In this document: piece after piece, positions 1 to 48,326 of the stretch
Layout: each line of letters starts with the position of its first letter
Position numbering within the stretch: the stretch's first letter is position 1
Source: Pseudomonadota bacterium
GTDB lineage: Bacteria > Pseudomonadota > Gammaproteobacteria > Burkholderiales > Burkholderiaceae_C
Assembly (NCBI GenBank): GCA_018240985.1
Contig: JAFEER010000042.1
Coordinates: 1 to 48,326 of the forward strand
Length of the DNA: 48,326 nt
Direction of reading: 5' to 3'
Made by a program: the position numbers and the translations under genes
The notes under the pieces: generated by a model
What the model was told of the DNA's origin: nothing
The model's database searches: none
What the model saw: the letters and a program-made list of their open reading frames with translations, nothing else

Positions 1-83
1 ATTATAGCCACGACTGGAGTTGGTTTTTTCTTGCCGGGCTCCACAGGAAAAATACTGCACGGGCACTTGTTTTTGCAGCGGCT

Positions 84-1775
84 TCAGTGTTTCGCCAGTG
101 CCGCGCTGCGTATGCCTTGCAGGGTGCCGGTCGGGGTAATGGCTTCGGGATCGATGAGGCAGTGCAGCAAGGCCGGTTGGCCGCTGGCGCGGGCGCGGGC
201 CAGGGCGGGGGCGAAGTCTTCGGTGCGCTCCACGCGCTCGCCATGGCCGCCGAAGGCCTGGGCGTAGGCCTTGAAGTCGGGATTCTTGAGCTCGGTGGCG
301 CTGATGCGGCCGGGGTATTCGCGCTCCTGGTGCATGCGGATGGTGCCGTACATGGCGTTGTCCAGCAGCACCACGATCAGGGGCAGGCCATACTGCACGG
401 CGGTGGCGAATTCCTGGCCGTGCATCAGGAAGTCGCCGTCGCCGGTGAAGACCACCACCTCGCGCTCGGGCCACAGCCGCTTGGCGCCCACGCCGGCCGG
501 CAGGCCGTAGCCCATGGAGCCGCTGGTGGGCGCAAGCTGGCTGGCGAAGTGGGTGAAGGGCCAGAAGCGGTGCACCCAGGTGGCAAAGTTGCCGGCGCCG
601 TTGCAGAAGATGGTGTCGGCAGGCAGCACGCTTTTTAGGTGTTGCATCACTTCGCCCATCTGCAGCGGGCCCGGAATGTGGATGGGAGCGGGGTCGCTCC
701 AGGCCAGGTATTCGGCGCGCGCGGACTGGGTGTGGCTGGCCCAGCGCGGCGCGGCTACGGGGCGCAGGCCGGCCAGCGCCGCGGCCATGGCCTGGGGCGT
801 GGCGTGGATCGCCTGCGCGGGGCGGTAGAGCTTGCCCAGCTCGTCGGCGTCGGCATGCACATGCACCATGGGCTGCGCGGGGTTGGGTAGGTCGAACAGC
901 TCGTAGCCTTGCGAGGGCACCTCGGACAGGCGCGCGCCCAGCACCAGCACCAGGTCGCTGGCGCGTAGGCGTGCGAGCAGCTTGGGGTTGGCGCCCAGGC
1001 CCAGGTCGCCGCAATAGCTGGCGTGGCTGGCCGGGAACAGCATTTGCCGGCGGAACGAGCAGTACACGGGCAGCTGCCAGGCCTCGGCGAAGGCGGCCAG
1101 ATCGCGCACGGCCTGTTCTGACCAGCGGCTGCCGCCCAGGATGACCACGGGCCGCTCGGCCGCCTGCAGGCGCTCTTGCAATTCGTGCAGCGCTGTGGCG
1201 CCGGGGTGGGTTTCTGTGACTTGGTAGGGCAGGGCGTCGGCCACGCTGGCGGTGTCGGTCAGCATGTCCTCTGGCAGGGCGATGACCACGGGGCCGGGGC
1301 GGCCCGAGGTGGCGACGTGGAAGGCGCGCGAGAGCAGCTCGGGCAGGCGCGCCGGGTCGTCGATGTCCACCACCCACTTGGCCATGGTGCCGAACACGGC
1401 GCGGTAATCCAGCTCCTGAAACGCCTCGCGCCCCTTGGCGCCGCGTGCCACTTGGCCCACGAACAGGATCATGGGCGTGGAGTCCTGGTGTGCGATGTGC
1501 ACGCCGGCCGCGGCATTGGTGGCGCCGGGCCCCCGCGTCACGAAGCAGATGCCGGGCCGGCCGGTGAGCTTGCCCTGGGCCTCGGCCATCATGGCGGCGC
1601 CGCCCTCCTGGCGGCAGACGGTGACGGCGATGTCGGCGTCGTGCAGCGCGTCGAGCACGGCGAGGTAGCTCTCGCCGGGCACGCAGAACAGTTGCTGGAC
1701 GCCATGGGTGATGAGCTGTTGCACCAGGATCTGGCCGCCAGTGCGTGGGGTGGGGGTAGGGGTCATGTCAGGCAT
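84..1775 (-). CDS. Thiamine pyrophosphate-dependent enzyme, acetolactate synthase-like
   Basis: The 563-residue protein has the three-part layout of the acetolactate synthase/benzoylformate decarboxylase superfamily. The N-terminal pyrimidine-binding domain has a candidate catalytic Glu57 in RQEGGAAMMAE. A central domain follows, and then a C-terminal cofactor domain with the metal/TPP motif GDGDF at 445 ending in N473. These enzymes cleave or join 2-oxoacids using TPP and Mg2+. No small regulatory subunit gene is adjacent, so this is probably not the biosynthetic IlvB; a catabolic 2-oxoacid role is inferred. It starts 21 bp after the stop of the upstream binding-protein gene, so the two are probably co-transcribed. 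No clear ribosome site precedes ATG 1775, and ATG 1766 is an alternative. The substrate is unknown. The 83 bp beyond its stop hold nothing I recognise. Confidence 0.85.
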   Translation of the reverse strand: MPDMTPTPTPRTGGQILVQQLITHGVQQLFCVPGESYLAVLDALHDADIAVTVCRQEGGAAMMAEAQGKLTGRPGICFVTRGPGATNAAAGVHIAHQDSTPMILFVGQVARGAKGREAFQELDYRAVFGTMAKWVVDIDDPARLPELLSRAFHVATSGRPGPVVIALPEDMLTDTASVADALPYQVTETHPGATALHELQERLQAAERPVVILGGSRWSEQAVRDLAAFAEAWQLPVYCSFRRQMLFPASHASYCGDLGLGANPKLLARLRASDLVLVLGARLSEVPSQGYELFDLPNPAQPMVHVHADADELGKLYRPAQAIHATPQAMAAALAGLRPVAAPRWASHTQSARAEYLAWSDPAPIHIPGPLQMGEVMQHLKSVLPADTIFCNGAGNFATWVHRFWPFTHFASQLAPTSGSMGYGLPAGVGAKRLWPEREVVVFTGDGDFLMHGQEFATAVQYGLPLIVVLLDNAMYGTIRMHQEREYPGRISATELKNPDFKAYAQAFGGHGERVERTEDFAPALARARASGQPALLHCLIDPEAITPTGTLQGIRSAALAKH

Positions 1776-1796
1776 TCGGTGGGTGCATTCGGTGGG

Positions 1797-2711
1797 CTAT
1801 TGCTGGTAGCTCTCCAGCGGCTTGTCGTTGGGATGGGCAAACAGTTCGCGCAGCGTGTTGCCCAGGGGCAGGTTCAGGCTCACGTTCTTGGGTGGGATGG
1901 GCTCGACGAACCACTTGGTGTAGATCTTCTCCATCTCGCCCGACTGCATCAGCCGCGTGAGCACGCCATCCACGGCGGCCTTGAACCCCGGGTCATCCTT
2001 GCGGAACAGTAGCGCAATCGGCTCCGCGCCCAGTGGCTCGCCGACGATGCGGTAGGCGCCCGGATCCTTGGAGTTGGCGATGACGCCGGCCAGGATGTTG
2101 TCGTCCAGCACAAAGGCATCGACGCGGCCCGATTCAAGCAGCATGAAGCTCTCGTGGTGATCCTTGCCGAGCACGGTCTTGATGGGCGCGCCCACCGCAC
2201 GCTCCTGCCTGCGCAGCAGCTGCACCGCCGTGGTGCCAGTGGAGGCCGCCACCGTGCGCCCGCCCAGCTGGCTGATGGATTTGAGCGCGGAGTCTTTGCG
2301 CACGGCCATGCGCACCTCGCTCACATAGCTGGTCACGGCAAATGCCACCTGTTGCTGGCGCGCCAGGTTGTTGGTGGTGGGGCCGCAGCCGATGTCCACC
2401 GTGCCGTTGCTCACCAGGGGCATGGTGCTTTGCGCGGTGATGGCCATGTATTCGAGCCTGGCGGTGGGTGCGATTTCCTTGAGCACGCGCTCGCACAGTT
2501 CGACGTGGTAGCCGACGTATTTCTCGTTCGCGCCCAGCGCGTAGGCCATGGGCGGCGACGATTCGCGCACCCCCAGCACCACCTTGCCCGAGGCCTTGAT
2601 CTTGTCCAGCGTGGCCGATGGCGCCTGGGCCTGCGCCGCGGGCAGGGCGGTGCAGCACAGTGCGAGGGTGGCAGTTGCGAGTGCGGCCAGCTTCTTGCAG
2701 GCGTATGGCAT
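1797..2711 (-). CDS. Periplasmic amino-acid-type ABC transporter substrate-binding protein
   Basis: This is a 304-residue SBP_bac_3 family protein of the glutamate/aspartate GltI type. A signal peptide (MPYACKK, then a hydrophobic stretch ending AAQAQA) is followed by the family pattern KIKASGKVVLGVRESSPPM, a central GTTAVQLLRRQE region and a C-terminal lobe. ATG 2711 is chosen because AGGAGA lies just upstream and the signal peptide begins there; a reading 15 codons longer would spoil the signal. It binds a small polar solute, probably an amino acid, in the periplasm. No permease or ATPase gene is beside it. It is first in an operon with the TPP enzyme and divergent from a LysR regulator. 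Confidence 0.88.
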   Translation of the reverse strand: MPYACKKLAALATATLALCCTALPAAQAQAPSATLDKIKASGKVVLGVRESSPPMAYALGANEKYVGYHVELCERVLKEIAPTARLEYMAITAQSTMPLVSNGTVDIGCGPTTNNLARQQQVAFAVTSYVSEVRMAVRKDSALKSISQLGGRTVAASTGTTAVQLLRRQERAVGAPIKTVLGKDHHESFMLLESGRVDAFVLDDNILAGVIANSKDPGAYRIVGEPLGAEPIALLFRKDDPGFKAAVDGVLTRLMQSGEMEKIYTKWFVEPIPPKNVSLNLPLGNTLRELFAHPNDKPLESYQQ

Positions 2712-2795
2712 GTCTTGTCTCCTGAAAATTTTTTGCGCCAGCGGGCAACTATCCATGCAGTGAGCCCAGATGTATAGCGATAAATGGGAACTACT

Positions 2796-2814
2796 TCATG
2801 TAAATTGCGAATGA
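2796..2814. promoter_or_regulatory. Possible LysR-type operator (T-N11-A box)
   Basis: TCAT, eleven bases, then ATGA forms a short dyad in the 208-bp gap between the divergent binding-protein and LysR genes. It fits the T-N11-A pattern that LysR-type regulators bind. Such dyads occur often by chance in AT-rich gaps, so only the position supports it. Confidence 0.35.
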
Positions 2815-2919
2815 TGTTGTCCGGGATTACTCCAGTTGTGTGGTGCTGTTACGGCTTTGGTAAAGCGCCAACGGCCGGTGATCGTGGACGGCCTCCAACC
2901 GGCATCATTCCATGACAGC

Positions 2920-3828
2920 ATGACTATGTTGCGCAAGACCTTTCTGCCGCCGATTGCCGACCTGCTGGCCTTCGAGGCCGCGGCGCGGCACACCAGCATT
3001 TCGCGCGCGGCGCAGGAGCTGCACCTGACGCAGAGTGCAGTATCACGCCAGATCAAGCAGCTGGAGCAGCAATTGGGCATGGCGCTGTTTCACCGCGTGC
3101 GCCAGCGCATCGTGCTGACCGACGCCGGCCGCGTCTATGCCGCCGATGTACGCGCGTCGCTGCAGCAGCTGTCGGCCGGCACGCAGAAGGCGATGGCGTT
3201 CTCGCACGCCGGCGGGCTGCTCAACCTGGCCGTGCTGCCCACGCTGGGCACGCGTTGGTTGATACCGCGTCTGGCGTCCTTTGCCGCCCAACATGCCGAT
3301 ATCACCGTGAACCTGGCGGCGCGCACTGAGCCGTTCGACTTTGCCGGCACACCGCTCGATGCCGCCATCCACTTCGGCGCCCCCACATGGGCCGGGGCAG
3401 TGTGCGAATTTTTGATGCGCGAGGAAGTCGTGCCCGTGGCCAGCCCCGGCTTTCGCGCCCAGCATGGCATAGCCACACCGCAGGATCTGACGCGCGTGCT
3501 GCTATTGCAGCAAAGCACGCGGCCTACGCAGTGGGCCGAGTGGTTCGAGCAGGTGGGCGTACCCACCACCGTGGCGCTGCGCGGCCCGCGCCTGGAGCAT
3601 TTCGCCATGATTGCCCAGGCGGCGGTGTGCGGCCAGGGTGCGGCCCTGCTGCCGCGTTTTTTGATAGCGCAGGAACTGGCCGATGGCAGCCTGGTGCAGC
3701 TGTTCGGCGATGCCCTGGTGAGCGCCGATGCCTACTACCTCGTCTACCCAGAGGCCCGGGCGCAGACGCCGCAGGTCATGGCCTTCAGGGACTGGCTGCT
3801 GGCGCAGTGCGACGACTGGGTTGATTAA
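2920..3828 (+). CDS. LysR-family transcriptional regulator, GcvA-like
   Basis: The 302-residue protein has a winged helix-turn-helix at about 15-75 (FEAAARHTSISRAAQELHL, then TQSAVSRQIKQLE) and a periplasmic-binding-protein-like effector domain after about residue 95. The N-terminal pattern LPPIADLLAFEAAARH resembles the GcvA/AmpR subgroup. ATG 2920 is preferred over the upstream in-frame ATG at 2836 because the family fold starts here; ATG 2926 is equally possible. It is divergent from the binding-protein/TPP-enzyme pair, the usual arrangement for a regulator of the neighbouring operon. Its 3' end overlaps the convergent SPFH gene by 4 bp. Confidence 0.85.
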   Translation: MTMLRKTFLPPIADLLAFEAAARHTSISRAAQELHLTQSAVSRQIKQLEQQLGMALFHRVRQRIVLTDAGRVYAADVRASLQQLSAGTQKAMAFSHAGGLLNLAVLPTLGTRWLIPRLASFAAQHADITVNLAARTEPFDFAGTPLDAAIHFGAPTWAGAVCEFLMREEVVPVASPGFRAQHGIATPQDLTRVLLLQQSTRPTQWAEWFEQVGVPTTVALRGPRLEHFAMIAQAAVCGQGAALLPRFLIAQELADGSLVQLFGDALVSADAYYLVYPEARAQTPQVMAFRDWLLAQCDDWVD

Positions 3829-4739
3829 CTGCGCTGTCCGGTCTGGATCATCTTCATGGCCGAGGACACCAGGGCCGAGACCTCGGTCATGTTGCTCGGC
3901 ACGATGAGGGTGGTGGTCGCCTCGGCCGCCACCTTGCTGTAGGCATCGACGGCCTTCTCGGCCACCTTGAGCTGCACGGCCTGGTCGCCGCTGGGCTGGC
4001 GGATGGCGGTGGCCACACGCTCTATGGCCTGGCCGGTGGCCTCGGCCACGGCGATGATGGCGGCGGCCTCGCCCTGGGCGATGTTGATGGCGGACTGCTT
4101 CTCGCCCTCGGACTTGGCGATGAAGGCCTGGCGCGCTCCCTCGGCCAGGTTGATCTGCTCCTGGCGCTTGCCCTCCGATGTCGCGATCACGGCGCGCTTC
4201 TCGCGCTCGGCCGTGATCTGCGCCTGCATGGCGCGCAGGATTTCGGCCGGCGGCGTCAAATCCTTGATCTCGTAGCGCAGCACCTTCACGCCCCAGTTCA
4301 GCGCCGCCTCGTCGATGGCTTCCACCACCCTGGCGTTGATCATCTCGCGTTCCTCAAAGGTCTTGTCCAGCTCCAGCTTGCCGATGACGGAGCGCAGCGA
4401 GGTCTGCGCCAGCTGTGTCACGGCCACGATGTAATTGGACGAACCGTAGCTGGCGCGCATCGGGTCGGTGACCTGGAAGTAGAGGATGCCGTCCACCTGC
4501 AGCTGGGTGTTGTCCCGGGTGATGCAGACCTGGCTGGGCACGTCCAGCGGAATCTCCTTCAGGCTGTGCTTGTAGGCAATGCGATCGACGAAGGGAATGA
4601 TGAACTTGGGGCCGGGCGAGAGCGTGCCCGCGTACTTGCCCAGGCGTTCCTTCACCCAGGCGTGCTGCTGGGGCACGATCTTGACGGCGCGCGCGATGAA
4701 GATCACGGCGATGACGAACAGGACGATGGCGACTTCCAT
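3825..4739 (-). CDS. qmcA: SPFH/band 7 membrane-anchored protein, paraslipin (QmcA-like)
   Basis: The 304 residues comprise one N-terminal membrane segment (about 3-17), a band 7 domain (about 20-190, with KFIIPFVDRIAYKHSLKE and a TRDN region), and an Ala/Glu-rich coiled coil with repeated EGEK and EAAAII patterns. Proteins of this family oligomerise in membrane microdomains and are often encoded with NfeD partners. Here the NfeD gene is immediately upstream with a 25-bp gap, so the two form a pair. The start is supported by AAGG upstream. The precise role in this organism is not evident. Confidence 0.88.
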   Translation of the reverse strand: MEVAIVLFVIAVIFIARAVKIVPQQHAWVKERLGKYAGTLSPGPKFIIPFVDRIAYKHSLKEIPLDVPSQVCITRDNTQLQVDGILYFQVTDPMRASYGSSNYIVAVTQLAQTSLRSVIGKLELDKTFEEREMINARVVEAIDEAALNWGVKVLRYEIKDLTPPAEILRAMQAQITAEREKRAVIATSEGKRQEQINLAEGARQAFIAKSEGEKQSAINIAQGEAAAIIAVAEATGQAIERVATAIRQPSGDQAVQLKVAEKAVDAYSKVAAEATTTLIVPSNMTEVSALVSSAMKMIQTGQRS

Positions 4740-4764
4740 GGGGGCCTTTCTACGTTTTTTGCGA

Positions 4765-5196
4765 TTACAGGGGATCGACCAGCAGGCGGTTGCCCACCAG
4801 CTCGGCCACGCGGTGCGCGCCCACGGTGGGCGTGACGCCCGGGCGGTGGATGGCTGTCCAGTTGGCGCCGCGGTACTTGACCTGGGCCGTGCCGTCGCTC
4901 TGCCAGGCGTCGATGAACACGGTCTCGCCCACGTCCAGGTTCACGCTGCGCTCGGCGCGTGCGCTGGGCTCGCCCGGGCGGGCGCGGCGCTTGAAGTAGG
5001 CCGCCAGCACCGTGCTGGCGCCGACGATGGCGCAGACAACGATCTGCATCGTCAGGCCCAGGCCCATGTGGGCGGCCACTGCGCCCGCGGCCATGCCTAT
5101 GGCCAGCATCAGCAGGTAGAAGGTGCCGCTCAATAGCTCTATGGCCACGGTGACACCCGCCATGAGCCACCAAAGGGTGGCGGGATTGAGATTCAT
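4765..5196 (-). CDS. NfeD family membrane protein
   Basis: This 143-residue short-form NfeD protein has hydrophobic segments at about 7-47 and 50-67, then a C-terminal OB-fold domain (about 85-143) beginning RSVNLDVGETVFIDAW. It lacks the ClpP-like protease domain of long NfeD proteins. ATG 5196 follows GAGGAG at good spacing. The open frame continues far upstream antisense to the decarboxylase gene, but that extension has no start signal and unrelated composition. The OB domain of NfeD proteins is thought to pair with SPFH proteins, and the next gene encodes one. Confidence 0.87.
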   Translation of the reverse strand: MNLNPATLWWLMAGVTVAIELLSGTFYLLMLAIGMAAGAVAAHMGLGLTMQIVVCAIVGASTVLAAYFKRRARPGEPSARAERSVNLDVGETVFIDAWQSDGTAQVKYRGANWTAIHRPGVTPTVGAHRVAELVGNRLLVDPL

Positions 5197-5346
5197 GGTG
5201 TTTCTCCTCGGCCTGTATTGTGGCTTTTTGTTTCCTGTGCGCTCAATTTTGGGCGAATTGCCGGCCGTCTCACAGGCGGCAAGCGCATTTTTCTTCATAC
5301 ACTTCGCGCCTGTTTCGTTTATTGACCCGGTTGCCGGAGGCAGCGC

Positions 5347-7716
5347 ATGAAATTCCGCTTTCCCATCGTCATCATCGACGAGGACTATCGTTCCGAAAAC
5401 ACCTCCGGCCTGGGCATCCGTGCGCTGGCGCAGGCCATCGAGGCCGAGGGCTTCGAGGTGCTGGGCGTAACCAGCTACGGCGACCTGTCGCAGTTTGCCC
5501 AGCAGCAAAGCCGGGCCAGCGCCTTCATCCTGTCCATCGACGACGAGGAATTCACCCTGGGTACGGGGCAAGACCCCATCATCCACAGCCTGCGCACCTT
5601 CATCAACGAGGTGCGGCGCAAGAACGCCGAGGTGCCGATCTACGTGCATGGCGAGACCAAGACCGCACGCCACCTGCCCAACGACATCCTGCGCGAGCTG
5701 CATGGCTTCATCCACATGTTCGAGGACACGCCGGAGTTCGTGGCCAAGCACATCATCCGCGAGGCCAAGAGCTACCTGGAGGGCGTGCAGCCGCCGTTCT
5801 TCAAGGCGCTGCTGGACTACGCCGAGGATGGCTCGTACAGCTGGCATTGCCCCGGCCACTCGGGCGGCGTGGCGTTCCTGAAGAGCCCCGTGGGCCAGAT
5901 GTACCACCAGTTCTATGGCGAGAACATGCTGCGTGCCGACGTCTGCAACGCGGTGGAGGAACTGGGCCAGCTGCTGGACCACAACGGCGCGATTGGCGAA
6001 TCGGAGCGCAACGCGGCGCGCATCTTCAATGCCGACCATTGCTTCTTCGTGACCAACGGCACGTCCACCAGCAACAAGATGGTCTGGCACCACACCGTGG
6101 CGCCGGGCGACGTGGTGGTGGTGGACCGCAACTGCCACAAGTCCATCCTGCACAGCATCATCATGACCGGGGCGATTCCGGTGTTTTTGAAGCCCACGCG
6201 CAACCACTTCGGCATCATCGGCCCGATTCCGCAAAGCGAATTCGAGCCCGAGACCATACAGGCCAAGATCCGCGCCAACCCGCTGCTCAAGGGCGTGGAT
6301 GCCCAGGCCGTGAAGCCGCGCGTGCTGACGCTCACGCAATCGACCTACGACGGCGTGCTCTACAACACCGAGACCATCAAGGGCATGCTCGACGGTTACG
6401 TGGACAACCTGCACTTCGACGAGGCCTGGCTGCCGCACGCCGCCTTCCACCCGTTCTACGGCAGCTTCCATGCCATGGGCAAGAAGCGCGCGCGGCCCCG
6501 GCATTCGGTGGTCTACGCCACGCAGTCCATCCACAAGCTGCTGGCCGGCATCAGCCAGGCATCGCATGTGCTGGTGCAGGACTCGCAGACCACCAAGCTC
6601 GACCGGCACCTCTTCAACGAGGCCTACCTGATGCACACCAGTACCAGCCCGCAGTACAGCATCATCGCCAGCTGCGACGTGGCCGCCGCCATGATGGAGC
6701 CGCCCGGCGGCACCGCGCTGGTGGAGGAAAGCCTGGTGGAAGCGCTGGACTTCCGGCGCGCCATGCGCCAGGTGGAGGAGGAGTTCGGCAAGGACGACTG
6801 GTGGTTCAAGGTCTGGGGCCCGAACGAGCTGGTCGAGGACGGCCTGGGCACGGCCGAGAACTGGATCTTGCGCAACAAGGGCAAGAAGAAGAACGGCGCC
6901 GCCAAATGGCACGGCTTTGGCGACCTGGCGGACGGCTTCAATATGCTCGATCCGATCAAGTCAACCATCGTCACGCCCGGCCTGAACCTGGACGGCAAGT
7001 TCGACGATAGCGGCATTCCGGCCAGCATCGTCACCAAGTACCTGGCCGAGCATGGCGTGGTGGTGGAGAAGACCGGCCTGTACAGCTTCTTCATCATGTT
7101 CACCATCGGCATCACCAAGGGCCGCTGGAACACGCTCTTGGCCGCGCTGCAGCAGTTCAAGGACGACTACGAGAAGAACCAGCCCATGTGGCGCATCCTT
7201 CCCGAGTTCTGCCAGCAGCACAAGCGCTACGAGAAGATGGGCCTGAAGGACTTGTGCCAGCACGTGCACCAGCTCTACGCCAAATACGACATCGCGCGCC
7301 TGACGACCGAGATGTATTTGAGCGACCTGACCCCCGCCATGAAGCCCAGCGACGCCTACGCCCACATCGCGCAACGCAAGACCGAGCGCGTGGCCATCGA
7401 CGAGCTGGAGGGCCGCATCACCACCAGCCTGATCACGCCGTATCCGCCGGGCATCCCGCTGTTGATCCCGGGCGAGGTGTTCAACAAAAAAATAGTGGAC
7501 TACCTCAAGTTCGCCCGCGAATTCGCCAAGCTCTGCCCAGGTTTTGAGACCGACATCCACGGCCTGGTGGAGATCGAGGACGACGACGGCCATGTGCGCT
7601 ACTACGCCGACTGCGTGGCCGAGCAGCGCCCCGCAAGCCAGGCCAAGCCGCGCGCCGCCGCCAAGGACAGGCTGGTGCAGGTGGGCAGCGACGGGCCTTT
7701 TGGCCGCACGATCTAA
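5347..7716 (+). CDS. Orn/Lys/Arg decarboxylase, fold-type I PLP enzyme
   Basis: The 789-residue protein matches the long bacterial basic-amino-acid decarboxylases (about 710-760 residues). It has an N-terminal receiver-like wing domain (about 1-130), the PLP-binding core (about 140-560) and a C-terminal domain. The PLP lysine is K397 in the motif QSIHK, with the substrate/cofactor region HFDEAW upstream and TSTSPQY downstream. These enzymes remove CO2 from arginine, lysine or ornithine to give agmatine, cadaverine or putrescine, for polyamine supply or acid resistance. The substrate cannot be told from the sequence; many Burkholderiales annotate this group as arginine decarboxylase. GGAGG lies 7 bp before ATG 5347. 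The C-terminus carries an Ala/Lys-rich extension. Confidence 0.9.
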   Translation: MKFRFPIVIIDEDYRSENTSGLGIRALAQAIEAEGFEVLGVTSYGDLSQFAQQQSRASAFILSIDDEEFTLGTGQDPIIHSLRTFINEVRRKNAEVPIYVHGETKTARHLPNDILRELHGFIHMFEDTPEFVAKHIIREAKSYLEGVQPPFFKALLDYAEDGSYSWHCPGHSGGVAFLKSPVGQMYHQFYGENMLRADVCNAVEELGQLLDHNGAIGESERNAARIFNADHCFFVTNGTSTSNKMVWHHTVAPGDVVVVDRNCHKSILHSIIMTGAIPVFLKPTRNHFGIIGPIPQSEFEPETIQAKIRANPLLKGVDAQAVKPRVLTLTQSTYDGVLYNTETIKGMLDGYVDNLHFDEAWLPHAAFHPFYGSFHAMGKKRARPRHSVVYATQSIHKLLAGISQASHVLVQDSQTTKLDRHLFNEAYLMHTSTSPQYSIIASCDVAAAMMEPPGGTALVEESLVEALDFRRAMRQVEEEFGKDDWWFKVWGPNELVEDGLGTAENWILRNKGKKKNGAAKWHGFGDLADGFNMLDPIKSTIVTPGLNLDGKFDDSGIPASIVTKYLAEHGVVVEKTGLYSFFIMFTIGITKGRWNTLLAALQQFKDDYEKNQPMWRILPEFCQQHKRYEKMGLKDLCQHVHQLYAKYDIARLTTEMYLSDLTPAMKPSDAYAHIAQRKTERVAIDELEGRITTSLITPYPPGIPLLIPGEVFNKKIVDYLKFAREFAKLCPGFETDIHGLVEIEDDDGHVRYYADCVAEQRPASQAKPRAAAKDRLVQVGSDGPFGRTI

Positions 7717-7780
7717 CGTACTGCAGATATATTTTGATAGCATTTGGTGCTTGCTATACAAGCGTTTCAGGCAATTCTCG

Positions 7781-7954
7781 CCTGACTGGCGACGGCTCTC
7801 AGACTCCTTCCCCCTCTGGGGGAAGGTGGGGATGGGGGCCGGAGCGCCGGCATCTTGCCGGCATCAACGCGCGGGCGTCGCTGGCCCCCACCCCAACCCT
7901 CCCCCAGAGGGGGAGGGAGCCGGATGGCGTGTCTGAGAAATGTTGCCAATCAGG
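7781..7954. repeat. MITE-like element, class A core (174 bp)
   Basis: The 23-bp ends are inverted repeats of each other (18 of 23 match), beginning CCTGA and ending CTCAGA inward. The core holds two inverted REP-like palindromes (CTTCCCCCTCTGGGGGAAG and CCCTCCCCCAGAGGGGGAGG) around a GC-rich centre. Flanking octamers (AATTCTCG and ACTTTTTG) agree at 5 of 8, so any target duplication has decayed. It lies between the convergent decarboxylase and ligase genes, where its hairpins could stop transcription from both sides. Confidence 0.8.
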
Positions 7955-7963
7955 ACTTTTTGC

Positions 7964-8890
7964 TTATTTCGCTGAGGTGGTAGGCGGCTCATCCGCACGC
8001 ACGCGCCAGAAGCGCGCAAAGCGCGGCAGGCCGCTGGCGTGCAGACCGTTGTAGCGGTAGCTCACCACCGTGCCCACGGGCGGCGGCTTGCGGCGTAGCG
8101 CATCGGGCAGGCCGCTGCCCAGGCGCAGGCGCCGGCCGTCCTCCAGCTCCACCAGCAGTGCGCCGGTCTGGCCCGCGTACTTGCCCCGGCCGGGCACATG
8201 GCCGACGACGCGGCCCTCGGCATCCTCGAATGATTTGAGCTTGAGCAGATCAGCGCTGCGTCCGCCGCGGTAGGGCGCGTCATCGCTGCGCAGCATCAGG
8301 CCCTCGGCGCCGGCCTTGTCGTGCGTGCGCAGTTGCGCCATCAGCTCGCCATGGCTGGCCACGCGCCATTGCGGCACGGCCTGTACCCAGGGCTGGCCCA
8401 GGGCCGCCACCTGGCGCTGCAGGGCGGGCAGGCGCTGGCCAAAGCCGCCGGGTGCATTGGGCAGGTCGAACACCATGTAGCGCATCCGGCGCCACTGCGC
8501 GTCGTCGGGCTCAGCTTGCGCCACGGCCGCCTGCGCGGCGGCAAACTGGCCGCGCCCGGCCCACAGCTCGCCATCGAGCGGCTCGGCCGGCCAACCGGCC
8601 GTGAACCAGGTCGGTGCGCGTATCGGCAGGCCCTGGCGGCTCAGCAGCTGGCTGCCCGTCCACAGCGCACGCACGCCGTCGTACTTTTCGCTCACCCAGT
8701 AGGCGCTGACGTCAACACCGGGGTGGTAGCGTTGGGCGAGCGTGGGCGAGGGCGCCGCCGCCTGCGCTGCGGCACCAGCCAGGACAAGCAAAAACAATAG
8801 CTGTTTGCATAGATTGGATAAGTGCTGCAGCCCAAAAATCATCCATGCATGGTGAGGGGTGTGACCCGGTCTGGTTTGATGGGTATGCAT
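7964..8890 (-). CDS. Periplasmic ATP-dependent DNA ligase, LigE type
   Basis: The 308-residue minimal ATP-dependent DNA ligase carries the nucleotidyltransferase motif I SEKYDGVRA with adenylated Lys69. Motif III is at EPLDGELW, motif IV at AEGLMLR and motif V at LLKLKS, followed by a short OB domain. A hydrophobic segment (about 29-41, LLFLLVLAGAA) ending AQAAA is a signal peptide, so the enzyme is exported; this is typical of LigE proteins in Gram-negative bacteria, which seal nicks in DNA outside the cytoplasm. ATG 8890 is chosen for AGGAG five bases upstream. An internal Met (8842) would give a tidier signal peptide. Confidence 0.85.
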   Translation of the reverse strand: MHTHQTRPGHTPHHAWMIFGLQHLSNLCKQLLFLLVLAGAAAQAAAPSPTLAQRYHPGVDVSAYWVSEKYDGVRALWTGSQLLSRQGLPIRAPTWFTAGWPAEPLDGELWAGRGQFAAAQAAVAQAEPDDAQWRRMRYMVFDLPNAPGGFGQRLPALQRQVAALGQPWVQAVPQWRVASHGELMAQLRTHDKAGAEGLMLRSDDAPYRGGRSADLLKLKSFEDAEGRVVGHVPGRGKYAGQTGALLVELEDGRRLRLGSGLPDALRRKPPPVGTVVSYRYNGLHASGLPRFARFWRVRADEPPTTSAK

Positions 8891-9045
8891 TGCTTCTCCT
8901 GGCTTCATGATCGGAAGGCACGCTCTGGCGCAAGGCGTCGGCAAGGTGGGGTGTACTTGTTGTCCTGGATCAAGTAACGGCCTTGCCGATGGCGGGTGGA
9001 AACCCTTAAACTGAAAACGTCATTCACCCCCCGAAAGGAGCACCG

Positions 9046-9273
9046 ATGTTTCCCGAGTATCGTGACCTGATTACCAAGCTTAAAGGCCAGGACAATTACT
9101 TCACCCGGCTGTTTGACAAACACAACGAGCTGGATCAAGCGATCAAGAACATGGAGGCGCGCATCGTGTCCGCCACGGTGCATGAGATCGAGAAGCTGAA
9201 GAAGGAAAAGCTGCTGATCAAGGATCAGATCTACGCCCATCTGCGCGGCCTGGAGGGAGCCAGATCGGCCTGA
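9046..9273 (+). CDS. YdcH/DUF465 family small protein
   Basis: This 75-residue, highly charged, mostly helical protein has the DUF465 pattern: YRDLITKLKGQDNYFTRLF near the start, then HNELDQAI, and a C-terminal KLKKEKLLIKDQIY helix. The fold is a short antiparallel coiled coil. The function is unknown across the family. AAAGGAG lies just upstream of ATG 9046, and a strong terminator follows, so it is probably a single-gene unit. Confidence 0.85.
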   Translation: MFPEYRDLITKLKGQDNYFTRLFDKHNELDQAIKNMEARIVSATVHEIEKLKKEKLLIKDQIYAHLRGLEGARSA

Positions 9274-9291
9274 CTGCCCCATGGCAGCATC

Positions 9292-9325
9292 AACCCCGCC
9301 AGCGTCGCCGCTCGCGGGGTTTTCA
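9292..9325 (+). terminator. Intrinsic terminator after the DUF465 gene
   Basis: AACCCCGC pairs with GCGGGGTT around a 14-base loop, followed by a short T run (TTTTC). It begins 18 bp after the DUF465 stop codon and separates that gene from the chromate block. Confidence 0.75.
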
Positions 9326-9391
9326 TTTGGGTAGCAGCAAATCCTCCGTAGACCCTGGGTGCAGACTGTACTGACAAGAGCTGATTGCCGT

Positions 9392-10447
9392 ATGAAACAC
9401 CTCCACATGCATTGGCCCGCGTTGCAGGGTAGCCTGCTGGCCCTGCTGGCCGCGGCCCTGTTCGGCATCAGCACGCCGCTGGTGCAACGATTCGGCGCGG
9501 GCGTGGGCGCGTTCTCGACGGCTGCACTGCTCTACGCGGGCGCTGCCATTGTCGGCGCGCTGTCGCGCCAACGCGTGGACAAGGAGGCCCGCATGGTGCG
9601 CGGCGACCTGCCGCGCCTGCTGTGGATGGCGGCCTTCGGCGCGGTGCTGGGGCCGGTGGCTCTGGCCTGGGGCCTGCAGCACACCGGCGGCGCCGGTGCA
9701 TCGCTGATGCTGACCCTCGAGGCGCTGTCCACCGCCTTGCTGGCGCGCCTGCTCTATGGCGAGAGCATGGATCGCCGGGTCTGGGCCGCAATGCTCCTGC
9801 TGCTGGCCGGCGGCATGGCCTTGGTGCTCGACCAGGGGCGTCACGGCAGCGGTCAACTCTGGGGTCTGCTGGCGGTGCTGGTGGCCACGATCGCCTGGGG
9901 CGCGGACAACACGCTGTCGCGCGCGCTGGCGGAGCGTGATCCCGGCCAGGTGGTGCTCGGCAAGGCCGTTTTCGGTGCCCTGGCAGCGACGGCCCTGGCC
10001 GTCGTCGCTGGCGACCCGCGACCGTCGCTGGGTGCAGCCGCGGGGTTGCTGGCGGTCGGCGCGACGGGCTATGGCTTGAGCCTGCGCTTTTACCTGCTGG
10101 CGCAGCGTGCCTTCGGCGCGGCACGCACAGGGTCGGTGTTCGCCTTTGCCCCCTTCATCGGGGCCGGCCTCGCCTTCGCGCTTGGTGACCGCGGCGGTAG
10201 CTGGATCATGGTGCTGGGCGGTGCACTGATGATGTTGGGCGTGGTGCTGCACCTGGCGGAGTCGCATGCGCACGAGCATATCCACGAGCGCCTGGAGCAT
10301 GAGCATGCCCATCGCCACGACGATGGGCATCACAAGCACACGCACGATCCGATGCCGCTCGGCGCGCACAGCCACCGGCATGTGCATGAGCCTATGGTGC
10401 ATGCGCACCCGCATGTGCCGGATGCGCACCACCGGCACGGGCACTGA
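9392..10447 (+). CDS. EamA/DMT-family exporter with histidine-rich C-terminal tail
   Basis: The 351-residue protein has ten predicted membrane segments in two EamA repeats (about 10-285), opening with LLALLAAALFGISTPLVQRF. The last 61 residues are soluble and hold 23 histidines in HxH and HHxH patterns with acidic residues. The transporter family exports metabolites or drugs; the tail is characteristic of divalent metal binding (Ni, Co or Zn). It sits just upstream of chrB-chrA, so it may belong to a metal-resistance block, although chromate itself is an anion that histidines would not bind well. ATG 9392 is preferred over an in-frame start 11 codons earlier because the hydrophobic repeat starts soon after; the ribosome site is weak. 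Confidence 0.82.
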   Translation: MKHLHMHWPALQGSLLALLAAALFGISTPLVQRFGAGVGAFSTAALLYAGAAIVGALSRQRVDKEARMVRGDLPRLLWMAAFGAVLGPVALAWGLQHTGGAGASLMLTLEALSTALLARLLYGESMDRRVWAAMLLLLAGGMALVLDQGRHGSGQLWGLLAVLVATIAWGADNTLSRALAERDPGQVVLGKAVFGALAATALAVVAGDPRPSLGAAAGLLAVGATGYGLSLRFYLLAQRAFGAARTGSVFAFAPFIGAGLAFALGDRGGSWIMVLGGALMMLGVVLHLAESHAHEHIHERLEHEHAHRHDDGHHKHTHDPMPLGAHSHRHVHEPMVHAHPHVPDAHHRHGH

Positions 10448-10525
10448 TCGCACGCCAAGCCCGTGAAGTCGGGCGCGACCTGGTGCGGTGCCTATCGGCA
10501 CCCATTTGGGTGTGTATTTTTATTG

Positions 10526-10563
10526 TTGAATCAATATCTACATTGTCGTAGAGTAATCTACAT
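10526..10563 (+). promoter_or_regulatory. Probable chrBA promoter with overlapping operator dyad
   Basis: A -35-like TTGAAT (10526-10531) is 17 bp from a -10-like TAGAGT (10549-10554). The dyad TCTAC-N6-GTAGA (10537-10552) fills the spacer and overlaps the -10 box, as expected for a repressor site. ATCTACAT recurs at 10556-10563. The -10 box is only 7 bp from the chrB ATG, which would give a nearly leaderless transcript. ChrB proteins are known chromate-responsive regulators, so autoregulation is plausible. Confidence 0.45.
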
Positions 10564-11506
10564 GTTTTGTTGGTTGACCCTGATCACAGCCTTGCCGACC
10601 GAGAACGCCACGCTGCGCCAACGGGCCTGGCGCGCGCTCAAGTCGTCTGGCGCGGCCGTGCTGCGCGATGGCGTGTACCTGATGCCCGAGCGGGAGGGCT
10701 GCCGCGCGATGCTGGAGAGGCTGGCGGCCGAAGTGAACGAGGGCGGGGGCAGCGCGCATCTGCTGCGAGTGGAAGAGCCTGCCGGCGCTAATTTCAGGGC
10801 GCTGTTCGATCGCGGCCAGGACTTCGCTGCCCTGCTTGCCGAGGTGGAGCAGAGCAGGCAGGCATTGAGCGCGGATACGGCGCAGGAGGTCATGCGGCAG
10901 ACGCGCAGGCTGCGCAAGTCCTTTGCCGGCCTCAGCGGCATCGACTTCTTTGCCGGTGAGGCCCAGCGTCGGGCTGACGCGGCTCTGTGTGCGCTGGAAC
11001 TGGCCTGCGCCCGTGTGCTGTCGCCCGATGAACCGCATGCGCATACGGGTGAGGTGCGGCGGCTACAGCAGGCCGACTACCGGGGCCGAACCTGGGCCAC
11101 GCGCCAGCGCCCCTGGGTGGATCGGTTGGCCAGCGCTTGGATGATCCGCCGCTTTATCGACCCTGCGGCCCGCCTGCTGTGGCTGGCAACCCCGGCCGAT
11201 TGCCCGGCCGACGCTCTCGGATTCGACTTCGACGGCGCCACCTTCAGCCATGTCGGCCACCGCGTGACCTTCGAGGTCCTGGCGGCGAGCTTTGGGCTGG
11301 AGCAGCCCGCTCTGACCCGCCTTGGGCTGCTGGTGCACTACCTGGACGTCGGCGGGGTGCAGCCGCCGGAGGCGGTCGGCATCGAGAGTGTGCTGGCCGG
11401 CATGCGCCATGCCATGGCGGACGACGATCAACTGCTGGCTGCGGCAAGCGCCGTCTTCGACGGCCTGTGGACTAGCTTCGAGCGCGGGCCGGCCGTGTCC
11501 GGGTGA
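10562..11506 (+). CDS. chrB: Chromate resistance/regulatory protein ChrB
   Basis: This 314-residue protein is close to the usual length of ChrB. The N-terminal domain has the family pattern WLTLITALPTENATLRQR and LRDGVYLMPER. The C-terminal ChrB domain begins near RPWVDRLASAWMIRRFIDP and includes FDFDGATFSHVGHRVTFE and LVHYLDVGG. ChrB senses chromate and controls chrA expression. ATG 10562 matches the family N-terminus; an upstream in-frame ATG at 10463 would add an unrelated peptide. The gene is followed within 17 bp by chrA. Confidence 0.9.
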   Translation: MFCWLTLITALPTENATLRQRAWRALKSSGAAVLRDGVYLMPEREGCRAMLERLAAEVNEGGGSAHLLRVEEPAGANFRALFDRGQDFAALLAEVEQSRQALSADTAQEVMRQTRRLRKSFAGLSGIDFFAGEAQRRADAALCALELACARVLSPDEPHAHTGEVRRLQQADYRGRTWATRQRPWVDRLASAWMIRRFIDPAARLLWLATPADCPADALGFDFDGATFSHVGHRVTFEVLAASFGLEQPALTRLGLLVHYLDVGGVQPPEAVGIESVLAGMRHAMADDDQLLAAASAVFDGLWTSFERGPAVSG

Positions 11507-11523
11507 CGTGCTGGGAGACGGTC

Positions 11524-12687
11524 ATGAACGAACTGCTTCCGTCCTACACCTTGTTGCAGCTCATCGTCTACTTCCTGCGCCTGGGCACGCTCGGCTTCGG
11601 TGGCCCTGTGGCCCTGGTGGGGTACATGGATCGTGACTTGGTGGAGCGCCGCCAATGGTTCACCGAGGCCGACTACAAGGAAGGCCTGGCCCTGGCCCAA
11701 CTCGCGCCCGGCCCGCTCGCGGCCCAGTTGGCGATCTATCTGGGATTCGTCCACTTCCGCATTCGGGGGGCCACGCTGGCGGGCATCGCCTTCGTGCTGC
11801 CCTCATTCCTGATGGTGCTCGCGCTGGGCTGGGCCTATAGGGCATTCGGCGGTCTGGTCTGGATGCAGGCGGTGTTCTATGGCGTGAGCTCAGCCGTCAT
11901 CGGCATCATCGCCGTCAGCACCTGGAAGCTGTCGGCCAAGAATATCGGCAAGGACAGGCTCAAATGGCTGATCTTTGCGTTCAGCGCGACGCTTACCATC
12001 GCCACCCAGTCCGAGGAGGTTTGGCTGTTCCTGGGCGCGGGCGTGCTGGTGTGGCTGCTGCGCGCGCGTCCCAAGTGCGCGCGCTCGGGCACGCTGCACG
12101 CGAGCGCGGCGCCATTGCTGGCCCTGCTGGGGTTATCTGCCGTGGATTGGGGCAGGCTGTGGCAGATCATCCGGTATTTCTTCTACGCTGGTAGCTTTGT
12201 CTTCGGCAGCGGCCTGGCCATCGTGCCGTTCCTCTACGGCGGAGTTGTCAAGGAATACGGCTGGCTGACGGATCGGCAGTTCCTGGATGCCGTGGCTGTG
12301 GCCATGATCACCCCCGGGCCGGTGGTGATCACCACAGGCTTCATCGGCTACCTGGTCTCGGGTTTCTGGGGGGCTGTCGCGGCGGCCCTGGCTACCTTCC
12401 TGCCGTGCTACCTGTTCACCGTCCTACCCGCGCCGTATTTCAGGAAGTACGGCAAGCGGCCGGGCCTGCTCGCCTTCGTCGATGGCGTGACGGCGGCCGC
12501 CATCGGCGCGCTGGCCGGTGCGGTGGTCGTCATTGGCGTGCGCTCAGTCAAGGACATTCCCGCGGCCTTGCTTGCCGTGGTCACGGCCGCCTTGCTGTGG
12601 CGGTTCAAGAAGCTGCCGGAACCAATCATCGTCGCGGTCGCGGCCGTGATCGGCTTGGCCGTCTACCCGCTGTTGCAGCACGCGTGA
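11524..12687 (+). CDS. chrA: Chromate efflux transporter ChrA
   Basis: The 387-residue protein is a long-form CHR-family transporter with two homologous CHR domains. The first has LGTLGFGGPVALVGYMDRDL and the loop LAQLAPGPLAAQLAIYLG. The second has GSFVFGSGLAIVPFLYGG and AVAMITPGPVVITTGFIGY. ChrA exports chromate across the inner membrane. ATG 11524 follows GGGAG at suitable spacing. A GTG at 11503 overlapping the chrB stop is also in frame and would couple translation directly. Confidence 0.93.
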   Translation: MNELLPSYTLLQLIVYFLRLGTLGFGGPVALVGYMDRDLVERRQWFTEADYKEGLALAQLAPGPLAAQLAIYLGFVHFRIRGATLAGIAFVLPSFLMVLALGWAYRAFGGLVWMQAVFYGVSSAVIGIIAVSTWKLSAKNIGKDRLKWLIFAFSATLTIATQSEEVWLFLGAGVLVWLLRARPKCARSGTLHASAAPLLALLGLSAVDWGRLWQIIRYFFYAGSFVFGSGLAIVPFLYGGVVKEYGWLTDRQFLDAVAVAMITPGPVVITTGFIGYLVSGFWGAVAAALATFLPCYLFTVLPAPYFRKYGKRPGLLAFVDGVTAAAIGALAGAVVVIGVRSVKDIPAALLAVVTAALLWRFKKLPEPIIVAVAAVIGLAVYPLLQHA

Positions 12688-12698
12688 GGACACGCACC

Positions 12699-12842
12699 AT
12701 GGCAGCCTTCGAACGCATGCCGGCACTCAAGCCCCTGGCCTTCGACCCCGCCGCAAGCAGCCCTACAGGCGGTACAGGCCGTACAGGCCGTACAGGCGGT
12801 ACAGGCCGCAGGGCTTGGGCGGCGGCAGGGTCTTACACCTGA
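12699..12842 (+). pseudogene. Stub of a third chr-operon gene, possibly chrC (superoxide dismutase)
   Basis: A short frame starts 12 bp after chrA with MAAFERMPALKPLAFDPA. This resembles the N-terminus of the Fe-type superoxide dismutases (ChrC) that follow chrA in some chr operons; that recognition is from memory and uncertain. After about 21 codons it runs into a 9-bp tandem repeat coding for Thr-Gly-Gly/Arg units, and it stops after 47 codons, 10 bp inside the end of convergent fabI. The rest of the gene is missing, so this looks like the right-hand break point of the chromate block. It may instead be a chance peptide. Confidence 0.45.
12762..12806. repeat. Five tandem copies of a 9-bp repeat
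   Basis: Units of the form (C/G)(C/G)TACAGGC repeat five times without a gap (CCTACAGGC, GGTACAGGC, CGTACAGGC twice, GGTACAGGC). The run sits at the end of the chr block, just before the fabI terminus. Confidence 0.85.
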
Positions 12843-13633
12843 TCGGCAGACAGCCCCGCCGTCTGGCTGAAGCCCCCGTCCACATAGGTGATCTCGGCCG
12901 TCACGCCGCTGGCCAGATCCGACAGCAGGAAGGCAGCCACATTGCCCACGTCCTCGATGGTCACGTTGCGGCGCAGCGGGGAGGCGTCGGCCACGCGGCC
13001 GAGCAGCTTGCCGAAGTCCTTGATGCCGCTGGCGGCCAGGGTCTTGATGGGGCCGGCGCTGATGCCGTTGGCGCGGATGCTGCGGCCGTCCTTGGTGCGG
13101 CCCACGGCCTCGGCCAGGTAGCGCACGCTGGCCTCCAGGCTGGCCTTGGCCAGGCCCATGGTGTTGTAGTTGGGGATGCTGCGCAGCGCGCCCAGGTAGG
13201 AAAGCGTCAGCAGCGAGGACTTGTCGTTCAGGTAGGGCAGGGCGGCCTTGGCCATGGCCGGGAAGCTGTAGGCGCTGATGTCGTGGGCGATGCGGTAGTT
13301 CTCGCGCGTCAGGCCGTCGAGAAAGTTGCCGGCAATGGCCTCGCGCGGGGCGAAACCTATGGCGTGCACAAAGCCGTCGAACTTGCCCCAGGCCTGCCCC
13401 AGTCCGCTGAACATGCTTTCGATCTGCGCGTCATCGGCCACGTCGCAGTCAAACACCAGTTTGGAGCCGAACTCGCCGGCAAATTCGCTGATGCGATCCT
13501 TGAAGCGCTCGCCCACGTAGCTGAAGGCCAGCTCGGCCCCCTGTTGGTGGCAGGCGCGGGCAATGCCGTAGGCGATGGAGCGGTTGGATAGCACGCCCGT
13601 GATGAGCAGTTTCTTGCCGGCGAGAAAACCCAT
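12833..13633 (-). CDS. fabI: Enoyl-[acyl-carrier-protein] reductase (NADH), FabI
   Basis: This 266-residue short-chain-reductase-fold enzyme reduces enoyl-ACP in the last step of each fatty-acid elongation cycle. The N-terminus [20 protein letters not shown] is diagnostic of FabI. The catalytic region has Tyr and the Y-x6-K motif in YNTMGLAKA, and [12 protein letters not shown] follows. ATG 13633 is preceded by AGGAGA; an in-frame start 31 codons upstream is rejected. It is divergent from yejA with a 62-bp gap. Confidence 0.95.
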
Positions 13634-13695
13634 TGTTGTTCTCCTGTGGTGAGATGACGGAATTGCGCGGCCTGCGCGTGGGGCAGAATTGTCGC

Positions 13696-15510
13696 ATGCA
13701 GTTCCGGCGCCTTTGTTTGCTCTCATTTCTTATCCTGTGGGCCCCCGCCACCTGGGCCGCCCACGCCTATGCCATGTGGGGCAACCCGGCGCTGCCGGCC
13801 GGCTTTGCCCATCTGCCCTATGTGAACCCGGCCGCGCCCAAGGGCGGCGAGCTGCGCCTGGTGAGCAACCTGCGCGCCTCCACCTTCGACAAGTACAACC
13901 CCTTCACCATCCGCGGCAACGCGCCGGCCTACCTGTCGGCGCTGATGTTCGACACGCTGCTCAGCGGGTCTATGGACGAAACCGCCACCGGCTACGGCCT
14001 ACTGGCCGAGGACGTGGCGGTGGCTGCCGACGGACTGTCAGCCACCTTCCGCCTGCGGCCCGAGGCGCGCTTTCACAACGGCAAACCGGTCATGGCGCAG
14101 GACGTCAAGCACAGCTACGACACCCTGGTCGGCCCTTACACCTCGCCCGCCTACAAGACCATGCTGATCGAGGTGGCCGGCGTGGACGTGCTGGACGCGC
14201 GCACCCTGCGCTACCGCTTCAAGGCGCCGAACCGCGAGCTGCCGTTGACCGTGGGCGGCCTGCCCGTGTTCAGCCGCGATTGGGGCCTGGGCGAGGACGG
14301 CAAGCCCAAGCCCTTCGACCAGGTGGTGATGGACATCCCCATAGGCAGCGGGCCGTACCGCATCGGCCCGGTGAACTTCGGCAAGGACATCACCTATGTG
14401 CGCGACCCGCAGTACTGGGCGCGCGACCTGAACGTGCGCCGCGGCACGGCCAACTTCGACCGCGTGCTGATCAAGATCTACAAGGACAACACGGCGCGGC
14501 TGGAGGCGCTCAAGGCCGGCGAGTTCGACCTGATGCGCTTTTTCAGCGCCGGCGACTGGGCGCGGCGCGTGAACGGCAAGAAGTTCGACAGCGGCGAGCT
14601 GGTGAAGGCCGAATTCCAAAACAAGCTGCCCACGGGCTTTCAGAGCTATGTGCTGAACACGCGCCGCCCGTTGCTGCAGGACAGGCGCGTGCGCGAGGCC
14701 CTGGGCCTGGCGTTTGACTTTGAATGGATGAGCCGCCAGCTGTTCTACGGCGCCTATCAGCGCGTGCACGGCATCTTTGGCAACACCCTGTGCGAGACCC
14801 ATGGCTTGCCCACGCCCGAGGAACTGGCCCTGCTCGACCCCTGGCGCAAGGATCTGCCGGTCGAGGCCTTCGGCCCCATGTTCGAGCCGCCCGTGACCAA
14901 GGACGCCGCAGCCCTGCGCGAGCACCTGCGCCGCGCCCTGGTGCTGCTCAAAGATGCCGGCTGGCAGGTGCAGGACGGCGTGCTGCGCAATGCCCAGGGG
15001 GTGCCCTTCGTGCTGGAGTACATGGACAGCAGCGAGGGCGGCGTGCGCACACTGTCGTCCTGGCAGCGCAACCTGGCCAAGCTGGGCATTACGCTGAAGT
15101 TCCGCTCGGTGGACTTTGCGCTCTACCAGCAGCGGCTGCAGAAGTTCGACTTCGACATCACCACCATCGCGTACCAGGGCACGAACAACCCGGGCCAGGA
15201 GTTTGCCGACCTGTTCGGCAGCCAGGCGGCGGATCAGGAGGATTCGGGAAACTTCCCCGGCGTGAAGAACCCGGCCGTGGACGCCGTGATCCGCGCCATG
15301 GTGTCGGCCAAGACGCTGCCGCAGATGCTGCCCGCCTGCCATGCACTCGATCGCATCATTGCCGCCGAGCATTACCTGATACCGCAGTGGTCTGCCTCCA
15401 CGCACCGCATGGTGTATGACGCCTGGCATCTGGCCAAGCCGGACGTGGTGCCGCCTTATTCACCCGGTGAGATGTGGGTCATAGACACCTGGTGGTCGAA
15501 AAAACCATAG
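13696..15510 (+). CDS. yejA: Peptide ABC transporter substrate-binding protein, YejA-like
   Basis: The 604-residue SBP_bac_5 family protein has a signal peptide ([17 protein letters not shown], cleaved near WAAHA) and the YejA pattern [19 protein letters not shown] followed by [14 protein letters not shown]. YejA binds oligopeptides and microcin-C-like peptides in the periplasm and delivers them to YejBEF, whose genes follow downstream. Start ATG 13696 is chosen because the signal peptide begins there. The length fits the family. Confidence 0.9.
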
Positions 15511-15555
15511 CTGTCTGCGCTTGACTGTAAAGCGCTACAACCATTTTTGACCAAA

Positions 15556-16023
15556 ATGCTGAATCTGGAACACAAAATCCCTCCGCCGGTCGTCGGCCTG
15601 GCCTGTGCCGCCCTGGCCTGGTGGCTGACCAAAGCATTGCCCGCCCTGATCCTGCCATTGCCGCAGCGGTTGGCCCTTGCCGTGGCGCTGCTGTTGGGCT
15701 TGGGCGGGCTGGCGCTGGAGCTGTGGGGATTGATCACCTTCCGCCGCCACCGCACCACGCCCAACCCCATGACCCCGGAGCGCGCCAGCACCGTAATGCA
15801 GTCCGGGCCCTACCGCCTCACGCGCAACCCCATGTACCTGGGCGTGGCGCTGCAGTTGCTGGCCTGGTGCTTGTATTTGCGCAGTCCCTTGGCGCTCTTG
15901 GCGCTGGCCGTGTTCCTGGCCTACATCACGCGCTTTCAGATCCTGCCCGAGGAGCGGCTGTTGCGGCAGAAATTCGGCTCCGCCTACGAGGACTATCTGC
16001 AGCGCGTACGGCGCTGGATCTGA
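15556..16023 (+). CDS. Isoprenylcysteine carboxyl methyltransferase-like membrane protein
   Basis: This 155-residue protein of the ICMT/phospholipid methyltransferase family has four or five hydrophobic segments. The family signature is GPYRLTRNPMYLG, followed by LPEERLLRQKFG and YEDYLQRVRRW. These enzymes methylate membrane-embedded substrates using S-adenosylmethionine; bacterial substrates are mostly unknown. It lies between yejA and yejB in the same direction, 17 bp before yejB. ATG 15556 is used; a TTG three codons earlier is possible. Confidence 0.85.
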   Translation: MLNLEHKIPPPVVGLACAALAWWLTKALPALILPLPQRLALAVALLLGLGGLALELWGLITFRRHRTTPNPMTPERASTVMQSGPYRLTRNPMYLGVALQLLAWCLYLRSPLALLALAVFLAYITRFQILPEERLLRQKFGSAYEDYLQRVRRWI

Positions 16024-16040
16024 ACCCATAATCCAGCGCC

Positions 16041-17081
16041 ATGTTTGCCTACATCGTCAAACGCATCCTGCTCATGCTGCCCACGTTGCTGGGCGTGCTG
16101 CTGCTGACCTTCGTCGTCATCCAGTTTGTGCCCGGCGGCCCGGTGGAGCAGTACCTGGCCGAGGCCAAGGCCGGCGCTACCGGCATGGGCGGTGGCGGCG
16201 GCGAGGGCGGCGGCATGGCCTACCGCGGCGCTCAGGGCGTGGATCCCAAGCGCCTGGAGCAGATCAAGGCGCTGTACGGCTTCGACAAGCCGGCGCATGA
16301 GCGCTTCGTGCAGATGCTGGGCCGCTTCGCGCGCTTCGACCTGGGACGCAGCTTCTTCCAGAACAAGGACGTGTGGCAGCTCGTCAAGGAAAAGCTCCCC
16401 GTGTCCATCAGCCTGGGGCTGTGGACCTTCTTCATCAGCTACCTGGTGGCCGTGCCGCTGGGCGTGGCCAAGGCGGTGCGCGCGGGCTCGCGCTTTGACC
16501 TGGTGACCACGCTCATCATCCTGGTGGGCTATGCCATTCCGGGCTTTGTGCTGGGCGTGGCGCTGCTGGTGATCTTCGGCGGGCAACTGCAGTGGTTTCC
16601 GCTGCGCGGCCTCACGTCGGCCAACTGGGATGAGCTGAGCCTGATGGGCAAAGTGACGGACTATCTGTGGCACATCACCCTGCCCGTCACTGCCATGGTG
16701 GCCGGCAGCTTCGCGGTGACGGCCATGCTGACCAAGAACGCGTTCCTGGAGGAAATCCGCAAGCAATACGTGCTCACGGCGCGGGCCAAGGGCTTGACGG
16801 AACGGCAGGTGCTGTGGGGCCATGTGTTTCGCAACGCGCTGATTCCCATCATCACCGGCTTTCCGTCGGCCTTCATCGGCGCCTTCTTCGCCGGCTCGCT
16901 GCTCATCGAGACGCTGTTCTCGCTGGACGGCCTGGGCCTCTTGAGCTACGAGAGCGTGATCCGCCGCGACTACCCCGTGGTGCTGGGCACGCTGTACCTG
17001 TTCACCTTGATCGGCCTGGTGACCAAGCTGATTTCCGACCTGTGCTACGTGTGGGTGGATCCGCGCGTGAAGTTCGATTGA
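16041..17081 (+). CDS. yejB: Peptide ABC transporter permease, YejB-like
   Basis: The 346-residue BPD_transp_1 permease has an N-terminal membrane segment (YIVKRILLMLPTLLGVLLLT), a periplasmic loop with a Gly-rich insert GMGGGGGEGGGMAY that is typical of YejB, and five more membrane segments. The EAA loop that docks on the ATPase is at EEIRKQYVLTARAKGLTERQ. It forms the import channel with YejE. Confidence 0.93.
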   Translation: MFAYIVKRILLMLPTLLGVLLLTFVVIQFVPGGPVEQYLAEAKAGATGMGGGGGEGGGMAYRGAQGVDPKRLEQIKALYGFDKPAHERFVQMLGRFARFDLGRSFFQNKDVWQLVKEKLPVSISLGLWTFFISYLVAVPLGVAKAVRAGSRFDLVTTLIILVGYAIPGFVLGVALLVIFGGQLQWFPLRGLTSANWDELSLMGKVTDYLWHITLPVTAMVAGSFAVTAMLTKNAFLEEIRKQYVLTARAKGLTERQVLWGHVFRNALIPIITGFPSAFIGAFFAGSLLIETLFSLDGLGLLSYESVIRRDYPVVLGTLYLFTLIGLVTKLISDLCYVWVDPRVKFD

Positions 17082-17142
17082 TGGCAGGGAACGATGTGGA
17101 CATAATTCATATCCAACTTGTCCATCATTGTTTTCGTGGAGG
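17078..17142 (+). promoter_or_regulatory. Promoter and operator of the toxin-antitoxin pair
   Basis: TTGATG (17078-17083), a 17-bp spacer and CATAAT (17101-17106) form a plausible sigma-70 promoter. The imperfect dyad TGGACAT-N5-ATATCCA (17097-17115) covers the -10 box, as expected for autoregulation by a Phd/VapC complex. The ribosome site GGAGG is at 17138-17142. The promoter starts inside the yejB stop region. Confidence 0.55.
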
Positions 17143-17148
17143 TAGCTT

Positions 17149-17463
17149 ATGACCTGGAACATCGCCAGCGCCAAGCAGCAGTTCTCTGAAGTCGTGCGCC
17201 TTACGGCCGAGGAGCCGCAGGCCATCTACAACCGCGACAAGCCCGTGGCGGTGGTCATTTCGGCGGCAGAATTCGAGGAATTCAAGAAGTGGAAGGCCGA
17301 AAGGCAGCAGCCAACGCTGATGGAATTGTTTGCCGACGTCCGCGCCACCCTGATCGCCGAAGGGGCGGAGGACGGCATCGAGCTTGCACCGCGCACCGAT
17401 CGCTTCAACCCGCTGGTGGATGACCCCCATTACTGGGATGAGCCTGGCGCCACGCCTGTCTGA
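17149..17463 (+). CDS. Type II antitoxin, Phd/YefM family
   Basis: This 104-residue protein has the Phd/YefM N-terminal DNA-binding fold: MTWNIASAKQQFSEVVRLT, then EPQAIYNRDKPVAVVISAAE and FEEFKKWK. The acidic C-terminal tail is the usual toxin-neutralising part. It is 7 bp upstream of a PIN-domain toxin gene. Both sit between yejB and yejE, where they are not normally found. Confidence 0.9.
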   Translation: MTWNIASAKQQFSEVVRLTAEEPQAIYNRDKPVAVVISAAEFEEFKKWKAERQQPTLMELFADVRATLIAEGAEDGIELAPRTDRFNPLVDDPHYWDEPGATPV

Positions 17464-17470
17464 ACCGCTT

Positions 17471-17875
17471 ATGTACCTTGTGGATACCAATGTCATCAGC
17501 GAGCTGATGCGCCCCGCGCCACATGAGGGCGTCTTGCGCTGGGCCGCCAGCCTCGACCGCGGCGCAGCAGACTTCGCCGCTTCTGTGATTTCGTTCCATG
17601 AAATCGTCTTCGGCCTCGCGCACAAATCCCGGCCGCGCTCGCTGGAGCGCTTCAATGCGCTTGCCGCTCACTGCCTGGTGTTGGACGTGACGGAAACCGT
17701 AGCCCGCCGCGCCGGGGAAATGCGCGGCCAGCTCGCCGCGCGCGGCCAGGTGCGCCATATGGCCGACATGCTCATCGCCGCCACCGCCCAGGTGCACGCA
17801 CTCACCCTGGTCACGCGCAACGTGCGCGACTTTGACGGCTGTGGCATTGGGCTGCTCAATCCGTTCACCGCATGA
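17471..17875 (+). CDS. VapC-type PIN-domain ribonuclease toxin
   Basis: This 134-residue PIN-domain protein has the conserved acidic residues D5 and E11 (MYLVDTNVISELMRP), E44, D99 (MADMLIAATA) and D120 or D122 (TRNVRDFDG). VapC toxins cut RNA, often initiator tRNA or rRNA, and are held inactive by the antitoxin. Its TGA overlaps the ATG of yejE in the sequence ATGA, so ribosomes finishing the toxin may reinitiate on the permease gene. Confidence 0.92.
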   Translation: MYLVDTNVISELMRPAPHEGVLRWAASLDRGAADFAASVISFHEIVFGLAHKSRPRSLERFNALAAHCLVLDVTETVARRAGEMRGQLAARGQVRHMADMLIAATAQVHALTLVTRNVRDFDGCGIGLLNPFTA

Positions 17876-18915
17876 GTGCAGCCGTCAACCCGTCCCTGTC
17901 CCCGCGCCGCCGCGCCTGGCTGCGTTTCAAGCGCAACCGCCTGGGTTTCTGGAGCCTGGTGCTGTTCTGCACCCTGGTCGTCCTCAGCCTGGGCGCCGAG
18001 CTCATCAGCAACGACCGGCCGCTGATCGTGCGCTATGAGGGGCAGACCTACTTCCCCATGCTCAAGGACTACCCCGAGACCACCTTCGGCGGCGACTTCC
18101 AGACGCCCGCCGACTACCTTGACCCGTATGTGCGCCAGCGCATCACCGAAGGCGGCAACTGGGCGCTGTACACGCTCAACCCCTACGGCGCCAACACGCT
18201 GAACTACTTTGCCAAGGCGCCCAACCCCTCTGGCCCCTCGCGCGACAACTGGCTGGGCACCGACGACCGCGGGCGCGACCTGCTCGCGCAGCTGATCTAC
18301 GGCTTTCGCGTCAGCGTGCTGTTCGGCATCGCGCTCACGGTGGTGGGGGTGGCGCTGGGCGTGGCGGCCGGGGCGGTGCAGGGCTTCTTTGGCGGCAAGA
18401 CGGATCTGGCCTTCCAGCGCTTCATCGAGATCTGGGGCTCCATGCCCGAGCTGTATTTGCTGATCATCTTCAGCGCGGTGTTCGCGCCCAGCATTGCGCT
18501 CTTGCTGGTGCTGCTGTCGCTGTTTGGCTGGATGGGCCTGTCGGACTATGTGCGTGCCGAATTTTTGCGCAACCGCCAGCTGGACTACGTGAAGGCCGCG
18601 CGCGCCCTGGGCGTGAAAAGCGGCCAGATCATCCGGCGCCACATCCTGCCCAACAGCATGACGCCGGTCGTCACCTTTCTGCCGTTTCGCATGGGGGCAG
18701 CGATTCTGGCGCTGACCTCGCTCGACTTCCTCGGCCTGGGCGTACCGCCGGGTACGCCCAGCCTGGGCGAGCTGCTGAGCCAGGGCAAGAACAACATCGA
18801 CGCCTGGTGGATCTCCATCTTCACCTTTGCCGTGCTCGTCACCACGCTGCTGCTGCTGACCTTCATGGGCGATGCGCTGCGCGATGCGCTCGATCCACGC
18901 AAGGCGGAACATTGA
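17872..18915 (+). CDS. yejE: Peptide ABC transporter permease, YejE-like
   Basis: This 347-residue BPD_transp_1 permease has an N-terminal OppC_N segment (RRRAWLRFKRNRLGFWSLVL), the long YejE periplasmic loop (YFPMLKDYPETTFGGDF), the motif NWLGTDDRGRDLLAQLIYGF, and an EAA loop at VRAEFLRNRQLDYVKAARAL. It pairs with YejB. Its start overlaps the vapC stop, so its translation probably depends on the inserted toxin gene. Confidence 0.92.
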   Translation: MSAAVNPSLSPRRRAWLRFKRNRLGFWSLVLFCTLVVLSLGAELISNDRPLIVRYEGQTYFPMLKDYPETTFGGDFQTPADYLDPYVRQRITEGGNWALYTLNPYGANTLNYFAKAPNPSGPSRDNWLGTDDRGRDLLAQLIYGFRVSVLFGIALTVVGVALGVAAGAVQGFFGGKTDLAFQRFIEIWGSMPELYLLIIFSAVFAPSIALLLVLLSLFGWMGLSDYVRAEFLRNRQLDYVKAARALGVKSGQIIRRHILPNSMTPVVTFLPFRMGAAILALTSLDFLGLGVPPGTPSLGELLSQGKNNIDAWWISIFTFAVLVTTLLLLTFMGDALRDALDPRKAEH

Positions 18916-18916
18916 C

Positions 18917-20554
18917 ATGCGCGACGCCGCTCCCATGAATCCGCAATCACCGCCACTGCTGCAGGTGCGCAACTTAAGCGTGCGCTTTGGCGCCAAGGAG
19001 GTGGTGCATGGCGTGAGTTTTGACATCGCCCCCGGCGAAAAGCTGGCCCTGGTGGGTGAATCCGGCTCGGGCAAGACGGTGACGGCGCTGGCCCTGCTGC
19101 GCCTGGCCGGCGATGCACAGCTACAAGGCAGTGCGCTGATGCAGGGGCGCGACCTGCTGCAGCTGCCCGAGCGCGAGCTGCGTGGCGTGCGCGGCGGCGA
19201 CATCGCCATGGTGTTCCAGGAGCCCATGACGGCGCTCAACCCCCTCATGCCCGTGGGCGAGCAGGTGGCCGAGGTTTTGATGCTGAAACAGGCGCTGACC
19301 AAGGCACAGAGCGCGCAGGCAGCTATCGAATTATTAGCGAGCACGGGCATCCCCGAGCCCGCGCGGCGCGCGAGCAGCTTCCCGCACCAGCTCTCGGGCG
19401 GGCAGCGCCAGCGCGCCATGATCGCCATGGCCCTGGCCAGCCGGCCCAAACTGCTGCTGGCCGACGAGCCGACCACGGCGCTCGACGTCACGCTGCGCGG
19501 CCAGATCCTGGATCTGCTGTCCGACCTGCAGCGCCAGACCGGCATGGCCGTGCTGCTCATCACGCATGACCTGCTGCTGGTGCGCCGCTTTGCCGACCGG
19601 GTGGCCGTGATGGAGCAGGGCCGGCTGGTCGAGCAGGGCGGCGTGGCCCAGGTGTTTAGAGCGCCCCAACACGCGTACACGCGCCGCCTGATCGGCAGCG
19701 CGCCGCAGCGCGACGTGGTCGAGGGCGTGGTGGAAGAAGACGCAACCCCCGCCGCCCAGGCCGCCGACTTGCGCGTTGTCTACCCCGTGCCGCTGCCGGG
19801 CTTTCGCGGCTGGTTTGCCAAGGGTGAATTTGTCGCCGTGCAGGGCGCAGGCTTTCGCATTCCGCGTGCGCGCACATTGGGCGTGGTGGGTGAGTCGGGC
19901 TCGGGCAAGTCCACGCTGGCCCAGGCGCTGTTGGGACTGCTGCCCGCGCGTGGCGAGCTGCAGGTGGCGGGCAGTGCCTGGCAGCAGCCCGCGCAGCACA
20001 ACAGCGCGCACAACCAGGCCCTGCGCCAGCAGGTGCAGGTGGTGTTCCAGGATCCGTTCTCGTCCCTGTCGCCGCGCATGACGGTGGAAGAAATCGTGGG
20101 CGAGGGACTGCAGGTGCACGCGCCAATGCTCTCTATTTCAGAGCGCCGCGCGCGCGTTTCCGCCATGCTGGCCGAGGTTGGGCTTGCCGACGCCCAATTC
20201 CCCGGCTTGCTGTCGCGCTACCCGCATGAGTTTTCCGGCGGCCAGCGCCAGCGCCTGGCGATTGCGCGTGCGCTGATCCTCAAGCCCCAGCTGCTGGTGC
20301 TGGACGAGCCCACCAGCGCGCTGGATGTGACCATCCAGCAGCAGGTGCTGACCCTGCTGCAGCGCCTGCAAAAGGAGCATGCGCTGTCCTACCTGCTCAT
20401 CACGCACGACGTGGCCGTGGTGCGCGCCATGGCGCACGAGGTCATCGTCATGAAGGATGGCGAGGTGCTGGAGAGCGGCAGCGTGCGGCAGGTGCTGGAT
20501 GCGCCGCGCCACCCCTATACGCAGCGTCTGGTGGAGGCGGCCCGCGCGCCATGA
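18917..20554 (+). CDS. yejF: Peptide ABC transporter ATP-binding protein, YejF-like (duplicated ATPase)
   Basis: The 545-residue protein carries two complete ABC ATPase domains. The first has Walker A GESGSGKT, signature LSGGQRQR and Walker B LLLADEPTTALD. The second has GESGSGKS, FSGGQRQR and LLVLDEPTSALD. This two-in-one ATPase is the hallmark of YejF, which powers YejBE. ATG 18917 is one base after the yejE stop; ATG 18935 is an alternative. Confidence 0.93.
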   Translation: MRDAAPMNPQSPPLLQVRNLSVRFGAKEVVHGVSFDIAPGEKLALVGESGSGKTVTALALLRLAGDAQLQGSALMQGRDLLQLPERELRGVRGGDIAMVFQEPMTALNPLMPVGEQVAEVLMLKQALTKAQSAQAAIELLASTGIPEPARRASSFPHQLSGGQRQRAMIAMALASRPKLLLADEPTTALDVTLRGQILDLLSDLQRQTGMAVLLITHDLLLVRRFADRVAVMEQGRLVEQGGVAQVFRAPQHAYTRRLIGSAPQRDVVEGVVEEDATPAAQAADLRVVYPVPLPGFRGWFAKGEFVAVQGAGFRIPRARTLGVVGESGSGKSTLAQALLGLLPARGELQVAGSAWQQPAQHNSAHNQALRQQVQVVFQDPFSSLSPRMTVEEIVGEGLQVHAPMLSISERRARVSAMLAEVGLADAQFPGLLSRYPHEFSGGQRQRLAIARALILKPQLLVLDEPTSALDVTIQQQVLTLLQRLQKEHALSYLLITHDVAVVRAMAHEVIVMKDGEVLESGSVRQVLDAPRHPYTQRLVEAARAP

Positions 20555-20764
20555 ACCCATCGCGCGTTTTGCTGCATGGAAGACGTCAGATCAACGCGAG
20601 AAGACGGCAGTTTTTTCATTTTGTGCAATTTGTCGGTTAATTGCCGCGATCTGGCGTCAATTTTGGGCGCGGTTGAGTGCTTTTATCGGCGCAAGATGGA
20701 ACAAAAATAAAAGAAGTTGGTTTGAATTGATGTTTTTTGGCGCGGTAATGGCATTTTTTGATTT

Positions 20765-20783
20765 GGTTAAAATTTACCTAACC
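20765..20783. promoter_or_regulatory. Palindrome in the bio operon leader
   Basis: GGTTA-N9-TAACC lies 20 bp before the bioM start, with a -10-like TAAAAT inside it (20768-20773). It ends an AT-rich 249-bp gap (20555-20803) in which I see no gene. It may be the operator of the biotin transport operon, but it does not match the BirA consensus well. Confidence 0.35.
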
Positions 20784-20803
20784 CCCCGCTTTGGATATCC
20801 CGA

Positions 20804-21571
20804 ATGCCGTCTGTCGTTTCCGCGCCTGCCGCCTCCCCCTTGCTGGAGCTGCGCCAGATTCACCTGCGCCGTGGCGGGCAAGAGGTTTTTGCCGGCCTGA
20901 ACCTTGGCCTGGCCGAGGAACGCATAGGCCTCATAGGCCACAACGGCGCCGGCAAGACCAGCCTGCTGCGCCTGCTGTGTGGCCTGGAGCTGCCGCAGAC
21001 CGGCGAGGTGTTGTCGCAAGGGCAGAGCCTGCATGCGCTGCCCGCGGGGCAGTTGCGTGCGCAGCGCGTGGGCATGATGTTCCAGAACCCCGACGACCAG
21101 ATCATCTTCCCCACCGTAGAGGAGGAGCTGGCCCTGGGCCTGCAGCCGCGCGGCCTGTCCCGGCGCGAGACGCTGGCCGCGGCACGCGCCTTTCTGGCCG
21201 AACGTAGCCTGGCCGACTGGGGCGCACGCGCTGTCAGCACCCTGAGCCAGGGCCAGCGCCAGCGGCTGTGCTGGCTGGCCCTGCTGCTGGCCGGGCCGCG
21301 CACGCTGCTGCTGGACGAACCCTATGCCAGCCTCGATCTGCCCAGCCAGGCGCACCTGTCCGACGAGATTGCCGCCTGCGGGCGACAGGTGATCGTGTCC
21401 ACCCATGTGCTGGGCCCCGTGCGCGACTGTGCGCGCGTGATCTGGCTGCATGAGGGCCGGGTGCAGGCAGACGGGCCGGGCAGCGAGGTCTGCGCCGCCT
21501 ACGAGGCGGCCGTGGCCTGCGAGCTGGCCCAGGCGCGCGCCGGGCGTGCGCCCACGCCCTGCGCCCTCTGA
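20804..21571 (+). CDS. bioM: Biotin ECF transporter ATPase, BioM
   Basis: This 255-residue ECF A-component has Walker A GHNGAGKT (45-52), the ECF-specific Q-loop region FQNPDDQIIFPTVEEELALG, signature LSQGQRQR and Walker B LLLDEPYASLD. The two genes downstream in the same direction encode a T-component and a BioY protein, which assigns it to biotin uptake. Confidence 0.9.
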   Translation: MPSVVSAPAASPLLELRQIHLRRGGQEVFAGLNLGLAEERIGLIGHNGAGKTSLLRLLCGLELPQTGEVLSQGQSLHALPAGQLRAQRVGMMFQNPDDQIIFPTVEEELALGLQPRGLSRRETLAAARAFLAERSLADWGARAVSTLSQGQRQRLCWLALLLAGPRTLLLDEPYASLDLPSQAHLSDEIAACGRQVIVSTHVLGPVRDCARVIWLHEGRVQADGPGSEVCAAYEAAVACELAQARAGRAPTPCAL

Positions 21572-21582
21572 TCTGCATTGCC

Positions 21583-22176
21583 ATGGGCAGCCTCTACAGC
21601 GAACATCTCACCTGGCTGCACCGCTGGCCGGCGGGCGCCAAGCTGGCCGCCATGGCGCTCTTGGGCAGCGGGCTGTTCCTGTTGTCCGCACCCTGGGCGC
21701 TGGCGCTGGCGGGCCTAGCCTGCGCGCTGTTGTGGCGCAGCCTGGGGCCAGCCACGCGCGCGGTGCGCCGGCTCATGCTGTCGGTGCTGGTGGCCGCCAT
21801 CCTGGTGGCTGGCTTTCACCTGTGGCTGGGCCGGCCCGACGTGGCGGCGGTGAGCGCGCTGCGCCTGGCCTGCGCCTCCAGCCTGGGCATGGCCCTCACG
21901 GTGAGCACGCGCCCCACGGATCTGCTGCTGGTGCTCGATGCGCTGCTCGCGCCCCTGGCGCGCCTGGGCCTGCGGCCCGAGCGCCTGTCGCTGCAGCTGG
22001 CCCTGATGCTGCGCTTTACCGAGCATTTCTTCGTGCAGTGGCAAAAGCTGGACGAGGCCCACCGCCTGCGCACCGGGCGCCCCGGCGGCCTGCGCCTGGT
22101 AGCGCCGCTCACGGTGCAGATGCTGCAGACCGCACAGCGCGTGGCCGATGCCCTCTACGCCCGCCTGGGTGGTTGA
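21583..22176 (+). CDS. bioN: Biotin ECF transporter transmembrane T-component, BioN
   Basis: The 197-residue EcfT-family membrane protein has hydrophobic segments at about 20-60 and 68-90. The cytoplasmic coupling helix region includes RPTDLLLVLDALLAPLARLG and LMLRFTEHFF. It links the ATPase to the BioY substrate-binding subunit. It starts 11 bp after bioM. A repetitive element separates it from bioY. Confidence 0.88.
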   Translation: MGSLYSEHLTWLHRWPAGAKLAAMALLGSGLFLLSAPWALALAGLACALLWRSLGPATRAVRRLMLSVLVAAILVAGFHLWLGRPDVAAVSALRLACASSLGMALTVSTRPTDLLLVLDALLAPLARLGLRPERLSLQLALMLRFTEHFFVQWQKLDEAHRLRTGRPGGLRLVAPLTVQMLQTAQRVADALYARLGG

Positions 22177-22182
22177 GATGTT

Positions 22183-22357
22183 TTTGACTAGCAACGCGGC
22201 TCAGACTCCTTGCCCCTTGGCGGGAAGCTTGGGATGGGGGGCTGGAGCGCCGGCATCTTGCCGGCATCGACGCGCAAGCGTCGCTGGCCCCCGCCCCTGC
22301 CCTCCCCCAGAGGGGGAGGGAGTAAGACAGGCCAGCTGCAACGCGTTGCTAGTCGAA
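22183..22357. repeat. MITE-like element, class A core, between bioN and bioY (175 bp)
   Basis: The ends share the 13-base inverted motif GACTAGCAACGCG and align with the 23-bp terminal repeat of the copy at 7781 (15 and 12 of 23 with the consensus). The core has the same order of parts as the 7781 copy, including GGAGCGCCGGCATCTTGCC. Flanking octamers GAGATGTT and GAGGTTTT agree at 6 of 8. It appears to be an older insertion in the bio operon. Confidence 0.75.
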
Positions 22358-22389
22358 GAGGTTTTTTGGTTTCTTTCAAAGGTGTTTTC

Positions 22390-22974
22390 ATGTCTGCTGC
22401 CGTTTCCCGCAAGGCCTCCCACTCCATGGCGCTGGTGGCGCTGTTTGCCGCCTTGATGGCGGTGATGGGGCTGATCCCCAAGATCGACCTGCCCCTGGGC
22501 GTTCCCATCACCCTGCAGTCGCTGGGCGTGATGCTGGCCGGCTGCCTGCTGGGCGCGCGCCGGGGCTTTGAGGCCATGGCCCTGTTCCTGCTGGCGGTGG
22601 CGGCGGGCCTGCCGCTGCTGGCGGGCGGACGCGGCGGCATTGGCGTGTTCATGGCGCCCTCGGCTGGCTATCTGGTGGGCTATGCGTTTGCTGCAGGCGT
22701 AACCGGCGCTTTGATGCGCCTGCTGCCCCAGGGCCGGCCGCTGCGCACTGCCGCCAGCGCCTTCGTCGCCTCGGTGCTGGGGGGGCTGGTGTTCCTGCAT
22801 GCCATGGGCATCGCCGGGCTGGTGCTGCTGGCGCAGCTGCCGCTGGACAAGGCCGTCATGGCCGACCTGGTGTTCGTGCCCGGCGATCTGATCAAGTGCG
22901 TGCTGTGCGCCCTGGTGGTGCACACGGTCGCCAAGGCCATGCCGCTCTGGGCGTTTGGCGGCCGGGCGCAATGA
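22390..22974 (+). CDS. bioY: Biotin transporter BioY (ECF S-component)
   Basis: This 194-residue BioY-family membrane protein has six predicted membrane segments. Family patterns are IDLPLGVPITLQSLGVMLAG, GRGGIGVFMAPSAGYLVGY and FVPGDLIKCVLCALV. BioY binds biotin with high affinity and works with BioMN. ATG 22390 starts the family-length protein; the frame upstream is repeat sequence. Its stop overlaps the next start in ATGA. Confidence 0.93.
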   Translation: MSAAVSRKASHSMALVALFAALMAVMGLIPKIDLPLGVPITLQSLGVMLAGCLLGARRGFEAMALFLLAVAAGLPLLAGGRGGIGVFMAPSAGYLVGYAFAAGVTGALMRLLPQGRPLRTAASAFVASVLGGLVFLHAMGIAGLVLLAQLPLDKAVMADLVFVPGDLIKCVLCALVVHTVAKAMPLWAFGGRAQ

Positions 22975-24452
22975 ACGCAGCCTCAACGGCGCCGGATGCG
23001 CTGGTCGAGCAGCTGCTGGCCGGTGGCCCGCTGCCTGCGCTGTTCGACTGGGTGCATGGGCCGCTCGCGCATTGGGCGCGCACCCGGCCGCAGCAGCTGG
23101 CGTTGGCCAACGAGCGCCAGCGCCTGAGCTTTGCCGAGCTGCAGCAGCGCGTGCAGGCCTGCGCGCAGCGGCTGGATGCCGAGGCCGCGCCCGCCACCGT
23201 GCTGCTGGACGGCCACATGGGCGCCCTGGACGGATTGGTGGCCTTTCTGGGCGTGATTGCCAGCGGGCGCTGCGCCGCCATGGGCGATGCTCAATGGCCG
23301 GCCGGCGTGGCGCAGGCCGTGGCCGCGCGCCTGCCGGCAGCGGAAGAATTGGCGCCGCAGGCGTTCACGCCGCAGTCGCCGTTCTACATCGGCTTCACCT
23401 CGGGCAGCACGGGTGTCCCCAAGGGCTTCATGCGCCACCACCAGTCCTGGGTCGAAAGCATCCGCGTCAGCCTGCAGGACTTTGGCCCCGTGGCCGCCAA
23501 GACCGTGCTCGCGCCGGGGCACATGTCGCATTCGCTGTTTCTGTTCGGCGCCGTGCTGGGCCTGTGGACGGGCGCGGGCGCGCTGTTGCAGGAGCGTTTT
23601 TCGGCCGCGCGCGTGCTGGCTACGCTGCGCGCCGGCAGCGCGCCGGTGCTGGTGGCCGTGCCCAGCCAGCTGGTGCTGATGCTGCAGCATGCCGAGCGCC
23701 GGGGGCTCGCGCCCATCCCGGACGTGGAGCTGGTGCTGATCAGCGGCGCGCGCTGGCTGCGCGAGCGCACGCCGGCGCTGCGCCGGCTGTTTCCGCGCGC
23801 GCGCATCGTGGAGTTCTATGGCGCCTCCGAGGCCAGCTACATCGCCTGGATGGATGCCGACCCCGCCGCCCCGGCCCAGGCCGTGGGCCGGCCCTTCAGC
23901 AACGTGGCGCTGCACATTGGCGACGATCCGCAGGGCGCGCCCTTGCCGGCGGGCCAGCCGGGGCTGATCTGGGTGAAGAGCCCCATGCTGTTCACCGGCT
24001 ACGTGAACCAGGCCGACGCCACGGCCGCGCTGCGCAGCGGCGACTGGCTGTCGGTGCGCGACATGGGTTTTGTGGACGCGTCCGGCCTGCTGCACCTGTG
24101 CGGGCGCGAGACCCGCATGCTGGTCACGCAGGGCAAGAACCTGTTCCCCGAAGAGGTGGAGGCGCGCCTGCTCGATCACCCCGCCATCGCCCAGGCCAGC
24201 CTGCAGGGTCTGGCCGACCCGCTGCGCGGCACGCGCGTGCATGCCGTGCTGCAATGCCGCGACGGCGCGGCGCCGCCCGGTGCCCAGCATCTGGCCGCCT
24301 GGTGCCGAGAGGCGCTGGAGCCCTTCAAGACGCCGCGCCACTGGTGGCGCTGGACGGGCGCCTGGCCGCAGACCGCCAGCGGCAAGACCGACCATGCGGC
24401 CATCGCCCGTGCGCTGGCCCAGGCCTCGCCGCTGCTGGAGCCCTGGCTGTGA
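22971..24452 (+). CDS. AMP-forming acyl-CoA synthetase linked to bioY
   Basis: This 493-residue ANL-superfamily enzyme has the P-loop motif YIGFTSGSTGVPKGFMRHHQ, the motif EFYGASEASYIAW, the GDWLSVRDMG hinge region and a C-terminal lysine in TASGKTDH. It activates a carboxylic acid to an acyl-CoA. It is coupled by start/stop overlap to bioY before it and a thiolase after it. Bacillus subtilis has the same order, yhfU(bioY)-yhfT(ligase)-yhfS(thiolase), under BirA control, so a role with biotin or a pimelate-like precursor is inferred. Confidence 0.85.
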   Translation: MNAASTAPDALVEQLLAGGPLPALFDWVHGPLAHWARTRPQQLALANERQRLSFAELQQRVQACAQRLDAEAAPATVLLDGHMGALDGLVAFLGVIASGRCAAMGDAQWPAGVAQAVAARLPAAEELAPQAFTPQSPFYIGFTSGSTGVPKGFMRHHQSWVESIRVSLQDFGPVAAKTVLAPGHMSHSLFLFGAVLGLWTGAGALLQERFSAARVLATLRAGSAPVLVAVPSQLVLMLQHAERRGLAPIPDVELVLISGARWLRERTPALRRLFPRARIVEFYGASEASYIAWMDADPAAPAQAVGRPFSNVALHIGDDPQGAPLPAGQPGLIWVKSPMLFTGYVNQADATAALRSGDWLSVRDMGFVDASGLLHLCGRETRMLVTQGKNLFPEEVEARLLDHPAIAQASLQGLADPLRGTRVHAVLQCRDGAAPPGAQHLAAWCREALEPFKTPRHWWRWTGAWPQTASGKTDHAAIARALAQASPLLEPWL

Positions 24453-25609
24453 ACGCCTGGCCCATCCTCGCCTGGGCACGCACGCCCGTGGCGCCCGTGG
24501 GCGGCGCCCTGGCGCATTGCCAGCCGCATGCGCTGGCGGCACCGCTGGTGGCGCGCCTACTGCAGCAAGCCGGTCTGGCGCCTGCCGCCGTCGATGCCGT
24601 GGTGCTGGGCAACGCCCTGGGTGCGGGCGGCAACCCGGCGCGCGTGCTGGCGCTGGCCGCTGGGCTGGATGAGCGCACCAGCGCCATCACCCTGGACAGC
24701 CAATGCTGCGCCGGCCTGGACGCCATCACCCATGCCTGCGGCCTGCTGGCACTGGGACAGGCCGAGGTGGTGATTGCCGGCGGCGCCGAGGCCTGGAGCC
24801 GCGCGCCGCTGCGCCTGCACCGGCCCATGCAGCCCGGCGAGGAAGCCGTGGCCTATGAACAGCCGCCATTCACACCCTGGCCCGGGCGTGACCCCGACAT
24901 GCTGCAGGCCGCCGCCGCGGGCGCCGCACGCCTGGGCCTGCCGCGCAGCGCGCAGGACGCCTGGGCGGTGGACAGCCACGCGCGCGCCCTGGCGTCACGC
25001 GGTGGCTTGATGAACGAGATCGTGCCCATCGCCGGCTTGCACCAAGACGCCTATCCCCGCAGCCTCAACCTCACGCGCGTGGCGCGCATGCCCGTCGTCG
25101 CGCATGCGGCGGCCGATGGAATGGACTGCAGCCTGAGCACCGTGGCCGTGTCGCCCCGCGCCGACGGCGCGGCCCTGCTGCTGCTGGCCACGCCCGCGGC
25201 CTGCGCGCGCCTGGGGCTCAGGCCGCGCGCGCATTGGTGCGGTGCGGTCAGCCTGGGCGGCGCGCCCGAGTCGCCCATGCTCTGCGCCATCGACGCGGCG
25301 CGCGCCGCCGAGCAACAGAGCGGCTGGCGGCTGCAGAACCTTGACGCGCTGGAGCTGCACGATGCCTTTGCCGCCCAGGGGCTGGAGTTTTGCAGCGCCC
25401 TCGGCCTGCAGCAGGCGGCCATCAACCGTGGTGGTGGAGGTCTCGCGCGTGGGCACCCGATAGGCGCCTCGGGCGCGATTGCCCTGGTGCGCGTGCTGGC
25501 GCAGTTGGCCGGCCAGGCTGGCGCGGCGGGGCGGGCCTTGCGCGGCATGGCCTGCATTGCGGGCGCGGGCGGCCTGGGCGCGGCTACATGGGTGAGTGGT
25601 GAGTGGTGA
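24449..25609 (+). CDS. Thiolase-family acetyl-CoA acetyltransferase linked to bioY
   Basis: This 386-residue thiolase has the nucleophilic cysteine in LDSQCCAGLDAI, the His motif GGLARGHPIGASGA and the C-terminal cysteine in MACIAGAGGLG. It starts with GTG overlapping the ligase stop (GTGA). Thiolases cleave or form 3-oxoacyl-CoA. Together with the acyl-CoA ligase it matches B. subtilis YhfS, so a biotin-precursor role is inferred and not shown. Its last codons run into a heptanucleotide repeat, giving a C-terminus ending WVSGEW. Confidence 0.85.
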   Translation: MNAWPILAWARTPVAPVGGALAHCQPHALAAPLVARLLQQAGLAPAAVDAVVLGNALGAGGNPARVLALAAGLDERTSAITLDSQCCAGLDAITHACGLLALGQAEVVIAGGAEAWSRAPLRLHRPMQPGEEAVAYEQPPFTPWPGRDPDMLQAAAAGAARLGLPRSAQDAWAVDSHARALASRGGLMNEIVPIAGLHQDAYPRSLNLTRVARMPVVAHAAADGMDCSLSTVAVSPRADGAALLLLATPAACARLGLRPRAHWCGAVSLGGAPESPMLCAIDAARAAEQQSGWRLQNLDALELHDAFAAQGLEFCSALGLQQAAINRGGGGLARGHPIGASGAIALVRVLAQLAGQAGAAGRALRGMACIAGAGGLGAATWVSGEW

Positions 25610-25619
25610 GTGGTGAGTG
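25592..25619. repeat. Four tandem copies of the heptamer GTGAGTG
   Basis: Four perfect 7-bp units cover the last thiolase codons and its stop and lie 3 bp before the nitroreductase ribosome site. A change of copy number would shift the end of the thiolase frame and the distance to the next gene. Confidence 0.9.
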
Positions 25620-25633
25620 GGGAAGGGGATGGG

Positions 25634-26359
25634 ATGAAGCGGGATGATGCAGTGAGTTTGGAGGCCGCCATGGAGGGTGGGCCGGAGTGGGGCGATGCGT
25701 ATGAGGCGCTGGCGGGTGCGCGCCATTCGGTGCGCGCCTTCACCAAACAGCCGGTGCCGCAGGACTTGCTTGAGCGGCTGCTGCGCCAGGCGCGTCTGGC
25801 ACCCAGCGGCGCCAATCTGCAGCCGGGGCGCTTCTGGGCCGTGGAAGGCGCGGCACGCGAGCGCCTCGTCGCCGCGCTGTGCCAGGCCTGGCAACAGCAA
25901 ATTCCCGAGGCCGAGGACTACGACTACTTTCCGCGCCCCATGCCGCTGGCCTTGCGCAAGCGCCAGGTGGCTGCCGCCCAGGCCTTGTATGAGGCGCTGG
26001 GGGTGGCGCGTGGCGATGCGCAGGGACGCGCGCTGCAGTTCGAGCGCAACTTCCGTTTCTTCGACGCCCCGGTGGCCCTGGTGGTGACGATTGAGCGCGA
26101 CTTTGGCGCCGGCGGCTTCATGGATCTGGGCATGTGCCTGCACGGCCTGATGCTGGCGGCCCAGGCGCAGGGCCTGGCCAGCTGCGCCATCGGCGCGCTG
26201 GCCAGCTACCCGCACATCGTGCGCGCGGCCCTGGGGCTGCCCGAGACCGAGCAGGTGGTGTGCGGCATGGCCCTGGGCTGGGAAGACCGTGAGGCCCCGG
26301 TGAACCGCACGCGCACGGTGCGCGAGCCGCTGGAGCGTTACTTCAGCGTGCTGCGCTGA
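25634..26359 (+). CDS. Nitroreductase-family flavoprotein
   Basis: The 241-residue NfsA/FRP-like nitroreductase-fold protein has the FMN-binding N-terminal pattern ARHSVRAFTKQPVPQ and APSGANLQPGRFWAV. The C-terminal region is LASCAIGALASYP, with GLPETEQVVCGMALGW. These enzymes use FMN and NAD(P)H; the substrate is unknown. ATG 25634 follows AAGGGG at 7 bp; an in-frame GTG at 25610 lies inside the repeat tract and is rejected. Confidence 0.88.
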   Translation: MKRDDAVSLEAAMEGGPEWGDAYEALAGARHSVRAFTKQPVPQDLLERLLRQARLAPSGANLQPGRFWAVEGAARERLVAALCQAWQQQIPEAEDYDYFPRPMPLALRKRQVAAAQALYEALGVARGDAQGRALQFERNFRFFDAPVALVVTIERDFGAGGFMDLGMCLHGLMLAAQAQGLASCAIGALASYPHIVRAALGLPETEQVVCGMALGWEDREAPVNRTRTVREPLERYFSVLR

Positions 26360-26388
26360 TCGGCTGTGCATCAATCAGGGATGTTTTT

Positions 26389-26539
26389 CCTGATTGGCGA
26401 CATATTTCAGATCAACCCGCGGGCCCTCACCCCCACCCTCTCCCAGAGGGAGAGGGAGAAATACCGGCGCAACCGATCGCCCTCGCCCCTTTGGGGAGAG
26501 GGAGGGGTGAGGGGCTTCTGCGGTATGTGCATAGTCAGG
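26389..26539. repeat. MITE-like element, class B core, with perfect 8-bp target duplication (151 bp)
   Basis: Left end CCTGATTGGCGACATATTTC (20 bases shown) and the inverted right end are 23-bp terminal repeats. The flanks are identical octamers ATGTTTTT at 26381-26388 and 26540-26547. The core carries CCCTCTCCCAGAGGGAGAGG and a second inverted palindrome around CCCTTTGGGG. It is almost the same sequence as the copy inside xseA. Confidence 0.9.
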
Positions 26540-26619
26540 ATGTTTTTATATCTAAACGTTTATCAGGTAAGCGCGATTAGCTAGCTTTTTTAGAGTGCCA
26601 ATGGACAAGGCGGGTTTGG

Positions 26620-26785
26620 CTAGTGTTGCGTCAGCGGTCAGATGTCGAAGGCTGCGCGTCGCCATCGGATCGCAGCGCAAGGCGCATTGCGCAGCCAATA
26701 CCGAGCGTATTGGCAAGCGATGCAACGCAGCGATGCGATTCGAGGGCCAGCGCAGACCGACAGATGACCGCTGACGCAACACTAG
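26620..26785. repeat. Second, unrelated MITE-like element with perfect 21-bp inverted repeats
   Basis: The ends CTAGTGTTGCGTCAGCGGTC(A) and its exact reverse complement bound 166 bp with no gene. An inner inverted repeat, GCCAATAC...GTATTGGC, is also present. The CTAG at each end fits insertion of an IS630/Tc1-type element into a CTAG site with TA duplication; that is an inference from the ends. Together with the 26389 element it fills most of the 453-bp gap before hrpA. Confidence 0.8.
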
Positions 26786-26812
26786 GGCTTGTCCCGGATA
26801 ATTCCCGCCCCT

Positions 26813-29800
26813 ATGCCTTTGCCGTTTCAGCTCACCTTTCCCGAATCCCTTCCCGTCAGCGCCCGCCGCGATGAAATCATGACCGCGATGGGCAAGCACC
26901 AAGTCATCATCGTCTGCGGCGAAACCGGCTCGGGCAAGACCACGCAGCTGCCAAAAATAGCGCTGGCCCTGGGGCGCGGCAAATGCAATGCGAAAGAAGG
27001 GGAGCGCGGCCGGCTGATCGGCCACACCCAGCCGCGGCGCATTGCAGCGAGCAGCGTCGCCAAGCGCATTGCCGAGGAACTGAAGACGCCGCCCGGCGAG
27101 GTGGTGGGCTACAAGGTGCGCTTTGCCGACACGCTGCAAAAGGGGGCATCCGTCAAGCTGATGACCGACGGCATCCTGCTGGCCGAGACGCAGACCGACC
27201 CGCTGCTCAAGGCCTACGACACGCTGATCATCGACGAGGCGCACGAGCGCAGCCTGAACATCGACTTTCTGCTCGGCTACCTGCGCCAGATCCTGCCGCA
27301 GCGGCCCGATTTGAAGCTGGTGGTGACCTCGGCGACGATTGACGCCGAGCGCTTTGCCAAGCATTTTGCCGATGCCAAGGGCAGGGATGCGCCGGTCATC
27401 ATGGTGTCGGGGCGCACCTACCCGGTGGAGATGCGCTGGCGACCGTTCGAGGAGAAGAAGGACTTCGACCTCAACGATGCGATTGCCGATGGCGTGGATG
27501 AATTGTGGCAGGGCGCCGGACATGGAGGCCCCTCCGGTAGCGGCGGCGACATCCTGATCTTTCTGCCCGGCGAGCGCGAGATCCGCGAGGCCGCGGATCA
27601 CCTGCGCAAGCACCTGCAGCATTCGCCCGTGCTGCGCAGCGCCGAGGTGCTGCCGCTGTTCTCGCGTCTGTCGCAGGCCGAGCAGGACAGGATTTTTGAC
27701 GCCCACAGCCAGCGCCGCATCGTGCTGGCGACCAACGTGGCCGAGACATCGCTCACCGTGCCTGGTATCAAATACGTCATTGACGCAGGCACGGCGCGCG
27801 TCAAACGCTATTCTTTCAGAAGCAAGGTAGAGCAGCTGCTGGTCGAGCCCATCAGCCAGGCCGCCGCCAACCAGCGCGCCGGCCGCTGCGGGCGCGTGGC
27901 CAACGGCATCTGCATCCGGCTGTACGACGAGGCGGGCTTCAACCAGCGCGACCGCTTTACCGACCCGGAAATTCTGCGGTCATCACTGGCTGGCGTCATC
28001 CTGCGCATGAAGTCGCTGGGGCTGGGCGATGTGGTCAACTTTCCCTTTCTCGAAGCGCCCTCGGGACGCGCGATTGCGGACGGCTACCAGCTGTTGCAGG
28101 AGCTGGGAGCGGTGGATGAGCGCGGCGCTCTGCTGCCCATGGGGCGCGAGCTTGCCAGGCTGCCGCTGGATCCGCGCGTGGGGCGCATGATTCTGGAGGC
28201 GCGCACGCGCGGGGCGCTGGCCGAGGTGTTGGTGATCGCCTCGGCCCTGTCGGTGCAGGACGTGCGCGACCGGCCGCTGGAGGCGCAGGCCCAGGCCGAC
28301 CAGGCGCACGCCAAGTTTGACGACGAAAAAAGCGAGTTCAGCGGCTATGTGCGGCTGTGGCACTGGCTGCACGATGCGCGTGGCGGCAAGGTGGTGGCCA
28401 GTAGCCGCAGGGAGATGGCGGCGCCTGCGGGGGTGTCTGCGCGGGCGCAGGCGTTTTTGCCGGTGGCCAAGCGTGCGTTGGGCGGTGGGCAGCCCCCATC
28501 CCAACCTTCCCCCAAAGGGGGAAGGAGCGAATTACCCCCTCCCCCTCTGGGGGAGGGCAGGGGTGGGGGTCAGCGGAGGGCGGTAAGCCCCCATCCCAGC
28601 CTTCCCCCAGCGGGGGAAGGAGCGGATACCCATAAGTTGAGCAACCGGCAATGGGAACAGCTCCTGCGCCAGAACTACCTCAACATCCGCCGCGTACGCG
28701 AGTGGCGCGACATCCACTCGCAGCTACTCACCGTGGTGCGCGAACACCAATGGCCGCTCAACCCGCAGCCGGCAGGCTATGAGGCCGTCCACCTGTCCAT
28801 GCTCTCGGGCCTGCTGGGCAACATCGGCTTCAAGGGCGAGGAAAGCGAGGCCTACCTCGGCGCGCATGGCATCAAGTTCCACCCGCACCCGGGTGCGCAC
28901 CTGAGCAAAAAACCGGGGCGCTGGATCGTCGCCGCCGAGCAGGTGGAGACGTCCCGCCTCTATGGCCGCGGCATTGCCGCCATCGAGCCGCAATGGCTGG
29001 AGGAGGTGGGCGCGCATCTGCTCAGAAAACAGCTGCTCGACCCGCATTGGAGCAAGAAGCAGGCCGATGTGGTGGCCTACGAGCGCGCCACGCTCTACGG
29101 CCTGGTGGTCTACAACCAGCGCGGCGTGAGCTATGGCCGTGTTGATCCGGTGGAGGCGCGCCAGCTGTTCATTCGCCGCGCCCTGGTCGAAGGCGAGTGG
29201 GAGACGCATTGGCCCTTCCTGGCCGCCAACCACAAGACGGTGCGCAAGGTGGAAGACCTGGAGCACAAGAGCCGGCGCCAGGACGTGCTGGTGGATGACG
29301 AGCTGATCTACGCCTTCTACGACCAGGCGATTCCCGAGGGTATCTACAGCGGTGCGACGTTTGACAAATGGTTCCGAACCGAATCCAAGGCCGAGCCGAA
29401 CCTGCTGCGCCTGTCGAAAGACGAGCTGATGCGCCACGAGGCGGCGGGCATCACCAGCGACAAATTCCCCAAGACGGTGAAGCTGGGCGGTGTGGATTGC
29501 AGCGCGAGCTACCTGCACAGCCCGGGCGACGCGCGCGACGGCCTCACCGTGACGGTGCCGCTCTTTGTGCTGAACCAGGTGAGCGAGGAGCGAGCCGAAT
29601 GGCTGGTGCCGGGGATGCTCAAGGAGAAGATCCAGGCGCTCTTGAAAAGCCTGCCGCAGCGCCCCAGAAGCCGCTTTGTCCCTCTGCCCGAGCACGCCGA
29701 GCGCCTGGCACAGCTGTTTCTGCAGGAAGTGCGCTGGAAACGCGGCGGCTTGTTGGACCTGCTTTTGAAGCAGGCGCGCGACGAAACCTCGCTGGACATC

Positions 29801-30970
29801 AAGCGTGCGGATTTCAAGCTCGACATGCTCAGCGCCCACCTGTTCATGAACCTGCGCGTGACCGACGAGCATGGCCGCCAACTGGGCCAAGGCCGCAACC
29901 TGGCGGCGCTGAAGGCCGAATGGGGCAGCAAGGCGCGCGGGGCGTTCCAGGCGCTGGCGGAGTTGAAGCTTTCTTCCCACGCCTCGGGGACGGGCGCCTC
30001 TTTACCCTCTCCCTCTGGGAGAGGGGAGGGTGAGGGCAAGGCCAGCGCAACGCCCGCTACCAGCCGCCCTCACCCCAGCCCTCTCCCAGAGGGAGAGGGA
30101 GAAAATCGGGGAGTGAAGGCCGGCGAGCACTACACCAGCTGGAGCTTTGGCCAACTCCCCGAACTGATGGAGCTGAAAAAAGGCCAGCACCAGCTGATCG
30201 GCTTTCCCGCCCTCATCGACCAGGGCGATGCCGTGACCATCGAAGTCTTTGACGAGCCCGAGGTGGCAGCCGCCAAGCACCGCCTGGGCCTGCGCCGCCT
30301 GTGTGCGCTGCAGATCAAGGACGCGCTGAAATACCTGGAAAAGAACATTCCTGACCTGCAAAAAATGGCCGTGGCCTATATACCATTGGGCACGCAGGAG
30401 GAGTTGCGCGCGCAAATCATCGACGTCGCCATGGAGCGCGCCTTTCTGCAGGAGCCGCTGCCGCAGGACGAGGCGCAGTTCAAGCAGCGCGTGCAGGACG
30501 GCCGGGGGCGGCTGACATTGATTGCGAACGAGGTGGCGCGTCTGGCCGGCGTGATCCTCACCGAATACGCCGCCGCGCAGCGCAAGATAAAAGATACTAA
30601 AAATGCGCTGGAAGCCACGCAGGATGCGGGCAAGCAGCTACAAAATCTGATGCCAAAGGACTTCATCGCCCAGGCACCCTGGGCGCAGCTGCAGCACTTT
30701 GCGCGCTACTTAAAGGCCATCACCGTGCGCCTGGACAAAGTCCGCGCCGACCCGGCCCGCGACGCGGCTAAATGCAAGGAACTGCAGCCGCTGGAACAGC
30801 GCTACTGGCGCCTGGTGACAGAACGCAAGGGCCAGCAGGACGCGCGCATGCAGGAATACCGCTGGATGCTGCAGGAGCTGCGCGTGAGCTTCTTCGCCCA
30901 GGAGCTGCGCACGCCGTACCCGGTGAGCAGCAAGCGCCTGGACAAGGTCTGGGCGCAGCTGCAGCAGTGA
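26813..30970 (+). CDS. hrpA: ATP-dependent RNA helicase HrpA with repeat-derived inserts
   Basis: This 1385-residue DEAH-box helicase has Walker A GETGSGKT at 36, DEAH at 141 (IIDEAHERSLNID), motif III SAT, and motif VI QRAGRCGRVA. OB-fold and DUF3418 HrpA C-terminal domains follow. HrpA acts on ribosomes and mRNA; E. coli HrpA is about 1300 residues. Two low-complexity Pro/Gly/Glu-rich inserts, about 559-606 and 1058-1102, are encoded by REP-like palindromes and explain much of the extra length. ATG 26813 is used; a TTG eight codons earlier is possible. A MITE ends 27 bp before the start, so the native promoter is probably displaced. Confidence 0.92.
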   Translation: MPLPFQLTFPESLPVSARRDEIMTAMGKHQVIIVCGETGSGKTTQLPKIALALGRGKCNAKEGERGRLIGHTQPRRIAASSVAKRIAEELKTPPGEVVGYKVRFADTLQKGASVKLMTDGILLAETQTDPLLKAYDTLIIDEAHERSLNIDFLLGYLRQILPQRPDLKLVVTSATIDAERFAKHFADAKGRDAPVIMVSGRTYPVEMRWRPFEEKKDFDLNDAIADGVDELWQGAGHGGPSGSGGDILIFLPGEREIREAADHLRKHLQHSPVLRSAEVLPLFSRLSQAEQDRIFDAHSQRRIVLATNVAETSLTVPGIKYVIDAGTARVKRYSFRSKVEQLLVEPISQAAANQRAGRCGRVANGICIRLYDEAGFNQRDRFTDPEILRSSLAGVILRMKSLGLGDVVNFPFLEAPSGRAIADGYQLLQELGAVDERGALLPMGRELARLPLDPRVGRMILEARTRGALAEVLVIASALSVQDVRDRPLEAQAQADQAHAKFDDEKSEFSGYVRLWHWLHDARGGKVVASSRREMAAPAGVSARAQAFLPVAKRALGGGQPPSQPSPKGGRSELPPPPLGEGRGGGQRRAVSPHPSLPPAGEGADTHKLSNRQWEQLLRQNYLNIRRVREWRDIHSQLLTVVREHQWPLNPQPAGYEAVHLSMLSGLLGNIGFKGEESEAYLGAHGIKFHPHPGAHLSKKPGRWIVAAEQVETSRLYGRGIAAIEPQWLEEVGAHLLRKQLLDPHWSKKQADVVAYERATLYGLVVYNQRGVSYGRVDPVEARQLFIRRALVEGEWETHWPFLAANHKTVRKVEDLEHKSRRQDVLVDDELIYAFYDQAIPEGIYSGATFDKWFRTESKAEPNLLRLSKDELMRHEAAGITSDKFPKTVKLGGVDCSASYLHSPGDARDGLTVTVPLFVLNQVSEERAEWLVPGMLKEKIQALLKSLPQRPRSRFVPLPEHAERLAQLFLQEVRWKRGGLLDLLLKQARDETSLDIKRADFKLDMLSAHLFMNLRVTDEHGRQLGQGRNLAALKAEWGSKARGAFQALAELKLSSHASGTGASLPSPSGRGEGEGKASATPATSRPHPSPLPEGEGENRGVKAGEHYTSWSFGQLPELMELKKGQHQLIGFPALIDQGDAVTIEVFDEPEVAAAKHRLGLRRLCALQIKDALKYLEKNIPDLQKMAVAYIPLGTQEELRAQIIDVAMERAFLQEPLPQDEAQFKQRVQDGRGRLTLIANEVARLAGVILTEYAAAQRKIKDTKNALEATQDAGKQLQNLMPKDFIAQAPWAQLQHFARYLKAITVRLDKVRADPARDAAKCKELQPLEQRYWRLVTERKGQQDARMQEYRWMLQELRVSFFAQELRTPYPVSSKRLDKVWAQLQQ
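28487..28630. repeat. REP-like palindromes inside hrpA (class A related)
   Basis: CCTTCCCCCAAAGGGGGAAGG, CCCTCCCCCTCTGGGGGAGGG and a second CTTCCCCC-GGGGGAAG unit are packed in about 140 bp within hrpA. They match the reverse strand of the class A core at 7781. No 23-bp terminal repeat is present. The translation is Pro/Gly-rich and the frame stays open. Confidence 0.8.
29997..30115. repeat. REP-like palindromes inside hrpA (class B related)
   Basis: CCCTCTCCCTCTGGGAGAGG and CCCTCTCCCAGAGGGAGAGG lie in inverted orientation about 50 bp apart inside hrpA, encoding SLPSPSGRGEGEG and PSPLPEGEGE. The core matches class B elements but lacks their terminal repeats. Confidence 0.8.
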
Positions 30971-30991
30971 GCGGCATGGAGCTCAAGCATG

Positions 30992-31141
30992 CCTGATTAG
31001 GGACATATCTCAGAGAGTGCGCTACCTTAATCATCCCGTCATTCCGGCGAAGGCCGGAATCCAGACGTCGCGCACTGGTCACATCGGTAGATTCCGGCTT
31101 TCGCCGGAATGACGGCGATCTGAGAAATTTGCCTAATCAGG
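30992..31141. repeat. MITE-like element, class C core, with perfect 8-bp target duplication (150 bp)
   Basis: The 23-bp ends (left starts CCTGATTAGGGACATATC) are inverted repeats. The flanking octamers CAAGCATG at 30984-30991 and 31142-31149 are identical. The core is a different hairpin: CGTCATTCCGGCGAAGGCC and its inverted copy with one mismatch. It lies 21 bp after hrpA. Confidence 0.9.
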
Positions 31142-31160
31142 CAAGCATGCGTCGCGTCAT

Positions 31161-31499
31161 TCAGACCGGTTTGCTCTGCTGCTCCACCAGGCGATCGAGT
31201 TCCGCGCAGACGTCGGCCATGCGGCCGGCCAGTGCCAGCCGGTCGGTGTCCTGCTGGGGTTGGCACAGCACGCGCAGCGGCCGCGCGCTGCGGTTGCGCA
31301 CGCTGCTCAGCACGCGGCTGCCGTGGCGGCAGGCGGTGGGCGGCGCTGCAAGCTCCACTGTGGGGTGCAGCAGCACGACCCCATTGCCGATGTGTGAGCG
31401 TCGTAGGCCGGCTATCCAGTGGCCGATACCGTGCAGCGGTTGGCCGAGTGTGTTGAACAAGGGTGCGCGGGCGCGCAGGGGCAATCCCATGGTGACCAT
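31161..31499 (-). CDS. Small protein of unknown function downstream of lexA
   Basis: I do not recognise this 112-residue protein. It is basic, with an N-terminal amphipathic stretch (MVTMGLPLRARAPLF), a middle segment VVLLHPTVELAAPP, a basic RNRSARPLRVLCQPQ stretch and a C-terminal helix ADVCAELDRLVEQQ. AGGAG stands 6 bp before ATG 31499, which supports it as a real gene. It lies 127 bp after the lexA stop in the same direction and could be transcribed with lexA. No SOS box is visible directly in front of it. Confidence 0.6.
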   Translation of the reverse strand: MVTMGLPLRARAPLFNTLGQPLHGIGHWIAGLRRSHIGNGVVLLHPTVELAAPPTACRHGSRVLSSVRNRSARPLRVLCQPQQDTDRLALAGRMADVCAELDRLVEQQSKPV

Positions 31500-31626
31500 G
31501 TGTGACTCCTGAAGAAGAGGAATGAACCGGCAGGATTGCCAAAAAGCGCTGCTGCCACAGGGTTGGTACACCAGGGCAGAGCCCGATGCGCCAAACGCCC
31601 GCCACCTGCGGCGGCGCCGGCCATGC

Positions 31627-32301
31627 CTACATCAGCATGGTGTTGCGGATCAGGCCTACGGCGAGGCCTTCAATCTCGAACGGCTCACCCGGTGTCACGT
31701 GGATGACGGGGTAGTCGGGGTTCTCGGGCAGCAGCTCGATGGCGCGGCCGGTGCGCTTGAGGCGCTTGACCGTGACCTCATCGCCAAGCCGCGCCACGAT
31801 GATCTGGCCGCTGCGCGCCTCGCGCGTGACCTGCACGGCGAGCAGGTCGCCGTCCATGATGCCGGCATCGCGCATGGACATGCCGCGCACCTTGAGCAGG
31901 TAGTCGGGCTTGTGCGCAAACAGGTTGCCTTCGACCGTATAGGTCTGATCCACATGCTCCTGCGCGAGAATGGGCGAGCCTGCGGCAACGCGGCCGATGA
32001 GCGGCAGCGTGAGCTGCGACAGGCCCGGAATCGGCAGGCTGAATTGCGTGCCACGCACGGCGTTGATGTGGCGCACGGTTTCGCCGCACAGGCGGATGCC
32101 GCGCGAGGTGCCGCTGACGAGCTCGATGACGCCCTTGCGTGCCAGGGCCTGCAGGTGCTCTTCGGCCGCGTTGGCGGACTTGTAGCCCAGCTCGGCGGCG
32201 ATTTCGGCACGCGTGGGGGGCGCGCCGGTGCGCGCGATGGCGGTCTGGATCAAGTCCAGAATCTGCTGCTGGCGAGCGGTGAGCTTGGGACTGTCGAGCA
32301 T
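31627..32301 (-). CDS. lexA: LexA, SOS-response repressor
   Basis: This 224-residue LexA has a winged helix-turn-helix N-terminus ([16 protein letters not shown], then [20 protein letters not shown]). The self-cleavage site is Ala107-Gly108 in GRVAAGSP, and the catalytic dyad is Ser142 (RGMSMRDAG) and Lys179 (EVTVKRLKR). RecA-stimulated cleavage lifts repression of DNA-damage genes. The N-terminal part is about 20 residues longer than in E. coli, as in other betaproteobacteria. It is preceded by two SOS boxes. Confidence 0.97.
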
Positions 32302-32329
32302 GGCGGTGATCCGGTACGGGTTGAAACGA

Positions 32330-32364
32330 CTGTTTTTTAATCCAGTACCTGTATCTTTAAACAG
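32330..32364. promoter_or_regulatory. Tandem LexA boxes between lexA and the asparaginase gene
   Basis: CTGT-N8-ACAG at 32349-32364 is a perfect SOS box. CTGT-N8-CCAG at 32330-32345 is a second with one mismatch, centred 19 bp away. They lie 28 bp upstream of lexA and 11 bp upstream of the divergent asparaginase start, so bound LexA could affect both genes. Confidence 0.85.
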
Positions 32365-32375
32365 TTTTCAAAAAG

Positions 32376-33338
32376 ATGCAAGCAAAGATGGAAAGAAAAA
32401 TCGTGGTGCTGGGCACCGGGGGCACGATTGCCGGTGCGTCCAGCGTCGCCGGGGCCAATGTGGGCTATACCGCCGGGCAGATAGGCGTTGATGCGCTGCT
32501 GGCCGCCATTCCTGGCTTGCGGCAGGCGGCGGGCGGCGCATTGGCGGCCGAGCAGCTGGCCCAGATTGACAGCAAGGACATGGGTTTCGAGGTCTGGACG
32601 CGGCTGGCGCAGCGCTGCGCCTCGCATCTGGCCGATGCGTCGGTGGCCGGCATCGTCATCACGCATGGCACGGACACGCTGGAGGAGACGGCCTGGCTGC
32701 TGCATCAGCTGCTGGACGCGAGCAAGCCCGTGGTGCTGACCTGTGCCATGCGCCCGGCCACCGCCCTGGCGCCCGATGGGCCGCAGAACCTGCTCGACGC
32801 CGTGACGCTGGCGGCAGAGCGCGCGGCGCGTGGGGTGCTGATGGTGAGCGCCGGCGTGGTGCATGGCGCGCGCGAGGTGAGCAAGGTGCACCCGCTGCGC
32901 CTGGATGCGTTCGCGTCCGGCGACGGCGGCCCCCTGGGCTGGGTCGAGGCGGGTCGGGTGCGCTGGGCGCATGGGTGCGCTCCCGTCTCGGCCACGCCGG
33001 CCTATGGCGTGCTGCTGCCTGCCTTGGGCGTAGTCCACTGGCCGCGCGTGGAGATCGTGCTCAGCCATGCCGGCACCGATGGTGCGCTGGTGGACTGGCT
33101 GGTTGAGAAAGGGGTGGATGGCATTGTCGTGGCCGCCTCCGGCAACGGCACCCTGCACCAGGCGCTGGAGGCGGCCCTGGCGCGTGCCGTGGACGCGGGC
33201 GTTGCGGTGCGCGTGGCCTCGCGCTGCCCCGAGGGGCGCATGCTCGATTTGCACGACATGCCGTGGCAGAGCGCCAAGGGCTTAAGCCCGGTGAAGGCGC
33301 GGATCAGCCTGATGCTGGAATTGATGCAGGCGCCATAA
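32376..33338 (+). CDS. L-asparaginase
   Basis: This 320-residue asparaginase has the two Thr motifs of the family, VVLGTGGTIAGASS near the start and ITHGTDTLEETAWLLHQ at about 90, plus CAMRPATALAPDG and VVAASGNGTLHQ. It hydrolyses asparagine to aspartate and ammonia. There is no signal peptide, so it is probably cytoplasmic. ATG 32376 is used; ATG 32388 is equally good. It is divergent from lexA and close to its SOS boxes. Confidence 0.93.
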   Translation: MQAKMERKIVVLGTGGTIAGASSVAGANVGYTAGQIGVDALLAAIPGLRQAAGGALAAEQLAQIDSKDMGFEVWTRLAQRCASHLADASVAGIVITHGTDTLEETAWLLHQLLDASKPVVLTCAMRPATALAPDGPQNLLDAVTLAAERAARGVLMVSAGVVHGAREVSKVHPLRLDAFASGDGGPLGWVEAGRVRWAHGCAPVSATPAYGVLLPALGVVHWPRVEIVLSHAGTDGALVDWLVEKGVDGIVVAASGNGTLHQALEAALARAVDAGVAVRVASRCPEGRMLDLHDMPWQSAKGLSPVKARISLMLELMQAP

Positions 33339-33343
33339 AGCAA

Positions 33344-33370
33344 AACGCCCCGCATGGCGGGGCGTTGCTG
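33344..33370 (-). terminator. Terminator between asparaginase and adk
   Basis: AACGCCCCGC-ATG-GCGGGGCGTT is a perfect 10-bp stem. Read on the minus strand it is followed by TTTTGCTTT, so it mainly terminates adk; on the plus strand there is no T run, but the hairpin may still help end the asparaginase transcript. Confidence 0.8.
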
Positions 33371-33384
33371 TGCCTGAACTTGGA

Positions 33385-35108
<1,724 letters not shown>

Positions 35109-35128
<20 letters not shown>

Positions 35129-36119
35129 GGTGGGGCGATGATAGCGAGGCCAGGCGCAGATCCAGCGCATCGAAGAAGGTCGGCGCTATGGCCAGCCGCA
35201 GCGGCACGGCCAGCGCATCCGGGTGCCGGGGCCACAGCTTGACGGCGTCCTTTTCGGTGCAAACAAGGCTTGACCGCTTATCCGACGGGCGCTGCCAGCT
35301 AGAAAAATCATAGTGATCCGGCAGTGCCTCTTCACTCGTCAAGGTGAGGCCCTGGGCGCGCAGCATGGCAAAGAAGTCTTGCGGCCGGGCAATCGCCGCC
35401 AGTGCGTGCAGCGGCTGGCCTTGCAAGTCCTGCAGCGGCACGCGACGGCCGGCGGCATCCACGGCATGCTCGGCCAGGGCGCGCGACAGCGCGAACTGCG
35501 GTGCCGGCCCGCCCGGCGCCGGGCCCGCGTGCAGCACCAGATCGACGCGGCGCGGCCAGGGCTCGCGCAAGGGACCGGCCGGCAGCAGCCAGCCGTTGCC
35601 CAGGCCTTCGTCGTTGAAGACGCAGATCTCCACGTCGCGCGCAAGCTGCAGGTGCTGCAGGCCGTCGTCGCAGACCAGGATGTCGATACCGGGGTGTGCT
35701 GCCAGCAAGGCCTGGCCGGCTTCTACACGCCGGCTGGCCACGAACACCGGCACGCCGGCGGCGCGGGCGATGAGCAGCGGCTCGTCGCCCACCTCCGCGG
35801 CGCTGCTGGCCGCCAGCACCTCGCGACAATCGTTGGTGCTGCGGCCATAGCCGCGCGAGATCACGCCCGGGTGCCAGCCGGCGGCCTGCAGGTGGCGCAG
35901 CACGGCCAGGGTCACGGGCGTCTTGCCGGCTCCGCCCACGATGACGTTGCCGACGACGATGACCGGCACGCCCAGGCGTTCAGTGCGCAGCCACCCCCAT
36001 GCATAGAGCCTGCGGCGCAAGGCCGTGAGCATGCGATAGGGCAGGGACAGCGGCCAGAGCAGCGTGGCGAGCAGCCCGCGGCGCTGCCAGGCCTGGCGTA
36101 GCCGCGTGGCGGCGCTCAT
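35109..36119 (-). CDS. lpxK: Tetraacyldisaccharide 4'-kinase
   Basis: The 336-residue protein has an N-terminal membrane-associated segment ([20 protein letters not shown]), the P-loop [13 protein letters not shown], the motif GVISRGYGR and the [15 protein letters not shown] region. It phosphorylates the lipid A disaccharide 1-phosphate at the inner membrane to give lipid IVA. It follows exbD by 5 bp. Confidence 0.96.
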
Positions 36120-36124
36120 GTTTT

Positions 36125-36550
36125 CTATCGGCCGGCCGTGGCCGAGGATTGCGTGGCGAAGGTGATCTGCGACAGGCCCACGCGCCGCGCGGCCTCCATC
36201 ACCGTGACCACGGATTGGTGCGGCGCCATGGCGTCGGCGCTGATGATGATCACGCTGTCACGGCCGGCGGTGGCGGCCTCGGCCAGCGCCTGCGCCACCT
36301 GCTCGACATGCTTGCCCTCCAGCTGTGACTTGTTGACGGCGTAGCGCCCGTCGGCCGCGATGGAGACGATGACCTCCTTGGGGTGGTCGCGCAGCTGCTG
36401 CGCGTCGGCCACGGGCAGGGTCAGCTGCAGCTCGGTGAACTTGCTGTAGGTGGTGGACAGCATCAAAAAAATCAGGATCACCAGCAGCACGTCGATGAAC
36501 GGGATCAGGTTGATCTCCGGCTCTTCCTTCTGGCGGGGACGGAAATTCAT
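36125..36550 (-). CDS. exbD: Biopolymer transport protein ExbD
   Basis: This 141-residue ExbD/TolR protein has a cytoplasmic N-terminus, a single membrane helix with the essential Asp (INLIPFIDVLLVILIFLML) and a periplasmic domain ending SQITFATQS. With ExbB it uses the proton gradient to energise an outer-membrane system. No tonB or tolA is adjacent, so the partner is elsewhere. Confidence 0.95.
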   Translation of the reverse strand: MNFRPRQKEEPEINLIPFIDVLLVILIFLMLSTTYSKFTELQLTLPVADAQQLRDHPKEVIVSIAADGRYAVNKSQLEGKHVEQVAQALAEAATAGRDSVIIISADAMAPHQSVVTVMEAARRVGLSQITFATQSSATAGR

Positions 36551-36559
36551 ACGTGGTGC

Positions 36560-37201
36560 TTATTTGCGCAGGCGGCTGATGTGGCGCACGAACTGCTCCG
36601 AGGCCAGCTCCAGCGTCAGCAGATACTCGTCCACGCGGCTTCTGAAGTAGCGCCAGAAGATCAGCGTCGGAATGGCCACGATCAGGCCGAAGGCGGTGTT
36701 GTACAGCGCCACCGAGATGCCATGTGCCAGCTGCGCCGGGTTGCCGCCGCCCGTCGCGCCACCTACCGCGCCGGTGCCGGCCTGCGAGCCAAAGATCTCG
36801 ATCATGCCGATCACCGTGCCCAAAAGGCCCAGCAGCGGCGCGGCCGAGGCGATGGTTGCCAACGCCGTGAGGTATTTCTCCAGCCGGTGCGCCACCGTGC
36901 GGCCCGTGCCCTCCATGGCGGCGCGCAGATCGGCCTCGGTGCTTTGCGGGTTGCTGTTCAGGGCGCGCAGGCCGCTGGCCAGCACCTCGCCCAGGGCCGA
37001 GTTCTGCGCCAGCTGGCTCACCACCTCGGGCGTGGGAACGGATCTGGACGAGACCGAGATCGCCTCATCCAGCAGTTTGGGGGGGGCGACGCGGGCCGTC
37101 TTCAGGGCCACGAAGCGCTCGAATACCAGTGCCAGCGCCAGGATGGAGCACGCAACCAGGGGCCAGATGGGCCAGCCAGCGGCTTGTATGATCGACAACA
37201 A
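36560..37201 (-). CDS. exbB: MotA/TolQ/ExbB proton channel family protein ExbB
   Basis: This 213-residue protein has three membrane helices: WPIWPLVACSILALALVFER, TIASAAPLLGLLGTVIGMI and ALYNTAFGLIVAIPTLIFW. It forms the proton channel with ExbD, whose gene is 9 bp downstream. It heads the exbBD-lpxK-ycaR-kdsB run and is divergent from xseA. Confidence 0.95.
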   Translation of the reverse strand: MLSIIQAAGWPIWPLVACSILALALVFERFVALKTARVAPPKLLDEAISVSSRSVPTPEVVSQLAQNSALGEVLASGLRALNSNPQSTEADLRAAMEGTGRTVAHRLEKYLTALATIASAAPLLGLLGTVIGMIEIFGSQAGTGAVGGATGGGNPAQLAHGISVALYNTAFGLIVAIPTLIFWRYFRSRVDEYLLTLELASEQFVRHISRLRK

Positions 37202-37552
37202 TTCTTACTCCGCTCACGATAAAAAGCAGGGGGGATTATGGCGCAGCGTGTCCTGCATCCTCCCTTTCAAACCGCGGACGAGTTGCCTGGGGTTTCAAGG
37301 GCGCAACACTCACATTTTCTGTGGATAACTTTGTGGGAAACCGCGTGCACAGGGCGCGCCAAGCGGCGCCAATGCGTGGTTTGCTTGGTTTGATGAAAAA
37401 TTACGCATTGAAAAATTGTTTTAAATCAATGGCTTGCATGTGTTTGCGTGATCTTGGGCGGGGTGCATGCCAACTTCCAGACCCGATGATCGTTCGCACC
37501 AAACTGTGGACTAGTGTGGCCTGCGCATTGGCGCCCAGGCATGGAGCAGCCT
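37202..37552. promoter_or_regulatory. Divergent promoter region of exbB and xseA
   Basis: The 351-bp gap has no convincing gene. It contains TTGTT-N4-ATCAA at 37416-37429, one base off the FNR/Anr consensus, and a TGTGGATAA match to the DnaA box at 37320. Both may be chance. The AT-rich stretch 37390-37430 is the likeliest promoter zone. Confidence 0.3.
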
Positions 37553-39049
37553 ATGTTTGAGCATGCAGATGCAGTCCCGGCGCCGCGTATCTGGGAAGTT
37601 GGCGCGCTATGCCGCGCCATTGCTGATGCCTTGCAGGCCCGCTTCAACCCGGTAGCGGTGCGCGGCGAGATCACGGGCTTTTCGCGCGCGTCCAGCGGGC
37701 ATTGCTACTTCACGCTCAAGGACGGACAGGGGCAGCTGCGCTGCGCCATGTTCAGGCGCGCCGCCGGCCAGCTCGACTTCATGCCGCGCGATGGCGAGCT
37801 GGTGGAGGTGCAGGGCCAGCTGGGCGTGTACGAGGCGCGCGGCGACCTGCAGCTGATCGTTGAAAGCATGCGCCGCGCGGGGCAGGGCGCGCTGTTCGAG
37901 CAGTTCCTGCGCTTGAAGGCGCAGCTGCAGGCCGAGGGCCTGTTCGACCCCGCGCGCAAGCGGCCGCTGCCCGCCATGCCGCGCGGCATCGGCCTGGTCA
38001 CCTCGCCGGGCGCGGCAGCCCTGCACGACGTGGTGACGGCGCTGCGCCGGCGCGTGCCGCATATCCCGGTGCTGCTGGTGCCGGCCCTGGTGCAGGGCGC
38101 GCAGGCGCCGGCGTCCATCGTCGATGCACTATCAAAACTGTATCTGCTGGCGCAAGGTGGCCGGGCGCGAGAGGGTGGTTTGCCTGATTATGCTCATTCC
38201 TCAGATCAAGCCGCGGGCCCTCACCCCCACCCTCTCCCAAAGGGAGAGGGAGAAATACCGGCGCCACCGATCGCCCTCGCCCCTTTGGGGAGAGGGAGGG
38301 GTGAGGGGCCTCAGCAGGATGTACATAGTCAGGGTGGTTTGAACTTGAGTGCCGACGCACCGCCGCCGATCGACGTCATCCTGCTGGTGCGCGGCGGCGG
38401 CTCCATCGAAGACCTCTGGGCCTTCAACGACGAGCGCGTGGCGCGCACCATCGTGCAAAGCCCGGTGCCCCTGGTCAGCGGCGTGGGGCACGAGACCGAC
38501 TTCACCATCGCCGACTTCTGCGCCGACCTGCGCGCGCCCACGCCCACCGCCGCTGCCGAGCTGGTCAACGCGCCGCGCACGCAGTGGCTGGGCGCGCTGG
38601 ATCTGTTGGCCGCTCGCCTGCAGGACGGCGTGCAGCGCCAGATCGACCTGCGGCTGCAAAGGCTGGACCAGGCCGCGCAGCGCCTGGGCCGCCCCTCCGG
38701 CCTGGTGGCGCGACAACAGCTGCGCCTAGCCGGCCTGGCCCAGCGCATGCGCCATGGTGTGCTACTGAAAACGCAGCGAATTGCGCAAGCGCAACAAGCG
38801 CTGCAGGGCAATTTCACCGTGAACATGCAGCGCGCGCTTGCGCAACATGCGCAAACGCTGGAGCGCGCCGCCCTGCGCCTGGAGCTGCTCAACCCCCAGC
38901 TCGTGCTGCAGCGCGGCTACGCCCTGTTGACCGATGCCGAAGGCCATGCGCTGATGCGGCCGGCCCAGGTGCGCCTTGGCGACGCCGTACATGCGCGCCT
39001 GGCCGAGGGCGAGCTTGACCTGACCGTGGCGCCGCGCCGTCTTCTGTAA
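37553..39049 (+). CDS. xseA: Exodeoxyribonuclease VII large subunit with an in-frame mobile-element insert
   Basis: This 498-residue XseA has an N-terminal OB fold (about 15-110, [20 protein letters not shown]), the catalytic domain with [18 protein letters not shown], the motif [15 protein letters not shown] and [15 protein letters not shown], and a C-terminal coiled coil. Residues about 211-263 are translated from a MITE-like element and its target duplication. Without these 53 residues the protein would be 445 residues, the usual size. The insert sits just before the strand leading to the conserved GGGS loop. ATG 37553 follows GGAG; ATG 37541 and GTG 37514 are other options. Confidence 0.93.
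38183..38333. repeat. MITE-like element, class B core, inside xseA with perfect 8-bp target duplication (151 bp)
   Basis: The 23-bp ends (left CCTGATTATGCTC..., right inverted) enclose the same core as the copy at 26389. Identical octamers GTGGTTTG flank it at 38175-38182 and 38334-38341. Element plus duplication is 159 bp, or 53 codons. The duplication is visible in the protein as GGL on both sides of the insert. Confidence 0.93.
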
Positions 39050-39182
39050 GCTATATATCGCAGCGCCTGCTTGCGGCATTGCCCGTGCGCAGCAGGATTT
39101 GCTATTGCTTCCTACAATGCCCGCTGCTCCGCCCTTGCCGGCATCGGCGGTTCTCTCAACACCACTCACGAAGGACATCACC

Positions 39183-39764
39183 ATGGAACACAAACTGCCC
39201 GCGCTGCCCTATGCCATCGACGCCCTGGCCCCCCACTACAGCCAGGAAACGCTGGAATACCACCACGGCAAGCACCACAACGCCTATGTGGTGAACCTGA
39301 ACAACCTGCAAAAGGGCACCGAGTTCGAGTCGATGTCCCTGGAAGACATCGTGAAGAAGTCCAGCGGCGGCATCTACAACAACGCCGCCCAGATCTGGAA
39401 CCACACCTTCTTCTGGAGCTGCATGGCCCCCAACGGTGGCGGTGAACCCGCAGGCGCGCTGGCCGCGGCCATCAACGCCAAGTGGGGCAGCTACGCCGCC
39501 TTCAAGGAAGCCTTCGTGAAGTCGGCCGTGGGCAACTTCGGCTCCGGCTGGACCTGGCTGGTGAAGAAGGCCGACGGTTCGGTGGACATCGTCAACACCG
39601 GCGCCGCCGGCACGCCCCTGACCACGGCCGACAAGGCCCTGCTGACGGTGGACGTGTGGGAACACGCCTACTACATCGACTACCGCAACCTGCGCCAGAA
39701 GTTCGTCGAGACCTTCCTGGACAAGCTGGTGAACTGGAAGTTTGCCGAAGCCAACTTCGCGTGA
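39183..39764 (+). CDS. sodB: Superoxide dismutase, iron type
   Basis: This 193-residue Fe-SOD has metal ligands His27 ([11 protein letters not shown]), His74 (WNHTFFW), Asp157 and His161 ([13 protein letters not shown]). The residues GSGWTWLV favour the iron form. It dismutates superoxide in the cytoplasm. AAGGA precedes ATG 39183, and TACAAT at 39113-39118 is a likely -10 box. A strong terminator follows. Confidence 0.95.
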
Positions 39765-39805
39765 TGATTGCCTGCCCGGCGCGCATGGCGCCGGGTTCGC
39801 ATCAC

Positions 39806-39839
39806 AAGGGGCCGGGGAGTGATCTCCGGCCCTTTTTTT
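39806..39839 (+). terminator. Intrinsic terminator after sodB
   Basis: GGGCCGG pairs with CCGGCCC around an 11-base loop, followed by seven T residues. Confidence 0.9.
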
Positions 39840-39901
39840 GATGTCTGGGCGACAGTCTTATAGAAGACTTGGAAAAAAAGTCTCTCACGGGCGTTTGATT
39901 T

Positions 39902-39927
39902 TTCGCAATGCGATATTCGATTGCGAA
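39902..39927. promoter_or_regulatory. Perfect dyad upstream of the monomeric IDH gene
   Basis: TTCGCAAT-N10-ATTGCGAA is a perfect 8-bp inverted repeat 107 bp before the gene. A second one, AGTCTT-N4-AAGACT, lies at 39854-39869. The AT-rich spacing and position suggest a regulator site; the regulator is unknown. Confidence 0.4.
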
Positions 39928-40033
39928 TTACATGATTATTGCGGCGCGACTCGCGCACAATCGGCGTTGTCACCCCGACGACTGCCTTCGTGGCATCCCA
40001 AGCCCCCCTTGTTTTTGTTACCTGAGAGACGAG

Positions 40034-42271
40034 ATGAGCACCCAGAAACCCACCATCATCTACACCCTGACCGACGAAGCGCCGCGCCTGGCGACGGCCT
40101 CGTTCCTGCCCATCGTGCGCAGCTTCGCGTCGGTGGCAGGTATCGACGTGGCCGAGAGCGATATCTCGGTCGCGGCCCGCGTCCTGGGCCAGTTCCCCGA
40201 ATGCCTGACCGAGGCACAGCGCGTGCCCGACACCCTGGCCGAGCTGGGCAAGAAGACCCTGCAGGCCGATGCCAACATCATCAAGCTGCCCAACATCAGC
40301 GCCTCGGTGTCGCAGCTGATGGCCGCCATCAAGGAACTGCAGGGCAAGGGCTACGCCATTCCCGACTTTCCGGAAGACCCCAAAACGGACGAAGAAAAGG
40401 CCATCCGCGCCAAGTACAACAAGTGCATCGGCAGCGCCGTGAACCCGGTGCTGCGCGAAGGCAACTCCGACCGCCGCGCGCCTCGCGCCGTCAAGGAATA
40501 CGCGCGCAAGAACCCGCACAGCATGGCCGAATGGAGCCAGGCCTCGCGCTCGCATGTCTCGCACATGCACACGGGCGACTTCTACCACGGCGAAAAGTCC
40601 ATGACGCTGGATCGCGCGCGCGACGTGAAGATGGAGCTCATCACCAAGAGCGGCAAGACCATCGTCCTGAAGCCCAAGGTGAGCCTGCAGGATCGCGAGG
40701 TCATCGACTCCATGTTCATGAGCAAGAAGGCGCTGGTGGCCTTCTACGAGAAGGAGATCGAGGACGCGCGCAAGACCGGCGTGATGTTCTCGCTGCACGT
40801 CAAGGCCACCATGATGAAGGTCTCGCACCCCATCGTGTTCGGCCACTGCGTGAAGATCTTCTACAAGGAAGCCTTCGAGAAGCACGCCAAGCTGTTCGAG
40901 GAGCTGGGCGTGAACGTGAACAACGGCATGGTCAATCTCTATGACAAGCTGGAGAGCCTGCCATCGGCTCAGCGCGACGAGGTCAAGCGCGACCTGCACG
41001 CCTGCCACGAGAACCGCCCCGAGCTGGCCATGGTCGATTCTGCCAAGGGCATCACCAACTTCCACTCGCCCAACGACGTGATCGTGGACGCCTCCATGCC
41101 CGCCATGATCCGTAACGGCGGCAAGATGTGGGGGCCCGACGGCCGCCTGAAGGACGTCAAGGCCGTGATGCCCGAATCCACCTTTGCCCGCATCTACCAG
41201 GAGATGATCAACTTCTGCAAGTGGCACGGCGCCTTCGACCCCAGGACCATGGGCACCGTGCCCAACGTTGGCCTGATGGCGCAGCAGGCCGAGGAATACG
41301 GCAGCCACGACAAGACCTTCGAGATCACCGAGGACGGCGTGGCCAACATCACCGACCTGGCCACCGGCGAGGTGCTGATGAGCCAGAACGTCGAGACTGG
41401 CGACATCTGGCGTATGTGCCAGGTCAAGGACGCGCCGATTCGCGACTGGGTCAAGCTCGCCGTCACGCGCGCGCGCAACTCGGGCATGCCCGTCGTGTTC
41501 TGGCTCGACCCCTACCGTCCACACGAGGCGCAGCTCATCACCAAGGTCAAGATGTACCTGCACGAGCACGACACCACGGGCCTGGACATCCAGATCATGA
41601 GCCAGGTGCGCGCCATGCGCTTCACGCTCGAGCGCGTCGTCCGTGGCCTGGACACCATCAGCGCCACCGGCAACATCCTGCGCGACTACCTGACCGACCT
41701 GTTCCCCATCATGGAACTGGGCACCAGCGCCAAGATGCTGTCTATCGTGCCGCTGATGGCCGGCGGTGGAATGTACGAAACCGGCGCCGGCGGCTCCGCG
41801 CCCAAGCATGTGCAGCAGCTGACCGAGGAAAACCACCTGCGCTGGGACAGCCTGGGCGAATTTTTGGCCCTGGCCGTGTCGCTGGAAGACCTGGGGCTGA
41901 AGAACCACAACGCCCAGGCCAAGCTACTGGCCAAGACGCTGGACGCCGCCACCGGCAAGCTGCTGGACAACAACAAGAACCCCAGCCCCAAGACCGGCCA
42001 GCTGGATAACCGCGGCAGCCAGTTCTACCTGGCCATGTACTGGGCGCAAGAACTCGCCAGCCAGACCGAGGACGCCGCGCTGGCGGCAAAATTTGCCCCG
42101 CTGGCCAAGCAGCTGGCAGACAACGAGGCCAAGATCGTCGAAGAGCTGCGCGTGATCCAGGGCCATGCCGCCGACATTGGCGGCTACTACCAGCCCGACC
42201 TGGCCAAGCTGGACGCGGTGATGCGCCCCAGCACCACCCTCAACGCCGCTCTGGCGTCGCTGGGGGCCTGA
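40034..42271 (+). CDS. NADP-dependent isocitrate dehydrogenase, monomeric type
   Basis: This 745-residue monomeric IDH opens with [20 protein letters not shown]. It includes the substrate region [18 protein letters not shown], the metal-binding [11 protein letters not shown] area and the C-terminal [15 protein letters not shown]. It makes 2-oxoglutarate and NADPH. ATG 40034 follows GAGAGACGAG; an in-frame ATG at 39908 is rejected because the family N-terminus starts here. A dimeric IDH lies 1.9 kb downstream. Confidence 0.96.
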
Positions 42272-42280
42272 TGCAGCTGC

Positions 42281-42306
42281 GCCCTCCCTGTCGCGGCAGG
42301 GAGGGC
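42281..42306 (+). terminator. Hairpin after the monomeric IDH gene
   Basis: GCCCTCCCTG pairs perfectly with CAGGGAGGGC around a 6-base loop, 10 bp after the stop. No T run follows directly, so it may end the transcript inefficiently or protect its 3' end. Confidence 0.6.
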
Positions 42307-42327
42307 AGCAGCGCGCCAGAGTCGAGT

Positions 42328-42409
42328 GTCGGAATTTTTTACACCAACGTGAGTGGGCACTAGGCGCTCTATAGCTACAAGGAAGCCAAAAGCGTCGGAA
42401 AATTTTACA
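42328..42409 (+). promoter_or_regulatory. Two direct repeats, possible activator sites for the sigma-54 promoter
   Basis: GTCGGAATTTTTTACA (42328-42343) and GTCGGAAAATTTTACA (42394-42409) match at 14 of 16 bases. They are 66 bp apart and lie about 75-155 bp upstream of the sigma-54 promoter, where an enhancer-binding protein such as PrsR would sit. Confidence 0.6.
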
Positions 42410-42482
42410 GTGCGCCTCGTGCTCATTTTGAGGCTCTGGAGAAATCTGTTTTAAAACAACAAGATAAGAGATGGATGCAAAG

Positions 42483-42499
42483 TTGGCACGAACCGTGCT
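42483..42499 (+). promoter_or_regulatory. Sigma-54 promoter of the PEP-CTERM gene
   Basis: TTGGCACG-N4-GTGCT matches the sigma-54 consensus TTGGCACG-N4-TTGCT with one mismatch and exact GG to GC spacing. The transcription start would fall near 42510, 40 bp before the gene. Confidence 0.8.
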
Positions 42500-42550
42500 T
42501 ATAGTTTGGCGAGAGATTCTTCGATCCGGTTTCATCCAAAGGAGTGGGAA

Positions 42551-43438
42551 ATGTTGAAAACCAAGCTCGCATCTGTCGCCGCCGCAGCCGCCTTGTCGTT
42601 CGGAGCCATCGGTTCCGCACAGGCCATGGGCATCATTGCCGGTGACTTCAAATTCACCATCGACAACTACGACTCCGGTACCACCGGTTATGGCACTGCG
42701 GCCATTGCGTGTCTGAACAATACTGCGGCTTGCGATGCTGCTGCCAGTTCCAAGGCGCCGGGCTCCGTTGGTTCTATCAACACCAGTGCCGATACCATGG
42801 GTATCTTTTCCGTCGGGCTGATCACCAGGATTTCCGATGGCGCGGTACTGTTCACCAAGGGTACTGACGGTTTTCTGACGGGTGTCTTCGGCAACCTGGC
42901 AGACCATACGGTCGGCACAAGTTGCAATCTGGGTGTCTGCACGACAACCACTTTCTCGAGTGGCGGAGTCTGGGCCTTGTACCAGAACACCTCTGACTAT
43001 AACCCGACCCTGGGCCCAACAGTGGCAGCAGGCAAGGATTTGAATGCGCTGCTGTACCCCAGCATCACCGGCGGCTCGTTGTATCTCTCTGGCGTATTTG
43101 GTGCCGGGGTGAGCTCGGCCGATTCTACTGCTACGTATCAGTCCGCATATAACAGCTCGACCATTGCAGGTGCAGGCCAGGCCTATCTGGACATCACTGG
43201 TGGCAGCGCAAAGACTCAATACGACACAAACACGATGACTGACCCCAATGGTGGCAAGCATGACTTGTTCCTGGACATTACGTACAATGACGCCGATGGC
43301 TCGGCTCGTGCACTCGGCTGGACGGTGACCTCGTCCGGCCAGATCAAGGGCAATGCCGTGCCCGAGCCCGGCACCATGGCACTTGCTGGCTTGGCCTTGC
43401 TCGGCGCCGGCTTGGCTTCGCGCCGCCGCAAGTCTTAA
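42551..43438 (+). CDS. PEP-CTERM sorting-domain protein
   Basis: The 295-residue secreted protein has a signal peptide (MLKTKLASVAAAAALSFG, cleaved after AQA) and a Ser/Thr/Gly-rich mature domain with four Cys residues. It ends in the exosortase sorting signal: VPEPGTMALAGLALLGAG, then RRRK. Proteins of this class are cleaved by exosortase and are linked to exopolysaccharide and floc formation. The mature domain is not one I recognise. AAGGAG precedes ATG 42551; an in-frame ATG at 42506 lacks that support. No exosortase is in the window. Confidence 0.9.
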   Translation: MLKTKLASVAAAAALSFGAIGSAQAMGIIAGDFKFTIDNYDSGTTGYGTAAIACLNNTAACDAAASSKAPGSVGSINTSADTMGIFSVGLITRISDGAVLFTKGTDGFLTGVFGNLADHTVGTSCNLGVCTTTTFSSGGVWALYQNTSDYNPTLGPTVAAGKDLNALLYPSITGGSLYLSGVFGAGVSSADSTATYQSAYNSSTIAGAGQAYLDITGGSAKTQYDTNTMTDPNGGKHDLFLDITYNDADGSARALGWTVTSSGQIKGNAVPEPGTMALAGLALLGAGLASRRRKS

Positions 43439-43489
43439 GCACTGATGGGGATAGGGCGGTCAATTGGCCGCGCTTTCCTCGACATCATT

Positions 43490-43518
43490 CGGCCACCCAC
43501 AGGGGTGGCCGTTTTTAT
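43490..43518 (+). terminator. Intrinsic terminator after the PEP-CTERM gene
   Basis: CGGCCACCC pairs with GGGTGGCCG around a 4-base loop, followed by TTTTT. The convergent DUF192 gene ends inside it. Confidence 0.88.
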
Positions 43519-43988
43519 TTCGGCTGGAAAACCGCCCCACCCAGTTTGCTGCCGGCCTTGATGCCGCGCCGGGCAAACCAGCCCTGGTTCATCTCCAGCA
43601 CGTAGCGCACCGGCTTGGCCGAGCAATGCGAGTCTTCGCTCAGCGGCTGCATGTCGGCCAGATTGACGATGCTGCCATCGTCGCCCACAAACGCCGCCGT
43701 GAGCGGCAGCGGCGTGTTCTTCATCCAGAAGCACTGCGTGGCCGGCTGTTCGAACACGAACAGCATGCCCTCGTGCTGCGGCATGTCGCGGCGGAACATC
43801 AGGCCAATCTGGCGCTCTTGCGGCGAGGCCGCCACCTGCGCCTCAATGCGGTGCATGCCCGCCGTCAGCTCCACGCGTTGCAGGTTCATCTGGGGGCTGC
43901 CCTGGGCCAAGGCGCCGGTCGCGAGGGTGAGCGCTGCCAGCAGTTGCGGTAGGCGATTTGTAAGGGTGTGCATGGCGGGATTGTTCAT
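43515..43988 (-). CDS. DUF192 family exported protein
   Basis: This 157-residue protein has a signal peptide (LPQLLAALTLATGALAQG) and a DUF192 domain with IEAQVAASPQERQIGLMFR, the motif FWMKNTPLPLTAAFV and VLEMNQGWFARRGIKAG. The function is unknown; the family is widespread. ATG 43973 is an alternative start five codons later. It is convergent with the PEP-CTERM gene and divergent from icd. Confidence 0.88.
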   Translation of the reverse strand: MNNPAMHTLTNRLPQLLAALTLATGALAQGSPQMNLQRVELTAGMHRIEAQVAASPQERQIGLMFRRDMPQHEGMLFVFEQPATQCFWMKNTPLPLTAAFVGDDGSIVNLADMQPLSEDSHCSAKPVRYVLEMNQGWFARRGIKAGSKLGGAVFQPK

Positions 43989-44069
43989 GGGTTCATGGGT
44001 CTGATAGTCGGCACGATTTTGCGAGCATTTTGCGGGCTGAAAGGCATAAAACGCAGGGGCTTCATGTCC

Positions 44070-44097
44070 TTGCCAGCGAGGAGTGCTGCACTAAAAT
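44070..44097 (+). promoter_or_regulatory. Probable sigma-70 promoter of icd
   Basis: TTGCCA and TAAAAT, each one base off consensus, are 16 bp apart, and the -10 box ends 70 bp before the icd start. Of the promoter candidates in the window this has the best match. Confidence 0.6.
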
Positions 44098-44167
44098 CAC
44101 ATGGACTTGACAGCCGCAGGCTCTTGCCTGGCTGCCATGATGACTACCACTACCGGAGACCTATTTC

Positions 44168-45430
<1,263 letters not shown>

Positions 45431-45555
45431 CCCTCCAAGACGCCGCCGATTGCGTCAGCCTGACGCAGCAGTCCGGTGTTGCGTGGGACATGCCGGTGTA
45501 TGAACGGAAGTGTCTTTTTTGTAGCCACTGCCACCACTGAAGTTTTTCAGGCTTG

Positions 45556-45680
45556 CAAGATTGGCAAGCTGTCTGGGACTCCTTCCCCCTTTGGGGGAAG
45601 GTTGGGATGGGGGCCGGAGCGCGGGGATCGACGCGCGAGTGTCGCTGGCCCCACCCCTGCCCCTGCTCTCCGACTGAATA
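45556..45680. repeat. Degraded MITE-like element, class A core
   Basis: A left end resembling the 23-bp repeat (GATTGGCAAG...) is followed by CTTCCCCCTTTGGGGGAAGG and the class A centre, but the right palindrome and right terminal repeat are missing. Octamers CAGGCTTG (45548) and CAGGCCTG (45681) agree at 7 of 8 and may be the old target duplication. The rest of the 454-bp gap 45431-45884 holds a possible -10 box TACAAT (45719-45724) for the next gene and no coding sequence. Confidence 0.6.
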
Positions 45681-45884
45681 CAGGCCTGCACAATGGGCCG
45701 TCCGGACGCATTTCGGGCTACAATAGTTTCTAAAAGTTAATCCCGTAACTTGCAAAGGTTTTCCGCGGTAAATCAGCGTATTTCGGTGTAACTTTCCACT
45801 AGCCTCACCAAGGTCTGCACGATCTTCGGGATACCGAGATTTCCGTCGGTGTTTGCCCGTAGGAGCCATTGCCTGGAGTAAAGC

Positions 45885-46709
45885 ATGCTGAATTCGAATG
45901 AAACCAACGCCACCCAAGCCACGCCCTCGGCCGAGGCGAATCAGTCAAATTCTGGGCAATTTGCTGTGCATCAAAGCCCGCCCTCCATGTGGCCGGACTT
46001 CATGACCGGCCAACTGGAAAAGCCGGTGCGTGTGTTGCTTGTGGATGATGACCCGCACATGCGGCGTGTGATTGCCCAGGAACTGATGGCCGACGAGCGA
46101 ACCCTGCTGGTGGCCCAGGCCACCAGCGTGCGCGAAGGGCGCAAGGCCATCAAGCAGCATGACTTCGATGTGATGCTGGTAGACCTGAACCTGGGCGATG
46201 GCGAGGGCTTTGAGCTGATCGAATACCTGAAGTCGCACCGCCCGGCTGCCGAGGCCATCATCATCTCCATCATGGAGAACGACGACCAGGTGCTGCATGC
46301 CTTCGAGGTTGGCGCCACGGGTTATCTCGTCAAAAATTCCTGGTTTGGCAACTACCCTCAGGCCGTGCTGCAGGTGGCCAATGGCGGAGCGTCCATCACG
46401 CCCAATCTGGCGCGAAGGCTGCTGCAGCGCTTTGACCACGGCAGCGCAGCGGCGCCGGCCGCAGCAGCACCGGCAGAGGCCAAGGAGCCAGTGCAGGCAG
46501 CTGCGGAGCACGAGCCAGAGCGCCTGTCGGCGCGCGAAAAAGAGGTGCTGCGCATGGTGGCCAGCGGATACACCAGCGCGGAGATCGGTACCCAGCTGCA
46601 GATCAGCGCCCTGACGGTGAACACGCATATCAAGAACATCTACCGCAAGCTGCAGGTGCGTACACGCGCCCAGGCCGTACGCTTTGCTTCATTGCGCGGC
46701 CTGTTCTGA
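45885..46709 (+). CDS. NarL/LuxR-type two-component response regulator
   Basis: This 274-residue response regulator has a 45-residue N-terminal extension of low complexity, then a receiver domain (about 48-165) with acidic Asp54-56 and phospho-accepting Asp100 (MLVDLNLGDGEG). An Ala/Pro-rich linker and a LuxR helix-turn-helix follow (about 213-270: LSAREKEVLRMVASGYTSAE, then QLQISALTVNTHIKNIYRKL). GGAG precedes ATG 45885. The kinase gene is 68 bp downstream. The signal is unknown. Confidence 0.93.
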   Translation: MLNSNETNATQATPSAEANQSNSGQFAVHQSPPSMWPDFMTGQLEKPVRVLLVDDDPHMRRVIAQELMADERTLLVAQATSVREGRKAIKQHDFDVMLVDLNLGDGEGFELIEYLKSHRPAAEAIIISIMENDDQVLHAFEVGATGYLVKNSWFGNYPQAVLQVANGGASITPNLARRLLQRFDHGSAAAPAAAAPAEAKEPVQAAAEHEPERLSAREKEVLRMVASGYTSAEIGTQLQISALTVNTHIKNIYRKLQVRTRAQAVRFASLRGLF

Positions 46710-46727
46710 TGTAGGGTCTTTGGGGGG

Positions 46728-46749
46728 TACAAGGCGCAGGCGCCTTGTA
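46728..46749. repeat. Perfect hairpin between regulator and kinase genes
   Basis: TACAAGGCGC-AG-GCGCCTTGTA has 10-bp perfect arms and a 2-base loop in the 68-bp spacer. No T run follows. It could reduce kinase expression relative to the regulator, or be a protein-binding site. Confidence 0.7.
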
Positions 46750-46777
46750 GGTAGGTACATAGAACTAAAAGGACACC

Positions 46778-47605
46778 ATGTTTCGCACCCGACCGCCGGT
46801 GTATGCGCTGGCCTGTGTCGCACTGTCGTTCATTCAACTGATTGTTAATGCGTGGCTGATCTTCGCCGATCTGGAGCAGGTGACGGCCAGGCATTGGCTG
46901 ATTTTCAATGTGCTCATCTCGGCCCTGCTCGCCCTGCTGATCCTGTTGCAGGTGCCGCGGGCATTGCAGTGGCGGCCACGCCGCAGTGTTCGCCCCAGCC
47001 ACGAGCTCAAGCTTGAGCGCCAGCGCATTTCGCGCGATCTGCACGACCAGGTCGGCTCGCAGCTGGTGCATGCCATTGCCATGATTGATGCGCAGAATCC
47101 GGCCACGCAGCCTTTGGTTCAGGCGTTGGAACATTGCCTGCTGGATGTGCGCCTGCTGGTCGATTCCATGGATGGCGATGACGATGCGCTCATCGACCGC
47201 CTGGCCCGCCTGCGCCATCGCATACAGCCCTCACTGAACCAGCGCGGCATTGCGCTCGATTGGGACATGGCGTTTTCGGGATCGTCCGCGATGCCCGTAG
47301 GCGCGCCTGCGCGGGAACTGACCGCTATCGTGCAAGAGGCCGTGAGCAATGTGCTGCAGCATTCCGGCGCATCTGCCGTGGCCATCAGGCTGCAGCAGGT
47401 GACAGAGGGTGCCGAGCGCGCATGGCGGCTGCAGGTGAGTGACAACGGCAAGGGCCTGCCCGCCGCAGCGCTGAACGGTCAGGACGCCGGCCATGGCATT
47501 GCCGGCATGCGCCAGCGCGCTGCCAGGGCCGGCGGTCGGCTGGAGCTGTTGCCCGGCCAGGGCCAGGGCCTGTGCGTGCAGGTCACGGTGCCCACACGTC
47601 CCTGA
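46778..47605 (+). CDS. Membrane sensor histidine kinase, HisKA_3 (NarX-like) type
   Basis: This short 275-residue kinase has two membrane helices (about 8-30 and 40-58) and almost no periplasmic loop. The dimerisation/phosphoacceptor motif RQRISRDLHDQVGSQL has His89. The HATPase_c domain has VQEAVSNVLQHSGA, DNGKG and GHGIAGMRQRAARAGG. It probably phosphorylates the adjacent LuxR-type regulator. The lack of a sensor domain suggests it senses within the membrane or through a partner. Confidence 0.92.
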   Translation: MFRTRPPVYALACVALSFIQLIVNAWLIFADLEQVTARHWLIFNVLISALLALLILLQVPRALQWRPRRSVRPSHELKLERQRISRDLHDQVGSQLVHAIAMIDAQNPATQPLVQALEHCLLDVRLLVDSMDGDDDALIDRLARLRHRIQPSLNQRGIALDWDMAFSGSSAMPVGAPARELTAIVQEAVSNVLQHSGASAVAIRLQQVTEGAERAWRLQVSDNGKGLPAAALNGQDAGHGIAGMRQRAARAGGRLELLPGQGQGLCVQVTVPTRP

Positions 47606-47606
47606 G

Positions 47607-48326
47607 ATGCACAATCGCCATGACCCGCGCGTGCTGCCGATGCGCGACGGCGTCAGCCCCAGCTGCGTGGTGCTGCCATCGGTGGGGCGGGGCCTGCTGC
47701 TGGACTTTCTAGTGGAGCGCTTGCCGGCCGTCTCGCGTGAGGATTGGCTGCGCCGTATCGATGCCGGCGAGGTAGTGGATGAGAACGGCCATGCCGCCAC
47801 AGCGCACAGCCACTGCACGCCAGGCCTGCGCTACTACTACTATCGTGCCCTGGAGCATGAAACGCCGGTTCCGTTTGCCGAGTCGGTGCTCTACCAGGAC
47901 GAGCATATCCTCGTGGCCGACAAGCCGCACTTTTTGCCCGTGGTGCCTGCTGGCCGCTATCTGCAGCACACCCTGCTGGTGCGCCTGAAGCGCCGGCTGG
48001 GGTTGAGTGAACTCTCTCCCGTGCACCGCATCGACCGCGATACCGCCGGCCTGGTACTGTTCTCCGTGCAGCGTGCCACGCGAGGGTGTTACCAGGCACT
48101 GTTCAGGCAACGCGATGTGATAAAGACCTACGAGGCCGTTGCGCCGTGGCGGGCAGATGTGCCGTTCCCGCGCGTGCACGAAAGCCGGCTTGAGGAAAGT
48201 GGGCATTTTTTTCGCATGCACGAGGTTCCCGGCACGCCCAATACCATCACGTCCATGGATGTCTTGGAGCAATCCGGCGACTGGGCGCGCTATCGCCTTA
48301 CCCCCCTCACTGGAAAGCGCCACCAG
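47607..48326 (+). CDS. RluA-family pseudouridine synthase, 3' end outside the window
   Basis: 240 codons are visible and the frame runs off the window edge without a stop. An S4-like N-terminal segment (LLLDFLVERLPAVSREDWLR) precedes the catalytic region YQDEHILVADKPHFLPVVP and the HRIDRDTAGLVLFS motif with catalytic Asp143. The window ends at LTGKRHQ, a conserved family position. It modifies uridines in rRNA or tRNA. ATG 47607 is one base after the kinase stop. Confidence 0.9.
   Translation, partial: MHNRHDPRVLPMRDGVSPSCVVLPSVGRGLLLDFLVERLPAVSREDWLRRIDAGEVVDENGHAATAHSHCTPGLRYYYYRALEHETPVPFAESVLYQDEHILVADKPHFLPVVPAGRYLQHTLLVRLKRRLGLSELSPVHRIDRDTAGLVLFSVQRATRGCYQALFRQRDVIKTYEAVAPWRADVPFPRVHESRLEESGHFFRMHEVPGTPNTITSMDVLEQSGDWARYRLTPLTGKRHQ

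Follow-up and report, generated by a model that had tools for sequence, protein, structure and literature searches.

The Rickettsia palindromic elements (RPEs) are short palindromic mobile repeats, about 105-150 bp long, that sit in frame in conserved protein genes (PMC10969869, PMC2229807). Passages of both papers describe one enzyme, Gmk, as tested, and there the RPE is tolerated; no mover of RPEs is named in these passages (PMC10969869, PMC2229807). Fusions of MITEs with genes are called 'not unusual' in the first of them, which regards RPEs as unusually frequent (PMC10969869). The target duplication of RPEs is given as '?' in Table 1 of PMC2229807.

Other MITEs have open frames that are fused in frame to host genes: ERIC/RU-1, YPAL/RU-2, the 107-bp NEMIS and QMITE (PMC2229807, PMC2759123, PMC5896051). 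They are described from enterobacteria, Neisseria and Coxiella, lineages other than that of the element reported here. The passages on ERIC, YPAL, NEMIS and QMITE in these three papers hold no synonymous/nonsynonymous test of an insert.

A further described system is the triplex motif (TM), for which PMC4666352 prints the consensus CCCTCNCCCN3-6GGGNGAGGGN3GGGNGAGGG. For E. coli, this source states that the motif always lies between genes and that no association with mobile elements was found.

The open-licence PMC literature yielded no paper on the element described below, nor on an in-frame IS1595 MITE. In-frame MITEs are in themselves already known; what appears to be new is this family, along with the hosts and the likely mover.

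The window is the whole stretch of DNA analysed, 48,326 nucleotides. It belongs to the source genome, labelled G000; G001 to G006 are six other genomes of the same genus. The features are:

37553..39049, plus strand: xseA, exodeoxyribonuclease VII large subunit; 498 codons with the insert counted; TIGR00237 at 418 bits in two stretches; Pfam PF02601 and PF13742
38175..38182, plus strand: left target-site duplication GTGGTTTG, identical to the right copy
38183..38333, plus strand: IS1595-type MITE, 151 bp, ends resolved; together with one duplication copy it encodes residues 211-263
38183..38204, plus strand: left terminal inverted repeat (TIR) CCTGATTATGCTCATTCCTCAG; 1 mismatch to the genus TIR pattern; similar to the IS ends in locus L241
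38218..38250, minus strand: first TM unit of the core, a by-eye fit to the consensus as printed in PMC4666352
38274..38308, plus strand: second TM unit of the core; second loop of 2 nt against 3 in the consensus as printed in PMC4666352
38312..38333, minus strand: right terminal inverted repeat CCTGACTATGTACATCCTGCTG, which differs from the TIR pattern at 2 positions; one match in the window, where shuffling expects 0
38334..38341, plus strand: right target-site duplication GTGGTTTG, identical to the left copy
26389..26539, plus strand: second 151-bp copy of the xseA-type MITE, with duplication ATGTTTTT; outside genes by the coding test
30992..31141, plus strand: second MITE type, 150 bp; similar terminal repeats, unrelated palindromic core (GTCATTCCGGC...), duplication CAAGCATG

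We put a probability of roughly 85% on an in-frame insertion of a non-autonomous IS1595-type MITE, tolerated as a selfish, largely unconstrained spacer in XseA. Such a MITE, with two triplex motifs arranged as a palindrome, would have transposed into the gene and duplicated 8 bp. The landing site would be a loop of variable length, between a helix and the strand that precedes GGGS. The mRNA would be read through, since 151 + 8, the usual length and the duplication together, is divisible by three and the copy has no stop in the frame that was hit. ExoVII would then carry a disordered Pro/Gly-rich loop of 53 residues, with a sequence that is itself largely unconstrained. Purifying selection would remove copies that break genes and tolerate ones like this. 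Translation of the insert, retained ExoVII activity and the removal of gene-breaking copies are the parts that we infer.

The element at 38183-38333 has a perfect 8-bp target duplication on either side, and the span given in the preliminary description (38175-38341) is right to the base. Its claim that the frame is kept also stands: 151 + 8 = 159 = 3 x 53, and the ORF that starts with MFEHADAV at 37553 has 498 amino acids and is open throughout. As it had said, GGL is present on both sides of insert residues 211-263, and the insert lies just before GGGS. The terminal repeats are found at both ends of the element (CCTGATTATG... and ...CATAGTCAGG). As RNA, the element is predicted to fold into a single long hairpin of -89.2 kcal/mol (z -7.4). 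An Rfam search of the whole window gave 0 matches.

The core consists of CCCTCNCCC/GGGNGAGGG units arranged as an inverted pair. By eye, one unit follows the TM consensus exactly; the other has the 2-nt second loop. The core thus fits an inverted pair of intrastrand-triplex motifs of the TM_ECO type. The difference from TM_ECO is that the TM pair of this genus is the cargo of a MITE, and lies within coding sequence.

xseA is a DNA-repair gene, and E. coli ExoVII (8txr) is the sole PDB match of its product by sequence. From VQG to RGGGS our XseA has 100 residues. In 91 others the distance runs from 17 to 52 (median 37); of 109 loci, 92 had an ORF by motifs and 91 of these had a measurable VQG-RGGGS distance. 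The insert is present in 0 of 28 aligned XseA relatives, a 29th (L042) having been dropped because it had no ORF by motif, so the empty site looked for in the relatives is there. In the DNA-level comparison, all seven nearby relatives are collinear across both flanks and lack the insert; they otherwise differ at the site by a few variable loop codons. The 445 residues once put forward as the family norm agree with five of the seven nearest relatives, at 445-446 aa with starts placed alike. The two others measure 432 aa (cut at the contig start) and 497 aa (N-terminus untrimmed).

Could a misjoin caused by repeats have placed a MITE copy in xseA during assembly? The genome is a draft of 303 contigs that holds dozens of similar copies of the family. 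Such an artefact is nevertheless extremely improbable, given a perfect 8-bp duplication immediately at each end of the element and xseA flanks that are both collinear with seven relatives.

A structure prediction, one of the checks suggested beforehand, was run with AlphaFold2. From 59 sequences, the XseA model has a mean pLDDT of 83.8 and a pTM of 0.63, with pLDDT below 50 at 211-258 and 260-264, most other positions being well predicted. Helix 185-207 and strand 275-279 are retained. In a fold search, E. coli ExoVII 8txr comes first by E-value (6.4e-39), at a whole-chain TM-score of 0.37-0.43 and a very large full-chain rmsd, which means that the placement of domains in the model is unreliable.

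Outside the insert, xseA is constrained (pN/pS 0.26). With the insert excluded, its own branch carries 52 synonymous and 40 nonsynonymous changes, and that of G003 carries 52 and 34. A single genome was seen to carry the xseA insert, too few for measuring constraint on the insert itself.

When a copy with resolved ends lands at random in a gene, its chance of being both in frame and open is 0.21. At about this chance per event, xseA alone proves little selection. The same chance, along with a perfect duplication that suggests youth, is what can be said for a fresh pseudogene, in which the insertion recently inactivated xseA and the frame is open by luck. This is very unlikely: the ORF has neither stop nor frameshift, the nonsynonymous share on its own branch is near that of the G003 branch, and the region was already variable in length (17-52 residues). 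Also, gluQRS, which carries the same element, stayed constrained between G000 and G003.

That the insert is a mobile element, as first claimed, is borne out by its structure: it has terminal inverted repeats and a target duplication, its site is empty in relatives, it belongs to a family of many copies, and there is an IS1595-family IS whose ends closely resemble its own. This IS was reached through the TIR pattern. It lies in G003 (L241), another species of the genus, is 1065 bp long and has similar ends and an 8-bp duplication, TAAAAATA. It encodes an IS1595-family transposase of 320 residues (PF12762 at E 4.4e-29; NF033547 at 173 bits, the cut-off being 75). The IS and the MITE share similar TIRs and the 8-bp duplication length. 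They differ in that the MITE has no transposase, and comparing 45 bases at either extremity shows no clear likeness past the ends. Two of the seven genomes of the genus have the transposase: in G003 it is whole, and in G006 it is present as 264 of 320 residues. Searches for its relatives in the other five found none; these include G000, a draft that is 95% complete, and recent mobility in G000 is therefore unproven. From the similar ends and equal duplication length, we infer that the MITE was probably mobilised in trans by a transposase of the L241 type.

In G000, at least 39 further places match the element at E <= 3e-37; this count is a lower bound, since 40 of 133 first-look candidates were scored. 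The core pattern gives 96 sites in the genus and is present in all seven genomes (G000 40, G003 21, G006 21, G002 10, G004 2, G001 1, G005 1); the reversed control gives 0. Among fetched loci there were 100 core matches, 63 of them with both ends recognisable, defined as a plausible length with no more than 8 mismatches in total across both 15-base ends. Five copies identical in sequence were dropped (2 loci had been fetched twice, and 3 copies recur unchanged in a second genome), which leaves 58 distinct copies with resolved ends. Exactly 151 bp is the length of 43 of these 58. For 56 copies, the flanking 8-mers are alike in a mean of 6.36 out of 8 bases, versus 3.37 (sd 0.20) when shuffled. 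The duplication is perfect in 18 of the 56 and has 7 or 8 matches in 29; perfect ones resemble CAAATTTG. The family is therefore that of a MITE: short, free of transposase, multi-copy, with TIRs, a duplication of fixed length and a partner with similar ends.

A search with the insert peptide found matches in 3 of 150 family genomes, all of this genus (in a listing without G001, G002, G003 and G006). The core peptide matched in 2 of 300 order genomes, its own and one more at a weak E of 7e-5. At the sensitivity used, the family was thus seen only in this genus, bar that one weak match.

There is variation within the family. Loci L243, L244, L253, L254, L019 and L030 hold a subtype of 223-227 bp, with an extra palindrome within the triplex-motif core. 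In some loci, among them L013, L027, L089, L200 and L206, long frames stop in the first three codons of the element; its CCTGA end supplies the stop. At L171:892-1521 and L187:925-1554, both on the minus strand, an ATG and the opening residues (MYIVR and MYIAR) ahead of an ABC-transport auxiliary lipoprotein (PF03886) come from the right terminal repeat. It is possible that the MITE end serves this lipoprotein as its start codon in both loci.

The second MITE type, at 30992, starts 22 bp past a 1394-codon frame, and no recognised gene spans it. A minus-strand frame that overlaps it has no Pfam match. This type, with core GTCATTCCGGCGAAGGCCGGAATCC, is also on G000 contigs C194, C234 and C89 (L245-L247). 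As similar terminal repeats carry different palindromic cores, the MITE ends look modular.

In this genus, IS1595-type ends might be a modular mobile system that picks up different palindromes and delivers stop-poor cassettes, divisible by three, that survive in genes. They would keep supplying conserved proteins with neutral linkers, their length being under selection for frame neutrality. We consider this doubtful. Against selection on length stands the second MITE type itself, where 150 bp becomes 158, which is not divisible by three.

The first test for copies in genes was a codon-usage test on the 56 end-resolved copies with enough flank. It placed two within genes, xseA and gluQRS, both in frame and open. 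This test undercounted host genes, since most of the in-frame copies consist of a core whose ends are not clear. The fetched loci hold 93 distinct cores, and 14 of these loci have the core in frame, across eight genes: xseA, gluQRS, a BaiN-like flavoprotein (TIGR00275), CobU, Hsp70-DUF3731, TrmJ, LivG-LivF and an AddA-like helicase. Peptide searches added a ninth gene, an N6/N4 DNA methyltransferase with copies in G003 and G004. The nine genes are spread over five of the seven genomes (G000, G002, G003, G004, G006).

In the seven genes besides xseA and gluQRS, the core is in frame without clearly detectable ends. Of the copies tested, just two have clear TIRs, that in xseA (1/0 mismatches) and that in gluQRS of G000 (1/3). 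They are weak in the G003 gluQRS copy (5/5), and the other tested copies are at background or barely beyond, like the TrmJ copy with 5 mismatches at its left end versus a background minimum of 6.

As for the remaining 79 of the 93 cores, 76 are not between coding flanks on the same strand, 2 are between genes and 1 has too little flank. No broken genes were found among the 93 fetched cores, with a threshold that could miss weakly coding genes. L078 and L183 were candidates for gene-breaking copies; a three-frame reading places both between neighbouring genes. The long frames that span the element in L003, L004 and L206 did not pass the coding test. L090, L171 and L187 had seemed to be in-frame hosts by ORF length; Pfam places the gene after the element in each, and they were left out.

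The gluQRS copy is in frame in the opposite orientation to that in xseA, at a site common to two species. The site is empty in 18 of 20 aligned relatives, including G001, G004 and G005, and holds the insert in G003; G002 has a different repeat-like sequence there, also in frame. Nine of 29 fetched gluQRS loci had no ORF by motif, and there was no G006 orthologue. The TrmJ insert is in G002 only, among 9 aligned. Of 10 BaiN-like loci fetched, 8 could be aligned: G000, G003 and G006 have the insert, and the site is empty in one outgroup and in G001, G002, G004 and G005. The linker in Hsp70 is full in five genomes and shorter, with the frame kept, in G001 and G005. LivG and LivF are fused in G001 and G002 as well, by other linkers, so the element need not have created the fusion. 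The G002 linker (L303) is apparently made of several different repeats in tandem, in frame. Outside the count of nine genes, a long ORF in L392 (G003:C1:2390500-2393300) contains, in frame, a shorter and different repeat-like stretch, PSPQPSPSGRGSKTG.

Inserts that are shared between genomes can be compared. Pooled over gluQRS, BaiN-like, Hsp70, LivGF and methyltransferase, they show 66 nonsynonymous and 27 synonymous differences (n=93), a pN/pS of 0.93. Neutral expectation is 72% nonsynonymous (p 0.82). The pN/pS of the host codons is 0.40, and the pooled inserts differ from the hosts by Fisher p 0.001; host codons here run from stop to stop and so may include sequence upstream of the true start. 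The G003/G002 comparison of Hsp70 (1.75) was left out of the pool, as it is not independent. In gluQRS, over a range that is nearly gene-only, the insert has a dN/dS of 1.87 (dN 0.31, dS 0.17, from few sites) versus 0.26 elsewhere. In the GluQRS model, for which 20 sequences were used, residues 157-209 have a pLDDT below 50, and most other residues are well predicted.

Exaptation would mean that the amino-acid sequence of the insert is useful and selected, in XseA and in the other hosts. In-frame inserts do persist in at least two species in gluQRS, BaiN-like, Hsp70-DUF3731, LivGF and methyltransferase. Single inserts range in pN/pS from 0.43 to 1.99, and the two that look less neutral, methyltransferase (0.43) and BaiN-like (0.57), speak for it. 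We hold exaptation to be quite unlikely all the same, since the pooled value is indistinguishable from neutral, the gluQRS insert has a much higher dN/dS than the rest of its gene, and both the XseA and the GluQRS inserts are predicted to be disordered. Also, G001 and G005 have a shorter linker in Hsp70 with the frame kept, and something else fills the gluQRS site in G002. Of the phrase that a mobile element was 'turned into' codons, the in-frame part stands. The suggestion of adaptation does not, since the testable inserts in other genes, pooled, evolve neutrally. The frame is kept while the letters are largely free, which makes the insert a tolerated spacer. The constraint on the host genes suggests that the host proteins are translated with the insert and are active.

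The parallel with RPEs is stronger than first claimed, since eight further genes of the genus carry this MITE or its core in frame. Both are short palindromic mobile repeats in frame within several unrelated conserved genes. What sets the present element apart is that it has clear TIRs, 8-bp duplications and empty sites, that an IS has ends similar to its own, and that its host lineage is another one, which the named XseA relatives suggest to be Comamonadaceae-like. As the host lineage differs, the element is filed as a MITE that works like an RPE, and not as an RPE; RPEs are likened to it by description. The best reading is that the RPE phenomenon arose independently in this genus.

Intact ends, duplications, empty sites, a similar-ended IS and old shared insertions make the arrival, tolerance and fate of such elements testable step by step. 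The genus offers a natural set of insertions of roughly 30-53 codons in known enzymes. A motif reported to be always intergenic in E. coli can occur inside the ORFs of conserved proteins. Rickettsia is the best-known case of palindromic elements within protein genes, and a genus that appears Comamonadaceae-like shows similar behaviour.
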